Below, piece after piece: positions 1-64,000 of a stretch of DNA of 64,000 nucleotides. The first letter of the stretch is position 1. The number at the start of each line of letters is the position of its first letter. Source of the DNA: Dysgonomonas sp. BGC7 (GTDB lineage Bacteria > Bacteroidota > Bacteroidia > Bacteroidales > Dysgonomonadaceae); the NCBI RefSeq assembly GCF_001261735.1, contig NZ_CVRP01000017.1, forward strand, positions 1-64,000. The letters are read 5' to 3'. The translations under genes and the position numbers were made by a program. The notes under the pieces were generated by a model. It had not been told where the DNA came from, searched no databases, and saw only the letters and a list, made by a program, of their open reading frames with translations.

Positions 1-74
1 AATCACTCAAACATTTTGTTGATAGATTCGAAAAAGGTTTTCTTTTTTATGGGTATATTAGAAACTCTAAATAA
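1..74 (+). CDS. 3' end of an unidentified gene running in from the left
   Basis: Frame 3 is open from the window edge to a TAA at 72-74 and encodes about 23 residues rich in aromatic and basic amino acids (ending FLFYGYIRNSK). The stop lies 9 bases before the ATG of the HEAT-repeat gene, a spacing typical of co-transcribed genes. Too little is visible to name a family, and a chance open frame cannot be excluded. Confidence 0.4.
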   Translation, partial: SLKHFVDRFEKGFLFYGYIRNSK

Positions 75-83
75 CATATACTT

Positions 84-923
84 ATGGGACGCAAATCATG
101 GTCTAATGAAAAGCTATTATCTCGGCTTATTACTAATAGGTCAGATAAAACATATTGGTTGAATATTGCAGAATTGAGAATTAGGGCCACTCCTGCTTTT
201 TTTGAACAATGTATATTATTGACTGAGTCGAATATTCCAAAGAAGAGGATGATTGGAGTTGATATTCTTTCTCAATTGAGAGATTCTGTTTCAATTAAAC
301 CTTATTCTAAAAAGGTTCTTATTCATTTCTTAAACCTGCTTAAAGTTGAAAAAGACTTGTCAGTTATAAAATCTATCCTATATGGTATAGGACATAATAA
401 TGATAATTTAGTGTCAAATGAAGATATAGAATACTTAACGAACTATTGGTTAAATAAAAATAGCTGTGTTAGAGAAGGGGTTGTTTTAGCCTTACTAGGT
501 ATTGACAATCCAATAGCTATAGATACTCTTATTAAGTTGTCAGAAGATAGGTATAGTAATATTAGAAATTGGGCAACTTTTGGATTAGGTAGTCAAATAG
601 AAAGAGATACTCCTGAAATTAGACATGCTTTATTCTTAAGAATTTATGATAAACATCAAGAAACAAAATATGAAGCAATACTTGGTTTGGCAAAAAGAAA
701 GGATTCCAATATTAAAAATGTTATAGAACAAGAGATCTTATCTCAATCTTATGGCACTCTTTTGCTTGAAGCTGTTGAAAAGCTACAAGATGTTGTTTTT
801 CTCCCTCTATTGGAAGACACCTTAAAAAGATATCGGAATCAATTAAATGTTAATAATCAATGGAATGATAGATTGGAACATTGTATTAATTACTTAAAAT
901 CATTAAATTCGTCAATCGGTTGA
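84..923 (+). CDS. HEAT-repeat-like protein
   Basis: A soluble 279-residue protein without signal peptide or membrane segment. It is a series of amphipathic helical pairs: roughly residues 75-105, 128-155 (VREGVVLALLGIDNP), 160-185 (IRNWATFGLGSQ) and 195-225 (KYEAILGLAKRKD). The pattern of a basic or polar residue, then A-x-x-x-L-G, is that of PBS-lyase-like HEAT repeats, which serve as binding scaffolds. No catalytic residues can be seen. The gene sits 9 bases after the tail of another gene and is followed by a hairpin. Its strongly AT-biased codon use and edge position suggest accessory DNA. An immunity or antitoxin-like role is possible but is only a guess from context. Confidence 0.7.
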   Translation: MGRKSWSNEKLLSRLITNRSDKTYWLNIAELRIRATPAFFEQCILLTESNIPKKRMIGVDILSQLRDSVSIKPYSKKVLIHFLNLLKVEKDLSVIKSILYGIGHNNDNLVSNEDIEYLTNYWLNKNSCVREGVVLALLGIDNPIAIDTLIKLSEDRYSNIRNWATFGLGSQIERDTPEIRHALFLRIYDKHQETKYEAILGLAKRKDSNIKNVIEQEILSQSYGTLLLEAVEKLQDVVFLPLLEDTLKRYRNQLNVNNQWNDRLEHCINYLKSLNSSIG

Positions 924-928
924 TATAC

Positions 929-968
929 ACAACAAAAGCTACCGAATGTTCGATTGCTTTTTTGTTGT
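929..968 (+). terminator. Rho-independent terminator
   Basis: ACAACAAAAGC (929-939) pairs with GCTTTTTTGTTGT (956-968) with two extra Ts in the right arm, and Ts run through the right arm. It lies 6 bases after the HEAT-repeat gene stop. Confidence 0.55.
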
Positions 969-1064
969 TTAGTTGAACACTCTATCGAATTATCGAACGA
1001 TTTTATTGGGGATTGGGAAAGGATAATTAAGCTTTGTGATTATATTTGAAAAAAATAGAGTAGC

Positions 1065-2009
1065 ATGAAAAATATATTCTTTCTTATAGTTATTGGTATA
1101 ACAACAGTAACTAACGTATATTCTCAAGAATTTAAATTGAAAAACTACACATTCGATATTGATCATGAAATTATAGGTGTCGCTTATTGTAATAGTGAAT
1201 TTTATTGTTTGGAATCCGATGGCAAAGTTTTCAGTATAGATTCTATATTACATAAAAAAACTATTGCAAATGCTCCAATATCATCAACTTCAATTGTCAG
1301 TATAAATGATTCTTTATTTGTAAGGACTAAAAATGATTCTACGTTCTATTTAAAAAATAATAAATTCTCCTTTACAAAAAGGAAAAACGATTTTCCTTTT
1401 TTCGAGGATGATAAATATATTGTAGAAAAATCGTGTAGTGGAGAGTGGGGTGGATCAATATATTTCATAGACAAATCAGATAAAAAGAAATACGAATGTG
1501 CATCAACATGTCCTATTATAGTAAATAAATTAAATGAAACTTATATAGTAACAGCTTCTCTCGCTGATATGGCAGGATCTACTCAGATATTAAAAATAGA
1601 TGACCCTAAGGCTTTAACTTTATTCAAAAAAAGAAAAAGAAAAAAAATAAATTATGTAGGGGATGACGAATCTAAGACTACGATAGGATCTGAAATTATA
1701 GTAGATTCTGTTGGTGTTATGGTCACAACTTCCTTTTTATATGAAAGGAATCTTTTTCATATAGTTGCAGGGAACCAAGGTACATCACTTTGTAAAATTG
1801 AAAATAATGAATTTGAAGAAATAGCAAAAATATCAGATGACAGATTTTGGTCGTATAATCCAATTAACGTAAGATACTCTGAAGGTAAGACATTGTCAGT
1901 ATTTCGGAATAATAATTCAAATGGTTTTTTGTTTATAAAAGAAAATAATGTAACAATATATTCATTTTACAAGAAAAAGAAAATTTTATCGAACTCTCCA
2001 AGCAATTGA
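1065..2009 (+). CDS. secreted protein of unknown function
   Basis: 314 residues beginning with a Sec signal peptide (basic MKN, hydrophobic core to about residue 19, then YSQ-E), so it is probably periplasmic or secreted. The mature part is beta-rich with repeated short strands and turns (for example FYCLESDGKVFSIDS and LFVRTKNDSTFYLKNN), which could be an irregular propeller-like fold. There is no lipobox and no recognisable catalytic motif. It is preceded by 140 bases of non-coding sequence and followed by a hairpin, so it is probably monocistronic. It is AT-rich like the gene before it and unlike the core genes to the right. Family not recognised. Confidence 0.65.
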   Translation: MKNIFFLIVIGITTVTNVYSQEFKLKNYTFDIDHEIIGVAYCNSEFYCLESDGKVFSIDSILHKKTIANAPISSTSIVSINDSLFVRTKNDSTFYLKNNKFSFTKRKNDFPFFEDDKYIVEKSCSGEWGGSIYFIDKSDKKKYECASTCPIIVNKLNETYIVTASLADMAGSTQILKIDDPKALTLFKKRKRKKINYVGDDESKTTIGSEIIVDSVGVMVTTSFLYERNLFHIVAGNQGTSLCKIENNEFEEIAKISDDRFWSYNPINVRYSEGKTLSVFRNNNSNGFLFIKENNVTIYSFYKKKKILSNSPSN

Positions 2010-2020
2010 TATAAAACAAA

Positions 2021-2046
2021 AAAGAACCACTTTTCAGTGATTCTTT
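2021..2046 (+). terminator. hairpin terminator after the secreted protein gene
   Basis: AAAGAACCACT (2021-2031) pairs with AGTGATTCTTT (2036-2046) with one mismatch and a TTTC loop, 11 bases after the stop. The T tract is weak on both sides. Confidence 0.45.
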
Positions 2047-2055
2047 CAGTTTAGT

Positions 2056-2080
2056 TGCGGAAGCTGGATTCGAACCCAGT
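2056..2080 (-). pseudogene. orphan tRNA 3' fragment (Met/Leu-like T arm and acceptor)
   Basis: On the minus strand this reads like the last third of a tRNA: a T-arm core GGTTCGAATCC followed by an acceptor half CTTCCGCA. That acceptor half resembles Bacteroidales tRNA-Met or Leu-type 3' ends (from memory). One extra G in the T stem breaks the pairing, and no D arm, anticodon arm or 5' acceptor half exists upstream, so it cannot be a functional tRNA. It lies between the left-edge genes and the tRNA-Asn pair. Confidence 0.5.
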
Positions 2081-2087
2081 ATAAATA

Positions 2088-2122
2088 CAAAAAAAGCAGC
2101 TATGAAAACTCATAACTGCTTT
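2088..2122 (-). terminator. terminator of the tRNA-Asn transcript
   Basis: A 13-position stem with one mismatch (2093-2105 with 2110-2122), a 4-base loop and a U tract on the minus strand. It starts immediately after the 3' end of the second tRNA-Asn. Confidence 0.7.
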
Positions 2123-2123
2123 G

Positions 2124-2197
2124 CTCTTCCTCTTGGACTTGAACCAAGGACCCTCTGATTAACAGTCAGATGCTCTAACCGACTGAGCTAAGGAAGA
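2124..2197 (-). tRNA. tRNA-Asn(GTT), distal copy
   Basis: A 74-base cloverleaf. The acceptor TCTTCCT pairs with AGGAAGA, the D stem is GCTC/GAGC, the anticodon stem is TCTGA/TCAGA around loop CTGTTAA (anticodon GTT), the T stem is CTTGG/CCAAG, and the discriminator is G. CCA is not encoded. It differs from its neighbour only in the D loop (AGTCGGTTA here). The 33-base gap between the copies indicates one transcript. Confidence 0.95.
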
Positions 2198-2230
2198 ATT
2201 TACTTTTAAGAGAATTGCTTTTATATTTTG

Positions 2231-2304
2231 CTCTTCCTCTTGGACTTGAACCAAGGACCCTCTGATTAACAGTCAGATGCTCTAACCAACTGAGCTAAGG
2301 AAGA
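2231..2304 (-). tRNA. tRNA-Asn(GTT), proximal copy
   Basis: The same 74-base cloverleaf as the distal copy, with D loop AGTTGGTTA. The anticodon is GTT and CCA is not encoded. It lies about 24 bases downstream of a good Bacteroidales-type promoter, so it is first in a two-tRNA unit. Confidence 0.95.
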
Positions 2305-2327
2305 GTATTATTCTCTCAAAAGTGACG

Positions 2328-2358
2328 CAAAAATAGGGTATATTTCTGAATTATGCAA
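2328..2358 (-). promoter_or_regulatory. promoter of the tRNA-Asn pair
   Basis: On the minus strand a -7 box TATTTTTG (2335-2328) matches TAnnTTTG. It is preceded by a 20-base spacer and a -33 TTG (2358-2356), the spacing of the Bacteroidales primary-sigma promoter. Confidence 0.65.
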
Positions 2359-2385
2359 TATCTTTACGCAAAATTTTAAGAAAGA

Positions 2386-3363
2386 ATGACGAAAGTACTT
2401 GGAATGGGTAACGCCCTGGTAGACGTTTTGGCGATAATTGAAGATGATAGCATCCTCAAACGGCTTGATCTTCCGAAAGGTAGCATGCAACTTATAGATA
2501 ATTGTAAGCTGAGAATAATTAGTGAGGAAATTAATAGATTTGAAAAAAATATTGTGTCGGGTGGCTCTGCTGCCAATACAATCGTAGGTCTTGCCAGTCT
2601 GGGAATCTCTACAGGATTTCTTGGTCGCATTGGAAAAGACTTTTATGGAGAACACTTTAAAAATGATCTTAGCAAGTATACAGTAAAGTCGCACCTTACA
2701 GAGGTTGACGAAGCCTCGGGAGTTGCTTCTACTTTTATTTCTCAGGATGGTGAACGTACTTTCGGTACATATCTTGGCGCTGCTGCTCTATTAGATGCTC
2801 AGGAGTTGAATAAGGAGGACTTTGATGGATATCAGTATTTCTATATAGAAGGGTACCTTGTGCAGAACTATGATCTGATAAAGAGTGCAATAATACTTGC
2901 TAAGGAAGCAGGTGCAAAAATAATATTAGATCTGGCTAGCTATAATGTAGTAGAGTCTAATAGAGATTTCCTGTTGGAGATTATACCCGAGTATGTTGAT
3001 ATAATCTTTGCTAATGAGGAAGAAGCTAAGTCGCTTTTAGATATGATAGCAGAAGATGCGGTAACCGCTTTGTCGAAAGTGGTAGAAGTTGCTATTGTGA
3101 AAACCGGATCGGAGGGATCATGGATTCAGAAGGGTGAAGAAAAAGTATTTGTTCCGGCTCATAAAGTAACTTGTATAGACTCTACCGGTGCAGGAGACCT
3201 GTATGCATCCGGATTTATATATGGCCTAATAAATAATCTCTCTTTGCCTGATTGTGGAAGGGTAGGTACTCTCTTAGCTGCAAATGTGATACAAAACGTG
3301 GGTGCAAAGGTCAATGAAAATGACTGGGAGTTCTTGAAGAAAGAGATTGAGATGATAGGCTAA
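2386..3363 (+). CDS. PfkB-family carbohydrate/adenosine kinase
   Basis: A 325-residue cytosolic kinase of the ribokinase/PfkB superfamily that phosphorylates a nucleoside or sugar using ATP. The substrate-binding motif GGSAANT is at residues 59-65, and the anion-hole/catalytic motif DSTGAGD at 265-271 (catalytic base D271). The layout matches the adenosine kinase-like subgroup common in Bacteroidales, but the exact substrate cannot be read from sequence. It is first of a tight run: the SDR starts 3 bases after its stop and the PP-loop gene overlaps the SDR. Confidence 0.88.
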   Translation: MTKVLGMGNALVDVLAIIEDDSILKRLDLPKGSMQLIDNCKLRIISEEINRFEKNIVSGGSAANTIVGLASLGISTGFLGRIGKDFYGEHFKNDLSKYTVKSHLTEVDEASGVASTFISQDGERTFGTYLGAAALLDAQELNKEDFDGYQYFYIEGYLVQNYDLIKSAIILAKEAGAKIILDLASYNVVESNRDFLLEIIPEYVDIIFANEEEAKSLLDMIAEDAVTALSKVVEVAIVKTGSEGSWIQKGEEKVFVPAHKVTCIDSTGAGDLYASGFIYGLINNLSLPDCGRVGTLLAANVIQNVGAKVNENDWEFLKKEIEMIG

Positions 3364-3366
3364 TAG

Positions 3367-4122
3367 ATGAATGGGGTGGAAGGTAAGATCGTATTTGTTA
3401 CCGGAGGTGCAAATGGAATAGGTAGAAGTATCGTCCGGATGTTTTGCGAGGCTGGTGCAGACGTTATATTCTGCGATGTGGATGAAGAGTCCTCCCAGCT
3501 TCTTTGCGATGAACTGAGGGGATATAAATGCGGCTTTATAAAAGTAGATATCTCTAATGAGAAGGAATTATCGAATGCACTCGAAGGTGTAATTGCCAAA
3601 AAGGGAAATGTCGATATTATTATAAATAATGTCGGAGTTAGTCGTTTTGAGTCTATCCTTAATCTTTCAGTCGAAGATTTTGATAAAGTTTTAGATGTAA
3701 ATTTAAGACCTATTTTTATTACTGCGCAGATATTAGCCAAATATCGTGCAGAAAATGAAAGCTTAAATACATTTGGGAGAATCATTAATATGGCTTCTAC
3801 TCGTTATTTGATGAGTGAGCCTGATTCAGAGGCTTATGCAGCATCTAAGGGAGGGGTTGTATCTCTTACTCATGCTTTGTCTATATCATTAAGTAAATAT
3901 AGAATAACTGTAAATTGTATCAGTCCAGGTTGGATTGAAACAGGAGATTATAATAACCTTACTTTTGTAGATCACAATCAACACCCTTCGGGCAGGGTTG
4001 GCAAACCGGAGGATATAGCAAGAATGTGTCTTTTTCTTAGCCAACCGGAAAATGATTTTATCACCGGACAAAACTTTGTGATAGATGGAGGTATGACTAA
4101 AAAGATGATATATGAAGACTAA
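3367..4122 (+). CDS. short-chain dehydrogenase/reductase (SDR)
   Basis: 251 residues with a classical SDR fold. The NAD(P)-binding TGGANGIG is at 12-19, NNVG at 87-90, and the catalytic triad is S144, Y157 and K161 (YAASK). Acidic D37 after the second strand (FCDVDE) suggests a preference for NAD(H). C-terminal G-x-x-F-x-x-DGG is present. The alcohol or ketone substrate is unknown. It is translationally coupled: it begins 3 bases after the kinase stop and its last 11 bases overlap the start of the PP-loop gene. Confidence 0.88.
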   Translation: MNGVEGKIVFVTGGANGIGRSIVRMFCEAGADVIFCDVDEESSQLLCDELRGYKCGFIKVDISNEKELSNALEGVIAKKGNVDIIINNVGVSRFESILNLSVEDFDKVLDVNLRPIFITAQILAKYRAENESLNTFGRIINMASTRYLMSEPDSEAYAASKGGVVSLTHALSISLSKYRITVNCISPGWIETGDYNNLTFVDHNQHPSGRVGKPEDIARMCLFLSQPENDFITGQNFVIDGGMTKKMIYED

Positions 4123-4813
4123 GGCTGTATTTAACTGGAGTGGAGGGAAAGATTCGTCTCTTGCTCTTTATAAAGTGTTGGAGAAGGGAGAGTATGATAT
4201 AGTTGCTCTTCTTACAACTATAAATAGTGATAGTAAAAGATCTACAATGCATGCTATTCCAGCTTCGCTGTTGCAAAAGCAGGCTGATAGTATAGGTATT
4301 CCATTATATGTTGTAAATCTGCTGCCAAATGGAGAAATGCAAGGGTATGAAGAAGCCATGATTGATGCTGTTAACCATTTTTTATCTCAGGGTGTAACCC
4401 ACTTTATTTTTGGAGATATATTTCTACATGATGTGAAGACATATAGAGAGAAGCAATTAACCCCATATGGAATAACAGTAGTAGAGCCTTTATGGGGTAA
4501 AAGTTCTCCTGAAATAATGGATGAATTTCTGGCTTCGGGGCTACAAACAATTATTGTAACCACTATGGCTGAAGTCTTGGATGAGAGCTATATTGGAAAG
4601 TTGATTGATAAGGAACTCGTTGATAGATTACCTGAAACGGCTGATGTTTGTGGCGAAAATGGAGAATATCATACATTTTGTTACAATGGCCCAATATTTA
4701 AATATCCTGTTGTTTATACTCTGGGAAATCCGGAGTACCGGACTTATCCTGTGAAAATGGAAGACGGTTCAGAGAAAGAGTTTTCGTATTGGTTCGCTAA
4801 TTTACATGAATAA
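4112..4813 (+). CDS. DUF71/Dph6-like PP-loop ATPase
   Basis: 233 residues with an N-terminal PP-loop SGGKDS at 10-15, followed by the conserved middle segment of the MJ0570/DUF71 family (FGDIFLHDVKTYREKQL, then the GI-x-x-x-x-PLWG motif). In eukaryotes and archaea this family includes diphthine-ammonia ligase. Bacteria lack diphthamide, so this homologue probably adenylates another substrate, which is not known. It overlaps the SDR gene by 11 bases, pointing to co-transcription with the SDR and kinase. Confidence 0.82.
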   Translation: MKTKAVFNWSGGKDSSLALYKVLEKGEYDIVALLTTINSDSKRSTMHAIPASLLQKQADSIGIPLYVVNLLPNGEMQGYEEAMIDAVNHFLSQGVTHFIFGDIFLHDVKTYREKQLTPYGITVVEPLWGKSSPEIMDEFLASGLQTIIVTTMAEVLDESYIGKLIDKELVDRLPETADVCGENGEYHTFCYNGPIFKYPVVYTLGNPEYRTYPVKMEDGSEKEFSYWFANLHE

Positions 4814-4889
4814 GCCGATTGCGTTTCTGAGGAATAAATCGCTATCTTTATCAGTATTATACATCTAGAAAATATAAAACCTTAAGACT

Positions 4890-6245
4890 ATGAAATCATA
4901 CGATGTTGCTATTATCGGAGGAGGTCCGGCCGGATATACGGCTGCTGAAAGAGCTGCTGCAAATGGACTAGAGACTGTTTTGTTTGAAAAAAATGCTCTT
5001 GGTGGTGTCTGTTTGAATGAAGGGTGTATACCAACTAAAACACTACTGTATTCAGCCAAAACTTTAGATTCTGTTAAAAATTCATCTAAATATGGTGTTT
5101 TAGTAAATGGAGATACTAGTTTCGATCTGGCTAAAATCATTGCCCGTAAGCAAAAAACAGTTCGTAAATTAGTAGCAGGAATAAAGCAAAAATTAGCAGC
5201 CCATGACGTAAATGTTATAGTTGGGGAAGCTTCTTTAGAAGGTAAAGATGCTGATTATAATATCCTTATTTCTTGTAATGGGGAGCGTTATCAGGCAAAG
5301 AAAGTATTACTATGTTCGGGCTCGGAGCCCATTATTCCTCCTATAAAAGGATTAGATGGCAGTGGATATTGGACTTCGAAAGAAGCACTGGATAATAAAG
5401 AGCTGCCAAATTCTCTTGCTATTATCGGAGGTGGAGTTATTGGTGTCGAATTTGCGTCGTTCTTCAATAGCTTGGGCGTAAAGGTTAGCGTTATAGAAAT
5501 GCTTCCCGAAATACTTGGAGCAATGGATAACGAATTATCGGCTATATTAAGGACAGAATATGCTAAAAAAGGAATTGCTTTTTATCTTGATACGAAGGTT
5601 GTAGAAATACAGGGCAATCAAGTGATAATAGAAAAAAATGGAGAGCAGTCTTTTGTCGAAGCAGAGCAAATTCTTCTCAGTACAGGTCGTCGTCCTATAA
5701 CATCAAACCTTAATTTGGATAAGTTGAATATAGAGCTTTTCCGTAATGGGGTAAAGGTGGATGAGTGGATGAGAACTTCCCATGAGAGTATCTATGCCTG
5801 TGGAGATATAACAGGGCATTCTCTACTGGCTCATACGGCTGTTCGGGAGGCAGAAGTAGCTATTAATCATATTCTGAAAAGAGATGATTTTATGAGCTAT
5901 AAGGCTATACCGGGAGTTGTATATACAAATCCAGAAATTGCAGGTGTCGGACAGACGGAAGAAGATCTTGATAAGAGAGGTGTCATCTATAAGATTATTA
6001 AATTACCTATGGCTTATTCTGGACGGTTTGTTGCAGAGAACGAATTGGGTAATGGGGTATGTAAGCTGATTGTAGATGAAAGGAATATAATAATAGGTTG
6101 TCATATGCTTGGCAATCCCGCTTCGGAACTTATCGTCATTGCAGGAATCGCTATAGAGAAAGCATTTTCTATAGAAGAATTCCAAAAGATTGTATTCCCT
6201 CATCCCACAGTAGGAGAAATAATACACGAAGCCTTATTTGTGTAG
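4890..6245 (+). CDS. lpdA: dihydrolipoyl dehydrogenase
   Basis: A 451-residue flavoprotein, the E3 component that re-oxidises dihydrolipoamide with NAD+ in 2-oxoacid dehydrogenase or glycine cleavage complexes. FAD-binding GGGPAG is near residue 10-15, the redox disulfide GGVCLNEGCIPTK has C41 and C46, a second NAD-binding GGGVIGVE lies mid-protein, and the C-terminal active-site FPHPTVGE supplies the His-Glu pair of the dimer interface. The length is slightly below the usual 460-475. No E1/E2 genes are in the window. It lies 76 bases after the PP-loop gene and ends at a strong terminator. Confidence 0.95.
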   Translation: MKSYDVAIIGGGPAGYTAAERAAANGLETVLFEKNALGGVCLNEGCIPTKTLLYSAKTLDSVKNSSKYGVLVNGDTSFDLAKIIARKQKTVRKLVAGIKQKLAAHDVNVIVGEASLEGKDADYNILISCNGERYQAKKVLLCSGSEPIIPPIKGLDGSGYWTSKEALDNKELPNSLAIIGGGVIGVEFASFFNSLGVKVSVIEMLPEILGAMDNELSAILRTEYAKKGIAFYLDTKVVEIQGNQVIIEKNGEQSFVEAEQILLSTGRRPITSNLNLDKLNIELFRNGVKVDEWMRTSHESIYACGDITGHSLLAHTAVREAEVAINHILKRDDFMSYKAIPGVVYTNPEIAGVGQTEEDLDKRGVIYKIIKLPMAYSGRFVAENELGNGVCKLIVDERNIIIGCHMLGNPASELIVIAGIAIEKAFSIEEFQKIVFPHPTVGEIIHEALFV

Positions 6246-6253
6246 AACAAAAT

Positions 6254-6290
6254 AAAAAAGAGTTGTTTCGATAAGAAGCAACTCTTTTTT
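6254..6290. terminator. bidirectional terminator between lpdA and the TlpA-like gene
   Basis: A perfect 12-bp stem AAAAAAGAGTTG (6254-6265) / CAACTCTTTTTT (6279-6290), with a U tract on either strand, between two convergent genes. Confidence 0.9.
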
Positions 6291-6309
6291 ATTATTCTTA
6301 AATAAAGTC

Positions 6310-7419
6310 TTATTTCAAGAACTCAGCTAGTTTCTCTGAGACTTGCTCAGCGTTTAATCCTCGTTCTATAATCTTTCCATCCTTGTCTAACAATACCAAA
6401 TGAGGAATAGAGTTTACACCATAAGCAGCAGCCAACTCACTATCCCAATACTTGAGGTCTGAAATTTGTGGCCATGTAATCTTTAATGTATTGATGCCTT
6501 TTACCCAATCTTCATTTGTTTTGTCAAGAGATATACCTACAATTTCAAGTCCTTTATTCTTATATGTTCCGTATAACTCTACAAGTTTAGGCATTTCGGC
6601 ACGACAGGGAGGACACCATGATGCCCAGAAATCGATAAGGGTGTATTTTCCTTTTCCTGCAAAATCAGATAAAGATACATCTGTACCTGTAGGTGTTTTC
6701 CCTTTAAGGTCGGTGAAAATACTACCAACAGATGTTGCTTCTAATGCCTTTACTCGTGTTTCTAGTTTTTGAATTCTTTTTATCGACTTAAATTCAGGGT
6801 TTATAGAAGGAACTAGTTCTTTCAACTGATCGAGAGAAAACAAATAAGAATTGTTTGCCAGAAAATAAGCTCCTATTTGGTTTTGTATATTAGGCTTAAT
6901 AAAATCGAAGAGTATATTTGTTTTTTGTTTCTCTTTTGCCTCATACTCTTTCTCTAATTCAGCCTGTAATTCAGCATTAGCAGTAGTGTCAGCTTTTGCT
7001 TTTTCCCATATAGACTGCATTTCTTTTGCTACTATGTCCATTTGCGAAGCAAATACCTGATAGCTATTATTAGTTGTTGTTCCTTTTACAGATGATACAC
7101 TATCCAGTGTCATTTCTATTTGTCCCGGTTCTACAACCACCAATGCCGATTTTATAAAATCGGGCGCATTTTCCAGAGAGATAAAATGTATTCCGGGTAC
7201 ATCTTTAGCCACACCTTTGAAAACAAACTGTCCGTCTACAACACTTACAGTATCTATATTAATACGATCTTTCCAAATTGAGTCAAGAGTTTGTAGGTAC
7301 ACTTGTTGTCCGTCATATGATCCGTTAGGTAGCTTTCCTGTAATGGTGAAAGCATTCTTTTCTCCACAAGAAGTCATCAATAGGGCTATCGTAGAAAAAA
7401 GTAATAAAATCTTTTTCAT
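6310..7419 (-). CDS. TlpA-like thiol-disulfide lipoprotein (CPPC)
   Basis: A 369-residue lipoprotein with lipobox LMTSC (lipidated C18), a DUF4369-like beta-rich region (about 24-110), a helical linker (about 120-225) and a C-terminal thioredoxin domain (about 235-369). The active site WCPPC has C269 and C272. Such proteins reduce or reshuffle disulfides outside the inner membrane. Bacteroidales carry many paralogues, often of unknown client. The next gene upstream on this strand is a paralogue with a CGPC site, separated by 106 bases, so the two probably form a tandem duplication. Confidence 0.88.
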   Translation of the reverse strand: MKKILLLFSTIALLMTSCGEKNAFTITGKLPNGSYDGQQVYLQTLDSIWKDRINIDTVSVVDGQFVFKGVAKDVPGIHFISLENAPDFIKSALVVVEPGQIEMTLDSVSSVKGTTTNNSYQVFASQMDIVAKEMQSIWEKAKADTTANAELQAELEKEYEAKEKQKTNILFDFIKPNIQNQIGAYFLANNSYLFSLDQLKELVPSINPEFKSIKRIQKLETRVKALEATSVGSIFTDLKGKTPTGTDVSLSDFAGKGKYTLIDFWASWCPPCRAEMPKLVELYGTYKNKGLEIVGISLDKTNEDWVKGINTLKITWPQISDLKYWDSELAAAYGVNSIPHLVLLDKDGKIIERGLNAEQVSEKLAEFLK

Positions 7420-7525
7420 ATTAGCTTTTAAATATAAATTAATATTCGAGTGTTCTTTAACATTCGTTTAGTAATAAGAAAAACAGTTGAGTAGATAAAT
7501 TGTTCCTTAAACTAACTTAATTTAA

Positions 7526-8671
7526 TTATTTAAGTATCTCTGCAATTTTATCTTCAAGTTCTTTTCCTCTTAGGTTTTTTGCAACAATTATACCGTTAGC
7601 GTCTACTAGAATTGTGTGAGGTATCGAGGCTACTCCGTATATCATAGATGCTTGTTTGTTGTCGTCTCCCAACTGTATCCATTTCATGTTGTACTTCTCT
7701 ACCGCACCCAACCATGCTTGGCGATCATCATCTACAGATATACCTACTATTTCAAGTCCTTTTGCTTTATATGCAGTATAGGCTTTGGCCAGACTAGGCA
7801 TTTCTTGTATACAAGGTCCGCACCATGATGCCCAAAAATCGATAAGAGTACATTCGTTTTTGCCAGCATAGGCAGATAGAGATACTCTATTTCCGTTTAT
7901 ATCTACTAAAGATACATCGGCAAAAGGTTGTCCTACTTCAGGAATTACGCGGTTCAGATCTTCTTCCAAAGCTTTAATTTCCGGTTGGTTGCGGAATGTG
8001 CTGTCGCCCAAAGCGATTAACTCTTTAAGCTCATCGTCGCTGAATGAAGAGTATGATGAAAAGAACAATGTTTGTCCGGCTTTGTTTGCCATATTGGCTT
8101 TAGTAAAGTTGAAGGTAACAGTACGCATTTCGTCTTGAACCTCCTGCATCTTTGTTTGGATATCTTTACCATCAGCATCTACAGGAACACCTTGTACGCC
8201 TCCGGCTTTTGATACTTCTTTATACAATGCTCCAAGCTTATTCATTGCGATGTGTATCTTATTGAATTCTTCATTCAGTTTTGTGCCCGAAAGAGTGATG
8301 TTTACTATCGGAGAGTCTTGTGTTTTGTTGAAATCCACTTTAATAGAGCCCGGCTCTACAATTATGGTAGCTACAGGTGCTCCCTGTTGGGCGACTCTGA
8401 GGTCTTCTCCTATAGATACGAAACCTAAGAATGGTTCCCCGTCGGATATGCCTTTTATGGTAAATTTGCCATTCTTCATTATCACAGAATCCACTGTCGA
8501 TATTTTAATATTATAAGCACTAACGGTATCCATTTTCTGAAGATACACTAATTTACCATTGTAAGCGGTGTCATTAATACTACCATCAATGGTATAAGTA
8601 TTTTTATTCTGACATGATATCAGAGCAACGATTGCTAAAAGAGAAAGCAGAAATAATGTGATTTTTTTCAT
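7526..8671 (-). CDS. TlpA-like thiol-disulfide lipoprotein (CGPC)
   Basis: 381 residues with lipobox ALISC (C20), a DUF4369-like N-terminal part (about 25-125), a helical linker and a C-terminal thioredoxin domain with WCGPC (C284, C287). It has the same architecture as the adjacent downstream paralogue, but the residues between the active cysteines differ (Gly-Pro instead of Pro-Pro), which usually shifts redox potential. A -7 box 32 bases upstream could drive both genes. The client protein is unknown. Confidence 0.88.
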   Translation of the reverse strand: MKKITLFLLSLLAIVALISCQNKNTYTIDGSINDTAYNGKLVYLQKMDTVSAYNIKISTVDSVIMKNGKFTIKGISDGEPFLGFVSIGEDLRVAQQGAPVATIIVEPGSIKVDFNKTQDSPIVNITLSGTKLNEEFNKIHIAMNKLGALYKEVSKAGGVQGVPVDADGKDIQTKMQEVQDEMRTVTFNFTKANMANKAGQTLFFSSYSSFSDDELKELIALGDSTFRNQPEIKALEEDLNRVIPEVGQPFADVSLVDINGNRVSLSAYAGKNECTLIDFWASWCGPCIQEMPSLAKAYTAYKAKGLEIVGISVDDDRQAWLGAVEKYNMKWIQLGDDNKQASMIYGVASIPHTILVDANGIIVAKNLRGKELEDKIAEILK

Positions 8672-8702
8672 TAAGATAAGAATATTAATATTGTATATTT
8701 TG

Positions 8703-8710
8703 CAAAGATA
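8703..8710 (-). promoter_or_regulatory. -7 box upstream of the TlpA-like pair
   Basis: TATCTTTG on the minus strand matches TAnnTTTG and lies 32 bases upstream of the start codon. No clear -33 box is seen. Confidence 0.4.
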
Positions 8711-8852
8711 ATTAAATAGTTAAGATAGAAATTTAATTAGAATATAATTCGTTCGATTGTTTCGGATAATTATAGTGTTATATTGAGGTTTCACAATTAT
8801 CATTGTAATAGATATAAATACAATAAATGTTAATCCATTAGTTAATTTTTTA

Positions 8853-8860
8853 TAGCTTTG
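8853..8860 (+). promoter_or_regulatory. -7 box upstream of the L,D-transpeptidase
   Basis: TAGCTTTG matches TAnnTTTG 63 bases before the start codon. The -33 position is not convincing. The 252-base divergent intergenic region (8672-8923) holds this and the opposing -7 box, and nothing else is evident. Confidence 0.4.
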
Positions 8861-8923
8861 CTCGCTCTGTTGTTTGTTAAACATTACTCTTAGAGTTATT
8901 GTTAATAGAAAAACGAATTGTAA

Positions 8924-9943
8924 ATGAAGAAAAGTATTGTAGTCCTGTTTTTTTTAGCATGCTTGTTTATTATTTTATCTTGTTCTGATAAAGAAAATAG
9001 TAGAGAGGAAATTCCTAATCAGATAAAGGCAGATTCACTTAGCGAAACTGTAGAAACAAAGAAGGCTGTTACAGCATCAGATATTCAGATCGAAAAACAA
9101 TTGTTGTATGATCAATATACTTTGGACGATACCTATCCTTACAAAGATACTGTCCGGTCATTCCAGTGGGATAAGGTTAAAGAACGGCTGGCCTATTTGG
9201 AAAATATACAGCAAGAGCCCACAGAGTGGGCACTTTTACAGAATTATAAGAATTTGAACGGAGAAGCACCATTGGTGAAAACGTATAAACGAAATGAATA
9301 TAAACGCATCGCAGATACATTGGGCGTTGAGCGATACCAATCCATACCGTTATTCTTACCGGAAGATTCTCTTATAGGAGTCCGTTACGCGAGGGATGGC
9401 TCACTTGTGAAAATATTAGATAATGATAGCCTTTCTAAGTTTGTCGAGATAGAAACAACTGATATTGGAGGTAATTGGTTAGTGCCGCGAAAATATATAA
9501 AAAGGCTGGCCGATTCTGTAACTTTTAATAAAGCGATTGTCGTTGATCGCAACAATGAAAACATAACAGTTCTTGAGAAAGTCGGTTCGAAATGGTTAAT
9601 CAGAAGCATGAATCCTGTAACTACAGGACTACATAAACCTCCTCACCAGCAAGAAACTCCTCTTGGAATGTTTGTTATTCAAGAGCGTAAATATAAAATG
9701 TTCTTTTTAGTAGATGGTACTACCGAAACGGGTGGATTTGCTCCATATGCGTGTCGGTTTACAAATGGAGGGTATTTGCATGGTATTCCGGTAAATGCAC
9801 CCAGAACCACTTTTATTGAATATAGTCCATCATTGGGTACTACTCCACGATCTCACATGTGTGTACGTAATGCTACATCACATGCAAAGTTTATTTACGA
9901 CTGGGTGACAGTGGGTGGTACTATTGTTTTTGTTATCGAATAA
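8924..9943 (+). CDS. L,D-transpeptidase (YkuD) lipoprotein
   Basis: 339 residues with lipobox IILSC (C20), so a membrane-anchored periplasmic enzyme. The C-terminal YkuD domain has the conserved H286-G287 and the catalytic motif SHMCVRN with nucleophile C313. The usual S-H-G-C-x-R reads S-H-M-C-V-R here. The family makes 3-3 peptidoglycan cross-links or attaches proteins to peptidoglycan. The N-terminal 200 residues resemble no domain I recognise. It is probably monocistronic, with its own -7 box upstream and no gene close behind. Confidence 0.85.
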   Translation: MKKSIVVLFFLACLFIILSCSDKENSREEIPNQIKADSLSETVETKKAVTASDIQIEKQLLYDQYTLDDTYPYKDTVRSFQWDKVKERLAYLENIQQEPTEWALLQNYKNLNGEAPLVKTYKRNEYKRIADTLGVERYQSIPLFLPEDSLIGVRYARDGSLVKILDNDSLSKFVEIETTDIGGNWLVPRKYIKRLADSVTFNKAIVVDRNNENITVLEKVGSKWLIRSMNPVTTGLHKPPHQQETPLGMFVIQERKYKMFFLVDGTTETGGFAPYACRFTNGGYLHGIPVNAPRTTFIEYSPSLGTTPRSHMCVRNATSHAKFIYDWVTVGGTIVFVIE

Positions 9944-9960
9944 ATTTCAAGAAGGAATAA

Positions 9961-9995
9961 ATGTGTAACCTTTGTCACTTTTTAGTTAAAAAACG
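9961..9995 (+). repeat. upstream motif copy E (before groESL)
   Basis: The core TTTGTCACTTTTTAGTTAA (9971-9989) matches the consensus TTTGTCAGGTTTTAGTTAA at 17 of 19 positions, is preceded by TGTGTAACC, and is followed by AACGGAG as in copy B. It is oriented toward groES, 240 bases ahead of its start and about 25 bases ahead of a -7 box. Confidence 0.6.
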
Positions 9996-10013
9996 GAGTG
10001 AGCTCTTGATTTA

Positions 10014-10021
10014 TATTTTTG
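10014..10021 (+). promoter_or_regulatory. candidate primary-sigma -7 box for groESL
   Basis: TATTTTTG matches TAnnTTTG about 210 bases before groES. The expected -33 region falls at the end of the upstream repeat motif rather than on a TTTG. Confidence 0.4.
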
Positions 10022-10152
10022 TTTCTTTCACATAATGGTAGAGGGTATCTATCTGTTTGCTTTTACTATACCAAGATAAGACTGAATCTCAGAAATGACG
10101 TCTTGTCAGCGAATGTCTGTCACAACTCTGCTTTTTTGACAGAAATATTTTT

Positions 10153-10168
10153 TGGCACACATTTCGCT
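10153..10168 (+). promoter_or_regulatory. sigma-54-like promoter before groES
   Basis: TGGCACACATTTCGCT carries GG at 10154-10155 and GC at 10166-10167 with exactly 10 bases between, the defining spacing of sigma-54 -24/-12 elements. The only mismatch in the -12 block is C for T (TCGCT for TTGCT). The start point would fall about 50 bases before the groES ATG. An inverted repeat TCTGTCA/TGACAGA (10116-10122/10137-10143) lies just upstream. Confidence 0.5.
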
Positions 10169-10228
10169 AAAAGTAAAATGAGAATATTTCAAGAAATTAT
10201 AATATATAAATTTAAATTACTAAAAATC

Positions 10229-10498
10229 ATGAGTATTAAACCATTAGCAGATCGTGTACTAATTAAGCCTGCAGCTGCTGAAGAAAAAAGTGTAGGAGGT
10301 ATCATTATTCCTGATACAGCAAAAGAAAAACCTCTAAAAGGAGAAGTTGTTGCTGTAGGTAACGGAACAAAAGATGAAGATATGATAGTAAAGCCTAACG
10401 ATCAGGTTCTTTACGGCAAATATGCCGGAACAGAAATCGAACTTGATGGCGAATCGTATCTAATCATGCGTCAGTCTGATATTCTTGCAATTATTTAA
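10229..10498 (+). CDS. groES: co-chaperonin GroES
   Basis: An 89-residue Hsp10 that caps GroEL. The sequence [14 protein letters not shown]...[13 protein letters not shown] contains the typical mobile loop (about 17-30), and the [12 protein letters not shown] segment is family-typical. The reading frame is open further upstream, but the family length and the start [10 protein letters not shown] place initiation at 10229, after an A-rich leader. It is followed 28 bases later by groEL. Two candidate promoters and a copy of the dispersed motif lie upstream. No CIRCE element was found. Confidence 0.97.
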
Positions 10499-10517
10499 TA
10501 CCGAAACTTATAAATAG

Positions 10518-12158
<1,641 letters not shown>

Positions 12159-12182
12159 TCATCCTTTATGAAATAATTCCCA

Positions 12183-12217
12183 AAAACGGGCAGGTCTTTT
12201 TGGGGCTTGTCCGTTTT
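12183..12217 (+). terminator. groESL terminator
   Basis: AAAACGGGCA (12183-12192) pairs with TGTCCGTTTT (12208-12217), one G-U pair, with Ts at the end of the stem. Confidence 0.8.
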
Positions 12218-12381
12218 CTATTGTTTGTCAAATATGAATATGATCGTTTAGATATAAATAAAGATGCAAAAAGACAACTCGACCTAACAAAACAGACAAA
12301 TTCGTGATAATCAATACAAAAAACATATACATTGTCCTTAAAAATAGCTAACGGTATAAACCTTATATGAAATAAATTTGT

Positions 12382-12389
12382 TATTTTTG
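12382..12389 (+). promoter_or_regulatory. -7 box upstream of gapA
   Basis: TATTTTTG matches TAnnTTTG about 100 bases before gapA. No TTTG is found at the right distance upstream. The rest of the 332-base gap (12159-12490) holds the groESL terminator and AT-rich sequence, and no small gene is apparent. Confidence 0.4.
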
Positions 12390-12484
12390 TACTGCTTTTC
12401 GAAAAGGATGTTTTATAACATAATTATTGATTTTCGAGATTCTATGAATAAGGATATACTCAATTTTTTAACTAATAAAAATAA

Positions 12485-13495
<1,011 letters not shown>

Positions 13496-13521
13496 TAAAT
13501 AATATTATCCTATATATAGAA

Positions 13522-13550
13522 AGAGCTGTCCAACAGGGCGGCTCTTTTTT
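13522..13550 (+). terminator. gapA terminator
   Basis: AGAGCTGTCC (13522-13531) pairs with GGGCGGCTCT (13536-13545) around a 4-base loop, followed by six Ts. Confidence 0.9.
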
Positions 13551-13577
13551 GTTTTGTCCCTATTTATCCTATATTTG
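13548..13577 (+). promoter_or_regulatory. promoter of the TonB-domain protein gene
   Basis: TTTG (13548-13551), an 18-base spacer, then TATATTTG (13570-13577). The -33 box reuses the T tract of the gapA terminator, and the start codon follows 18 bases later. Confidence 0.5.
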
Positions 13578-13595
13578 TATTTTGATGCTATACCC

Positions 13596-13991
13596 ATGAA
13601 AAAACTCTTTTTATACATTGCAATAGCAATCAGTAGTAGTATGTGTTTTGCTCAATGCCAAGACAAGGTCTATACTGTTGTTGAGCAAATGCCATTTTTT
13701 CCCGGAGGAGAAACTGAGTTGTTCAAGTTTATAAATCAGAACTTAAAATATCCAGTCATACCGGAAGACAAGATAATGGACAATCTCAGTACGAAGATAC
13801 AGTTCGTAGTAACTAAAACCGGAGAGATAAAAGATATTAAACCAATGAAACCTCAATATGAAGGAACGATCCTAACAGATTCTCTAATTAGTGTAATCAG
13901 ACGTATGCCCCGCTGGATACCTGGAAAACACAAAGGAGAGAATATAAATGTATATTTTACCATTCCTTTGCATATCAGCCCTAAAAGATAA
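13596..13991 (+). CDS. secreted TonB C-terminal-domain-like protein
   Basis: 131 residues: a signal peptide (MKKLFLYIAIAISSSMCFAQ) followed by one small domain with the TonB C-terminal pattern. This runs FPGGETELFKFINQNLKYP, then a strand IQFVVTKTGEIKDI, then MPRWIPGKHKGENINVYFTIPLHI. It lacks the N-terminal anchor and Pro-rich stretch of real TonB, so it is not an energy transducer by itself. Similar stand-alone domains are common in Bacteroidales, with unknown role. The start at 13596 is chosen because the signal peptide begins there, although the frame is open upstream. Confidence 0.75.
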   Translation: MKKLFLYIAIAISSSMCFAQCQDKVYTVVEQMPFFPGGETELFKFINQNLKYPVIPEDKIMDNLSTKIQFVVTKTGEIKDIKPMKPQYEGTILTDSLISVIRRMPRWIPGKHKGENINVYFTIPLHISPKR

Positions 13992-14147
13992 TTCCTTTTG
14001 CATTTTATAATCCTCCTATATCTATATAGATAAAGTCATTCTAGAAATATTGGGTATATAAGTAAAAGGTAGAATTTATGCCGTATCTTTAAATTATAAC
14101 CAACAGCGAATGTTATACTTGAATGGACAATAAATAGGTCTGATACC

Positions 14148-14630
14148 TTATTCCTGTTTCTTAGAGATTTTTATACCAATCTTTTCTATTCCATTTAGGG
14201 GTTCGTCGCGCATGCCATGTTCTATCTTTATTCTATAATTCTTTTTTTCTCGGAATACAATGTCTGTTAGAGGAAAAGAGACCTGATATAGTGTGCCAAA
14301 ACCTGACCCTTGCCATTTGCCGAATTCGTCGGCTAATTTATATTCTCTCGAAATCTCTGTGTATGTAGAATCGGCGGTGAAGTTGTGCTGAACAAAGAAC
14401 CAGATATTCTGATATGGATAATTTACGTTGTTGGAGACTTCTATTGCAACACTATATAGTGTGTTTGGGGTAATTGCTGTAGAATCTACATCGAAAGTCA
14501 AAGTGTCTTTTTGCTGCCACTTTGCATCTTTTATTTCATGAAAATGATAATACACCTCCTGTTTGTTGCAGGAGATGTTCATCAAACTCACTAAGAGCAG
14601 AATCAGATATGTATAGCCGGACTTATGCAT
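14148..14630 (-). CDS. gldH: gliding motility/T9SS lipoprotein GldH
   Basis: 160 residues with signal peptide and lipobox SLMNISC, then a short beta-rich domain containing the family-typical WQQKDTLTFDVD and PYQNIWFFVQHN stretches. GldH is a lipoprotein needed for gliding in Flavobacterium and is linked to the type IX secretion apparatus. It is kept in non-gliding Bacteroidales, where its role is unclear. The start at 14630 is chosen because the signal peptide begins there. The longer open frame upstream merely overlaps the PSP1 gene. It overlaps that gene by 8 bases, so it is translationally coupled. Confidence 0.85.
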   Translation of the reverse strand: MHKSGYTYLILLLVSLMNISCNKQEVYYHFHEIKDAKWQQKDTLTFDVDSTAITPNTLYSVAIEVSNNVNYPYQNIWFFVQHNFTADSTYTEISREYKLADEFGKWQGSGFGTLYQVSFPLTDIVFREKKNYRIKIEHGMRDEPLNGIEKIGIKISKKQE

Positions 14631-16158
14631 CCGGCTTGTTTTGTTCCGGTTTTCCATTTCTGTTGTTCCGGTTACGATTGTTCCTATGATGATTCTTTTT
14701 ATTCGGATTCGAATTTTGTCCTTGTTCCTGCGCTTGTTGTGGAGCACTATTATTTGCAGCTTGTTGCTTATTGTTAACTTCTATTTTTCTCTTGTTGGTC
14801 TGCTGCTGATTATTATTTGGCGTTCCTTGGTTGTTATTATCCCTCGGAATATTGTTTTCTCTTTGCTTGTTCTTTACGAATTTCTTCTTATTTCGGTTGT
14901 TTGATCCTGCATTATTGTCGAAGCGATTTATATTCTCTTGCAATATATCATGAGATGTAGGCTTTTCCTCCTGTTCTTGAACTTCAGATACAAGGTGTAA
15001 AGGTCTGTCCCCTCTTTTGTTCATTCTTATAACCTCATATACTCTGTCTTTTGGTAATGAGAGGAGATTTGCAGCAAAATGCTTATCAGTAGAATATGTC
15101 ATCACCCCCGACAAAACATCTGTCTTAAAGTGATAATATGTAGAATCTTTCGTTTCCAGAGGAATATCTCGAGATGGCAACTGGCGCTGTGCTTCCACAT
15201 ATGTGTCTACTTCAAAATTAAGGCAGCACTTAAGCTTTCCGCATTGTCCGGCAAGTTTCTGAGGATTTAGAGGTATGTCTTGAAGACGGGCGGCAGATGT
15301 TGATACCGATACAAAGTTAGACATAGAACTGGAACAGCATAGCTCCCTTCCGCATGGGCCGATTCCTCCTACTCGTCCGGCCTCTTGTCTGGCTCCAATT
15401 TGCTTCATTTCTATTTTTACACGAAATTCGGAAGCATATACTTTTATCAATTGGCGAAAGTCGACACGTTCATCAGCTATATAATAGAATATGGCTTTAT
15501 TTCCATCACCCTGAAATTCTACATCGCTAATCTTCATGGCTAATTTTTGTTCCTCAGCTATCTCTCTGGCTCTGAGCATTGTTTTATGCTCTTTCTTTTT
15601 AGCTTCTTCCCATTTTTCTATATCATTAGGTTTTGCTATACGATATATACGCTTAGTTTCTCCCCTGTAGTTGTTCTTCAGCATCTGTAGTTCAACGAGC
15701 TTCCCGGTGAGGGTAACTTCTCCTATATCATGTCCGGGAGTGGCTTCTACTGCAACGATGTCTCCTTTATATAATTCGACATCGTTACTATTCAGATAAT
15801 AGCCTTTTCTCGTATTCTTGAATTGAACTTCTACCATCTTAGACTCTGCCAATAACTCTCTCATGTCTTCAAGCCAGTTATAGACTTCCAGTTTATTGCT
15901 TCCACTACAGCATCCGCCCTTCGAAGAACAACCTCCACCAGAGCACCCCCCTCCGGAACAGCCACCACTAGAGCATCCTCCTCCGGATTTGCAGGCACAA
16001 GATCCACCCTTGCTACAGGCACAGGTTTTTGTTGTAGTTTCTGAAGTAGTAATTCCATCATCTGTAGCTCTTTTGCTAGCTTTGGCACAAGTGCAACCAA
16101 TAGGTGTTTTGCATGTGCCTTGACAGTCATTTAATGGGTATGTATTTTGGTTTGTCAT
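14623..16158 (-). CDS. PSP1/RicT-like protein with Cys-rich head and Asn/Gln-rich tail
   Basis: 511 residues in three parts. The head (about 10-90) is low-complexity with 14 cysteines, mostly in GGC/GGGC repeats. The centre (about 95-375) is a PSP1 domain with the conserved clusters CGRELCCSSSM and CGKLKCCLNFE. The tail (about 400-511) is a disordered Asn/Gln/Lys/Arg-rich run. In Bacillus the PSP1 protein RicT (YaaT) acts in an iron-sulfur complex that steers RNase Y. Bacteroidetes homologues sit between holB and gldH as here. An alternative in-frame ATG lies at 16185. The Cys head looks metal-binding, which is inference. Confidence 0.85.
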   Translation of the reverse strand: MTNQNTYPLNDCQGTCKTPIGCTCAKASKRATDDGITTSETTTKTCACSKGGSCACKSGGGCSSGGCSGGGCSGGGCSSKGGCCSGSNKLEVYNWLEDMRELLAESKMVEVQFKNTRKGYYLNSNDVELYKGDIVAVEATPGHDIGEVTLTGKLVELQMLKNNYRGETKRIYRIAKPNDIEKWEEAKKKEHKTMLRAREIAEEQKLAMKISDVEFQGDGNKAIFYYIADERVDFRQLIKVYASEFRVKIEMKQIGARQEAGRVGGIGPCGRELCCSSSMSNFVSVSTSAARLQDIPLNPQKLAGQCGKLKCCLNFEVDTYVEAQRQLPSRDIPLETKDSTYYHFKTDVLSGVMTYSTDKHFAANLLSLPKDRVYEVIRMNKRGDRPLHLVSEVQEQEEKPTSHDILQENINRFDNNAGSNNRNKKKFVKNKQRENNIPRDNNNQGTPNNNQQQTNKRKIEVNNKQQAANNSAPQQAQEQGQNSNPNKKNHHRNNRNRNNRNGKPEQNKPDA

Positions 16159-16215
16159 TTTATTTGTTTTTAATGATTGAAACAAAGCCCCTTTTATGGC
16201 TCTGTGGGTCTATAT

Positions 16216-17340
16216 TTATTGTTTTATCAACATTGTTATTTTGAGACAAAGGTCGAAAAAAACCATCTTTGCGTTTACATTTTGTTCTATATGCCGTTCG
16301 GCTAATGCAAGTTCATTCATTAGTCCGATTATATTTTTTTCGTTTACGAAAGGAGCAAATCTGATTCCAAAATTAGCTTCGTCCTGAGCCATGTATACAA
16401 TATCCGGTTGCTTCATGTTGCTTATAAAGTATTCTCGTACCATCCTTTGGCAGTATATAAGAAAACTTTTCTGATTTTCTCGGCCTATACCTCCCAGTTC
16501 GTTGCCGATAGCTTTTATCTCTTTTATATTGCGGGCATATGAGGCACGCATCATTTGGATGAACAGATTGAAAAAGAACTTATGTTCTTCGTTCAGGCTA
16601 ATTGTCTCCAGTGCTTTCAGATAGCTTCCATTTGCAAGATGAGCAACGTTAAGAGCATCTTCGGGAGTTATATTATACTCTGATTCTAATGCCTGTACTA
16701 TATCATTCTCTTCAATACCATGTATGTTTATTCGCTGACAACGGGACTGAATCGTAGTAATAATATTGTCGGGCGTATCGGATACCAACAAGAATATAGT
16801 ATTGTCTGTAGGTTCTTCTATTATTTTCAAAAGCTTATTTGCACACGATTCGTGCATCTTTTCGGGTAGCCAAATGATCATAATCTTATATTTGGCTTCG
16901 TAAATCTTAAGGCTCAACTTTCTTATTATCTCTTCACTTTCTTTCGCATAAATCAGGCCTTGCGAATTTTCAGCATCAATATGGTCGAGCCATTGTCCAA
17001 GATTGAAGTAGCTACTGTTCTTTACAAATTCGCGCCATTCGGATATATAATCATCGCAGACTTCTTTTTTCTTTGCTGCCTTTTTTACTATCGGGAAAAC
17101 AAAATGCAGATCGGGGTGTGCCAAATGATTATACTTGACGCATGAAGGACATTTTCCGCAAGAGTCGTCATCTGTGCGATTTTCGCAGTTGAGATATTGA
17201 GCATAGGCCAAGGCAAGAGGGAACTTACCTATTCCTTCCGGTCCGCAAAAGAGTTGTGCATGAGGGATAAATCCTTCTTTAACCGATCTGGTTAGTCGTT
17301 CTTTTACTTCTTTTTGTCCTATGATATCCTTAAAAAACAT
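16216..17340 (-). CDS. holB: DNA polymerase III subunit delta'
   Basis: A 374-residue clamp-loader subunit of the AAA+ family. The Walker-like P-loop GPEGIGKF follows an N-terminal MFFKDIIGQKEVKERL. The zinc-binding cysteines CENR...CGKCPSC are present (about 52-67), and LLKIIEEP with SRCQR mark the sensor/arginine-finger region. It loads the sliding clamp at the replication fork together with delta and tau. It starts 208 bases after metF. That gap holds two copies (A and B) of the dispersed motif pointing at this gene. Confidence 0.92.
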   Translation of the reverse strand: MFFKDIIGQKEVKERLTRSVKEGFIPHAQLFCGPEGIGKFPLALAYAQYLNCENRTDDDSCGKCPSCVKYNHLAHPDLHFVFPIVKKAAKKKEVCDDYISEWREFVKNSSYFNLGQWLDHIDAENSQGLIYAKESEEIIRKLSLKIYEAKYKIMIIWLPEKMHESCANKLLKIIEEPTDNTIFLLVSDTPDNIITTIQSRCQRINIHGIEENDIVQALESEYNITPEDALNVAHLANGSYLKALETISLNEEHKFFFNLFIQMMRASYARNIKEIKAIGNELGGIGRENQKSFLIYCQRMVREYFISNMKQPDIVYMAQDEANFGIRFAPFVNEKNIIGLMNELALAERHIEQNVNAKMVFFDLCLKITMLIKQ

Positions 17341-17374
17341 CTATCTGCTTATATTCAGTGTATTATATTATAAA

Positions 17375-17393
17375 TTAACTAAAACCTTACAAA
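17375..17393 (-). repeat. upstream motif copy A (before holB)
   Basis: On the minus strand TTTGTAAGGTTTTAGTTAA, one mismatch to the consensus, preceded by GTGTACATG and followed by TTTATAATATAAT. It ends 34 bases before the holB start. Confidence 0.6.
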
Positions 17394-17460
17394 CATGTAC
17401 ACTTTTTCTTTGTTTTATTTTACTGTATCTTTTTCTTTTCTCTGTTAATCTCTCCGTATT

Positions 17461-17479
17461 TTAACTAAAACCTGACAAA
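17461..17479 (-). repeat. upstream motif copy B (before holB)
   Basis: On the minus strand an exact TTTGTCAGGTTTTAGTTAA, preceded by TTGTAACT and followed by AATACGGAGAG. It lies in tandem with copy A, in the same orientation, 120 bases before holB. Confidence 0.65.
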
Positions 17480-17548
17480 AGTTACAACATTTTAGCATCT
17501 TAGAAAAAACTGTCAGAATCTTTTTCTAGGCTTTCTCTTATAGATAAA

Positions 17549-18499
17549 TCAATATACTTCCTTCGCTATTTGTCTTACACTATCTGTTGCCATCAAAGAG
17601 TAGAAGTGTAGACTGGGTACACCATGTGCTATTAGTTCTTTACATTGCTTGATTCCCCATTCAATCCCGACTTCTTTAGCGGCTTCGTCAGTTTTACATT
17701 TGCGCAATTCTCCTGCCAGTTCTTCCGGAATGCTGGAACGAAATATTCTGGGAAGTACTTCTAATTGGTTCATAAGTACGATTGGCTTCACTCCCGGAAT
17801 AATTGGCTGGGTAATCCCTTCCTTTCTGCACTTTTCTACAAAAGAGAAATATTTCTGATTGTCGAAAAACATTTGTGTAACAAAATATTCAGATCCTTGT
17901 TCTGCCTTCTGCTTCATGTAATAAATGTCCGACTCCATACTCAAAGCATCTTCGTGAATCTCCGGATAGCAAGCCATACCGTACGAAAATGGTGTTGCAT
18001 TTTTTTCAAATACTGTTCCGTCCGATGCTATTCCTTCATTGAATCTATTGACCTGCTCTTGCAGATCTGTTGCATATTCGTTTCTGTTAGGGTATATCTG
18101 TTCGGGGGCAAGGCGTTTTCCATCACCCTGAAGCAGCAACAAGTTATGGACTCTTAGAAAATTCAGATCAATAAGAGCATACTCTGTTTCTTCGCGAGAG
18201 AATCCCTTGCATATCATGTGTGGAATAGCGGTTACTCCATATTTGTGCTGTATGCTTGCCGCTATGGCTACCGATCCGGGACGCTTACGTATATTGATTC
18301 TCTTTGTTGTACCGTCAGCCATCTGTTGGTCTAGGTATTCGCTATGATGAGTTGTTATGTTTATATATTGAGGGCTGAATTCAATCAGCTTATCTATAAT
18401 ATTGTACACTTTCTCAATATCGTTACCTTTCAGAGGTGGTAATATTTCGAAAGAGAACGCTGTTCCTTTTGTATTTTTAATTAATTCTGTAACTGTCAT
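17549..18499 (-). CDS. metF: 5,10-methylenetetrahydrofolate reductase
   Basis: A 316-residue FAD-dependent TIM-barrel enzyme that makes 5-methyl-THF for methionine synthesis. Family marks are the N-terminal FSFEILPP (catalytic Glu), ITTHHSE, LLLQGDG and FFVTQMFFDN-type segments. Length is normal for bacterial MetF. It lies 19 bases after rseP and so belongs to the dxr-rseP-metF run. No SAM or cobalamin riboswitch fits into the short gap upstream. Confidence 0.95.
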   Translation of the reverse strand: MTVTELIKNTKGTAFSFEILPPLKGNDIEKVYNIIDKLIEFSPQYINITTHHSEYLDQQMADGTTKRINIRKRPGSVAIAASIQHKYGVTAIPHMICKGFSREETEYALIDLNFLRVHNLLLLQGDGKRLAPEQIYPNRNEYATDLQEQVNRFNEGIASDGTVFEKNATPFSYGMACYPEIHEDALSMESDIYYMKQKAEQGSEYFVTQMFFDNQKYFSFVEKCRKEGITQPIIPGVKPIVLMNQLEVLPRIFRSSIPEELAGELRKCKTDEAAKEVGIEWGIKQCKELIAHGVPSLHFYSLMATDSVRQIAKEVY

Positions 18500-18518
18500 T
18501 TTATATTCTAAATCTTAC

Positions 18519-19856
18519 TTATTTGAAGAAAAATCTGATTATATCGTTTCCGTTGGCTACTAATAGCAACAGTAATATAAATATCATACCTGCCATCTGA
18601 GCATATTCCATAAACTTCTCGTTCGGTTTACGCCTTGTTATCACTTCGTAGAGTAGGAACATTATATGTCCGCCATCCAGCGCCGGAATAGGGAGGATAT
18701 TCATAAATGCTAGAATAATAGACAAGAACGCGGTCATAGACCAGAATGAGTGCCAATCCCAAGCCGGAGGGAATAAATTACCGATACCTGCAAATCCACT
18801 CAGGTTCTGAACCCCTTTGGATGAAAATACAAAGCGTATCTGTGCCACATATCCTTTCAGAGTTTCTACTCCCAATACAGCTCCTGCGGGTACTGCTTGG
18901 AAGAAACTATAAGAGTCTTTTTTTACTTCATAAACAGGTCTTGTAGAGCCTATACCTATAGTTAAAGCTTCACTAACCAGCACTTCTGTTTCGGTAGTGA
19001 TAGAGTCGCGTACATAGGAAATCTTTATGTTTTTTCCTTTATTTTCTTTTTTCGATATTTGTCCGACAGCCTCAGTCCATGTTGTGACAGGGTTCCTGTT
19101 TACGGCAACTATGCTATCACCTTTCTGAAGTCCGGCTTCTTTAGCTGAAGAAAATACTGAGTCGACTACGGTCGATATCCAATAGTAGTAAGGAGGTGTA
19201 GGGTCTTCGGCTTCAATTACATTTTCTGCAAATTTTTCCGGCATAGTTAATGTAACCGGCTGTCCGTTTCTTTCCACTACCACTTCTTTGGCATCAAGGA
19301 ACTGCATGAATGTATTCATGTTTAAAACTCCGCCACGATTGTTCATGTCTTTTCCATCTACACTGAGGATAATATCATGCTCCTGATAGCCTCCCAATTC
19401 TTTTACAGTTTTGGAAAATGTCATACCATTTTTTACCGACTTTACAGGAATGTACGAGTCGCCCCATGTAAATAAGATCATTCCGTATATGATGATTGCC
19501 AGAATGAAGTTGAAAAGTACGCCACCAACCATCACTAATAAACGTTGCCATGACGGTTTAGTCCTGAACTCCCAGGGCTGAGGTGGCTGAGCCATTTGCT
19601 CTTTATCCATGGATTCGTCTATCATTCCCGATATTTTTACATATCCACCGAGTGGCACCCAGCCAATACCATATTCAGTATCGCTGTTTTTTGGCTTAAA
19701 CTTGAATAGGGAAAACCAAGGGTTGAAAAAGAGATAGAATTTCTCTACTCTTATTTTGAATAATCGGGCGAATAGGAAATGTCCGAACTCGTGTATTATA
19801 ACCAGTATGGATAAACTAAGTATTAGTTGTAATGCTTTTATTAAAAATGTTTCCAT
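18519..19856 (-). CDS. rseP: site-2 zinc protease RseP
   Basis: A 445-residue inner-membrane metalloprotease. HEFGH (22-26) lies in the first transmembrane helix, PDZ-like domains fill the periplasmic middle (around KNGMTFSKTVKELGG and EAGLQKGDSIVAVN), and a C-terminal membrane helix holds the third zinc-ligand motif NILPIPALDGGH. The family cleaves membrane-spanning regulators such as anti-sigma factors and leftover signal peptides. It starts 15 bases after dxr, an isoprenoid-gene linkage found in many bacteria. Confidence 0.95.
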   Translation of the reverse strand: METFLIKALQLILSLSILVIIHEFGHFLFARLFKIRVEKFYLFFNPWFSLFKFKPKNSDTEYGIGWVPLGGYVKISGMIDESMDKEQMAQPPQPWEFRTKPSWQRLLVMVGGVLFNFILAIIIYGMILFTWGDSYIPVKSVKNGMTFSKTVKELGGYQEHDIILSVDGKDMNNRGGVLNMNTFMQFLDAKEVVVERNGQPVTLTMPEKFAENVIEAEDPTPPYYYWISTVVDSVFSSAKEAGLQKGDSIVAVNRNPVTTWTEAVGQISKKENKGKNIKISYVRDSITTETEVLVSEALTIGIGSTRPVYEVKKDSYSFFQAVPAGAVLGVETLKGYVAQIRFVFSSKGVQNLSGFAGIGNLFPPAWDWHSFWSMTAFLSIILAFMNILPIPALDGGHIMFLLYEVITRRKPNEKFMEYAQMAGMIFILLLLLVANGNDIIRFFFK

Positions 19857-19871
19857 TAAATATTTCTAGAG

Positions 19872-21020
19872 TTAATTGATTAAATCTTGTGCAATATATC
19901 GTGCCTCCATATCAGTCTGTACATAATCTTCATAAGATGGAGATGTTATAAAACTCGCTTTTTCCATTGTACTTTCTATAATGTCGCTCATCTCAAGAAA
20001 GCCTACTTTTTCGCTTAGAAATGCTGATACTGCTATTTCATTGGCAGCATTCATTATACATGCCATATTTCCTTTTATGCGTGCAGCTTCGAACGCAAAT
20101 GTGAGATTGCGGAAGCGACTGATATCCGGTTGTTCGAATGTCATGGTCTTTAGTTTGAAAAAGTCGAGGCGTTCAAGGTTTGATTTTATTCTTCTGGGAT
20201 ATGATAGTGCATATTGTATAGGCAGGTGCATATCCGGTAATCCTAATTGTGCGATTATGGATGAATCTTCGAATTGCACCATCGAATGGATAATAGACTG
20301 AGGGTGCACTACTACCTCTATCTGGTCAGGCTCTACGTCAAAGAGCCATTTTGCTTCTATCATCTCCAGCCCTTTGTTCATAAGGGATGCCGAGTCTATA
20401 GTTACTTTTGCGCCCATACTCCAATTGGGGTGCTTCAACGCTTCGGCTTTTGTTACCTTGCTCAGTTGTTCTTTCGAATGATTCCGAAAAGGACCTCCTG
20501 ATGCAGTAAGTAATATCTTTTCGATAGGAGAATGTTCTCCTGTAAGACACTGAAATATAGCAGAATGTTCCGAATCGACAGGTAAGATCGGCGTTTTATT
20601 CTCTAAGGCCAGTGATGTAATAAGCTCTCCTGCCACAACTAGAGTTTCTTTGTTGGCCAAAGCGATTATCTTTTTTGCTTTTATGGCATTAATTGTTGGT
20701 TTTAGTCCCGAGTAACCAACCATAGCGGTGAGCACGATGTCGATAGGTTCGCTTTCTACCACTTGAGCAATAGACTCACTGCCTGCCCAAACTTTTATGG
20801 GTAAATCGACAAGGGCCTGCTTTAGTTGGGCGTATTTGTTATCATTTGCAATAACTACAACTTCGGGCGAAAACTCACGGGCTTGTTTGATCAGTAGATC
20901 TACATTGTCGTTTGCCGTAAGCGCATATATTTCGAAATCCTCGGGATGCTCCCGTACTACATCGAGAGCTTGTGTCCCAATTGAGCCGGTTGAACCTAAG
21001 ATAGCGATATTTCGTTTCAT
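19872..21020 (-). CDS. dxr: 1-deoxy-D-xylulose-5-phosphate reductoisomerase
   Basis: A 382-residue enzyme of the non-mevalonate isoprenoid pathway, converting DXP to MEP with NADPH. It starts with the NADPH motif LGSTGSIGTQALDVV. The metal-binding and substrate segments LPVDSEHSAIFQCL, TASGGPFR and MNKGLEMIEAKWLF are all intact. It lies 30 bases after the M23-like gene and 15 bases before rseP, consistent with one leftward operon. Confidence 0.97.
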   Translation of the reverse strand: MKRNIAILGSTGSIGTQALDVVREHPEDFEIYALTANDNVDLLIKQAREFSPEVVVIANDNKYAQLKQALVDLPIKVWAGSESIAQVVESEPIDIVLTAMVGYSGLKPTINAIKAKKIIALANKETLVVAGELITSLALENKTPILPVDSEHSAIFQCLTGEHSPIEKILLTASGGPFRNHSKEQLSKVTKAEALKHPNWSMGAKVTIDSASLMNKGLEMIEAKWLFDVEPDQIEVVVHPQSIIHSMVQFEDSSIIAQLGLPDMHLPIQYALSYPRRIKSNLERLDFFKLKTMTFEQPDISRFRNLTFAFEAARIKGNMACIMNAANEIAVSAFLSEKVGFLEMSDIIESTMEKASFITSPSYEDYVQTDMEARYIAQDLIN

Positions 21021-21050
21021 ATAATTCTTTAACTTGTTTGGTATTTTAGT

Positions 21051-21926
21051 TTAGAAAGATATATAATTTTCAGGATTCACAGCATTGCCTTTATACCAGA
21101 GCTCGAAGTTTAATGCAGTTTGAGAATCTTTTTCCGCTTTGTCATCTATCACCGCTATTGCTTCGCCGGTTCGTACCTTGTCGCCGGTTTGTTTGAGAAG
21201 GATAGAATTATTCTTGTATATGGATGTAAATCCATTTTTATGCTGTATCTGTATTGTATATCCCGAATTTATATCATATCCCGCAAAAACAATAGAGCCA
21301 TCGAGTGTTGCAGATACTGTTTCTTTCGATGAATCTTTTATTTTTATAGTGATGCCATAATGATTCTTTGATGGGTCGAACCGAGAAGTTATAAAGCCTT
21401 TCGCCGGCTTGAAAAACACCAGCCCTTCCATCGGATTGGTGGGAGATGAAGATAAAACAGAAAGATTGTATTTCTCTTCTTCTTCGTAGTGTTTTGCAAA
21501 TTGCTTCTCTAGTTCAGTCTTTTTAAGAGATGGATCGTTTTCAGATACCGATATGGTATCAATCATTTTTACAGAGTCGAACTGTCTTTTGCCTGAAAAA
21601 ATATCCCGCAAATTATTGATGTAAGCTTCTTGATATTTTAGTTGCTGTTCCAGAGAGTCTGTTCTTATTGCTGCACGTAAAGCTTTTTCCCTGATTTCAG
21701 AATCCAGATAGCCCGGAAGATAGTATCGTATAGGAGTTGCAATTATAATGGCAGATGTGACTGTTATTAAGAAAAAGGCAAAGATGAGTAATAGCATAGC
21801 ACCCGAAAATATAGAAGCTTTTATTTTCCATATTTCTTCCAATGTATTCTCGTTTATAACAGAAAGCCTGTACTTGAAATGCAGTCGCTTCCAGAAATTA
21901 TGTTTGCTCTTCTTACTTTTTGTCAT
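21051..21926 (-). CDS. membrane-anchored degenerate LytM/M23 protein
   Basis: 291 residues: a basic cytosolic tail, one transmembrane segment (about 38-62), a periplasmic helical region and a C-terminal LytM-like domain (about 175-285). The fold signature is present (FITSRFDPSKNHYGI, LDGSIVFAGYD, GFTSIYKN, FELW). The zinc ligands are mostly gone: H-x-G-x-D reads HYGIT, the Y-x-H histidine is N, and the terminal H-x-H-F-E reads ALNFE. It is therefore probably a non-enzymatic activator, as EnvC and NlpD are in Proteobacteria (by analogy). The start at 21926 is chosen because the longer frame adds an atypical leader. Confidence 0.8.
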   Translation of the reverse strand: MTKSKKSKHNFWKRLHFKYRLSVINENTLEEIWKIKASIFSGAMLLLIFAFFLITVTSAIIIATPIRYYLPGYLDSEIREKALRAAIRTDSLEQQLKYQEAYINNLRDIFSGKRQFDSVKMIDTISVSENDPSLKKTELEKQFAKHYEEEEKYNLSVLSSSPTNPMEGLVFFKPAKGFITSRFDPSKNHYGITIKIKDSSKETVSATLDGSIVFAGYDINSGYTIQIQHKNGFTSIYKNNSILLKQTGDKVRTGEAIAVIDDKAEKDSQTALNFELWYKGNAVNPENYISF

Positions 21927-22104
21927 TTGTTGCTTTGGCCTTGTCAGATTATCAAATGTTTGTTGTTTCGAGTATATCTGATGACCAAACCGCAAATTTA
22001 AGAAAAAAGAGGTATAGTTTAGTTAGTTATAGTTGTAGAAAACATTAAAATATCCTTTTTTTAATTATTTGCGATAAAACAGCCTCTTTCTTATTTTTTT
22101 TAGC

Positions 22105-22112
22105 TATTTTTG
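22105..22112 (+). promoter_or_regulatory. -7 box upstream of the serine palmitoyltransferase
   Basis: TATTTTTG matches TAnnTTTG 74 bases before the start codon. No -33 TTTG is seen at standard spacing. Confidence 0.35.
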
Positions 22113-22186
22113 CAGCCTGCATTTTTGTGAGATAACGAGATATCTGGAGTGCAGTTATAATAATTTTATTTTGTTATAAATTGAAT

Positions 22187-23392
22187 ATGAGTTTACTAAC
22201 TGATAAATTGTATCGGTATGATGCGGCGAGAAACGCCCGCTCTGCAGGGATTTACCCTTATTTTAGACAGATACAAAGCGACCAAGACACAGAGGTTGTT
22301 ATTGACGGCAAGAAAGTGTTAATGTTCGGATCTAATGCCTATCTGGGGTTAACCAACCATCCAAAAGTAAAAGAAGCGTCTATAGAAGCTACAAAAAAAT
22401 ATGGAACAGGTATGGCCGGTTCTCGTTTTTTGAATGGGACGCTCGATATCCATGTGGAATTGGAGAAGAAATTAGCTGAGTTTGTAGGAAAAGAAGATGC
22501 TATCGTCTATTCTACCGGATTTAACGTTAATCAAGGTGTTATATCTTGTCTAACAGGGCGTGAAGACTATATTCTCTGGGATGAATTGGATCATGCTTCT
22601 ATAATAGAAGGTTGCAGGGTGTCTTATTCGACTAAACTGAAGTTTAGGCATAATGATATGTCTTCGTTGGAAAAGCAGCTTCAGAGATGCGAACCGGATA
22701 AGGTGAAGCTTATTGTTGTAGACGGAGTGTTTAGTATGGAAGGAGATGTTGCAAAGTTACCTGAAATAGTACAATTGGCTAAACGGTATAATGCTAGTGT
22801 AATGGTTGATGAAGCTCATAGCTTAGGTGTTATGGGTACAAATTATAGTGGAAAGGGCTTGGTGGAAGAGTGTGGTCTTGCCAACGATGTTGATCTTATT
22901 ATGGGCACATTTAGCAAATCGCTAGCTTCTATCGGAGGATTTATTGCAGGGAATGAAACTGTTTTAGATTACCTGAGACACAACTCCAGGGCTTATATAT
23001 TTACAGCAAGTGCTACTCCGGGTGCTACAGCGGCAGCCAGCGCAGCATTGGATATTTTGAAATCAGAACCTGAAAGGATCAAAGCGTTGTGGGATATAAC
23101 ACATTATGCACTTGATGGATTTCGTGAAATGGGATGCGAAATAGGACATACTTCAACTCCTATTATACCATTGTTTATCAGAGATAATGAGAAAACGTTT
23201 ATAATTACAAAAATGCTCTTCGAAGAAGGTGTGTTTGTGAATCCTGTAGTTGCTCCTGCGGTTGCTCCTGCGGATACTCTTATCCGTTTTTCTCTGATGG
23301 CTACACATACAAAGGAGCAGGTAGATGCTGCTTTGCAAAGAATAGAAAGAGTATTCAAAAAGATGGGTGTTTTGTCTGGAATAAATGCTTAA
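22187..23392 (+). CDS. spt: serine palmitoyltransferase
   Basis: A 401-residue PLP enzyme of the alpha-oxoamine synthase family. It closely follows the Bacteroides SPT sequence as I recall it (VYPYFR-like start, KVLMFGSNAYLGLT, GSRFLNGTLDIHVELE, VKLIVVDGVFSMEGD, MGTFSKSLASIGGF with PLP lysine K244, DEAH 208-211). It condenses serine with palmitoyl-CoA, the first step of sphingolipid synthesis. The related KBL and BioF are less likely given the YxYFR start. ATG at 22187 is preferred over the in-frame TTG at 22181. It is monocistronic, with a strong terminator after it. Confidence 0.9.
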   Translation: MSLLTDKLYRYDAARNARSAGIYPYFRQIQSDQDTEVVIDGKKVLMFGSNAYLGLTNHPKVKEASIEATKKYGTGMAGSRFLNGTLDIHVELEKKLAEFVGKEDAIVYSTGFNVNQGVISCLTGREDYILWDELDHASIIEGCRVSYSTKLKFRHNDMSSLEKQLQRCEPDKVKLIVVDGVFSMEGDVAKLPEIVQLAKRYNASVMVDEAHSLGVMGTNYSGKGLVEECGLANDVDLIMGTFSKSLASIGGFIAGNETVLDYLRHNSRAYIFTASATPGATAAASAALDILKSEPERIKALWDITHYALDGFREMGCEIGHTSTPIIPLFIRDNEKTFIITKMLFEEGVFVNPVVAPAVAPADTLIRFSLMATHTKEQVDAALQRIERVFKKMGVLSGINA

Positions 23393-23432
23393 TTCGAGAT
23401 AGAATATATCGTCTTTTTTTTATAAAATAATA

Positions 23433-23480
23433 TAACCCTCTATCCGTTAAAAGATAGAGGGTTAATTTTTTTTTTTTTGT
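23433..23480 (+). terminator. terminator after spt
   Basis: A perfect 12-bp stem TAACCCTCTATC / GATAGAGGGTTA (23433-23444 / 23453-23464), followed by an A and an unbroken T tract to 23478. Confidence 0.95.
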
Positions 23481-23492
23481 TAGATATTGCGG

Positions 23493-24806
23493 ATGAATAT
23501 TAAATTAAAATCATTTTTGCTTATAATTGCTGTTCTTTTTTCTGTAGAGGTATTTTCTCAAGACTATATAATGTCCGACGATTACTATTCTTACAATGAA
23601 GATATAGCAGGGTCGGGTATAAAAAAAGTTTGCATCTTTAAGTCGTTGACAGGAGTTACTCTTAAATACGAATCGACGGCTCTGTCTGTCAATTTTTATA
23701 GTTACCGTTATTCTATATCGGATAAAGAATTAGTAACAGATGTGTCGCCTTCATCCAGTGGAGGTGTTACGACCTATACACTGTCGAATCTGGTCGATAG
23801 CAGAGGATATATGGTTGAAGAAGATGGTGTATTGAAAGCGGCCGTATGGATTATAGACTATGGTCTGCATCAGCCCGTTTTTACGTCGATAGATGTGGTT
23901 GAAAGTGAAGATAAGTGTGAGAATATAAAGTTATATGTGACGAAATCGGATGAACTCTCTTTTTATACAAACGGTGGTGCAAAGAGGGATGTGAAAAGGA
24001 AATATACAATACATTACGATAATCAAGTATGGAATGAAGATAATTTGCAATTTGAAAATAAAGAAGTTGTAGTTCCTGAAAGAGAGGTTGGGGCAGAGGT
24101 TCTTGTTTCGGCTCCATTGAAAGATACTAAGTTTGTATTGCAGGGGGATCAATTCGCTAAATATTTTGGAGTGGCAAAGCAATTGGAATCAGCTGCATAT
24201 TCTGCAATCTCGGTTAAGGCGCATATTGTAACGGTTCAGGAAAAGAGAAATGTAGCCAACGAAAAGAAAACGGAAGGAAGTGATCTCGGAGGTTCTGCTC
24301 CTGTTACGATAAATTTTTATGGGCATGGAAATGAACCTGTAGTAGATTATTATACATGGCTGATATATAATAGCAGAGATATGAACAACCCTGTAGATCG
24401 TTATACGGATCAGGATATAAAATATACTTTCGAGGAGTCCGGAGACTTTGTTGTGAAGCTGGAGGTGGCCGGACGTTCGTCAATGTGTATAGATACAGCC
24501 AGTGTGAGTTTTAATATATCAATATCGTCTCTTGATATTCCTAATTACTTTTCTCCGGGCGACTCTCCCGGATCTAATGATGAATTTCGGGTTGCGTATA
24601 AGTCGCTTGTGAAGTTTAAATGTACCATCTTTAATCGTTGGGGCAAAAAGTTGTATGAATGGAGTGATCCGGCTAAAGGTTGGGACGGTAAATATAATGG
24701 ACGGTATGTAACTACCGGAGTTTATTTTTATGTCATTGAGGCTTTAGGTTCTGATGGTATCAGATATAAGCGGGGAGGTGATATTAATGTTCTTCGCGGC
24801 AGATAA
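23493..24806 (+). CDS. secreted T9SS cargo with type B C-terminal sorting domain
   Basis: 437 residues with a signal peptide (MNIKLKSFLLIIAVLFSVEVFS-Q), a beta-rich N-terminal half, a PKD/Ig-like segment (about 285-345, ending FVVKLEVAGRSSMCIDTASV) and a C-terminal gliding-motility-associated domain (about 350-437). Marks of the last are IPNYFSPG, FKCTIFNRWGKKLYEW, GWDGKYNG and TTGVYFYVI. This type B domain directs export by the type IX system, usually for SprF-dependent surface or secreted proteins. ATG 23493 is chosen over TTG 23487. It begins only 13 bases after the preceding T tract and needs its own promoter, which I do not see. Confidence 0.85.
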   Translation: MNIKLKSFLLIIAVLFSVEVFSQDYIMSDDYYSYNEDIAGSGIKKVCIFKSLTGVTLKYESTALSVNFYSYRYSISDKELVTDVSPSSSGGVTTYTLSNLVDSRGYMVEEDGVLKAAVWIIDYGLHQPVFTSIDVVESEDKCENIKLYVTKSDELSFYTNGGAKRDVKRKYTIHYDNQVWNEDNLQFENKEVVVPEREVGAEVLVSAPLKDTKFVLQGDQFAKYFGVAKQLESAAYSAISVKAHIVTVQEKRNVANEKKTEGSDLGGSAPVTINFYGHGNEPVVDYYTWLIYNSRDMNNPVDRYTDQDIKYTFEESGDFVVKLEVAGRSSMCIDTASVSFNISISSLDIPNYFSPGDSPGSNDEFRVAYKSLVKFKCTIFNRWGKKLYEWSDPAKGWDGKYNGRYVTTGVYFYVIEALGSDGIRYKRGGDINVLRGR

Positions 24807-24812
24807 ATGGTG

Positions 24813-25820
24813 TTATAGCCACCCATTGTTCTTATACCATTCAACGGACTCTTTTAGTCCTGCTTCCAGATTGTATTTCGGAGAAAAGCCTAGATCTTTA
24901 ATCAAAGGTTCTGTATCACATACCCAATTACGTTGTTTCATAATTTTGTACTTGTCTCTGTTTAGGGTAGAAGGCTGTTTCGTTATTTTTGAGATATCTT
25001 CTGCTATTACCGATATTCCTTTCAGTAGCCACAACGGAACTTTGAGGCTGATAACATGCTTCTTGTTGATGGTCTTTTTTACTAGCTGTGTATATTCTTT
25101 GTCCGTGTATATATCGCCATCGGCAACAAAATAGCTTCTGTTTTTTATGTCGCTTTTTAGGGCAAGAAATGCTGCATCGACTAAGTCTTTTACATAAATA
25201 AACGTTAGGTGTTGGGGCTTAAATCCGGCTCCGACGTCTAACCCCGATCTTACAGTTTTTATCATCAGAAAGTAGTCCTTTTCCCGTGGTCCATACACCC
25301 CTGTTGGACGTAAAATTATATAAGGGAAGTCTTCTGTTGATTGTAGATATTGTTCAGCTTTTAGCTTGCTTTTTCCATATGCGGTGTTTGGATTGGGGGT
25401 GTCTGATAGCTTTATTGGGGTGTAATTATTCTCGTCACCAACGCCAAATGCACTGAGGCTGCTCATTAATATGAACTTGTCGGGTGTGGCTGCTTCTCGA
25501 AGAGTGTCTATTAAATTAACAGTAAATCGAAAATTTATTTTATCGAAATCATCAATGTTTAGGCACTTTGTTATACCAGCATTGTGTATCACGTAGTCGA
25601 ATCGTCCACGCTTAGTAACAAAATCTTTTAGCTGCGCTTTTAGTCGTTTTTTGTCTCCATAGTTGAGGTCTATAAAGTTTATCCGTTCATCTTTCAGGTA
25701 GTCTTTGTTGCTGCTTTGGCGTACGCCTGCCCATACTTCATAGTTTTCACTCAGAGCCTTCTCTACTAGAAAACTTCCGATAAAGCCACTGGCTCCTGTA
25801 ATGAGTATACGTTTTGTCAT
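24813..25820 (-). CDS. NAD-dependent epimerase/dehydratase family protein (extended SDR)
   Basis: 335 residues. The N-terminal Rossmann motif TGASGFIGSF is at about 8-17, NAGIT follows, and the catalytic S-S-x-x-x-G with Y-x-x-x-K (YGKSK, about 168-172) and RPTGVYGPRE are typical of extended SDRs acting on nucleotide sugars, sterols or flavanone-like substrates. The substrate is not determinable here. It converges on the T9SS cargo gene with 6 bases between the stops. A -7 box lies 56 bases upstream. Confidence 0.85.
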   Translation of the reverse strand: MTKRILITGASGFIGSFLVEKALSENYEVWAGVRQSSNKDYLKDERINFIDLNYGDKKRLKAQLKDFVTKRGRFDYVIHNAGITKCLNIDDFDKINFRFTVNLIDTLREAATPDKFILMSSLSAFGVGDENNYTPIKLSDTPNPNTAYGKSKLKAEQYLQSTEDFPYIILRPTGVYGPREKDYFLMIKTVRSGLDVGAGFKPQHLTFIYVKDLVDAAFLALKSDIKNRSYFVADGDIYTDKEYTQLVKKTINKKHVISLKVPLWLLKGISVIAEDISKITKQPSTLNRDKYKIMKQRNWVCDTEPLIKDLGFSPKYNLEAGLKESVEWYKNNGWL

Positions 25821-25876
25821 TTTTCTTTTGAATAATGGGCGGATTTAGTTGGATTTGTAACGTGAATCCCTATTTG

Positions 25877-25884
25877 CAAAGGTA
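25877..25884 (-). promoter_or_regulatory. -7 box upstream of the epimerase gene
   Basis: TACCTTTG on the minus strand matches TAnnTTTG 56 bases before the start codon. The -33 box is not clear. Confidence 0.35.
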
Positions 25885-25964
25885 AATAAAAAAGGACAGA
25901 TGACATTTAATCTGTTCTCTAAAACTTTAAGTGAAAAATAAATAGAACTTTAACGTTATAAATA

Positions 25965-25995
25965 TTTGTAAGTTTGAAAAATATAACTAAATTTG
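25965..25995 (+). promoter_or_regulatory. promoter of the rpmB-rpmG-DUF4295 operon
   Basis: TTTG (25965-25968), a 19-base spacer and TAAATTTG (25988-25995): a full match to the Bacteroidales primary-sigma consensus, 55 bases before rpmB. Confidence 0.75.
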
Positions 25996-26050
25996 CATCC
26001 CGATTTTGCATACGAATAACTAAAAAAATAAATATAAAAATACGATAGCG

Positions 26051-26290
26051 ATGTCCAAAGTTTGTCAAATTACAGGAAAAAAAGCTATGGTTGGCAACAA
26101 CGTTTCTCACTCTAACAGAAAGACTAAGAGAAAGTTTAATGTCAATCTTTTCAGAAAGAAATTCTACTGGGTAGAAGAAGATTGTTGGATCAGCCTAAAT
26201 ATTTCAGCTGCAGGTCTCCGTACAATCAATAAAATTGGTTTGGATGCTGCGCTGAAAAGAGCGGCTTCAGACGGGTATTTGAACGCATAA
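26051..26290 (+). CDS. rpmB: 50S ribosomal protein L28
   Basis: A 79-residue large-subunit protein. [27 protein letters not shown] is the L28 signature. C5 is present, but the second half lacks the extra zinc-ligand cysteines, so this is a C-minus type. It is first in an operon with rpmG (19-base gap) and the DUF4295 gene, driven by the consensus promoter just upstream. Confidence 0.97.
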
Positions 26291-26309
26291 AATCAGGAGG
26301 ACCTAGAAA

Positions 26310-26498
26310 ATGGCTAAGAAAGCAAAAGGAAACAGAATCCAGGTGATATTGGAGTGCACAGAGCACAAAGAAAGTGGTATGCCGGGCACATCACGTTATA
26401 TCACAACAAAAAACAGAAAGAACACAACTGAAAGACTAGAGTTGAAAAAATACAACCCTGTTCTTAAGAAAGTAACTGTTCATAAAGAAATTAAATAA
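26310..26498 (+). CDS. rpmG: 50S ribosomal protein L33
   Basis: A 62-residue large-subunit protein with the L33 pattern ([15 protein letters not shown]...[23 protein letters not shown]). Only one of the four zinc-ligand cysteines seen in C-plus L33 is present (C14), so it is a zinc-independent form. It sits between rpmB and the DUF4295 gene, 19 and 13 bases away. Confidence 0.97.
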
Positions 26499-26511
26499 AA
26501 CGACATAAACC

Positions 26512-26673
26512 ATGGCAAAGAAAGTTGTAGCGGGTTATCGTGATGCATCGTCAAAAGATGGTCGTAACTACGCAAAAGTAATTAAAGTGGTAAAGTCGCC
26601 TAAAACAGGTGCTTACACTTTTAAAGAAGAAATGGTTCCTAACGAATCTGTACAGAATTATTTTACGAAATAA
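26512..26673 (+). CDS. DUF4295 family small basic protein
   Basis: 53 residues (MAKKVVAGYRDASSKDGRN...VQNYFTK), very basic at the N-terminus. This small family is confined to Bacteroidetes and nearly always follows L28 and L33, which suggests a ribosomal or ribosome-associated role (inference from linkage). It starts 13 bases after rpmG and is followed by a strong terminator, so it is the last gene of the operon. Confidence 0.9.
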   Translation: MAKKVVAGYRDASSKDGRNYAKVIKVVKSPKTGAYTFKEEMVPNESVQNYFTK

Positions 26674-26690
26674 TCTTGTTAAAAATATTT

Positions 26691-26730
26691 AAAACGCCTC
26701 CTTCGACTTAAAGTAGGGAGGCGTTTTTGT
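26691..26730 (+). terminator. terminator of the rpmB operon
   Basis: AAAACGCCTCC (26691-26701) pairs perfectly with GGAGGCGTTTT (26717-26727), ending in Ts. Confidence 0.92.
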
Positions 26731-26741
26731 TTTCCATTTTG

Positions 26742-26749
26742 TAGCTTTG
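26742..26749 (+). promoter_or_regulatory. -7 box upstream of ftsY
   Basis: TAGCTTTG matches TAnnTTTG just after the rpmB-operon terminator, 79 bases before ftsY. The -33 box is not at standard spacing. Confidence 0.4.
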
Positions 26750-26828
26750 TATAAGGCTTGATTAGAGAGGTTTATTTTGTTGAGACGATCTCTGAAGGAT
26801 GCTTTAATAATCAAAAATAATAGAAGAT

Positions 26829-27782
26829 ATGGGTTTGTTTGATTTCTTTTCGAAGCAAAAAAAAGAAACTTTAGATAAAGGTCTTGAGAAGACTAAGGAG
26901 TCGATGTTCTCCAAGCTGTCTCGTATTGTTGCGGGCAAATCGAAGGTCGATGATGATGTTCTCGACGACTTGGAAGAAGTTCTCATAACCTCAGATGTGG
27001 GCGTGAATACCACACTGAAAATTATAGAACGTATCGAAGATCGTGTTGCTAAAGATAAATATGTCGGAGCAGAGGAGCTTAATTCGATATTGCGAGACGA
27101 AATAGCAAGTTTACTAACCGAAAATAATACAGTAGATGCTGATGAGTTTTCTATTCCGAATGATAAGAAACCATATGTGATAATGGTTGTTGGAGTGAAT
27201 GGAGTCGGCAAGACTACAACCATAGGAAAACTTGCAAATCAGTTTAAGAAAGCCGGCAAATCGGTATATCTTGGTGCTGCGGATACCTTTCGTGCAGCAG
27301 CGGTCGAACAGCTTGTGGTATGGGGTGAAAGAGTGGGCGTTCCTGTGATAAAACAGGCTATGGGTTCAGATCCAGCTTCTGTTGCTTTCGACACACTGAG
27401 TTCAGCAAAATCGAACAACGCAGATGTTGTAATTATTGATACAGCAGGGCGTTTGCACAATAAAGTAGGCCTGATGAATGAACTTTCTAAAATAAAGAAA
27501 GTAATGGATAAGATAGTTCCGGGCGCACCACACGAAGTATTGTTAGTTCTTGACGGATCGACCGGGCAGAATGCTTTTGAACAAGCAACCCAGTTTACCG
27601 CTGCTACCGATGTGACAGCATTGGCGATAACAAAACTGGATGGAACAGCTAAAGGAGGTGTTGTAATAGGTATCTCCGATCAATTCAAAATTCCTGTCAA
27701 ATATATTGGTCTGGGTGAGGGAATAGATGACTTACAAGTGTTCAGACGGAAAGATTTTGTGAATAGCTTGTTTGGAGAGTAA
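26829..27782 (+). CDS. ftsY: signal recognition particle receptor FtsY
   Basis: A 317-residue SRP GTPase that docks SRP-ribosome complexes at the inner membrane. It has an N domain (about 20-95), G1 GVNGVGKTTTIGKLA (about 122-136), the insertion-box region ADTFRAAAVEQL, G3 DTAGR and G4 TKLDGTAKGG. The acidic A domain found in E. coli is absent, as is usual in this phylum. The N-terminal MGLFDFFSKQKK would form the membrane-targeting helix. It is followed by rimO after 90 bases containing an imperfect hairpin. Confidence 0.97.
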   Translation: MGLFDFFSKQKKETLDKGLEKTKESMFSKLSRIVAGKSKVDDDVLDDLEEVLITSDVGVNTTLKIIERIEDRVAKDKYVGAEELNSILRDEIASLLTENNTVDADEFSIPNDKKPYVIMVVGVNGVGKTTTIGKLANQFKKAGKSVYLGAADTFRAAAVEQLVVWGERVGVPVIKQAMGSDPASVAFDTLSSAKSNNADVVIIDTAGRLHNKVGLMNELSKIKKVMDKIVPGAPHEVLLVLDGSTGQNAFEQATQFTAATDVTALAITKLDGTAKGGVVIGISDQFKIPVKYIGLGEGIDDLQVFRRKDFVNSLFGE

Positions 27783-27872
27783 ATAAAAATCAATAGAAAA
27801 GAGTTTGACTCTGTTTCTGTCTATTCTGAAAGCGGAAACAGGAGTTCTAAAATAGGTCTGTGACCTTGCACG

Positions 27873-29168
27873 ATGAAGAAAAACAGAATAGATGTAATAA
27901 CACTTGGGTGTTCTAAAAATTTGGTAGACTCCGAGTTGTTGATGAAGCAATTATTGGCTAATGGTTATACTGTGAAGCATGACCCGGATAAACCCGAAGG
28001 CGAAATAGTGGTGATTAATACCTGCGGCTTTATTGGCGATGCAAAAGAAGAATCTATAAATATGATTCTTGAGTTTGCCGATGCTAAGAAGAGAAGGAAA
28101 TTAAATAAGCTTTTTGTAATGGGTTGCCTTACCGAAAGGTATATGGACGAACTGAGACAGGAAATTCCGGAAGTAGATGCTTTTTATGGTAAATTTGGCT
28201 GGAAAGCTTTAATTTCCGATTTGGGAAAATCTTATCATCAGGATCTTGCACTGGAACGTAGTATTACTACTCCTGCTCATTATGCCTATCTGAAAATATC
28301 TGAGGGATGTAATCGTACTTGCTCTTACTGCTCTATTCCTATAATGACAGGCAAACATCAGTCGCGATCGATAGAAGAAGTTGAAGGTGAAGTGCGCAGT
28401 CTTGTAGCTTCGGGAGTTAAAGAATTTCAGGTAATTGCACAGGATCTGTCTTTTTATGGTTTAGATAATTATAAAGAGGCAAAGCTTCCCGAACTGATAG
28501 AACGTATTGCTAAAATAGATGGAGTAAAGTGGATTCGTTTACATTATGCTTATCCGGCAAACTTCCCTTATGATTTACTTCGGGTAATGCGTGAGAATGA
28601 TAATGTATGTAAATATCTGGATATTGCGCTGCAACATATCAGTGATAATATGCTGACAAAGATGCGCCGCAATATATCTAAAGAAAAGACATACGAACTG
28701 ATCCGAAAAATAAAGGAAGAAGTTCCCGGTATACATATTCGCACTACTTTGATGGTTGGACATCCCGGCGAAACACATAAAGACTTTGAAGAGTTACTTC
28801 AATTTGTAAAAGATGTGCGATTCGAAAGAATGGGTGCGTTTCCCTATTCTCACGAAGATGGAACCTATGCTTATTCGCACTATAAGGATGAGATCACGGA
28901 TGCTGTAAAGCAAGAGAGAATGGATTTATTGATGGCTTTACAGGAAAGAATAGCCCTTGAAATCAATGAAGAGAAAATAGGGAAGGAAATGACTGTGATT
29001 GTCGACCGAGAAGAACCTGACTACTATATAGGGCGTACAGAATATGATTCTCCTGAGGTTGATCCGGAAGTGCTGATAAAGAAAAACAAGCCGATAACTA
29101 TAGGAGAAATGTATAAAATAAAGGTCATTGGCGCTCAGCCATTCGACTTGTACGGAGAAGTTATTTAA
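27873..29168 (+). CDS. rimO: ribosomal protein S12 methylthiotransferase
   Basis: A 431-residue radical-SAM methylthiotransferase that modifies the conserved aspartate of S12. The N-terminal UPF0004 domain has cluster cysteines in LGCSKN, NTCGF and MGCL. The radical-SAM motif is CNRTCSYCSIP (CxxxCxxC), and a C-terminal TRAM domain ends the protein. The RimO-specific region AQDLSFYGLD replaces the more common D-T-T-Y-Y-G. It lies 15 bases before the HU gene. Confidence 0.95.
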   Translation: MKKNRIDVITLGCSKNLVDSELLMKQLLANGYTVKHDPDKPEGEIVVINTCGFIGDAKEESINMILEFADAKKRRKLNKLFVMGCLTERYMDELRQEIPEVDAFYGKFGWKALISDLGKSYHQDLALERSITTPAHYAYLKISEGCNRTCSYCSIPIMTGKHQSRSIEEVEGEVRSLVASGVKEFQVIAQDLSFYGLDNYKEAKLPELIERIAKIDGVKWIRLHYAYPANFPYDLLRVMRENDNVCKYLDIALQHISDNMLTKMRRNISKEKTYELIRKIKEEVPGIHIRTTLMVGHPGETHKDFEELLQFVKDVRFERMGAFPYSHEDGTYAYSHYKDEITDAVKQERMDLLMALQERIALEINEEKIGKEMTVIVDREEPDYYIGRTEYDSPEVDPEVLIKKNKPITIGEMYKIKVIGAQPFDLYGEVI

Positions 29169-29183
29169 TAAAAACCTTTAACT

Positions 29184-29474
29184 ATGACAAACCAAGAATT
29201 AATAGCGACACTGGCCAAGCGTCTGGATTGGACTCAACGGCAGACATCGGAAATACTTGAAGCTACAGTTTCTATTATAAATAGTAATATGGAGGAAAGC
29301 AATTCTATTAATATTCAAGGCTTTGGTTTGTTCGAAACAAAAAAGAAAGGCGAACGTATATCTGTAAATCCGGTTTCTAAACAACGCTTTCTCGTCCCTC
29401 CTAAAATATCACTCGCTTTTCGTCCCGGACAGACTATAAAAGATAACCTGAAAAAACTAGAAGTAAATGAATGA
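29184..29474 (+). CDS. HU-family DNA-binding protein
   Basis: 96 residues: the two-helix dimerisation part (LIATLAKRLDWTQRQTSEILEATVSIIN), the GFG-type turn (IQGFGLFETKKKGER) and the beta arm with RFLVPPKISLAFRPG (Pro at the intercalating tip region). It bends DNA and belongs to the nucleoid proteins. The last 8 bases overlap the start of the next gene, an HU domain fused to a membrane segment and LysM, so the two may form heterodimers (inference). Confidence 0.92.
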   Translation: MTNQELIATLAKRLDWTQRQTSEILEATVSIINSNMEESNSINIQGFGLFETKKKGERISVNPVSKQRFLVPPKISLAFRPGQTIKDNLKKLEVNE

Positions 29475-30717
29475 AAGATTAAGCCTTCAGGATTTGATTG
29501 ATTTACTTGCAAAGCAGCAGAATATTACTAAAAAAGATGCTGAATTGTTTTTGCGTGAACTTATTGCGGTTATATCCGAGAATATAGAAAAAGGAGAGTC
29601 TGTAAAAATAAAAGATTTTGGTGTATTCAAATTAGTTAAGGTAAATGCACGTAAAAGTGTAGATGTGAATACGGGAGAGGCTATAGAGATTCCTGCTCAT
29701 TACAAACTCAGCTTTGTGCCCGATAAGCTCTTGAAAGAAGCTGTAAACCGTCCGTTTTCTCATTTCGAAAGTGTAGTGCTTGAAGATGGTGTAACTTTCG
29801 ATGATATGGAAAGTACGACAGATGATTCTGATGAGGAAGAACAGGATGCTGTAAGTAATAACGAGGAGGAAAATATAGAAAAAGGTCTTAATGAAGATAT
29901 CTCGAATATCGTAGAGGATCATAGTGAAACTGAGCCTGAAATAATAACGGTTTCATATACAGAGGAAATAATAGAAATTCCTGTTGAGGAGGAAAATCAA
30001 TTTGAAACTAAAGCAGAAAATTCTGATTCTCTAGTCGGAGAAAAGATTGAAGAGATTTTGCCGGAGGTTGAAGATCGTGAAGAAATTATTCCGCATAAGA
30101 TAACGTATGCGGAAAGTACATATATGTCTGCCGAAGAAAGTGTTTTTGAAGAAGAAAATGAGAAATCAAGAAATAAAAAGAAAGTAATTGGGTATACTAT
30201 TGCTTTTCTTCTGATCGCATTGATTGGTGTTGGTATATTTTTCTCTGAAAATATAAGGAGATATCTTCAAGATGGTGTTTGGGAGAAAGAAACAAAAATT
30301 GTTATTTCTTATGAGAACAAACCTCTTAAAGATATAACATCAGAGAAAAAAGATTCTATAGGTGCTGTAATTATAGTGCCGGTAGCGGATTCCTCTGCTA
30401 TACAGAAACCAATAGAAACCAATCACAGACCACAAACACAGAAGCCACAAACAGACAATAAACCTTTGACAATGCTTACTATTGCATCCGGACATACTTT
30501 GCGAAACATCTCGTTGGAGTATTATGGACATAAGTCTTTTTGGATCTACATTTATGAGGAAAATAAGGACAAAATAAAGAATCCTAACAATGTACCTTTA
30601 GGAACACAGCTGGTAATACCTGCCCCATCAAAATATGGAATAGATGTGAAGAATAAAGATTCAGTAAAGAAAGCTAGAGCAAAAGAAGAAGAAATATTTG
30701 CTAAAATGGGCTTATAA
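29467..30717 (+). CDS. HU domain - transmembrane - LysM fusion protein
   Basis: 416 residues with an unusual order: an HU-like DNA-binding domain (1-91), a long acidic linker (about 105-232, many Glu/Asp), one membrane helix (about 240-259, preceded by RNKKK), then a periplasmic part ending in a LysM-like domain (about 336-387: SGHTLRNISLEYYGHKSFW...VPLGTQLVIP). The positive-inside rule puts HU in the cytosol and LysM, a peptidoglycan-binding module, outside. The protein could therefore tether DNA to the cell wall. It overlaps the upstream HU gene by 8 bases and abuts licD tail-to-tail with no gap. Confidence 0.85.
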   Translation: MNERLSLQDLIDLLAKQQNITKKDAELFLRELIAVISENIEKGESVKIKDFGVFKLVKVNARKSVDVNTGEAIEIPAHYKLSFVPDKLLKEAVNRPFSHFESVVLEDGVTFDDMESTTDDSDEEEQDAVSNNEEENIEKGLNEDISNIVEDHSETEPEIITVSYTEEIIEIPVEEENQFETKAENSDSLVGEKIEEILPEVEDREEIIPHKITYAESTYMSAEESVFEEENEKSRNKKKVIGYTIAFLLIALIGVGIFFSENIRRYLQDGVWEKETKIVISYENKPLKDITSEKKDSIGAVIIVPVADSSAIQKPIETNHRPQTQKPQTDNKPLTMLTIASGHTLRNISLEYYGHKSFWIYIYEENKDKIKNPNNVPLGTQLVIPAPSKYGIDVKNKDSVKKARAKEEEIFAKMGL

Positions 30718-31527
30718 TCATAGGTATTCCACTTCCATAAAATGGGTTGCACGTTTACCTTCGGGAGGAACTTCCGTATAGTCTCCATACTGTTTTCTTA
30801 GATAAGGGTCTACCTTTCCCGGAGCTGAAAAAACATGTCCTTCAAATTCTATTTTGCTGACAGGTAGCATATCGCTGATCGGACGATCGAAATAAATATT
30901 GATCCCATAATGATATATGGCTTGGTCCGGTTTTGTCAAAGCACTTATTACTCTGGCTATACCTAGAAGTATGATACCTATCGGATATAAGAATAAAGAG
31001 ATTGTATATTCATAGAAATATTTTAAAGACTGGAAAGGTCTACCTCTTTTTAATCTTCTGAATGCTCTCCCATAAAAGAAATCGACAATCCTCTTCATTC
31101 CCTTGTAGCCTCTCTCCAATGGGAAAAGGTCTATATATACGCCCTTTTCCTTGTATCTGGCCATATCTTCCTCTTCCGAGTGTATAATGGTATGCTTGTC
31201 TCTCACTTTCGAAAAAAGAGTGCGGTAGCTCTTCTCTCTAGGGGTTTGCAGATAAAGGCTGTTGGGAAGTTCTTTTGGCAATATTTTCAATAGCTTCTTG
31301 TAATCGGGATAGAGCAACTCGATGTCTATATCATCGTCCCAAGGGATAAAACCGCCATGCCTCACAGCACCTAACAGGGTACCCCCACTTATCCAATACG
31401 GAATATCATGTTTGTCGCATATATTGGTCACAACAATCAGTATATCCAACATTTTCATCTGAAGGGTTCTAAGCTCAGAACCTTCAGGGTTGTATTTTGC
31501 TCTTAGATCTTCTGTTTGAGGGTGCAT
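30718..31527 (-). CDS. LicD-family phosphotransferase
   Basis: 269 residues. The family core SGGTLLGAVRHGGFIPWDDDIDIELLYPDY (about 44-73) contains the metal-binding DDDID. LicD proteins transfer phosphocholine or similar phospho-groups from a nucleotide-activated donor to surface glycans. It is the last gene of a leftward glycan cluster (flippase, DUF268, GT11, GT2, licD) and starts 13 bases after the GT2 stop. No CDP-choline genes are visible in the window. Confidence 0.88.
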   Translation of the reverse strand: MHPQTEDLRAKYNPEGSELRTLQMKMLDILIVVTNICDKHDIPYWISGGTLLGAVRHGGFIPWDDDIDIELLYPDYKKLLKILPKELPNSLYLQTPREKSYRTLFSKVRDKHTIIHSEEEDMARYKEKGVYIDLFPLERGYKGMKRIVDFFYGRAFRRLKRGRPFQSLKYFYEYTISLFLYPIGIILLGIARVISALTKPDQAIYHYGINIYFDRPISDMLPVSKIEFEGHVFSAPGKVDPYLRKQYGDYTEVPPEGKRATHFMEVEYL

Positions 31528-31540
31528 ATTGGCCTATAAT

Positions 31541-32524
31541 TTATATTCTTTTACGAAGCATATTAGATAAAATCAGATAGCCTTTTAGGCTCAGACCGAC
31601 AGGTAAAGATAATGCTTTCAGATATAATTTTTGTTCTTTGCAGGCAAAAATCCAGCGAAAAGCAATAGTTGCCAAAAACGTATCTTTATTGTATTCCTCG
31701 CTTCGTATTCCGTATTCAGCTACTTTGTGCAGCCAAAGCCTTAGTTCTTTTAAATACACATTGTGGGGCAAGTTGACAATGTTTTTATCTCTTATCGAGG
31801 AATGAATAGACAGCTCATAGTCGGAAGCATTTATGCCAATATTTTTCAGTTCCCGCTTAGAGATCTTATCCACCAAAGAGTCTAGCTGCTCTTTTTTCGA
31901 TTTGCTTATATTGCTGCTATGCCATCGGTACAGGGTAAGATGTTGTGGCAAATTTTGCATCTTATATAATTGTGACAGGCGGCACCACAGCTCATAGTCT
32001 TCGGCCAAAGGGTATTCTTTATCATAAGGATTACGTATAAGAATGTCCCGCCTTATCATAATGCTAGATTGCACAAATGTATTGGTAAACAAGAGAGAAC
32101 ATTTTATTTCGTCAGACGAAACAGACATATTTATCCGTTTCATCTTTTTGCCCATCTCATCTATCATCGTGCACCATGTGCCACACAGCCCGTAATCCGT
32201 ATTTTTATCTAAGAAAAGAACTTGTTGAGTAAGTCTTTCGGACATGGAAATATCGTCACTATCCAAAAATGCAATGTATTCGCCCGAAGCCTGCTCTATC
32301 ATCCGATTTCGTGTGTATATAAGCCCTTTGTTTCCTTCGTTCTTCAAATATTTTATTCTTTGGTCGGTATACGCAAGGGCTATCTGTTCGCTGTTGTCTG
32401 TAGAACCATCGTTGACAAGTATCAGTTCCCAATCGGTAAACGACTGGTTTATAATACTGTCGATAGCAAGAGAAAGGTACTTCTCTGCATTGTATACAGG
32501 CATTAATACAGAAACTTTTGGCAT
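31541..32524 (-). CDS. glycosyltransferase family 2
   Basis: 327 residues with a GT-A fold. It begins VSVLMPVYNAEKYLSLAIDSIINQSFTDWELILVNDGSTDNS, and the DSDD at about 92-95 is the DxD-type metal/nucleotide-sugar site. The C-terminal 100 residues are helical. It transfers a sugar during assembly of a surface oligosaccharide, with donor and acceptor unknown. It lies 26 bases after the fucosyltransferase gene. Confidence 0.9.
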   Translation of the reverse strand: MPKVSVLMPVYNAEKYLSLAIDSIINQSFTDWELILVNDGSTDNSEQIALAYTDQRIKYLKNEGNKGLIYTRNRMIEQASGEYIAFLDSDDISMSERLTQQVLFLDKNTDYGLCGTWCTMIDEMGKKMKRINMSVSSDEIKCSLLFTNTFVQSSIMIRRDILIRNPYDKEYPLAEDYELWCRLSQLYKMQNLPQHLTLYRWHSSNISKSKKEQLDSLVDKISKRELKNIGINASDYELSIHSSIRDKNIVNLPHNVYLKELRLWLHKVAEYGIRSEEYNKDTFLATIAFRWIFACKEQKLYLKALSLPVGLSLKGYLILSNMLRKRI

Positions 32525-32550
32525 AACGGTATAAATAACAGTAAGTATTA

Positions 32551-33438
32551 TTAGGTCTGAGACCTTAGTTTAATCCATCCTTCGGGATAGAAACTGTCTA
32601 ATAATAAGTTTTTCTTTTCATCTACAAACCATTTATCGGGAGCTATCACTATCCTCTCCTTATTCCTGTTGAGCCATGCTCCCCACCAGCTGAAACTGCT
32701 GTTGGCTATTATATTATGTTTGCACAAGCTCATCAGTTGCATGTCTATATAGCTAAGGCTATCCTTGTTCCAGTCAATAAAATTGACAGTATTGCCCCCA
32801 AAATCAATATTATCTCTCACCCATTCCATGTCGTCCGAAAACACAAAAAAGGAAGAAGTAGTATGTATTGTAGAGATATGGGCTATAGCCTTCCGGTAAT
32901 ATTCTTTATCGCAGGTGATGAAATTTGATGCAGCATGTTTATTGCTTATATAGTCTCCTCTACGTATGTGCACGGATACAGATTCTGTTTGAGCTATTCT
33001 TGTTGCAATTTCGATATTCTCGCCTTTTAGAGGAACTTTGAATGAAAAACCTGTATGTATCTCTTGAGAAATACTCTTGAAATATTTTTCGTTTTGAAAA
33101 TATCCCGACATCAGGATATTGCCTTTTATTTTCTCAAATACGGGTTGATATAAGATAGCGTATGTATCAGTGAAGAATCCTAATTTTAGGAAAAAATCTC
33201 TGTGTTTTTGAATAAAGGGTCTTCCCTTTATCAGAAGTTTCCCTTTTAATGAAGACGTGAATTTATACTCTGTATCAAAAATATCGAGTTCAAAGTTCCT
33301 GACAGTTGTTTGTGTCTTTTTAGACAGATTATATGTATCGATGGCTAAATCTGTATTTAGTCGTTTTGCTAAGGCTTTAGCGGCCGCATACTGAAACATT
33401 TGGTTCCCGAGCCCTCCTGACAATAATACAGTGACCAT
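32551..33438 (-). CDS. GT11-family alpha-1,2-fucosyltransferase-like
   Basis: 295 residues. The N-terminal GGLGNQMFQYAAAKALAKRL, the central HIRRGDYI (GDP-fucose binding) and the C-terminal SSFSWWGAWL are the three GT11 signatures. Such enzymes add alpha-1,2-fucose (or galactose-type residues) to beta-galactosides, making host-like H-antigen structures in gut bacteria. It starts 4 bases after the DUF268 gene. Substrate identity is inference from the family. Confidence 0.9.
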   Translation of the reverse strand: MVTVLLSGGLGNQMFQYAAAKALAKRLNTDLAIDTYNLSKKTQTTVRNFELDIFDTEYKFTSSLKGKLLIKGRPFIQKHRDFFLKLGFFTDTYAILYQPVFEKIKGNILMSGYFQNEKYFKSISQEIHTGFSFKVPLKGENIEIATRIAQTESVSVHIRRGDYISNKHAASNFITCDKEYYRKAIAHISTIHTTSSFFVFSDDMEWVRDNIDFGGNTVNFIDWNKDSLSYIDMQLMSLCKHNIIANSSFSWWGAWLNRNKERIVIAPDKWFVDEKKNLLLDSFYPEGWIKLRSQT

Positions 33439-33442
33439 CGTC

Positions 33443-34219
33443 TTATTTCTTTATTAAAGTGAAAATTCCACAACCATAGTTACAACCGAAGTTTGATGTT
33501 ATTTTGTTCTCATCCATTGCTACCTCTTTGTGCAAGTCGCCTTTGTCATCTACATATGAAAATGCTTTCAGATTGTATCTATCGCTGAATAATTCCAGCA
33601 AATAGCTTACCGAAAATACTCTGTGTGCATTAAATTCTACTCGCTGAGGTCCTATGGGAACCGAGAAATAAAATGTACCTCCTGTCTGCAACATATCGTA
33701 CATATTATTCAGCCCTTTGAGATAGCCTTCCGGGTCTATAGGATCGCCATAGCGCCCCAGCCCGAAGTGCTCGACGGCATGTAGGGAAGAAATAGAGTCA
33801 CAATAGCATTTGTGACTGTCTGCTATGGGATTCATCATATCTGCCTGAAGAAATTTAATATTGTCTATGTTGCTGGTCAATATTCGTATATCTATTACTT
33901 CTATTTCTCTGAAAGAAGCCACATGGGCAACGAAACCGTCAATTCGTGAGCCTATATCTACATGTGTTTTAGGTTGCGACTTAAATATATATTGAGCTAT
34001 CAATAAATCTTGATAGTAATAGTGCTTAGATGGAGCACCTCCTTCTTCGTATCTGTCTGTCAGACACGGAAAAGTGCTGGTAATCGGAAAAGGAGTCCCT
34101 TTTTCTTTTGTTTGTCTTTTAAATTCTTTTCGCGATCGCCTATACCAAGACAACGAACTCAGACTCCGAAGAATACGTCTGGGATAAAAACCGAATATTA
34201 GTTGGATCGACTTTAACAT
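33443..34219 (-). CDS. DUF268 family protein (methyltransferase-like)
   Basis: 258 residues with a basic N-terminus. HVDIGSRIDGFVAHVA (about 85-100) resembles the SAM-binding loop of class I methyltransferases. It is followed by EVIDIR, FLQADMM, SSLHAVEHFGLGRYGDPIDPEG (the DUF268 hallmark) and GGTFYFSVPIG. DUF268 proteins occur in polysaccharide clusters across bacteria and their reaction is unproven. It lies between the flippase and the fucosyltransferase with 4-base gaps on both sides. Confidence 0.85.
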   Translation of the reverse strand: MLKSIQLIFGFYPRRILRSLSSLSWYRRSRKEFKRQTKEKGTPFPITSTFPCLTDRYEEGGAPSKHYYYQDLLIAQYIFKSQPKTHVDIGSRIDGFVAHVASFREIEVIDIRILTSNIDNIKFLQADMMNPIADSHKCYCDSISSLHAVEHFGLGRYGDPIDPEGYLKGLNNMYDMLQTGGTFYFSVPIGPQRVEFNAHRVFSVSYLLELFSDRYNLKAFSYVDDKGDLHKEVAMDENKITSNFGCNYGCGIFTLIKK

Positions 34220-34223
34220 GGAT

Positions 34224-35666
34224 TTATTTTAAAGATTGTTTTATAAAATCAATGGTTTCTTTTATAATTACCGAACCAAGAACTTTCACAATGAACAAAT
34301 ATACACAACTTCCTGCAAAAAAAGGAATGAGCAACTGCAGGTATATATTGTTTATTTCTGTTCGGTATAGTAACAGCATCGGTAGAAAAGATACAATGGC
34401 TATCCCCAGATACGGAGAGATGTCGAAAAGTATTTCTTTGATTGTGTAAGATATCGTTCTCCCAGATATATACATACCAAAGAAAAACGATATAGCACTC
34501 ACTCCTGATATACATGTAACCAACCCCAATACTCCGTATTGAACCCCAATGGCGATGGAGCATAGAAGCAGTATATTTCGGAACAGTTCTATTTTTAACA
34601 GTAATCCTGATTTTCCTTTATATTGTAATAGTGAGCTTATTAGAGAGTATAAAGGGAAGAATGCACCTCCCACAGCCAGCACCTGTAAGAAAGGAGTAAC
34701 ATCTGCCCATTCGGGTGGTAAATATATGCCTACAATGGGCTTCGCCGTGACGATCAGCATTATTGCTACAGGAAAGGATATAAAGGCTGTGATGCGTACT
34801 ACTTTACGAAATATCCTTTTTTCACGTTCTTCATCTTCATCTATATTTGTAAGTAAGGGATATGCAACACTCTTTATGCCGTCGCTGATTATAGATTGAG
34901 GTATATTGTTCAGCTTACCCGCCTGATTGTAGGCCGCTACTTGCATAAAATCAAATTTCTTACCAATAATAAGAGGAACTATGTTGCCGCATATTTGATT
35001 GAGAAGGGTGGTTAAGAGCAGCTTGATGCTATACGCCGACATCTTCCTGATATGAATGACAGAAAACTGCATCTTTGGTTTCCATCGCACAAAGAACCAT
35101 AGGAAGACAGTTCGTAAGAAACTTTGTAATACTAATTGTGACGCTATACTCCATATTCCAAATCCTTTGTAGGCCATTGCTATCGCAACTAATCCCGAGA
35201 TGACTCCTGCTAACAACGTAATACGTGTGTTGGTCTTAAAATTCATGCTTTTTATCAGATGTACATTTTGTACTATTCCGAAAGCACTAAATACAAATGC
35301 CAGAAATATAAATCGGGAGAGGTCTGTAAGTATGGGCTTTTCGTAAAAAGAACTGATTAGTGGCGCAGAGAAAAACAATAATATGTAAATAGATAAGCTG
35401 ACTACGATATTGAAATAGAAAACAGAAGAGTATTCTTCCTGAAGCACATTCTTTTTTCTTATCAGGGCAGAAGAAAAGCCACTTTCTTGAAGAATGTTGG
35501 CAATCGCAGTGAAAACAGCAAGAATACCGACTATACCAAAGTCTTCCTTGAGAACAAGGCGTGCCAGTATATAGAAAAATATAAATTGTATTACTTGTTG
35601 CCCACCCTTATCTACAAAACTCCAGAATAGGGCGACACCAGTTTTTCTTTTTAAAGAATCGGCCAT
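34224..35666 (-). CDS. polysaccharide flippase (Wzx/WzxC-like)
   Basis: 480 residues with about 12-14 hydrophobic helices and the polysaccharide-transporter family start LKRKTGVALFWSFVDKGGQQVIQFIFFYILARLV. It flips lipid-linked oligosaccharides across the inner membrane. It is first of the five-gene leftward glycan cluster. No Wzy polymerase is recognisable beside it, so the cluster is either small or split. The 83 bases upstream hold no clear promoter. Confidence 0.88.
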   Translation of the reverse strand: MADSLKRKTGVALFWSFVDKGGQQVIQFIFFYILARLVLKEDFGIVGILAVFTAIANILQESGFSSALIRKKNVLQEEYSSVFYFNIVVSLSIYILLFFSAPLISSFYEKPILTDLSRFIFLAFVFSAFGIVQNVHLIKSMNFKTNTRITLLAGVISGLVAIAMAYKGFGIWSIASQLVLQSFLRTVFLWFFVRWKPKMQFSVIHIRKMSAYSIKLLLTTLLNQICGNIVPLIIGKKFDFMQVAAYNQAGKLNNIPQSIISDGIKSVAYPLLTNIDEDEEREKRIFRKVVRITAFISFPVAIMLIVTAKPIVGIYLPPEWADVTPFLQVLAVGGAFFPLYSLISSLLQYKGKSGLLLKIELFRNILLLCSIAIGVQYGVLGLVTCISGVSAISFFFGMYISGRTISYTIKEILFDISPYLGIAIVSFLPMLLLYRTEINNIYLQLLIPFFAGSCVYLFIVKVLGSVIIKETIDFIKQSLK

Positions 35667-35749
35667 TTATTCTTATTTGATTACAAGCTGTAAAGGTATT
35701 AAAAATACGATGACTTCAATGTTGCTATTACCTCCGTATTGTGGCTAAA

Positions 35750-37381
35750 TTATTCAGCCTCTTCTTTTATGTCGGAGTAGAGGGAGTAGGACTGGTCGGC
35801 ATGTCGGACATACTTTCCATCCGAAACAGCTTTATTTGTATATTTTTCGGGGATGAAATAGCCCATCATCTCGGCCAGAATATATATTGTACTCGAATTA
35901 TTTATTAATTTTTCCGCTGTATCTACTTCTTGGTATTTGGCTGATACAGAGTCTATCTTATTTGTATTCCTGTTTATTGTAATCAAAGGAATATCGAATT
36001 GAGCAATGCCATTTTTCCAAGGGCCGTGTCCTCTACCAATTATCTCTCCATGGTCGGAAAAGTAGAAAAGCAGAGCTGTGGAGTCTTGTTGCATTATATT
36101 ATATATTTCATGCAAAACCCGGTCGGTATGGTGTATCGACCGATCGTAATTATTCAGTATCGTATTATTTCCCGGTATTGCTTTCACATCGGCGGCATCG
36201 TAACGATCCGAGTAATTATTGTGACTACCTACAAGGTGTATTACAAAAAACTGTCTGTCTTTGTTGTTATGCTCCTTTTTCAATAATGGGATCAGGGTAA
36301 GGTCGTCATTCGCCAAATAGCCCCCTTCTGTAAAAATAGCCTTGTCGGCACAGGCGGCTATATATCCCAGATAAGAATCTTGTATGCCTGATGAGCCTTG
36401 GTTTGAAATCCAAAAGGTATTATACTTCGCATCACGAGCCAATTCGAGGAGAGTTTTATTGGTGTAAAACGGCTCCATATTTGTAGGAGAAGCAAAAGAC
36501 AGTGCCATTCTTATTGCATTTCGGGTGAAAGGAGCAGAAGCCACACCATTGTAAAAACTTAGCTGATTGGGCGCTGCGGAATATAAACTATCTACGAACG
36601 GAGTAGTATTTGTCGGATATCCGTACAGAGACCAATGTTTGCGATAGGCACTCTCTCCTATTACCAAATATATTTTTTGTGGAGTCTGCACTGTATCGTT
36701 CAGAACAATACCTTCGGGCAATGTCTTATTGCTCTGATCGGAAAACTCGCGCAACATTGACATTTCTTCTTCATAGGCAAGGATAGTGAATATATTACCG
36801 TACAACACAGGAGCATACATGTTAACTTTGTCTTGTATCACTCTGATCGGGACTTCCTTAAACAACTCCTCCTCTTCCATCCATTTTATCCGTTTATAGC
36901 AGATTACGGGTAGAAATACGAAGCAGTAAAAGGCGAGATAGATTGCGGATATTTTAATAGATATTTTTGCTTCTTTCAGTTCCTTTTCGGCAACATACAA
37001 TAGGGCTGAGGTTGCGACTATCCCAATAATTGCTCCAAGCAGTACTTCTCCTTTGACCATACTGACAGCTTCGGCCATGTGGGTTTCGAGGATGGAAGCC
37101 ATTATTTCGAGAGAAACATCTGACTTGAGAACAAAGGCAAAATAGGCGTTGAAGACTAATATGAAAGCAAATATTATGGTAGGTATGAGCCTATACTTAA
37201 TCTTTGCCAGAAGGTTGAGAATGAAGAATAACGACAATATAAGGCATGCTATTGCAATACTGAATGAAAACTTTATGGGTACAAGAACGATGAGGCTGAT
37301 GTACAGTAAAGAGAGTATGGTAAACTTGTATTTAACTACAAATTTACCTACTCTCTTTATATATTCTTTCATTGTCGTCAT
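35750..37381 (-). CDS. EptA-like phosphoethanolamine transferase
   Basis: 543 residues with five N-terminal membrane helices (about 15-185) followed by a periplasmic sulfatase-fold domain. VIGESAYRKHWSLYGYPTNTTPF carries the metal-binding Glu, the predicted catalytic Thr lies in ASAPFTRNA, and HLVGSH and FYFSDHGE supply further metal ligands. The family adds phosphoethanolamine to lipid A or core sugars, which can lower polymyxin binding. A second in-frame ATG lies three codons in. It follows trpA leftward but has its own 65-base upstream region, so it is probably separate from the trp operon. Confidence 0.85.
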   Translation of the reverse strand: MTTMKEYIKRVGKFVVKYKFTILSLLYISLIVLVPIKFSFSIAIACLILSLFFILNLLAKIKYRLIPTIIFAFILVFNAYFAFVLKSDVSLEIMASILETHMAEAVSMVKGEVLLGAIIGIVATSALLYVAEKELKEAKISIKISAIYLAFYCFVFLPVICYKRIKWMEEEELFKEVPIRVIQDKVNMYAPVLYGNIFTILAYEEEMSMLREFSDQSNKTLPEGIVLNDTVQTPQKIYLVIGESAYRKHWSLYGYPTNTTPFVDSLYSAAPNQLSFYNGVASAPFTRNAIRMALSFASPTNMEPFYTNKTLLELARDAKYNTFWISNQGSSGIQDSYLGYIAACADKAIFTEGGYLANDDLTLIPLLKKEHNNKDRQFFVIHLVGSHNNYSDRYDAADVKAIPGNNTILNNYDRSIHHTDRVLHEIYNIMQQDSTALLFYFSDHGEIIGRGHGPWKNGIAQFDIPLITINRNTNKIDSVSAKYQEVDTAEKLINNSSTIYILAEMMGYFIPEKYTNKAVSDGKYVRHADQSYSLYSDIKEEAE

Positions 37382-37446
37382 TTTGTACTCGCCAGATTTG
37401 TGACTGAAACAGATAGCGAAGATACAAATATTTTTTTTCGAATGGT

Positions 37447-38220
37447 TTATTTGCTAAGTGCCTCTTTTAATGCAGCTACTGCCTCTTTTATGCCGGCACT
37501 TTCTTTTAGTAATGTTATAAATTTACTTCCTATAATGGCTCCGCTGGCATTTGCCTGAGCGGCTTCCAATGTGGCCTTGTTAGATATGCCGAACCCTATA
37601 AGGCGAGGATTGCGAAGGTTCTTTTCGTTTATGCGGCGAAAGTATTCCTGCTTTTGCTCATCAAAGCTTTTTTGTGCGCCTGTTGTAGCGGCCGAAGATA
37701 CCATATAGATAAAACTGTCGGTATGTTCATCTATAAGCCTGATGCGTTCGTCTGAAGTCTCAGGTGTTATCAGCATTACTATTTTTACATCGTACCTGTC
37801 AGCTATAGGCTTATATTCTTTTATATAGTCATCGAATGGCAGGTCGGGGATAATAGCTCCGTCTATGCCGATTTCCTTACATTGCTTACAAAAGTTATCG
37901 AATCCGTATTGCATTATCGGATTCAGATAGCCCATCATTATAAGCGGAATGTTCACTTCTTTGCGTATGTCTTTTAACTGATCGAATAAGGTTTTCAGTG
38001 TCATACCATTGCGTAGAGCAATTGTTCCACTGTCCTGAATTGTTGGGCCGTCTGCCATCGGATCTGAGAATGGTATGCCTACTTCTATCAAGTCGATACC
38101 GTTTGTTTCCAGTTCTTTAATGATTGCAGGAGTATCGTCCAACTGAGGAAACCCCGCAGTGAAATAAATAGAAAGTATATTTTCGTTCTTTTTTTCAAAT
38201 AATTGCTTAATCCTGTTCAT
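37447..38220 (-). CDS. trpA: tryptophan synthase alpha chain
   Basis: A 257-residue TIM barrel that splits indole-3-glycerol phosphate and passes indole to TrpB. The catalytic Glu and Asp are in [17 protein letters not shown], and phosphate-binding GFGIS and GAIIGSKF are intact. It is the last gene of the trp operon, and its first 14 bases overlap the end of trpF. No U-rich hairpin is visible after the stop. Confidence 0.96.
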
Positions 38221-38833
38221 CTTTTATTTGTTTTATAAATTGTTTCAATAATTCAATATCTTTTACTCCCGGCTCAGTTTCAAATTTGCTATTGAGGTCT
38301 AGCCCATACAACAGCGGGTGTTTGATTTCTCTTATTCTTTCAGCATCTTCTGCCGATATTCCACCGCTTAAGAAAAAAGGAGTATTTCCTTTATATTCGT
38401 TAAGTATTTCCCAATCGAATTTCAGCCCCGAACCTCCATGCTGCGGTGTCTTGGTATCGAACAGAAAATATCCCCACAACCCTTCGTATGCTTTGGTTTG
38501 TTCTATATCCGAAATGTCTGCTATACTGAATGCTTTTATTATAGGCAATGTCTCATTCAGCTCTTTGCAAAATGAGGGAGATTCGTTTCCATGCAACTGA
38601 ATAAGGTCAAGTCCATATTCATTGACTTTTTCCAGAATAAAATCTCTTTCGGCATTCACAAATACACCGACTCGCTCTATATACCGAGGCAAAACACTGA
38701 GATCGGACAAAGTCAGCTTTTCGACATAGCGGGGCGATTTCTGATAGAATATCATACCCATAAAATCTATAGGTAGTTGAGCTAATTGGCTGATGTTGTC
38801 GGGCGATTTCATCCCGCAAACTTTTATCTTCAT
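38207..38833 (-). CDS. trpF: phosphoribosylanthranilate isomerase
   Basis: A 208-residue (beta-alpha)8 enzyme converting PRA to CdRP. The N-terminal [11 protein letters not shown] supplies the catalytic Cys, DLIQLHGNE is conserved, the catalytic Asp is in FLFDT, and [10 protein letters not shown] binds phosphate. It overlaps trpC by 4 bases (ATGA type) and trpA by 14, so the three are translationally coupled. It is separate from trpC, not fused as in enterobacteria. Confidence 0.95.
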
Positions 38834-39612
38834 TGTAGCTGTCCTATAAATTCCTCTAACGCCTTGCCCGGATTGGATGTTTTCATGAAATTTTCGCCCA
38901 TAAGGAAACCTCGATATCCTACTTGCTGTAATTGTTTCACTGTTTCGGGTTTGGATATTCCGCTTTCCGATATTTTCACAAATTCGTTTGGTATCTTATC
39001 CGCTAAATCGAACGATACCTGTATGTCTGTAACAAAAGTACCTAGATTGCGGTTGTTTACGCCTACTACATCTACTTTGTCGTTTATGTGTTCCAATTCT
39101 TTTTCGTTGTGAATTTCTAAAAGAATATCGAGTCCCAATTCTTTTGCTTTAGAGGAAAGAAGGATGGTTTCTTTTATCGACAGAGCCGAAGCGATAAGTA
39201 ATATGGCACTTGCCCCAACAGATTTTGCCTGATAGAGTTGATACTCGTCCACTACAAAATCTTTTCTTAGCAAAGGAGTTTTTGTCAGTTCCTTAGCTCT
39301 TACCAAGTCTGCTAAGTTTCCACCAAAAAAGTCCATATCTGTAAGCACTGAAATGGCACTTGCACCATTTTGTGAATATGATGGGATAACGTCTTCTATC
39401 TTTGCATTTTTAAATATCCAGTCGCGTGAGGGTGACCGCCTCTTAAATTCTGCAATAATACCTGTAGAGGAGTTGATCAATGCTTGTTTGAATGAAGCGA
39501 CTTGTTTGTCGTATGATATATTTTCCGCTAATGCTTTGATGGAAATTTCTGCTTTTTGCTTTTCTACTTCTATCTTTTTATTAGCAATGATTTTATCTAA
39601 AATAGTAGACAT
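38830..39612 (-). CDS. trpC: indole-3-glycerol phosphate synthase
   Basis: A 260-residue TIM-barrel enzyme that closes the indole ring. IIAEFKRRSPSRDWI carries the catalytic Lys, LLRKDFVVDEYQ the second Lys, and VGVNNRNLGTF and SESGI follow at the usual places. It starts 16 bases after the MFS gene, so the MFS insertion separates it from trpD. Confidence 0.96.
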   Translation of the reverse strand: MSTILDKIIANKKIEVEKQKAEISIKALAENISYDKQVASFKQALINSSTGIIAEFKRRSPSRDWIFKNAKIEDVIPSYSQNGASAISVLTDMDFFGGNLADLVRAKELTKTPLLRKDFVVDEYQLYQAKSVGASAILLIASALSIKETILLSSKAKELGLDILLEIHNEKELEHINDKVDVVGVNNRNLGTFVTDIQVSFDLADKIPNEFVKISESGISKPETVKQLQQVGYRGFLMGENFMKTSNPGKALEEFIGQLQ

Positions 39613-39628
39613 TTTTATATTTTATTTT

Positions 39629-40789
39629 TTAATCTCTTTTCAATACTTTTATCATAGATGCAAGTACAACTATACATATCCCGAATAGTCCGATGAGGGC
39701 ATAGGAATATCTGAGGTTGGTAACGCTCGAAATATAACCTATCAATGGAGGTCCCATAAGGAATCCTAAAAAACTGACACTGGACACTATGGTAAGTGCT
39801 ATACTTGTCGGTATTTTCGTCTTTTGTCCGGCTACGCTGTATATTGTAGGTACAATACCTGCCGTACCCAGACCGATGATCATGAACGCAATAATAGTAG
39901 TGACAAAGTGCGGCAGAGCTACAGCAGTGAAGAGCCCTACTGCAATAAGTGTTCCTCCTGTTTGTAAAACACGCTTTCTACCCCATTTCTGTGTTGCTTT
40001 GTCTATCAGGAAACGACCGGTTGCCATTGTAACCATATAGGCGGCTAATCCGATAGGTGCTATGTTTTTTTGAGTGCCTACTACATCTATAAGATAGAGT
40101 CCGCTCCAGTCGGACATTGCTCCTTCTGCAGCCATTCCGCAAAATGCAACTGTGCCGAGAAGAAACAAAAATGTTTCGGGCTTGTTCTTTTTCTTTGCGG
40201 CAATGTCGGCAGGGTCTTTTTCTTTTTTCGGATCGGCTTGCAGGTATGGTTTGTTTATGATGAGCGTAATAAGAACAATAAGCCCGATGATTCCGAAATG
40301 GAGAACAGGACGCATATGTAGTGTCGACATTAATAGACCTATTGCGGCACCTGTCAGTCCGGCGAAACTCCATCCACCATGAAAAGAGGCCATGATGGGC
40401 TTGTGGTACATGTTTTCTATTGTTACAGCCTGTGTATTGATGGAAATGTTACAGAAATTTCCGAAAAAACCGAAAATAATCAGGCTCAAGATCAGTGCGT
40501 ATTCGCTGGCTGAAACTCCTACAAGCAAAAGAGCCAATACATATCCTATGAGGGCAAATGGAAATATCTTTTTACTTCCTATTTTTGATATAATCAGGCC
40601 CGATATTGTCATACCACATATCTGCCCGATAGGAATCATCAGAAGGATAGTTCCCCAAGCTGCATCGCCCAGCCCAAGCGATGTTTTTATGTCGGGTATG
40701 CGGCTCGCCCAGCTCGAAAAGCAGATTCCGGTACAGAAGTACAGGCAAAATATAGCAAGTCGGGCACGTTCTTTAGAAGTTGAATCCAT
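39629..40789 (-). CDS. MFS transporter inside the trp operon
   Basis: 386 residues with about 12 transmembrane helices and a hydrophilic loop near the centre (about 190-210, KKEKDPADIAAKKKNKPE). The first-loop MFS motif is altered to SKIGSKKIFPF. The overall pattern (FCLYFCTGICFSSWASRIPDIK) is that of the YbjJ/FucP-like group. The substrate is unknown. Its position suggests an aromatic compound or intermediate, which is inference. The start at 40789 is chosen because it leaves a 4-base gap to the preceding stop, although an ATG at 40807 is also in frame. Confidence 0.82.
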   Translation of the reverse strand: MDSTSKERARLAIFCLYFCTGICFSSWASRIPDIKTSLGLGDAAWGTILLMIPIGQICGMTISGLIISKIGSKKIFPFALIGYVLALLLVGVSASEYALILSLIIFGFFGNFCNISINTQAVTIENMYHKPIMASFHGGWSFAGLTGAAIGLLMSTLHMRPVLHFGIIGLIVLITLIINKPYLQADPKKEKDPADIAAKKKNKPETFLFLLGTVAFCGMAAEGAMSDWSGLYLIDVVGTQKNIAPIGLAAYMVTMATGRFLIDKATQKWGRKRVLQTGGTLIAVGLFTAVALPHFVTTIIAFMIIGLGTAGIVPTIYSVAGQKTKIPTSIALTIVSSVSFLGFLMGPPLIGYISSVTNLRYSYALIGLFGICIVVLASMIKVLKRD

Positions 40790-40793
40790 TTTA

Positions 40794-41366
40794 TTATTTC
40801 TGAGCAATAATTTCTATTTTATTCATCCATTTTTCTCTTTGTTCGGCCGTGGAGTTTTTTATTACTGCAAAGTAGGTAGTACGTATGTTTTTAATTCCAC
40901 AAAATGCGCCAATATCTTTTCGTATCATTTTTCCTCCAATATCTGTCACTATCCATTTGTAGTACCACACAGGAGAATCCATTGTACTGATAATTTCGGA
41001 CGTTTTCCCTGTTAGTAATTTCTTCGGGAAAGGAGACTTTTCCTGATACTCGAACGTAAAGCCCGGAAGAAAAACTCTTTCTATAAATCCTTTAAGCAAT
41101 GCGGGAGGAGATGCCCACCATGTAGGATATATCCATACTATGTGTTCTGCCCATTGCAGTTTATCCCATGCCTCGATAAGATCCGGCTCCAATTCTGTAC
41201 GCTTACGATACCCGTACATAAGAATAGGATTGAATTGCATTTCGGAAAGGATAATTTCTTTTACCTCGTTCCCTGCTTTCAGGCTCCCTTTCTTGTAACG
41301 GTTATGTAAAGCGAAGCAAAAGCACTCTTTGTCGGGATGGCCATTTATTATAAGTACTTTTTTCAT
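40794..41366 (-). CDS. flavodoxin-fold NAD(P)H-quinone reductase family protein
   Basis: 190 residues of the NQO/KefF/MdaB-type family. KKVLIINGHPDKECFCFAL is the FMN-phosphate loop, IVWIYPTWWASPPALLKGFIERVFLPGFTFEY is the central flavin-binding signature, and the C-terminus carries the conserved FGCIK-like segment as FCGIKNIRTTYF. It would reduce quinones with NAD(P)H in the cytosol. It is tucked between the AroQ-like gene (1-base gap) and the MFS gene. Its link to Trp metabolism is unknown. Confidence 0.85.
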   Translation of the reverse strand: MKKVLIINGHPDKECFCFALHNRYKKGSLKAGNEVKEIILSEMQFNPILMYGYRKRTELEPDLIEAWDKLQWAEHIVWIYPTWWASPPALLKGFIERVFLPGFTFEYQEKSPFPKKLLTGKTSEIISTMDSPVWYYKWIVTDIGGKMIRKDIGAFCGIKNIRTTYFAVIKNSTAEQREKWMNKIEIIAQK

Positions 41367-41367
41367 A

Positions 41368-41682
41368 TTAGTAGTATGATTCTTTTATTGCTTTGTATCG
41401 TGTATCAAAAGTAATCAATTCTTCTTCAGTAAAGGCGTTAATCATTGTTCTATACACTTTTTCTGTTATAGATGGATTGAGTCCTAAATCTGCGGACAAT
41501 ACCTTTACTTTATCTATGACCGCATCAACACGTTGTAGAGATGTAACGTCATCAACAGAGTTTTTAAACTGTGCTGCCTGAGATACAAACAGGCTTCGTT
41601 TAGCTATTAGTTTTACTAACTCTTCATCTATCCGATCTATATTTTGACGAACTTCGTCTAACGAATTGCAACGCTTGATCAT
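41368..41682 (-). CDS. AroQ-type chorismate mutase-like protein
   Basis: A 104-residue all-helical protein. The first helix LDEVRQNIDRIDEELVKLIAKRSLFVSQAAQFK is the AroQ pattern, with the active-site arginines and lysine in place, and the C-terminal helix is longer. It is either a chorismate mutase (chorismate to prephenate) or a PchB-like isochorismate pyruvate lyase. The short length and VRQNIDRID start fit the PchB-like subgroup. It starts 12 bases after trpD and ends 1 base before the reductase gene. Confidence 0.8.
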   Translation of the reverse strand: MIKRCNSLDEVRQNIDRIDEELVKLIAKRSLFVSQAAQFKNSVDDVTSLQRVDAVIDKVKVLSADLGLNPSITEKVYRTMINAFTEEELITFDTRYKAIKESYY

Positions 41683-41694
41683 AATCTATTCCCT

Positions 41695-42693
41695 TTATGA
41701 ATTTAACTCCAAAAACTTCTTGAATGTTTCCCTTGTTCGTCCGCTTTCAATAGATTCTCTAGCCTGCGCAATTGCTTCCTCGAAAGAAATAGTAGAGTCT
41801 ATTGTCTGAATAGCTGTTGCAGCATTAGCTATTACAGCATTCTTTTGTGCTGTTGTAGCTGTGTTGTTGATAACATTATCAAATATTTTGGATGCTTCTT
41901 CGGGCGAAGTCCCTCCGTCGAGTTCCTTTTCGGTGCAGCGGCTAAGACCTATCTGCTCGGGAGAATATATTTTCTCTCCGAATTTATTGATTAACTTAAA
42001 GTCTCCGGTTAACGATATTTCGTCATATCCGTCGAGGCTGTGAACAATGGAGTAATCTACATCTGTTTGCTGATACATATAGAAGTATAGACGAGCCATT
42101 TTCAGGTTAAAAACTCCCAGTACAGTCCGTTTCGGTTTAATGGGGTTTACTACCGGTCCCAGCATATTGAAGAAAGTTCTTACACCTAACGCTTTTCGAA
42201 CGGGAGCAACTACTTTCAACGCATTGTTGAATAATGGAGCGTGCATATAGGCTATGTTTATTTTATCCAACGATTCTTCCAGTTTACTGACATCAGAAGT
42301 AAACTTTACACCATGCTGTTCCATTACATTAGATGCCCCACTGACAGAAGTGGCTCCGTAGTTACCATGTTTAGCCACTTTATATCCTGCGCTGGCCACA
42401 ACAAAACAAGAAAGTGTAGATATATTGAATGTGTTTTTGTTATCGCCTCCTGTTCCTACAATATCAATAGGATTGTAAGCAGCCAGTGCATCCACATTTG
42501 CCCGCAAGTCGAGGAGTGCATCCGAAAATCCCAGAAATTCGTCTACACTGATACTCCGCATGAGAAATACACTGATAAATGCAGCTATTTCAGATTCATT
42601 ATATCCTCCTGCGGCCATTTTGGTCAGAATTTCCTTTGCTTCCGTACGGTTGAGGTATTGATGTTCGAATAGTCTGTTTAGTATTTGTTTCAT
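41695..42693 (-). CDS. trpD: anthranilate phosphoribosyltransferase
   Basis: A 332-residue enzyme joining anthranilate and PRPP. The signatures are VGTGGDNKNTFNIST (PRPP/metal site), KHGNYGATSVSGASNVME and the anthranilate site region with RTFFNMLGPVVNP. It is a stand-alone TrpD, not fused to TrpG. ATG 42693 is chosen; the frame extends upstream only to a TTG. A hairpin lies in the 50-base gap to trpB2. Confidence 0.96.
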   Translation of the reverse strand: MKQILNRLFEHQYLNRTEAKEILTKMAAGGYNESEIAAFISVFLMRSISVDEFLGFSDALLDLRANVDALAAYNPIDIVGTGGDNKNTFNISTLSCFVVASAGYKVAKHGNYGATSVSGASNVMEQHGVKFTSDVSKLEESLDKINIAYMHAPLFNNALKVVAPVRKALGVRTFFNMLGPVVNPIKPKRTVLGVFNLKMARLYFYMYQQTDVDYSIVHSLDGYDEISLTGDFKLINKFGEKIYSPEQIGLSRCTEKELDGGTSPEEASKIFDNVINNTATTAQKNAVIANAATAIQTIDSTISFEEAIAQARESIESGRTRETFKKFLELNS

Positions 42694-42704
42694 AAGCCCC
42701 TCCA

Positions 42705-42724
42705 AACCTCCCCGAAGGGAGGTT
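42705..42724 (-). repeat. UUCG-loop hairpin between trpB2 and trpD
   Basis: On the minus strand AACCTCCC-TTCG-GGGAGGTT: a perfect 8-bp stem capped by a C(UUCG)G tetraloop, an exceptionally stable RNA fold. No U tract follows, so it is not a terminator. GC-rich CCTCCCC/GGGGAGG elements like this recur in Bacteroidetes genomes. Confidence 0.6.
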
Positions 42725-42743
42725 GTGTTTATATTAATTAAAA

Positions 42744-44099
42744 TTACACCAGTTTTTCCAATGTATCTGTTGTTTTAGCGATCTCTTCGTCGGTCAGATT
42801 GTAGTTCTGCATTTTACCGGTAAGGAATTGATCGTAAGCAGTCATGTCTATTAATCCATGTCCCGACAGATTGAATAAGATTGTTTTCTGTACGCCTTCT
42901 TCTTTTGCTTTTTTTGCTTCGCGTATGGCTGAGGCTATAGCATGAGTAGATTCGGGTGCAGGTATAATACCTTCTGTATTGGCAAATAATTTACCTGCCT
43001 CGAAAGTTTCCAACTGAGGGATATCCTGTACTTCTACATATCCATCCCGGTGCAATTGGCTGACAATTGTTCCAGCTCCGTGATAACGCAATCCACCTGC
43101 ATGTATATCGGCTGGTTGGAAATCGTGCCCCAGTGTGTACATCGGCAATAATGGGGTAAGACCGACAGTGTCACCATAGTCGTATTCAAATTTTCCTCTC
43201 GACAGTTTAGGTGTACTTGCTGGCTCGGAAGCTATAATGCGTACTTCTTTTCCGTCTGTCAGTTTGTGGCGTAAGAAAGGGAAGCTAATACCAGAGAAAT
43301 TAGATCCTCCACCAAAGCAGCCGATTACAATATCAGGATACTCGCCCGCCATCTCCATTTGTTTTTCACTTTCCAGTCCTATTATAGTCTGGTGCAGAAT
43401 GACATGGTTGAGTACACTGCCCAGAGTATAGCGTGTATTTTCTCCTTTGATGGCTGCCTCTACTGCTTCTGATATAGCAATACCCAGACTCCCCGAGTTA
43501 TTCGGATCTTTTGCTAATATTGCTCTTCCCGATTCTGTCAGGTTACTTGGCGAAGGTATCACGTTTGCACCCCATGTTTGCATCATCATTCGGCGATATG
43601 GCTTTTGGTTGTAACTTACTTTTACCATATATACTTCGAGATCGAGCCCGAAGATACTGGAAGCAAAGCTCAATGCTGCACCCCACTGTCCGGCTCCTGT
43701 TTCAGTAGTAAGGCGTTTTATGCCTTGCATCTTATTATAGTATGCCTGTGGCAGAGCCGAGTTCAACTTGTGAGAGCCGATAGGACTTACTCCTTCATTT
43801 TTAAAATAGATATGAGCAGGAGTATCAAGCGCTTTTTCCAGACCTGTAGCTCTTACCAGTGGAGTTGGTCTCCATATTTTGTACAATTCTCTTACTTCAT
43901 CGGGAATTTCTACCCAACGCTCTTGTGTAAGTTCTTGTTTTATTAATTCTTTAGCAAATATGGGTTCCAGATCGGCAGGGTTTAATACTTCTTTTGTTTT
44001 AGGATTTAGCGGTGGCAAAGGTTTATTCTTCATGTCCGCTACAATATTATACCAGCTTCTGGGAATGTCGTTTTCGCTTAAAAAGATTTTTTTACTCAT
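42744..44099 (-). CDS. trpB2: TrpB2-type tryptophan synthase beta chain
   Basis: A 451-residue PLP enzyme of the TrpB2 group, longer than canonical TrpB by an N-terminal extension and internal loops. The PLP lysine is in [11 protein letters not shown], the glycine-rich phosphate loop is [11 protein letters not shown], and the segment [19 protein letters not shown] is typical of TrpB2. TrpB2 proteins often act without TrpA, rescuing indole or using serine directly. It sits between trpG (18-base gap) and trpD in the same operon as canonical trpB. Confidence 0.9.
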
Positions 44100-44117
44100 G
44101 ATTTTTGTTAGATTTAT

Positions 44118-44684
44118 TTAGTTATTTAAGAAATTTCTGATAATTGTTTCCCCTGCAGGAGTAAGTACCGATTCGGGGTGGAATTGCACTCCATGAATAT
44201 CGAACGTTTTGTGTTTCAGTGCCATTATCTGTCCGTTGTTGTCTATGGCTGTGACACTAATGCAATCAGGTAATTTATCGTTACTTACAATCCAAGAGTG
44301 ATAACGCCCTACTTCAAGTTCGCTGCCTAAAGTGTCGAAGATATAATCGGGTTCGATGACCTTGATTTGTGTGGCTACCCCATGATACACATCTTCCAGA
44401 TTGGTAAGTGTTGCCCCGAAAGCTTCTCCTATTGCCTGATGCCCTAGGCAGACACCAAGTATAGGTTTCTTTCCTGCATATTCCTTTATCAGTGGCAATA
44501 AAAGACCAGCTTCGGACGGAATACCCGGGCCGGGAGATAGGATGATCTTATCATATTTTGCAACGTCTTCCAACGCTATTTTGTCATTTCTGATTACATC
44601 CACATCTTTAAATCCCAATTCTTTTACCAGATGTACAAGGTTGTATGTGAAGGAGTCGTAATTGTCGAATATTAGTATTTTCAT
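44118..44684 (-). CDS. trpG: anthranilate synthase glutamine amidotransferase
   Basis: A 188-residue class I glutaminase giving ammonia to TrpE. IFDNYDSFTYNLVHL is the N-terminal mark, LSPGPGIPSEAG follows, the nucleophile is Cys in GVCLGHQAIGEAFG, and the His-Glu pair is in GVQFHPESVLTPAG. It starts 5 bases after trpE. It may also serve p-aminobenzoate synthesis, as no pabA is seen here. Confidence 0.96.
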   Translation of the reverse strand: MKILIFDNYDSFTYNLVHLVKELGFKDVDVIRNDKIALEDVAKYDKIILSPGPGIPSEAGLLLPLIKEYAGKKPILGVCLGHQAIGEAFGATLTNLEDVYHGVATQIKVIEPDYIFDTLGSELEVGRYHSWIVSNDKLPDCISVTAIDNNGQIMALKHKTFDIHGVQFHPESVLTPAGETIIRNFLNN

Positions 44685-44689
44685 TGCTC

Positions 44690-46099
44690 TTAATTCTTTA
44701 GTTGTTCAGCAAATTTCACAGCTTTAGTCAATGCACCTAATTTATTTTTTACCTCCAGAATTTCTGTTTCGGGGTTCGATTTAGAAACGATTCCTCCTCC
44801 TGCTTGATAGTAGAGAGTATTGTTGCGGCTAAGGAAAGTCCGTATGGTAATAGCCTGATTCAGGTCTCCGTTGAACCCAATATACCCTATGCAGCCTCCA
44901 TAAACGCCACGCATTTGTTTTTCTATGTCGCGTATCAGTTGCATAGCTCTCACTTTGGGCGCTCCGGAGAGTGTGCCGGCAGGAAAAGTATCGGCAAACA
45001 CTTTCATATTGTTCCTGTCTTTATCAACAATACCGCTAACCCGTGACACCAAATGGATGACGTGTGAATAGAATTGTACATTCTTATAAAATTCTACTTT
45101 TACATCGTCGCAATTGCGACTGAGGTCGTTGCGGGCCAAATCGACCAACATTACATGCTCGGCATTTTCTTTTTCGTCTTTTAGTAGCTGTTCGGATAAT
45201 TTGCGGTCTTTTTCATCGTCTCCTGTACGGAAATATGTACCTGCAATAGGGTCTATGTATGCTTTACCTTTAGTTATCTTACAGTGAGTTTCGGGCGATG
45301 AGCCAAATATGCGGTACGAACCGAAATCGAAATAGAAAAGATAGGGTGAAGGATTGATGGAACGGAGCGACCGATAGACCTTAAAGTCGTCTCCTGCAAA
45401 TTTTTGAGTGAAACATCTGGATAAAACGATCTGGAATACATCGCCACGTTTGCAGTGTGCTATTCCTTTTTCTATCATTTGGTGATGTTCTTCGTCTGTT
45501 ATCATAGACTGTTCTGTGCCTATGGTTTCGAAGTTGTAAGAGGCTATATTGTTATTGTTCAGTATTCCTTCCAGTTCGTGTGTTTTTTCACTTGTGCCTT
45601 CCACTACATTTTCAACGATAGTCAATTCGTTTTTCAGATGGTTGATGACAAGGATGAAGCGATATAGGATATAGTAAAATTCAGGAATATCTGAGTTGTT
45701 GAGTTTTGTATTCACAGGGTCTACATCTTCGAAGTAGCGAATGGCATCGTAAGATGTGTAGCCCAAAAATCCGTTTATATTTGTTTTGTTTTCGCCCTGA
45801 ACATCGAACTGATTGATAAAATCGTGAAATTTATCTGTAAGGTTCTGGTGAGCATATAATGTTTCCTGTTTTACTGTATTGTCAGGATATGTATAAGTTA
45901 TCTGATCGTTGTCGACTCTGAAACGTGCTATCGGGCTGATACCTATAAACGAATAACTGTTTTCGCCTCCATGATAATCGGAGCTTTCCAAGAGGGCTGA
46001 TTCCGGATATACATCTCTTACTTTGAGATAGATGCCTACAGGTGTTTGCAAGTCGGCAAGAAGATTTTTTGTTTTTACGTTTATTTTAAACTTTTCCAT
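44690..46099 (-). CDS. trpE: anthranilate synthase component I
   Basis: A 469-residue chorismate-using enzyme. The N-terminal domain contains the LLESSDYHGGENSYSFIG segment, whose LLES matches the feedback-site motif that binds tryptophan. The catalytic domain has GDVFQIVLSR, PSPYLFYFDFG, GTLSGAPKVRAM and YGGCIGYIGF. It uses TrpG as ammonia source. It starts 24 bases after trpB, so trpB, not trpE, is the first enzyme gene of the operon. Confidence 0.96.
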   Translation of the reverse strand: MEKFKINVKTKNLLADLQTPVGIYLKVRDVYPESALLESSDYHGGENSYSFIGISPIARFRVDNDQITYTYPDNTVKQETLYAHQNLTDKFHDFINQFDVQGENKTNINGFLGYTSYDAIRYFEDVDPVNTKLNNSDIPEFYYILYRFILVINHLKNELTIVENVVEGTSEKTHELEGILNNNNIASYNFETIGTEQSMITDEEHHQMIEKGIAHCKRGDVFQIVLSRCFTQKFAGDDFKVYRSLRSINPSPYLFYFDFGSYRIFGSSPETHCKITKGKAYIDPIAGTYFRTGDDEKDRKLSEQLLKDEKENAEHVMLVDLARNDLSRNCDDVKVEFYKNVQFYSHVIHLVSRVSGIVDKDRNNMKVFADTFPAGTLSGAPKVRAMQLIRDIEKQMRGVYGGCIGYIGFNGDLNQAITIRTFLSRNNTLYYQAGGGIVSKSNPETEILEVKNKLGALTKAVKFAEQLKN

Positions 46100-46123
46100 A
46101 CTATGCTTTTTTATTACTTGCTA

Positions 46124-47308
46124 TTAATGATTAAAAGCGTTGATATAAGTTTCCATATCTTTATCACCTCGTCCCGAAAGGCATAATACAACAACAGCTC
46201 CTTTTCGGAAATTTACTTTTGGCAACGCCCCTAAAGCGTGTGCCGATTCTATAGCCGGAATTATTCCTTCCAGTTTTGTCAGTTCGAAGGCTGCATCCAT
46301 TGCTTCATCGTCCGTTACGGCTAAAACCTGAGATCTTCCTGTTTTGGCAAGATATGCATGCATAGGGCCTATTCCGGGATAATCTAATCCTGCCGAAATA
46401 GAGTATGGCTCTTCTATTTGTCCATCTTCCGATTGCATAATCAGAGTTTTGCTTCCATGAATAATACCTAATTTGCCAAGATGTATAGTGGCTGCCGATT
46501 CTCCCGAATTCAATCCTTTTCCGGCGGCTTCTGCCAGTATAATTTCTACGTCGGGTTCGTCTATAAAGTGGTAAATGGTTCCTGCGGCATTACTTCCTCC
46601 TCCTACACATGCCATTACGTAGTCGGGGGTTTCTGTTCCTTCTTTCTCCAGCAACTGCTTGCGTATCTCTTCGCTGATAACAGATTGCAGGCGGGCTACC
46701 ATGTCAGGGTAGGGGTGAGGCCCTACTGTAGATCCTATAACGTAGTAAGTGTTAGATGGGTTACTACACCAGTCGCGTATGGCTTCGTTTGTAGCATCTT
46801 TTAGTGTCATATTTCCACTGGTGACAGGTACAACTGTGGCTCCCAACATTTCCATTTTTTGTACATTCAGCTTTTGGCGTTCTACGTCCGTTTTGCCCAT
46901 GTATACAATACATTCCATATTCATAAGGGCACAGACAGTTGCAGTTGCCACACCATGCTGTCCGGCTCCTGTTTCGGCTATGATGCGGGTTTTTCCCATA
47001 CGGCGTGCAAGTAGTATTTGTCCTATTGCGTTATTTATCTTGTGCGAGCCTGTATGGTTGAGGTCTTCACGTTTCAGGTATATTTTGCAGCCATATTTTT
47101 CAGAAAGTCTTTTAGCTAAATAAAGGGGGGAAGGACGTCCTACATAGTCCTTTAGTAAGGCATCGTATTCTTCTCTGAAAGATGGTTCATTAATAATTTC
47201 CAGATAAGACTTCTTCAATATTTCTACATTGTCGTACAGAATTTCAGGAATGTATGCACCTCCAAATTCTCCATAAAAACCATTTGTATCAACTGTGAAT
47301 TTTTCCAT
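46124..47308 (-). CDS. trpB: tryptophan synthase beta chain (canonical TrpB1)
   Basis: A 394-residue PLP enzyme making Trp from indole and serine in the TrpA2B2 complex. The PLP lysine is in [23 protein letters not shown] lies in the COMM region, [10 protein letters not shown] is the phosphate loop, and the C-terminal CLSGRGDKD is present. It is first in the operon, directly after the attenuator, so its expression is the first to respond to charged tRNA-Trp. Confidence 0.97.
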
Positions 47309-47338
47309 TTTTTATATTGTGTTTATTTTATTCCTTAC

Positions 47339-47371
47339 AAAAAAAGCCTGTCGTGAGTTACGACAGGCTTT
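47339..47371 (-). terminator. trp attenuator terminator
   Basis: On the minus strand a perfect 12-bp stem (47371-47360 with 47354-47343) with a 5-base loop is followed by seven Us. It lies between the leader peptide stop and trpB. The loop-proximal half CTCACGAC (47357-47350) is complementary to GTCGTGAG (47426-47419) at the leader stop codon, which gives an exclusive antiterminator pairing. Confidence 0.9.
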
Positions 47372-47419
47372 GTATTTTATCTTATAATTTTTCTACCTAT
47401 AAATACATACCGGTTTTGC

Positions 47420-47479
47420 TCACGACTTTTTGAGTTGTAAGAGCCACCACCAAAATGTATTTGTCAATAGAAAGTTCAT
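47420..47479 (-). CDS. trpL: trp leader peptide
   Basis: A 19-codon open frame, MNFLLTNTFWWWLLQLKKS, with three consecutive Trp codons (47452-47444) and TGA at 47422-47420. It begins about 20 bases after the -7 box. The stop overlaps GTCGTGAG, the strand that can pair with the terminator. A ribosome stalled on Trp codons would leave this strand free (antitermination), while one reaching the stop would mask it (termination). This is the arrangement of the classical proteobacterial trp attenuator. Confidence 0.9.
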   Translation of the reverse strand: MNFLLTNTFWWWLLQLKKS

Positions 47480-47499
47480 TTTTTATTCTTTTGTTTCCA

Positions 47500-47530
47500 C
47501 AAAGATAAATCTAATTTGTAAAAAAGCAAT
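47500..47530 (-). promoter_or_regulatory. trp operon promoter
   Basis: On the minus strand ATTG (47530-47527), a 19-base spacer, then TATCTTTG (47507-47500), matching the Bacteroidales promoter pattern. Transcription would start about 13 bases ahead of the leader ATG. The sulfatase gene ends 28 bases upstream, with no terminator between. Confidence 0.75.
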
Positions 47531-47557
47531 GAAAATAGATTTTTTTTTGATTTATGC

Positions 47558-49066
47558 TTATTTTTTCTTTTCTGCCGTTTCAGGGTAGTTTGGACTGGTT
47601 AATATGTTTTTTTCAAATATATTGAGTTTTCCATCCTTAACGTATGGCTCACCTCTTTCGCTAAGGTGTTTTGTCATATAATCCCTCCATTGCAACAACT
47701 CTTTGTTGTATTTCTTGTTTTTTGCGAGATTTTTTGTTTCGCCCGGATCACTCTTCAGGTCAAATAACTGTTCTTCTCCTGTTCTGAAAAACCAAATATA
47801 TTTTATTTTCCCATCGGTAAGTCCTGCCCAGTAATTGTTATGCTCGTAGATTGCAGCATGTTCCATATCTATATAGGGTCGCCATGATGAGTTTGGAGCT
47901 TTTAGTAATGGCAGAACTGATTTGCCATCCATATCTTCGGGTTGTTTTATGTGTGCAGCTTCGAGGAAAGTAGGCAATATATCTCGTAATTCGACTACTT
48001 GCTCCAATCTGGCTTTTTTGCTTGCTGAATAATTGGAATCTCTGGGTGCTTTGACAATGAAAGGGATATGAGAAGAACCTTCATAGGCATAGGTTTTGCG
48101 CCAATGGTAATGATCTCCCAGCATATCACCATGATCGGATACGAATATAATGATAGAATTGTCATACAATCCTTTTTCTTTCAGTGTTTCAATTATTCGG
48201 CCTATCTGATCATCTACAAATGTTATCGCACCGTAATAATAGCGTCGTGACTGAATGGCATGTTCTTCTCCAAAATTGCCGAAAGGCGCATCTTTTGTGT
48301 TTTTTCTGTCGGCAAAAGAACTGCACCAGTCTCCAATATGTGGGTGTATGACTTCCTTGTCTTTATACATGTCTGCATAGCGCTGAGGCGGATCGTAAGG
48401 ACTGTGGGGGCGGGCAAATGATATCTTTAAAAATAAGGGTTTGTCTAAATCGTAATTTTTGATGAAACGAATGGCTTCGTTTCCTGTCCATTGGGTAGGA
48501 TGGAGGTTTTCTTCCAGCACATATTGTGCTCCGGCATGCTCGTTCCAACCTATACCTGTGGCATCAGGATCTTTTCCCGGAGCTTCCATTGCAAACCATT
48601 GACGATAGTCGCTTACAAAGTCTTTGGACTCTACCCTTCCCGATTCGTCAAGGAATGTTCCATGAAATCCGTGTTTGTTTCGTTGAGGGGTATAGTGCAT
48701 TTTTCCGATTCCAAAGGTATAATAGCCCGCTTCTTTTAGCATTTGCGGCATTTCGTAAGGATACTTCTCTGCAACTTTATAATAACCCAGCATACCATGT
48801 TTCCAAGGAGAACAGCCCGTTAGTAGCCCTGCGCGTGCAGGTGTACTACTTGGAGTAGAGGAGTAGGCGTGCATAAAAGTGGTTCCATCTTCGGCTATGG
48901 CATCAATGTTTGGAGTGTGTATGAAAGGATTGCCCATTGTTCCTACACAGTCGAATCGTTGTTGATCGGTCATTATAAGAATAAGGTTGGGCTTTTGCTT
49001 TTCCTGACCAGTCATATATAGAGAAATGCCTGTTAGAGCTAAAGGGAGTAAACCGTGTACTTTCAT
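47558..49066 (-). CDS. secreted Ser-type sulfatase
   Basis: 502 residues with an N-terminal signal sequence (short core, cleavage near residue 20). The sulfatase domain has the metal site LILIMTDQQRFD and the maturation motif STPARAGLLTG, in which S74 would be converted to formylglycine, so this is a Ser-type enzyme. FVSDHGDMLGDH gives further metal ligands, and the C-terminal ELFDLKSDPGETKNLA is typical. It desulfates a glycan or ester, substrate unknown. The maturase (anSME) needed is not in the window. No susCD pair adjoins. Confidence 0.9.
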   Translation of the reverse strand: MKVHGLLPLALTGISLYMTGQEKQKPNLILIMTDQQRFDCVGTMGNPFIHTPNIDAIAEDGTTFMHAYSSTPSSTPARAGLLTGCSPWKHGMLGYYKVAEKYPYEMPQMLKEAGYYTFGIGKMHYTPQRNKHGFHGTFLDESGRVESKDFVSDYRQWFAMEAPGKDPDATGIGWNEHAGAQYVLEENLHPTQWTGNEAIRFIKNYDLDKPLFLKISFARPHSPYDPPQRYADMYKDKEVIHPHIGDWCSSFADRKNTKDAPFGNFGEEHAIQSRRYYYGAITFVDDQIGRIIETLKEKGLYDNSIIIFVSDHGDMLGDHYHWRKTYAYEGSSHIPFIVKAPRDSNYSASKKARLEQVVELRDILPTFLEAAHIKQPEDMDGKSVLPLLKAPNSSWRPYIDMEHAAIYEHNNYWAGLTDGKIKYIWFFRTGEEQLFDLKSDPGETKNLAKNKKYNKELLQWRDYMTKHLSERGEPYVKDGKLNIFEKNILTSPNYPETAEKKK

Positions 49067-49161
49067 TATTTGATGGGTTTTAGATGTGTTGTGTTAAACG
49101 CTACAAAGTAAATGAATTTATCTTAATTAACTATTAGGCACTATTAATTTGATCGTATTTA

Positions 49162-49192
49162 TTGTTTGGGTAGACTTAGTTGTTTATTTTCG
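49162..49192 (+). promoter_or_regulatory. promoter of the phosphoesterase gene
   Basis: TTG (49162-49164), a 20-base spacer, then TATTTTCG (49185-49192), one mismatch to TAnnTTTG. The start codon follows 26 bases later. Confidence 0.45.
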
Positions 49193-49218
49193 TAAGCTTA
49201 ATACTAACTTATGAAATA

Positions 49219-50214
49219 ATGACTAAAAAAACACTATTCACACTTTTCTTCATTTTATTTGCTTATATGTCTTATGCACAAGAAATAGCTTTTAAGTTTA
49301 ATAAAGACAGTCGTTTTAAGATTGTTCAGTTTACCGATGTACACTACAAATACGGAAAACCTGAGTCAGCTGTCGCAATAGATTTGATTAAAGAGGTATT
49401 GGATGCAGAAAAACCTGATCTGGTAGTATTCACGGGAGATGTCGTATGGGCTAAGCCTGCGAAAGAAGCTCTTGATGAAGTGTTCAATACAGTTGTTGAA
49501 AGAAAGATTCCTTGGGCATACATATTCGGGAACCATGATGATGAATTTGGTATGTCTCGTCAGGAGATAATGGACTATGTAAGTCAGAAACCTTATTGTG
49601 TGGCGCGTGCTGGAGATAAATCTCTGGATGGTGTAGGTAATTACATACTAGAGGTAAAAGACAAAAAGGAAAATAAAATAGAGGCTTTACTATACTTTAT
49701 GGATTCTAAAGCTTATAGTAAGATAAAGAATGTAGGACATTACGATTGGTTTGGATTCAATCAGGTAAATTGGTACCTGCAAGAAAGTGCAGCGTATACT
49801 GCTGCAAATAAGAATAAGCCTTATCCGGCATTAGCCTTTTTCCATATTCCTCTCGCAGAATATCCTCTGATGACTACAGCTAAAGATGCTAAAATCATAG
49901 GAGAGAAACGGGAAAACGAATGTAATGGCAAGCTTAATAGTGGTATGTTCGCAGCAATGCGTACGAGTGGAGATGTGATGGGTACATTTGTAGGACACGA
50001 TCACGACAATGATTATATAGGAGAATATTATGGTCTGTATCTGGCATATGGTCGCTACTCGGGAGGTAAGACTGTGTATAATAATCTGGGAAAGAATGGA
50101 TGTCGTATAATTGAGTTGAAAGAAGGAAAAAGAGAATTTTCTACATACATACGTCTTTTGGGAGGAGAAACCCTGTATCCGGTAGAATATCCCAAGACAT
50201 TTCCCATAAAATAA
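49219..50214 (+). CDS. secreted calcineurin-like metallophosphoesterase
   Basis: 331 residues with a signal peptide (MTKKTLFTLFFILFAYMSYAQ-E). The two-metal site motifs are in order: VQFTDVHY (D-x-H), VFTGDVVW (GD), YIFGNHDDE (GNHD), AFFHIP (H) and FVGHDHDND (GHDH). It probably hydrolyses phosphomono- or diesters in the periplasm, with the natural substrate unknown. The start at 49219 is chosen for the signal peptide; the frame opens at a TTG 39 bases upstream. It converges on the patatin gene with 1 base between stops. Confidence 0.88.
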   Translation: MTKKTLFTLFFILFAYMSYAQEIAFKFNKDSRFKIVQFTDVHYKYGKPESAVAIDLIKEVLDAEKPDLVVFTGDVVWAKPAKEALDEVFNTVVERKIPWAYIFGNHDDEFGMSRQEIMDYVSQKPYCVARAGDKSLDGVGNYILEVKDKKENKIEALLYFMDSKAYSKIKNVGHYDWFGFNQVNWYLQESAAYTAANKNKPYPALAFFHIPLAEYPLMTTAKDAKIIGEKRENECNGKLNSGMFAAMRTSGDVMGTFVGHDHDNDYIGEYYGLYLAYGRYSGGKTVYNNLGKNGCRIIELKEGKREFSTYIRLLGGETLYPVEYPKTFPIK

Positions 50215-50215
50215 C

Positions 50216-51070
50216 TTATCCTTTATAAGAGAAATGAAGGTTATGGATACTTTTTGCACATTCATAACCTTCTTCATATAATGAGGTCAGCTTGTCTGTA
50301 TCTTTTTCTATACGATCTACATTGATTGGCTTTAGCGGACGTATAACGAAAACACGACCTTCATCTTCCAATTTTTCTATCAACTCTAACTGGGAATTAT
50401 ACAGTGTGTTCCTATTGCTTAAGGCTTTTCTCATTGCCGGATATTTACGGTAAATGAAAGATGGTATTTTTATGTCTTTGCTCTCTTTTCTGTATCCTTT
50501 GTTTCGGGTAAGAACAACAACATTTTTTTCATATCCCTGTCCTATTGACCTTATTACAGGTATAGAATCGCAAATACCTCCATCCAACATTGGTATGTCG
50601 TCTACATAAGTAATCGGGCAGAGTATAGGCAAACTGCTCGATGCCTTTACTATATCTATGACTCTTTCTTTATCGTTTTTTTCTTCAAAATATTCAGCTT
50701 GCCCTGTGAGGCAATTAGATGTTACCATCTCGAATCTGGAATCGGATCTGAAATAGGTAGCATAATCGTAGGGTATTATATTTTCGGGGAATTCATGAAA
50801 GAGCAAATCAAAGTCCATAATGTTTCCCTTCTTGAAGTAGTGCTTTAATCCGATGTACTTGTATTTTGCAAGTAGATCTATGTTGCTATATTTCGCCCTT
50901 CCTCTTTGGTTCGACATATACGACAGCCCATTGCATGCTCCGGCAGATACTCCAATAGCATATGGAAAATGAATCTTATTGTCCATGAAATAATCCAGAA
51001 CACCGCAAGTGAAAACTCCACGCATTCCTCCTCCTTCGAGTACCAGCCCTATATTTTGTGTCTCAATCAT
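50216..51070 (-). CDS. patatin-like phospholipase
   Basis: 284 residues. The oxyanion loop LEGGGMRG is at 11-18, the nucleophile elbow GVSAG at 40-44 (S42), and the dyad Asp in DGG at 163-165. It resembles the YjjU/RssA group of cytosolic bacterial patatins, with no signal peptide. It would cleave acyl esters of lipids; physiological substrate unknown. It is separated from the next upstream gene by a hairpin, so it is monocistronic. Confidence 0.88.
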   Translation of the reverse strand: MIETQNIGLVLEGGGMRGVFTCGVLDYFMDNKIHFPYAIGVSAGACNGLSYMSNQRGRAKYSNIDLLAKYKYIGLKHYFKKGNIMDFDLLFHEFPENIIPYDYATYFRSDSRFEMVTSNCLTGQAEYFEEKNDKERVIDIVKASSSLPILCPITYVDDIPMLDGGICDSIPVIRSIGQGYEKNVVVLTRNKGYRKESKDIKIPSFIYRKYPAMRKALSNRNTLYNSQLELIEKLEDEGRVFVIRPLKPINVDRIEKDTDKLTSLYEEGYECAKSIHNLHFSYKG

Positions 51071-51107
51071 TATTCAAAAATACGGATTTTCTACTAAACT
51101 GAAAAGT

Positions 51108-51146
51108 AAAGGCCCGAAATCTGACTTGTCAGAGTTTCGAGCCTTT
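51108..51146 (-). terminator. terminator after the DUF3836-like gene
   Basis: AAAGGC/GCCTTT, CGAAA/TTTCG and CTGAC/GTCAG stack into one interrupted hairpin (51108-51146), with a T-rich run on the minus strand, 35 bases after the stop at 51182. Confidence 0.6.
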
Positions 51147-51181
51147 GTCGTATAAAGAAAAGTAGTGTGTATAAATGCTGC

Positions 51182-51616
51182 TCAACGCAGTGTAATTAAT
51201 TCATTATTTATATTTGTCTTTTGTGTCGAAATAAAATCTCCGTCTGTATTGTAATTGTATGCCATTTGTTCGGAACGGGTTGCCCATTTGTTTTTCTTTT
51301 CATCCCACCTTGTATGAGTAACGTAAATAATAAGGCCATCATTGTATTCGTACTCATGTTTTTGATTATTTACCCATCCATATAGACTACTCCAGTCGTA
51401 TTCTATTTTCGATAATATATTATTGTCGGAGTCGTAACTGTAGGTGGTTTTCTTTATGGCTTGAGAAGTTATAGTATTATATAATATATATTCTTTGATA
51501 GTGCCATTCTCAGTTTTTTCGATATTTGTATAGATTATTTCGCCTTTGTTACTTGCTTGAGCTGAGAATACGGATAAAAATGCTATAATAAGAGCAGTCA
51601 ATATATAAGTTTTCAT
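51182..51616 (-). CDS. secreted DUF3836-like protein
   Basis: 144 residues with a signal peptide (MKTYILTALIIAFLSVFSAQAS) and a small beta-rich domain made of repeated Y-x-Y-D-x-x-N strands (TYSYDSDNNILSKIEYDW, HEYEYNDGLIIYV, AYNYNTDGDFIS). Such YD-like short repeats mark the DUF3836 family of Bacteroidales, which has no assigned function. It is flanked on both sides by terminators, so it is monocistronic. Confidence 0.65.
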   Translation of the reverse strand: MKTYILTALIIAFLSVFSAQASNKGEIIYTNIEKTENGTIKEYILYNTITSQAIKKTTYSYDSDNNILSKIEYDWSSLYGWVNNQKHEYEYNDGLIIYVTHTRWDEKKNKWATRSEQMAYNYNTDGDFISTQKTNINNELITLR

Positions 51617-51778
51617 AATTGTAATTTTTTTAATATTGGAAATTGTTTTTCTTACTTAAGCGCTTTCATTATATATGACGAAAGGTTATGCAGAATAGTT
51701 ACAATTATTTTGAAGAAAATTATATTATTTTTTTTACTTCTTCTGTATTTGTTTGTGAAATAGTGCTTTATGTAATAT

Positions 51779-51806
51779 AAAAAGCCTCACATTTGCGAGG
51801 CTTTTT
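51779..51806 (-). terminator. proS terminator
   Basis: AAAAGCCTC (51779-51787 region) pairs with GAGGCTTTT (51797-51805), flanked by A/T runs on both strands. On the minus strand it lies about 100 bases after the proS stop. The 292-base gap 51617-51908 otherwise shows only AT-rich sequence. Confidence 0.75.
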
Positions 51807-51908
51807 ATTTATATTATAAGATGATATTAAGTATTTGACCTAGAGCTTTGCTATAATATCGGGCAAATGATAATTTGCTCCTACAAAGTCTACTAAAGAT
51901 TAATCTAC

Positions 51909-53390
51909 TTAATAAGCTCGGGCGAAAACCACACGCTGTGCAGAAGGCTTACCCGTTACCATACATTTGCCGGGAGTTTTATCTCCTTCGAGAGGAATAC
52001 AGCGGATGGTCGCTTTTGTTTCATTCTTTATCATTTCTTCGGTTTCTGGTGTCCCATCCCAATGAGCCATAATAAATACACCTTCTTCTATTTTTATTTT
52101 AAACTCTTCGTAAGTGTCTACCGAGATTGTTTGTTTTGTTCTGTAGTCTGCTGCTTTTTTGTAAATATTCTCTTGAATATCGTTTAAAAGGTTTTTGATA
52201 TACAGATCCAGTCCATCGCAAGAAACAGTTTCTTTTGTTAAAGTGTCGCGACGGGCTACTTCTACAGTGTTGTTTTCCATGTCTCGAGCTCCCATTGCAA
52301 GGCGTACAGGTACCCCCTTCAATTCGTATTCGGAAAATTTCCAACCTGGTTTCTTGTTGTCAGCATTGTCATATTTTACACTAATGCCAAGAGATTTCAG
52401 TGATTTGACTATACCTTCTACTTTTTCATTTATTTTAGCTAGTTGTTCATCTCCTTTATAGATTGGAACTATCACTACCTGATATGGCGCAAGCTTTGGT
52501 GGCAATACAAGACCATTGTCGTCTGAATGTGCCATTATTAAAGCTCCGATAAGCCGGGTGGAAACTCCCCATGAGGTAGCCCATACATGATCCATTTTAC
52601 CTTCTTTATCTGCAAATTTTACATCGAAAGCCTTTGCGAAGTTTTGTCCTAAGAAGTGTGAGGTACCCGATTGCAAGGCTTTTCCGTCTTGCATCATGGC
52701 CTCTATGGTATATGTGTCTACTGCTCCGGCAAAGCGTTCGGAAGCAGATTTTACTCCTTTTATTACAGGCATTGCCATATATTCTTCGGCAAAGGTGGCA
52801 TATACTTCCAGCATTTTGCGAGCTTCAGCCTCGGCTTCTTCTTTAGTTGCATGGGCAGTGTGTCCTTCTTGCCACAAAAACTCGGCAGTACGAAGAAACA
52901 AACGGGTACGCATTTCCCAACGTACAACGTTTGCCCACTGATTACACAATATAGGCAGATCTCTGTACGACTGTATCCAGTTGCGATAAGTATTCCATAT
53001 AATGGTTTCGGATGTAGGACGAACTATAAGTTCTTCTTCCAGCTTGGCTTCGGGGTCTACAATGACGCCTTTGCCATTGGGATCGTTTTTGAGACGGTAA
53101 TGCGTTACTACAGCACATTCTTTGGCGAATCCTTCCACATGGTCAGCTTCTTTGCTAAGAAACGATTTAGGAATAAAAAGCGGAAAATAAGCATTGACGT
53201 GTCCTGTTTCTTTGAACATATCATCAAGCTGGCGTTGCATCTTTTCCCAAATAGCATATCCGTATGGTTTAATCACCATACATCCTCTTACAGCAGAGTT
53301 TTCTGCCAGATCTGCTTTTAATACCAAATCGAGGTACCACTGACTGTAATCCTGACTTCTCGAAGTGAGTTCTTTTAATTCTTTTGCCAT
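51909..53390 (-). CDS. proS: prolyl-tRNA synthetase
   Basis: A 493-residue class II synthetase of the shorter, archaeal/eukaryote-like type without the editing insertion of E. coli ProRS. Motif 2 region [26 protein letters not shown] and the TSE of [10 protein letters not shown] bind ATP and proline. The anticodon-binding domain (about 290-400) and a C-terminal zinc-like domain ending in VVFARAY follow. A -7 box lies about 40 bases upstream. Confidence 0.97.
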
Positions 53391-53427
53391 AATATATGTA
53401 ATAGTCTATAATTATCTGAATAGAGTG

Positions 53428-53435
53428 CAAAGTTA
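53428..53435 (-). promoter_or_regulatory. -7 box upstream of proS
   Basis: TAACTTTG on the minus strand matches TAnnTTTG, 38 bases before the start codon. The -33 position reads ACTG rather than TTTG. Confidence 0.45.
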
Positions 53436-53671
53436 GCAAAAGCCCTTAATTAAACAGTATGTCGGCTTTATTTTATATTTTTGCTTGTTGAAACGGCTTT
53501 CAAGTGATTCGTAATAATTATTGACACATTTAGTAGGGGTAACTAAAATAGCCTCGCACTAAATGGCAGTTGGTCATAAGGCTAATAAAACTTTATCTAT
53601 AAACCGATGGACAAAGTGATATAAAAAGAGAAAAAATGACAAATAGAGAAAATAGTAAAAAAGTGTACAAG

Positions 53672-53690
53672 TTTGTCAGGTTTTAGTTAA
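53672..53690 (+). repeat. upstream motif copy D (before the YjjG-like gene)
   Basis: An exact TTTGTCAGGTTTTAGTTAA, preceded by AAAGTGTACAAG and followed by AATCATATTTTG. If its TTTG is a -33 box, a degenerate -7 (TATTTTG, 53696-53702) follows after 20 bases. It lies 78 bases before the start codon. The remainder of the 378-base gap (53391-53768) holds the proS -7 box and nothing else I can name. Confidence 0.65.
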
Positions 53691-53768
53691 AATCATATTT
53701 TGCCGAGACATGTAAAATCCTTGTTTCGGAAAGAGGAGAACTTCTGATTAACGTAAAGTAAATATATA

Positions 53769-54461
53769 ATGAAATATACAAATATACTTCTCGATCTTGA
53801 CGATACTCTTATCGACACTGTAGGTAATACTTATATTACAGTAAAAGAAATTTATAATGACTATCAATTTGCAAACTATTTCCCATCGTTCGAAGATTTC
53901 TATACTATTTATAAAACGAATGTAAGTAATTTGTGGGAGATGTATGGAAAGGGAAAAATTTCGAAAAAAACATTGCAATATGAGCGTTTTGTCGCCCCAT
54001 TGAGTATTGTTGAAGAAATAAGTGTGGAGCAGGCTTTGGCGATCAATGACGACTTTGTGATCCGGATAATGAAGTTGGATAGCCTTATCGATGGAGCAAA
54101 GGAACTTCTTGATTATTTGCATCCTAAATATAAAATACACATTTTATCGAATGGCTTTACCGAGATGCAGTATAAGAAAATGGATAGTGCAGGTTTATCT
54201 TCTTACTTCGACAAGGTAATTCTTTCCGATGTTGTCGGAGTCAATAAACCTCACCCTGAAATTTTTCAATTTGCATTGAACCAGATAGGAAAAGAAGCAA
54301 ATGAAGTGATTATGATCGGAGACAATCCCCATGCCGATATTGCCGGAGCTTACAATAGTGGTATAGATCAGATTTGGTTCAATCCAAATAACGCGTCGGT
54401 TGCGGATATTATTCCTACTTATACGGTAACTAATCTATTAGAGATCCGAAATATTCTATAA
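53769..54461 (+). CDS. YjjG-family HAD nucleotidase
   Basis: A 230-residue HAD-superfamily phosphatase. Motif I DLDDTLID has the nucleophile D9 and D11, ILSNGF is motif II, K-P-H-P-E-I-F motif III, and MIGDNPHADIAGA motif IV. A helical cap lies at about 16-100. YjjG enzymes dephosphorylate pyrimidine nucleotides, including non-canonical ones, keeping them out of DNA. The final 6 bases overlap the convergent acyltransferase gene. Confidence 0.88.
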   Translation: MKYTNILLDLDDTLIDTVGNTYITVKEIYNDYQFANYFPSFEDFYTIYKTNVSNLWEMYGKGKISKKTLQYERFVAPLSIVEEISVEQALAINDDFVIRIMKLDSLIDGAKELLDYLHPKYKIHILSNGFTEMQYKKMDSAGLSSYFDKVILSDVVGVNKPHPEIFQFALNQIGKEANEVIMIGDNPHADIAGAYNSGIDQIWFNPNNASVADIIPTYTVTNLLEIRNIL

Positions 54462-55409
54462 GAATATTTTTATTCTTTTATTTACTTCCAAAAGTGCTGT
54501 AGACAACAGGATGGATAGGAAGAAGTACAAAGGGAACATAGTTATGTCGGCCTTATACGGGAATCCTGTAATTATAAATATAGCCATGATATGGATGAAG
54601 TAAACCGAAGATGCCAGTTTTGAGATGTAGCCATCGTCATCAGGTTTATACTTAGCATACTTCAATACCGATAGAAATATTAACGGACACAAGATAGGCA
54701 TCACTAAGTATAGCTCATCTTTTACAGGATCAATTTCTCCCACTTTAGAAAAGTAGACGAATGCAGATTCTGCAAGTAGTGGAATAAAGAGTATTGCTGT
54801 AATAACAAGCATCCCCGTGTTTTTGAAGAAGGCTTTGTCCTCCAGTCTCATTTTGTTGATGTAATATCCTGCAAACATGAATGGGAATCCCATCATCAAG
54901 AAGGTTCTTACAATAGTAGGATACATGAAGATGTGTATGTCGAACAAATATATTTTCTGTATGGCATAGCTTATGAAAAATAGGATAAGTGCTATTGTCA
55001 ATAATATAGAGAGTTTAAACTTTCTTGTCAGATATATGACTATAGATGCTCCTATCAGACTTGCTATATACCATAGGTGATAGTAGCCTGTGAATATGTT
55101 TATGAGGAGTAGTTTTTTACCTCCTCCTGTCATGTACCATAGAAAAGGGGAGTAGATAACCATCCATGTAGCGTAGATAATAAATAGCCGAATAATGTAT
55201 TTTTTGACTTTTGCTTTATCATTAACTATATTGGCAAAATAATATCCGTTCACAATAAGAAATAATGGTACGGCGACACGGGCAAATCCGTCGGAAATGA
55301 GCCATCCGAAAAGTCCGTGTTCAGAAATATTGGTATGAGTGGTGATAACCAGTATGCTAAGAACCAGTTTGGTGTAGTCGAGAGTAATATTTCTTCCCGG
55401 AAGAGCCAT
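54456..55409 (-). CDS. acyltransferase-3 family membrane protein
   Basis: 317 residues with about 10 hydrophobic helices. The family start DYTKLVLSILVITTHTNISEHG holds the conserved acyl-transfer His (THT), followed by VAVPLFLIVNGYYF. These proteins O-acetylate or succinylate surface sugars across the inner membrane. The target here is unknown, and the nearby glycosyltransferase at 58.3 kb is not in the same transcript. It converges with and slightly overlaps the YjjG-like gene. Confidence 0.85.
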   Translation of the reverse strand: MALPGRNITLDYTKLVLSILVITTHTNISEHGLFGWLISDGFARVAVPLFLIVNGYYFANIVNDKAKVKKYIIRLFIIYATWMVIYSPFLWYMTGGGKKLLLINIFTGYYHLWYIASLIGASIVIYLTRKFKLSILLTIALILFFISYAIQKIYLFDIHIFMYPTIVRTFLMMGFPFMFAGYYINKMRLEDKAFFKNTGMLVITAILFIPLLAESAFVYFSKVGEIDPVKDELYLVMPILCPLIFLSVLKYAKYKPDDDGYISKLASSVYFIHIMAIFIITGFPYKADITMFPLYFFLSILLSTALLEVNKRIKIFL

Positions 55410-55552
55410 TTATTTGCTGTTTTAGTTATGCTGTAAGGGTAAACAGAGCGTTTACGCCACAAAGATATAATAATCAGCATTAAAAATAGAATGCCATTCC
55501 GAGAAACTGTCCAGATATTCTGGTTTTCCTTGGTGTATGCGGCTTTCTAAAA

Positions 55553-55582
55553 ACAAAGGTTGAACAGAAATGCTCAACCTTC
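55553..55582 (-). terminator. flavodoxin gene terminator
   Basis: AAGGTTGA (55556-55563) pairs with TCAACCTT (55574-55581). On the minus strand the stem is followed by TGTTTTTA, 28 bases after the flavodoxin stop. Confidence 0.7.
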
Positions 55583-55609
55583 GCTTTAAGGTTTCTGATC
55601 TATCGTATT

Positions 55610-56107
55610 TTAATTCAAATATTTCTTTAGGTCCTTTGCCCAATTGTTTATGCGGCTTTCAGTTTCGTTATATTCGTTGTCCTCGTCAAGAGCTAATCCA
55701 ACGAATTTGCCATCGACAATAGCTTCTGAATCATCGAACGTATATCCGTCGGTAGATACAGAGCCTACTATTTCTACCTTGCCTTTTAATGCTTTATACA
55801 GAATGTACATTCCACCGGCAAAGCTTGTAGAGAAAGAAGCGCTATCTCCTAACCCAAAAATAGCTACTTTTTTTCCGGTGAAGTTCATTTTTTCAAATTT
55901 GGGAAGAAATGATTCCCAATCATCCTGCAAGTCACCAACCCCGGTCGTAGATGCTCCTAAGATTAAGAAGTCGAATGGTGCAAGGTCGTCTATACTTACA
56001 CTTTCTGCATTGAACAAGGCTGCATCATCGAACAATGCTTGTATTTTTTCTGCTACCGCTTCTGTGGCTCCGGTAGAAGAGCCATAAATTATTGCAATTT
56101 TACTCAT
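55610..56107 (-). CDS. fldA: long-chain flavodoxin
   Basis: A 165-residue FMN electron carrier. The phosphate loop GSSTGATEAVAEKI is at 9-22, and the isoalloxazine-flanking loops ASTTGVGDLQDDW and FGLGDSASFSTSFAGG are intact. Length and the extra loop near 120-140 fit long-chain flavodoxins used with pyruvate oxidoreductase and radical-SAM enzymes in anaerobes. It is preceded by the MATE gene (31 bases) on the same strand and followed by a terminator. Confidence 0.95.
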   Translation of the reverse strand: MSKIAIIYGSSTGATEAVAEKIQALFDDAALFNAESVSIDDLAPFDFLILGASTTGVGDLQDDWESFLPKFEKMNFTGKKVAIFGLGDSASFSTSFAGGMYILYKALKGKVEIVGSVSTDGYTFDDSEAIVDGKFVGLALDEDNEYNETESRINNWAKDLKKYLN

Positions 56108-56138
56108 AACAAGTTAGATATATTATGTTGATTATCAC

Positions 56139-57434
56139 TTATCTGGAATAGTTCAAAATAGAAGGAGCCATAAAGCTCTGTACTATTCCTCTTAAAACCA
56201 GATACATGATAAACGCAAACCATAAGATATTGTTCGCAGAAAAATTATAAAAAACAAGGTAGATCAAAAAGAAACTACATACAGCTATCAGCATGGAATT
56301 TCTCATCTCCCGTGAAGCTGTCGCTCCTACAAAAATACCATCCCAGAGGAAAGCTGAAAATCCTGCAATCGGAATCAATCCTACCCAAAAATGGTATTGC
56401 TCACTGAGGGTTATTATACTTTCTTTATCGGTAAGAATTCTTAATATAGGTGTGAGATATAAGGCATAGATAATAGTGAACAAGCAGGCAATACCTCCTC
56501 CCCACATGAATAATTTTCTCACTAGAAGCTTTAGTTCTGAATTTTTATTAGCTCCAATAAACCTTCCCGTTAAGGCTTCTGCTGCATAGGCAAATCCGTC
56601 CATCATATAAGAAAATAAAATAAACATTTGCATCAATAGTGCATTCACTGCAAGTATTTCGCTTCCTTCCTTAGCTGAGGCAGACATGAAGAAGGTAGTA
56701 ACAGCTACCAGAGCCATTGTTCGGATAAAAATATCACTGTTCACCTTGAAGAAGGGTATGTAAGATCTCAGATTCTTGAGAGTAACAGTATCGATATATT
56801 CTTTTAACCTTCCGAATTTTAGATTCCATATTATAATGGAAGAAATAAATCCGGAGTATTGGGCGCATACGGAAGCTAGAGCAACTCCATTTATTTTCAT
56901 CCCTAAACCGTATACAAATATGAAACTCAAAGTTATGTTCACTATGTTTATTCCAATAGCTATAACCATCGGCACTTTTGCGTTTTGCATACCCACATAC
57001 CAGCCATTGAACGCATACATTCCCAGTATGGCCGGGGCTGCCCATATATATATGAAGAAATATTCGCGGGCATGAGTCTTTACTGAAAGCCCTGCATCGA
57101 GGAAATAAAGGCCAATGGCTGCAATAAAGTATTGTAACAATATGATCAATGCGCCAGCACTCATAGCCACTATCAGTGAACGCATCAGTATGGTCATTTG
57201 CTCCTTGTAGTTTTCTGCTCCGTATGCCTGAGCTGTGAAGCCACTGGTGCCCATTCGCAGAAAAGAGAAACTCCAATATATGAAATTGAATATCATGGTA
57301 GCTAAGGCAATGGCTCCGATATAGTCTTCCGAGTCGAGGTGACCAACGATGTATATATCTACCATACCCAGTAGGGGGACGGTGATGTTAGAGATAATAT
57401 TCGGTATTGCTAGTCGCAATATACTTCTGTTCAT
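56139..57434 (-). CDS. MATE-family efflux transporter
   Basis: 431 residues with 12 predicted helices. MNRSILRLAIPNIISNITVPLLGMVDIYIVGHL is the typical first helix with Pro and Asp of DinF-like MATEs, and the second-half repeat starts around residue 235. It exports cationic drugs or metabolites using Na+ or H+. ATG 57434 is chosen over 57473 because the shorter form aligns with family starts. It is probably co-transcribed with fldA. Confidence 0.88.
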   Translation of the reverse strand: MNRSILRLAIPNIISNITVPLLGMVDIYIVGHLDSEDYIGAIALATMIFNFIYWSFSFLRMGTSGFTAQAYGAENYKEQMTILMRSLIVAMSAGALIILLQYFIAAIGLYFLDAGLSVKTHAREYFFIYIWAAPAILGMYAFNGWYVGMQNAKVPMVIAIGINIVNITLSFIFVYGLGMKINGVALASVCAQYSGFISSIIIWNLKFGRLKEYIDTVTLKNLRSYIPFFKVNSDIFIRTMALVAVTTFFMSASAKEGSEILAVNALLMQMFILFSYMMDGFAYAAEALTGRFIGANKNSELKLLVRKLFMWGGGIACLFTIIYALYLTPILRILTDKESIITLSEQYHFWVGLIPIAGFSAFLWDGIFVGATASREMRNSMLIAVCSFFLIYLVFYNFSANNILWFAFIMYLVLRGIVQSFMAPSILNYSR

Positions 57435-57658
57435 AATGTAAGCAAATGTAATATTGTTGTTGTAAACACACAAATGAGAAAAAAAGACACATTTCTTTTC
57501 TTCTGTTTTTATTTGTTATTTTCCGGCTATTCATCAGGTCGTTATTTTTTCTATAGATAAAGTTTTTGGATTAGCATAAAAGATCGGCATGAGATTATTT
57601 TGTTCTACTTATTCCAAAATATTATATCTTTATATCCTCTAATATAAAACGACACAAA

Positions 57659-58321
57659 ATGGATGTGAAGATAGAAGAAAGCTGGAAAGAGCAACTTAAA
57701 GACGAATTTGAGAAAGATTATTTTGCCAAGCTAACAAACTTTGTAAGGGAAGAATATAGGACAAAGCAAATATTCCCTCCTGCAAAACTGATCTTTAACT
57801 CATTTGAGCATACTCCGTTCCATCAGGTGAAAGTCGTAATCTTAGGGCAGGATCCTTATCATAATGATGGGCAGGCTCATGGCCTTTCTTTCTCTGTACC
57901 TGATGGCATGCCGGCTCCTCCTTCTTTGGTAAACATCTTTAAAGAGATAAACAGAGATTTGGGCTTACCCATTCCCAAATCTGGCAATCTTATCCATTGG
58001 GCAAATCAGGGAGTTCTTCTATTAAACGCCACTCTTACTGTTCAGGCGCATATGGCTGGTTCTCATCAGAAGAAAGGGTGGGAAGCTTTTACTGATGCTG
58101 CCATCCGTAAGCTTGCCGAAGGGCGTGAAAATCTGGTCTTTATATTATGGGGAGCATATGCTCAAAAGAAAGCTGCTTTTATTGATCCGGCTAAACATCT
58201 GATACTGAAATCGGTACATCCATCTCCGTTGTCTGCTCATAATGGCTTCTTCGGGAACAACCACTTTAGCGAAACAAATAAATATCTTGTATCTAAAGGG
58301 CTGAAACCGATAGAGTGGTAA
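57659..58321 (+). CDS. ung: uracil-DNA glycosylase (family 1)
   Basis: A 220-residue DNA-repair enzyme that excises uracil. The water-activating motif GQDPYH is at 63-68 (D65), the minor-groove loop is PPSLVNIFKEI, and the DNA-intercalation loop is HPSPLSAHNGFFG. Canonical length and sequence. It converges on the glycosyltransferase gene with 6 bases between the stops. A weak promoter-like TATCTTTA lies 27 bases upstream. Confidence 0.96.
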   Translation: MDVKIEESWKEQLKDEFEKDYFAKLTNFVREEYRTKQIFPPAKLIFNSFEHTPFHQVKVVILGQDPYHNDGQAHGLSFSVPDGMPAPPSLVNIFKEINRDLGLPIPKSGNLIHWANQGVLLLNATLTVQAHMAGSHQKKGWEAFTDAAIRKLAEGRENLVFILWGAYAQKKAAFIDPAKHLILKSVHPSPLSAHNGFFGNNHFSETNKYLVSKGLKPIEW

Positions 58322-58327
58322 CCTATT

Positions 58328-59434
58328 CTATTTTGCTGTTTTTTGCCAGAAGTCAAGATATTTCTTTGCCACAACTATATAGTCGTGATTTTGCTCGACA
58401 AACAGACGGCTCTTTCTCGATATTTTGGGAATCTCTTTCTTGTTCAGTACCAGCCATTCCAATTTCTCGAAAACATCGTCTTCGGTAGGATGTACATTCA
58501 CTATAGGCTGATTAGTGCTGTCGTCATACAGGTCATAAATATATGGCTCACCTCCTCCAACAACAACTTTCCCTTGAGCCATTGCCAACAAGGCATTCAT
58601 GGCGGGTGTATGAGAATATAGCTGATCGAGGACAACATGAGCCTGCGACATCAGTTGCTGATAGACGTCGTAGCTTACTGACTCTACACGGGTCACAATC
58701 ACCTTGTCTTCATATTTGTCTTTGATCCTTGCCAGAGCTTTTTCCATTACGTCCGTCCCTTTGAATTTCTCTCTGACTTTGTTGATCCCTATAAAGAAGT
58801 TGACCTTTTCAGGCTCTTCCTCAATAGGCTGAAATTCTATCTCTGCTGTATTCAGGGGTAGTGGGATGTATTTTACTTTATCTCCGAAACATGGTTCATA
58901 TGAGCAATAATATTCGTAAAGACAGGCGGCTATGCCATCCACGGAATTGGCCAATTCTATATTGAATTTTTCGAGAGGGGTACCTATCCATTTGTCTATG
59001 AAGCGTTGGTTGAAATCCACATTGATAGGCTTGCCTTCTACAAAAAATTCTGAGTAATCGAATATTTCGTTTCCCAGACAGGCTTTCACCCAATAAGAGT
59101 CGTCGCCGAAAGCTCCCATAAAGACTTTTTTATTATTCTTTTGTAGTTTTTTATACAAATGGCGATTAATTCTCACATTCTGGGTAGTGAAACATGGATT
59201 GATGAGCTGCACAACATCATATCCCTTAAATGCTTTAAATTTGCCTAGAACTGATGTCATACTTGTAAGAGTATCTATAACGCCCGAACTTTTGCGAGAT
59301 AAATCCACATCGCGTGGATAGTTCTTAAAACCATCTCCGTCCGAGGCGGTTAATACTTCATGTCCTAATATTCGCAATCCTTCGGCTAACGTTAGATGAG
59401 CCCGGCTATATTCTCCTACTAATAGTATTTTCAT
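58328..59434 (-). CDS. GT-B fold glycosyltransferase-like protein
   Basis: 368 residues. The N-terminal LLVGEYSRAHLTLAEGLRILGHEV is a Rossmann start of GT-B enzymes, and the C-terminal half carries EQNHDYIVVAKKYLDFW as family-1/4-like transferases do. VVVGGGEPYIYDLYDD lies where the E-x7-E donor site would be. The sugar and acceptor are unknown. There is no signal peptide and it is probably peripheral at the membrane. No glycan cluster surrounds it. Confidence 0.75.
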   Translation of the reverse strand: MKILLVGEYSRAHLTLAEGLRILGHEVLTASDGDGFKNYPRDVDLSRKSSGVIDTLTSMTSVLGKFKAFKGYDVVQLINPCFTTQNVRINRHLYKKLQKNNKKVFMGAFGDDSYWVKACLGNEIFDYSEFFVEGKPINVDFNQRFIDKWIGTPLEKFNIELANSVDGIAACLYEYYCSYEPCFGDKVKYIPLPLNTAEIEFQPIEEEPEKVNFFIGINKVREKFKGTDVMEKALARIKDKYEDKVIVTRVESVSYDVYQQLMSQAHVVLDQLYSHTPAMNALLAMAQGKVVVGGGEPYIYDLYDDSTNQPIVNVHPTEDDVFEKLEWLVLNKKEIPKISRKSRLFVEQNHDYIVVAKKYLDFWQKTAK

Positions 59435-59492
59435 AAAGTCCTGTTCTGATAAAAATTGAGGTCGAAGACCTATTCTATTGTTTCAATGTGTA

Positions 59493-59500
59493 CAAAGATA
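59493..59500 (-). promoter_or_regulatory. -7 box upstream of the GT-B gene
   Basis: TATCTTTG on the minus strand matches TAnnTTTG 59 bases before the start codon, directly after the upstream gene's stop. Confidence 0.4.
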
Positions 59501-59504
59501 ACGA

Positions 59505-60119
59505 TTAATTACCTATGTTCAGTATATCTTTTCGCTTGATGATGAATGTGTATCGTTCGTCAATAAATAAGATAGGCAGATAGCCTTCTTCTTGCCATTT
59601 TGCATTTGCTTTTTTTACTTTACTATTACTGAAAGCTCGCACATACATGCTTGTTCCTTCTTCTTCGCCGATCAATACTGCTTTTTTCTTTAGTGTTGCC
59701 GGATCATATTTCTCTAAAATATTGTCTAGCGAAATTTCCTTTACAGGAGTGTTAAGGTAGTGCAGATTGTGTCTGCGGCTATCAGTTACAAATGCAATGT
59801 AAGTATCTCCTCCTCTTTCTTCTATTTCTTTGCCTACACATACAAGGAAAGAGCCCGATGTATTTATTTTTGTTTTCTGAATGTGCTTTTTTATCGCTTT
59901 CAGCCAGATTGTTCCTACCACAAACAGTAGCAGGTATGGAATTATATACCATGACACAAGCATGTCGTAGTTGAATAAGTATAAAATACCAACAAGCCCT
60001 GCAAACAGAAATAATGTAGGAGGAACTAACAATACACTTTTCCACCAAGGGGTTTTATTCAGATAGTCTTTTTTGAAAAGATAATCTTTCTCTAATTTTA
60101 CAAAATCACTAGCCTTCAT
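59505..60119 (-). CDS. two-helix membrane protein of unknown function
   Basis: 204 residues: a basic N-terminal cytosolic piece, two membrane helices (about 28-50 and 57-75), then a soluble domain with strands and a C-terminal YLPILFIDERYTFIIKRKDIL. No signal peptide and no catalytic motif are seen, and the family is not recognised. It is preceded by a TAACTTTG -7 box (60169-60162) and, 220 bases upstream, by motif copy C. Confidence 0.6.
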   Translation of the reverse strand: MKASDFVKLEKDYLFKKDYLNKTPWWKSVLLVPPTLFLFAGLVGILYLFNYDMLVSWYIIPYLLLFVVGTIWLKAIKKHIQKTKINTSGSFLVCVGKEIEERGGDTYIAFVTDSRRHNLHYLNTPVKEISLDNILEKYDPATLKKKAVLIGEEEGTSMYVRAFSNSKVKKANAKWQEEGYLPILFIDERYTFIIKRKDILNIGN

Positions 60120-60161
60120 ATTTTTATTATTCAGAGTATAAAAGTTTTTACCCTATGGCTG

Positions 60162-60169
60162 CAAAGTTA
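60162..60169 (-). promoter_or_regulatory. -7 box upstream of the two-helix membrane protein gene
   Basis: TAACTTTG on the minus strand matches TAnnTTTG, 42 bases before the start codon. The -33 region is unconvincing. Confidence 0.4.
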
Positions 60170-60339
60170 AGACGGTTTTGCAAACTGAAATATTTTAACA
60201 GGTAGAAAGTTTATTATTTGTAAGAAAATAAAACATATATTATGAGAATCTTCTCGTACATACGGATAACTACAAGGGATAACCCTACATCAATCAATCC
60301 TCAAATCAGATATTTTTATCCACTTAAATCATTTCTATT

Positions 60340-60358
60340 TTAACTAAAACCTGACAAA
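60340..60358 (-). repeat. upstream motif copy C
   Basis: On the minus strand an exact TTTGTCAGGTTTTAGTTAA, preceded by AAAGTGTAGAAG. That preceding part runs into the last codons of the HTH gene (stop at 60364-60362), so the motif begins at the very end of one gene and points at the next. Confidence 0.65.
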
Positions 60359-60361
60359 CTT

Positions 60362-60925
60362 CTACACTTTCACCACGATATAATCGTTGTCTTCATCTTT
60401 TTCCTCATCTTTCGATGACGGTTGATTGGTATTTAATACCTTCCTGAAATCAGTCATCATTTTCACTGCTTCGTCTTGGCTTACTTCTTTGGGAAACTTC
60501 AAAACTATAGGGTTGTTTTCAGAATGATTTGTTTTCGGCTCGTCTTTCTTTTCCTGTTTTTTAGGACAGCGTTCCAATGCCAGTTTTATAACAGCCGCTT
60601 TTGCCGCCATCTTCTTTCTGGTTACTGTTTTCGATTTCACAGTTGCCTCGCCATAACCGTTGTCTTGGTAAACAATCTTCTCTGTAGTCACCATATAACC
60701 TTCAAGTTGCTCACGCAACGAGCGGCGTGCCAATATTGCAAGGCTGCTGTCGCGACGGTCTTCGGCATCTTCCAATACCTGACAGAATTCAGGTTTCGAG
60801 TTTTTCCATTCATAAAACGAGTTGCGGCTGATCCGCAGAGCATCACAAATTTCGCTGATTGTATAAGTATCCTCTTCTATCAGCCTTACTATTTTTTCCA
60901 CTAAACGTTCACTATATTTTGCCAT
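60362..60925 (-). CDS. HTH protein resembling phage terminase small subunits
   Basis: 187 residues. The N-terminal helix-turn-helix (about 8-40: LVEKIVRLIEEDTYTISEICDALRISRNSFYEWKN) is like the phBC6A51/terminase small-subunit group. A middle helical part (about 45-110) and a charged disordered tail rich in Lys, Glu and Asp (about 115-187) follow. No terminase large subunit or other phage gene is nearby, so it is an isolated, possibly domesticated gene. Transcriptional regulator is an alternative reading. Confidence 0.65.
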   Translation of the reverse strand: MAKYSERLVEKIVRLIEEDTYTISEICDALRISRNSFYEWKNSKPEFCQVLEDAEDRRDSSLAILARRSLREQLEGYMVTTEKIVYQDNGYGEATVKSKTVTRKKMAAKAAVIKLALERCPKKQEKKDEPKTNHSENNPIVLKFPKEVSQDEAVKMMTDFRKVLNTNQPSSKDEEKDEDNDYIVVKV

Positions 60926-61084
60926 AATCTAAAAAAGTTTTTCTTGTATAGATAAAGATTGTCTGATCTGTTTGCTCCGAAAAGCATGTCTTGTGTTTTT
61001 CGCAATGAGGACAGCCAATCCCTCGAAAAACAAAAAACATTCATTTTGTGACATCATAAAGTCAAGAAAACGGCAGAAAAATTT

Positions 61085-61092
61085 TAATTTTG
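61085..61092 (+). promoter_or_regulatory. -7 box upstream of relA
   Basis: TAATTTTG matches TAnnTTTG 46 bases before the start codon. No -33 box is seen at standard spacing. Confidence 0.4.
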
Positions 61093-61138
61093 TTATCCAT
61101 ACATTGATTCTTATAAGAATCGTAACACAAAAACGAAG

Positions 61139-63346
61139 ATGAATAGCTATCCTATATATAATAATGAAGGGCTTACTCTTTCCAAATTTAAAAGATTGAT
61201 GAAAGGGTTGGAAGCTAATCTTACTGTCGACGAGATGCAAAAGTTGCGCAAGGTAGTGAAGAGGGCTATTTCTGACAATGTGTATCAAAAAGATCATCAG
61301 ATAGGAAGTATTACCGACCTCACAGTCAGCACAAGTATCATCCTCATAGAAGAGCTTGGCCTGAAAAGTGCTGCCGTTATTGCTTTAATATTATATAGGC
61401 CTGTTGTGCATAAATCTGTAACTACAGAAGATATCAGGAAAATATTTGGAGCAGATGTTGCTGATATAGTGAACGGGCTGATTAAGATAAATGCTTTGGA
61501 GACCAACGAGTCGGCAATGGCATCGGACAATTATATAAAGTTGCTGATCTCTCTGGCAGAAGATATGCGTGTTATCCTTATCAAGATAGCCAGCCGTTTG
61601 CATAAAATAAGGTGTGCAGAGCAATATGACGAGCAATACAGGTTGCAGTTAGCAATAGAAGTGTCGTATCTGTACACCCCGCTTGCACACAAACTCGGAC
61701 TTTACAATATAAAGACCGAGATGGAAGACCTCTATCTTAAATATACAGACAGGGAAGCCTACAATTATATATTGAGCAAATTGAGCGAGAGCAAGGCTTC
61801 ACGCGACAAGTACATAGCCGAATTTATAGCACCTATAAATGCAAAACTCAAGGAAACCGGGCTGAAATATGATATAAAAGGCAGAGTGAAATCTATATCG
61901 TCTATCAACAATAAGCTGAAAAAACAAAAGATAGACTTCGAATCTATATATGACTTGTTTGCCATCAGGATAATCCTAGACTCTCCTTTAGACAAGGAGA
62001 AAGCCGAGTGCTGGCAGGCATACTCTATAGTGACAGATATGTACACCCCCAATCCCAAAAGGCTTAAGGACTGGCTGTCTATCCCCAAAAGTAATGGTTA
62101 CGAGTCTTTGCATACCACAGTGATGGGGCCCGAATCCAGATGGGTGGAAGTTCAGATACGTACCCGCCGCATGGATGAGATTGCAGAAAGAGGGCTTGCT
62201 GCACACTGGAAGTATAAAGGAGTGAAGAGCCAATCGAAAATGGATGACTGGCTTACAGGGTTGAGAGAGATGCTGGAGAATAAAGATCTGGAGAATACTG
62301 AAAAATTAGAAAATTTCAAACTCGATCTTTACGATGACGAGATATACGTATTTACTCCCAAAGGAGATTTGCATAAGCTGCCGAAAGGTGCAACAATATT
62401 AGATTTTGCTTTTTCCATCCATTCTCGTATCGGTTCCACTTGTGTGTCGGGAAAGGTAAACGGACGAAATGTATCCATCAGGCATAAACTGAAAAACGGC
62501 GATCAGATAGAAATATTGACATCACCAAACCAGTCTCCGAAAAGGGATTGGCTAAACTTTGTTACAACCTCTAAGGCTAAGAATAAAATACGCCAAAGCC
62601 TAAAAGAAGAAGCAAACAAACAGGTAGAGATAGCAAAAGAATTGCTGAAACGCCGTGTAAAAAACCGTAAGATAGAAATCAACGAATCTATTATGATGCG
62701 GTTGATAAAAAAACTCGGCTTTAAAACAATTACCGATTTCTATATAAAGATAGCAGAGGAAAGTCTCGACGTAAATACTTTTATAGATCAATATCTAGAT
62801 CTGGAAAAGAAAGAGACAGAGCCGCACGAACGGCACGAGGCTGTAAGTGCTGATAAATATGTGCCATTGCAACCCGAATCGAAAAAAGACTCTGTTCGGA
62901 AAGAAGAATTGGTTATTGATCAGAATCTGACCGGAATAGACTATCGGCTGGCTAAATGCTGTAATCCGATATACGGAGATGAGATATTCGGTTTTGTGTC
63001 TTCGCAGGGGATAAAGATACACCGCAAGAATTGTCCGAATGCAGGAGATATGTTGTCTCGTTTTGCATACAGAGTGATTCCTGCACGCTGGTCGGGCAAA
63101 TCGGGGTCTACCTACACAGTCACATTACGGGTGATAGGGAATGACGACATCGGTGTGATCAACAACCTGACATCGATAATAGCCAAAGAAGACGGGATAA
63201 ATATGCGTTCGATCAGTATAGATTCTAACGACGGATTGTTTCAGGGCAATATATCGGTTATGCTTAACAATACGGATATGCTAAATGGTCTGATGAAAAA
63301 ACTTCGTACCGTAAGAGGTGTGAAAGATGTGAGCAGGCTGAATTAA
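61139..63346 (+). CDS. relA: RelA/SpoT-family (p)ppGpp synthetase with inactive hydrolase domain
   Basis: 735 residues: a pseudo-hydrolase HD region (about 25-190), a synthetase domain (about 245-365, with KSNGYESLHTTV and EVQIRTRRMDEIAERGLAAHWKYK), TGS (about 395-460), a zinc-finger-like CC region (around KCCNPIYGDE) and C-terminal ACT (about 660-735). The catalytic HDxxED of the hydrolase aligns with YRPVVH, so hydrolysis is lost. The synthetase keeps RLKD at 308-311, the RxKD form typical of bifunctional Rel/SpoT rather than the ExDD of RelA. It should make (p)ppGpp upon starvation. A separate hydrolase must exist elsewhere. Confidence 0.9.
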   Translation: MNSYPIYNNEGLTLSKFKRLMKGLEANLTVDEMQKLRKVVKRAISDNVYQKDHQIGSITDLTVSTSIILIEELGLKSAAVIALILYRPVVHKSVTTEDIRKIFGADVADIVNGLIKINALETNESAMASDNYIKLLISLAEDMRVILIKIASRLHKIRCAEQYDEQYRLQLAIEVSYLYTPLAHKLGLYNIKTEMEDLYLKYTDREAYNYILSKLSESKASRDKYIAEFIAPINAKLKETGLKYDIKGRVKSISSINNKLKKQKIDFESIYDLFAIRIILDSPLDKEKAECWQAYSIVTDMYTPNPKRLKDWLSIPKSNGYESLHTTVMGPESRWVEVQIRTRRMDEIAERGLAAHWKYKGVKSQSKMDDWLTGLREMLENKDLENTEKLENFKLDLYDDEIYVFTPKGDLHKLPKGATILDFAFSIHSRIGSTCVSGKVNGRNVSIRHKLKNGDQIEILTSPNQSPKRDWLNFVTTSKAKNKIRQSLKEEANKQVEIAKELLKRRVKNRKIEINESIMMRLIKKLGFKTITDFYIKIAEESLDVNTFIDQYLDLEKKETEPHERHEAVSADKYVPLQPESKKDSVRKEELVIDQNLTGIDYRLAKCCNPIYGDEIFGFVSSQGIKIHRKNCPNAGDMLSRFAYRVIPARWSGKSGSTYTVTLRVIGNDDIGVINNLTSIIAKEDGINMRSISIDSNDGLFQGNISVMLNNTDMLNGLMKKLRTVRGVKDVSRLN

Positions 63347-63353
63347 AAATAAA

Positions 63354-63382
63354 AAGGTCGGTACGTTTTTCGTATCGATCTT
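63354..63382 (-). terminator. terminator of the Lys/Ala-rich protein gene
   Basis: A 12-bp stem with two G-U pairs (63354-63365 with 63371-63382) and a 5-base loop. On the minus strand it is followed by TTTATTTTT, 65 bases after the stop. Confidence 0.6.
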
Positions 63383-63446
63383 CCCAGCTTTGGCTGATAG
63401 ATAAATTGTCAGCCGACTGTTTGCATAGTGCGTGAAAAAATACTAC

Positions 63447-63788
63447 CTATTTCTTTTCCACAGCTTTCTTTACATCTGCTTTTACTTCTTTTACTTCTTT
63501 TTTAGCCTTGTTAGTTGCTTCTTTTTCTTCGTGTTTTACATCTTTCTTAGCTGCATTAACTTCAGATTTAACTGTTTTCTTTGATTCTTTTACATCTTTG
63601 TCAGCTGCTTTTTTAGTTTCATTTAAATGAAGCTTAGCATCATGCTTGGCATCGCCTAATGAGCTTTTTGCTTTTTGGGTTTCTGTCTTTGTTTCTTTTT
63701 TTGCTTTAGAAACTACATCCTGTGCCATTACATTACCTGATACTAACAATGCAATTGCAGCAATACCTGCAAGAATAGTCTTTTTCAT
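63447..63788 (-). CDS. Lys/Ala/Glu-rich periplasmic protein
   Basis: 113 residues: a signal peptide (MKKTILAGIAAIALLVSGNVMAQ) and a mature part that is almost entirely Lys, Ala, Glu, Asp, Val and Thr. It reads as a continuous amphipathic helix with repeats of the type KKxVKxEVxxAKKDVKxE. The composition resembles LEA-like or histone-H1-like tails. No aromatic residue occurs after the signal peptide. Function unknown; a stress-related or polyanion-binding role is only a guess. Confidence 0.7.
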   Translation of the reverse strand: MKKTILAGIAAIALLVSGNVMAQDVVSKAKKETKTETQKAKSSLGDAKHDAKLHLNETKKAADKDVKESKKTVKSEVNAAKKDVKHEEKEATNKAKKEVKEVKADVKKAVEKK

Positions 63789-63818
63789 GACCTTGTTTTT
63801 TTAATTGTTGTTTTATAT

Positions 63819-63855
63819 ATGAATTGTATCCCAATTCTGATATAAAACAATTCAT
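63819..63855. repeat. inverted repeat in the leader of the Lys/Ala-rich protein gene
   Basis: ATGAATTGT (63819-63827) and ACAATTCAT (63847-63855) are perfect inverted copies 19 bases apart, 31 bases upstream of the start codon. It could be an operator or a 5' RNA hairpin. The rest of 63789-64000 shows AT-rich sequence and no gene. Confidence 0.4.
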
Positions 63856-64000
63856 GAATTTCTTTGTTTTCGTCAAAGCCATTTATTTTTGTGCAAATTT
63901 TGCAAAAGAATATTTACTAATCTTAAAAAAAAGATAATGGTCAATTATACATAAAAACGAATAATTATTACCTTTGGAAACCCAAATAGCCGAACCTCAA

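Follow-up and report, generated by a model that had tools for sequence, protein, structure and literature searches.

The region 5' of the trp operon in the window, by which we mean the whole 64,000-nt stretch of DNA that was analysed, very probably carries a ribosome-mediated transcription attenuator of the trp operon (Bacteroid-trp) that works as a three-state RNA switch. Attenuation by a ribosome stalling on Trp codons, as proposed in the initial annotation, was the best reading of the match to the Rfam family RF01692, the conserved leader with adjacent Trp codons (WW), the covariation and the computed folds. From the observed parts, their conservation and covariation and the computed folds, we infer stalling, kinetic capture, termination and a response to Trp. 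The locus is a further member of a catalogued leader family and is ordinary in itself; the sense of discovery in the initial annotation was misplaced, because the family is already in Rfam as RF01692 and was published in 2010. The worthwhile addition, which is comparatively supported, would be the antiterminator and its unusual side: the proposed capture by strand 2 of the terminator loop and 3' arm (2:4) goes beyond the curated RF01692 model. The elements of the switch and the genes behind it are as follows.

47500 to 47529, minus strand: Bacteroidetes-type promoter, TTG at 47529-47527, 19 nt, then TATCTTTG at 47507-47500 (from the sequence)
47420 to 47479, minus strand: trpL leader ORF of 19 codons, MNFLLTNTFWWWLLQLKKS, with a TGA stop (sequence and comparison)
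47479 to 47477, minus strand: start codon ATG of the leader (sequence)
47455 to 47462, minus strand: strand 1, AAATACAT, shortly before the Trp codons, in the outer protector helix (RF01692 structure, fold, moderate alignment support)
47444 to 47452, minus strand: three Trp codons, TGGTGGTGG, the putative sensor (sequence)
47422 to 47420, minus strand: stop codon TGA of the leader, within GTCGTGAG (sequence)
47419 to 47426, minus strand: strand 2, GTCGTGAG, the putative antiterminator strand with the stop codon (comparison, swap test, folding)
47401 to 47408, minus strand: ATGTATTT, which pairs with strand 1 as the 3' side of the protector hairpin (RF01692 structure, fold, alignment)
47343 to 47371, minus strand: intrinsic terminator hairpin, strands 3:4, 12 bp, loop AACTC (terminator scan, fold, alignment)
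47350 to 47357, minus strand: CTCACGAC, terminator loop and upper 3' arm, putative target of strand 2 (comparison, swap test, folding)
47339 to 47345, minus strand: U tract of seven T, overlapping the last three stem bases (sequence)
46124 to 47308, minus strand: trpB, first structural gene (TIGR00263, 582 bits)
37447 to 46099, minus strand: rest of the operon, in order trpE, trpG, a TrpB-like gene, trpD, a chorismate-mutase-like gene, an NAD(P)H-oxidoreductase-like gene, a membrane-transporter-like ORF, trpC, trpF and trpA (NCBIfam scan; the transporter-like ORF, outside that scan, was named from its look)

When the whole window was searched against Rfam, RF01692 'Bacteroid-trp' matched at 47499-47362 with 60.6 bits against a cut-off of 49 (E 6.2e-5), and the alignment covered the model from end to end (1-131 of 131) and placed the Trp codons within the leader hairpin. 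The score exceeds the gathering score, the host belongs to the Bacteroidota and trp genes lie downstream; the window thus shares with the family the phylum, the position 5' of trp genes and a leader hairpin matched along the full model. The structure line of RF01692 consists of the leader hairpin only, and the curated model stops inside the terminator 5' arm, without the full terminator and without the antiterminator. Weinberg et al. 2010 list the Bacteroid-trp motif in their table 1 (PMC2864571). According to a 2019 paper, its structure resembles that of the E. coli trp leader, and it occurs 5' of the trp operon in Flavobacterium psychrophilum (PMC6414381). From the transcriptome of this species, strong indications were reported that leader-peptide attenuators precede amino-acid operons (PMC9723704), and these attenuators, as described there, share with the window the phylum and the proposed mechanism.

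The initial annotation had named trpB, not trpE, as the first controlled gene, and the trpB start at 47308, together with the TIGR00263 match listed above, agrees with this. The gene order suggests that trpB to trpA form one transcript. Upstream of the leader lies a sulfatase-like ORF (47558-49066, minus strand). Among the matches listed, Dysgonomonas sp. Marseille-P4677 had a trpB 91% identical to that of the window; judged by this gene, the genome appears close to Dysgonomonas. The second, TrpB-like gene between trpG and trpD (42744-44099, minus strand) matched NF009057 with 726 bits and TIGR01415 with 640 bits, and the chorismate-mutase-like and NAD(P)H-oxidoreductase-like genes after trpD were both below the NCBIfam cut-offs.

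The region 5' of trpB was compared across 81 records, namely 80 loci found with trpB (the best of at least 585 matches) and the window. A short ORF with adjacent Trp codons was found at most 450 nt 5' of trpB in 77 of the 81 records, and of the four records without such a leader one is cut by the contig end. An ATG-started leader bearing TGGTGG was missing from six records: L066 lies at a contig end, L067 and L072 have a leader only with a GTG or TTG start, and L100, L111 and L131 have none. Two further records (L107 and L125) have a leader without a terminator. The remaining 73 records have both and gave 71 distinct rows, which were aligned. The check suggested by the initial annotation, conservation of the Trp codons and of the competing stems in relatives, therefore came out in its favour, the codons being conserved and the stems showing compensatory changes. 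For the wider counts, the trpB-relative set was pooled with loci hit by the covariance models described below and exact duplicates were removed, which gave 208 leaders among which close relatives remain. Some of the 148 model-hit leaders are probably chance ORFs and were kept (for example L215, L226, L230 and L234). Because the loci were partly hand-chosen from model hits (13 + 60 regions) and are otherwise the best matches of the searches, the leader counts below are no random sample. The first gene is commonly trpB in these 208 leaders (trpB 139, trpE 64), a set that was partly gathered with trpB.

The leader of the window agrees letter for letter with its earlier description, a 19-codon frame on the minus strand with Trp-Trp-Trp and a stop codon inside GTCGTGAG. 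It was the sole ATG-started ORF in the window with 8-40 codons, one of the listed single-residue runs and a terminator within 140 nt. Three consecutive Trp codons occur in 165 of the 208 leaders and not in the remaining 43; these counts depend on TGGTGG having been the search criterion. The 164-nt leader fold was 6.65 sd below shuffled sequences, and 0 of 200 shuffles were as stable. The 'consensus promoter' of the initial annotation held as a Bacteroidetes-type promoter only, since a plain sigma-70 scan listed no minus-strand site at 47500-47530; TTG and TATCTTTG follow what we take to be the consensus of that type. The box TANNTTTG was found at most 80 nt 5' of the leader ATG in 164 of the 208 leaders, compared with 9.3 +/- 2.6 after shuffling.

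The terminator and U tract were likewise as annotated (stem 47371-47343, seven T at 47345-47339). The terminator alone is unremarkable, because the 2 kb searched, this site included, contained 3 terminator-like sites compared with 2.0 +/- 1.3 in shuffles. In the 71 aligned sequences, 99.1% of the terminator cells were paired, and double changes occurred at 11 of 12 pairs (7.3 +/- 1.2 in shuffles), exceeding all but 1 of 500 shuffles. An intrinsic terminator with compensatory changes thus precedes the first gene.

It had been claimed that the terminator arm and loop are complementary to the stop region, and CTCACGAC is indeed the exact reverse complement of GTCGTGAG. Over the 71 rows this pairing held in 91.7% of cells, compared with at most 54.9% when one side was slid by 1-3 columns, and 26 cells had double changes (10.3 +/- 2.3 in shuffles). 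Two of the five measures were not above shuffles, namely pairs with double changes (2 vs 2.0) and pair types (7 vs 7.9), and alignment pair 53-156 was mismatched in 18 of 71 rows. The telling pair is that between the middle base of the stop codon and a loop base unused by the terminator stem. The stop codon lies in the element in 58 of the 71 rows, where TAA occurs with loop T in 37, TGA with C in 19 and TAA with A in 2; where the stop lies elsewhere (13 rows), the aligned base always pairs (A-T 7, G-C 6). On the trpB tree (69 rows; L097 and L108 were dropped), stop base and loop base changed together three times, two of them on starred branches. These changes are consistent with covariation, and being only three events they are too few for significance. 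The frame runs on in L085, L115, L117, L121 and L129, so that the stop lies well beyond the antiterminator element, and the element is kept. In a swap test over 197 distinct leaders, duplexes of the stop region with the leader's own loop and 3' arm had a mean energy of -11.45 kcal/mol vs -9.38 kcal/mol with those of others (0 of 2000 permutations). After thinning to one row per distinct loop start (109 rows), which reduces relatedness and does not remove it, the values were -10.74 and -8.79 (0 of 5000); the strongest duplexes include some outside the stop-codon element.

The weak 1:2 pairing noted earlier within the leader is present in the predicted fold, but it is only the inner part of a longer hairpin formed by AAATACAT and ATGTATTT. 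The alignment gives this protector helix moderate support: 68.4% of cells were paired vs up to 63.1% when slid, and 21 cells had double changes vs 10.9 in shuffles. Pairs with double changes (5 vs 4.9) and pair types (14 vs 12.9) were not clearly above shuffles in this alignment, which is partly out of register at the helix. Folding supports the helix better, as the region before the Trp codons paired with the region after the stop with a probability above 0.5 in 148 of 208 leaders, and in 20 of 208 when the post-stop region was shuffled. A third helix, between GTATTT (47406-47401) and AAATAC just before the terminator, was tried and rejected (46.9% of cells paired vs 52.9% when slid by -2). 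It occurs in the forced antiterminator fold of the window, where it would extend the antiterminator, and visual inspection shows it in Dysgonomonas and close relatives only.

The proposed switch was followed by partial folding, in which the emerging RNA was folded and the part covered by the ribosome was left out, with an assumed footprint length. In the window, when the RNA was out to CTCACGAC and the ribosome stood at Trp codon 1 or 3, the antiterminator reached a probability of 1.00 and the terminator one of 0.00. For the same RNA, a ribosome that was absent or had reached the stop codon gave 0.99 for the terminator and 0.00 for the antiterminator. Once another four bases were out, the stalled antiterminator had fallen to 0.15 (stall at Trp 1) or 0.83 (Trp 3), and a further three bases took it to 0.00 (Trp 1) or 0.01 (Trp 3). 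For the complete transcript in the stalled state, the terminator was favoured by 6.5 kcal/mol. Antitermination must therefore be kinetic, since the terminator wins at the final equilibrium even when the ribosome is stalled.

The same computation, applied to the 208 leaders with six 3'-arm bases made, gave a stalled antiterminator above 0.5 in 139 of them, and in 1 when strand 2 was shuffled. Without a ribosome the terminator exceeded 0.5 in 178 of 208, and with the ribosome at the stop codon in 208 of 208, a result given nearly by construction because the covered RNA was left out. Against the scheme, the stalled antiterminator was below 0.2 in 46 leaders and the stalled terminator above 0.5 in 30, and in 17 strand 2 paired with the 3' arm at more than 0.5 in the ribosome-free state (each of 208). 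Several of the 46 low values (for example L085, L115, L117 and L121) arose because the leader frame extends beyond the element, so that the folded segment, fixed on the stop codon, missed it. By computation, a fold that excludes the terminator thus depends on ribosome position; in the stalled state it lasts during part of transcript growth and is lost at the final equilibrium.

Based on these facts, the three states may be envisaged as follows. When Trp is scarce, the ribosome would stall on the three Trp codons and cover strand 1, leaving strand 2 (GTCGTGAG) free; strand 2 would then pair with CTCACGAC as the polymerase makes the loop and 3' arm, before the terminator closes, and the antiterminator would let transcription pass into trpB and the genes behind it. 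In this step the loop bases would offer a free landing site, from which strand 2 could invade the 3' arm. When Trp is plentiful, a ribosome at the stop codon within strand 2 would hide that strand; with the terminator then formed, transcription would end at the U tract. Without a ribosome, strand 2 would be buried in the long leader hairpin, made of strand 1 with ATGTATTT and an inner helix, and the terminator would form again.

The pairing side distinguishes this scheme from the classical attenuator. The E. coli trp leader uses 2:3 pairing, between its strands 2 and 3. The window resembles that attenuator in its tandem Trp codons, its mutually exclusive folds and a terminator before the first gene, and differs in having three Trp codons instead of two, in trpB as the first gene, and in a strand 2 predicted to take the loop and 3' arm (2:4) and not the 5' arm. 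That the upstream strand pairs with the terminator 5' arm on stalling, as in E. coli, is improbable here. The 5' arm can pair upstream with a probability above 0.5 in 85 of 208 stalled leaders, but shuffled upstream RNA gave 91 (mean 0.46 for the real vs 0.44 for the shuffled RNA), whereas the 3' arm did so in 126 of 208 leaders vs 13 after the upstream RNA had been shuffled. The window gave values of 0.25 for 2:3-like and 0.83 for 2:4-like pairing, and strand 2 is unable to pair with the terminator 5' arm because it is a near copy of that arm. In the open-access literature, no description was found of a strand 2 that captures the terminator loop and 3' arm.

A Trp-binding riboswitch or a TRAP-like protein site with an incidental peptide, for example a relative of the RF04312 trpB motif, is still less credible. 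RF04312 did match weakly at the same place, but with 26.5 bits it remained below its cut-off of 59. As described in PMC11109978, that motif sometimes lies 5' of trpB and has a second hairpin resembling an intrinsic terminator, as in the window, whereas its hosts are Firmicutes and Fusobacteria; its authors state that they could not exclude a classic attenuator for their motif. An incidental peptide also fits poorly with the WW leaders 5' of trpB in the records compared above and with an antiterminator strand that lies on the stop codon and covaries with the loop, and by eye the 71-row alignment holds no other conserved block. A plain intergenic terminator with a chance short ORF can be practically dismissed: the hairpin lies between the sulfatase-like ORF and trpB and could serve that ORF too, and terminator-like sites are locally no more numerous than in shuffles, but the leader ORF, the promoter box and the competing strand are found again in other genera and at loci where trpE comes first.

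For the ribosome-stalling attenuator with 2:4 pairing, we lean slightly towards a design shared across the Bacteroidota. In such a design, a decoy of the terminator 5' arm placed on the leader stop would capture the loop as a toehold and then the 3' arm, the stop codon would act as the switch and coevolve with the loop, and leaders would also occur in tandem or as several separate copies per genome. RF01692 found members in 26 of 61 relatives and in 37 of 392 genomes drawn from the order (own genome included). A model that includes the terminator was built from the 71-row alignment; trained on members of the order and giving rough E-values, it found members in 148 of 392 genomes in the order and 67 of 392 in the phylum (own genome included), and among its weaker hits some are limited to the terminator part. 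The loci fetched from model hits numbered 158, of which 10 had no leader, three of these being partial hits in the own genome. A trp protein match lay at most 900 nt downstream in 147 of the 148 distinct leaders (trpB 79, trpE 64, trpC 2, trpD 1 and TrpB-like 1). Outside the order and within the same class, leaders such as MKTILNNTWWWNNLRQSS with the same GTCGTGA/TCACGAC pair were found in genomes that we take for Flavobacteriaceae; their first gene is trpE, unlike the trpB of the window.

The wider use of the analysis lies in the full switch, including the terminator and antiterminator left out of the Rfam model, with evidence over many genera. The scheme would imply that, in the leader, RNA polymerase does not outrun the first ribosome in Bacteroidota. 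This phylum mostly lacks Shine-Dalgarno sequences, and none was apparent by eye at the leader of the window. Such attenuators may make ribosome-polymerase coupling testable by a simple reporter.

In the own genome, the terminator-including model matched this leader with E 8e-23, the window being in the training set. Behind it came four hits with E 0.002 to 0.011, none of which reached model positions before 38; one of the four was this terminator read on the opposite strand. All remaining hits had E of at least 0.11. With RF01692, the three other matches in this genome (E 3.1 to 6.6) were all below the cut-off.

Several genomes carry more than one leader. Tandem attenuators were seen at L169 (genome G211) and L170 (G042), each with two complete Trp leaders with a terminator each before trpE. 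L172 (G200) has two leaders with a terminator found only after the first, and of the two model hits at L171 (G226) one has a TGGTGG leader. Genome G315 has separate Trp leaders before trpB, trpC and trpE (L175, L176 and L177), and G404 has two similar 30-codon Trp leaders, before trpC and before trpE (L173 and L174). Elsewhere in the window, two adjacent tRNA-Asn (GTT) genes lie at 2123-2304 on the minus strand.
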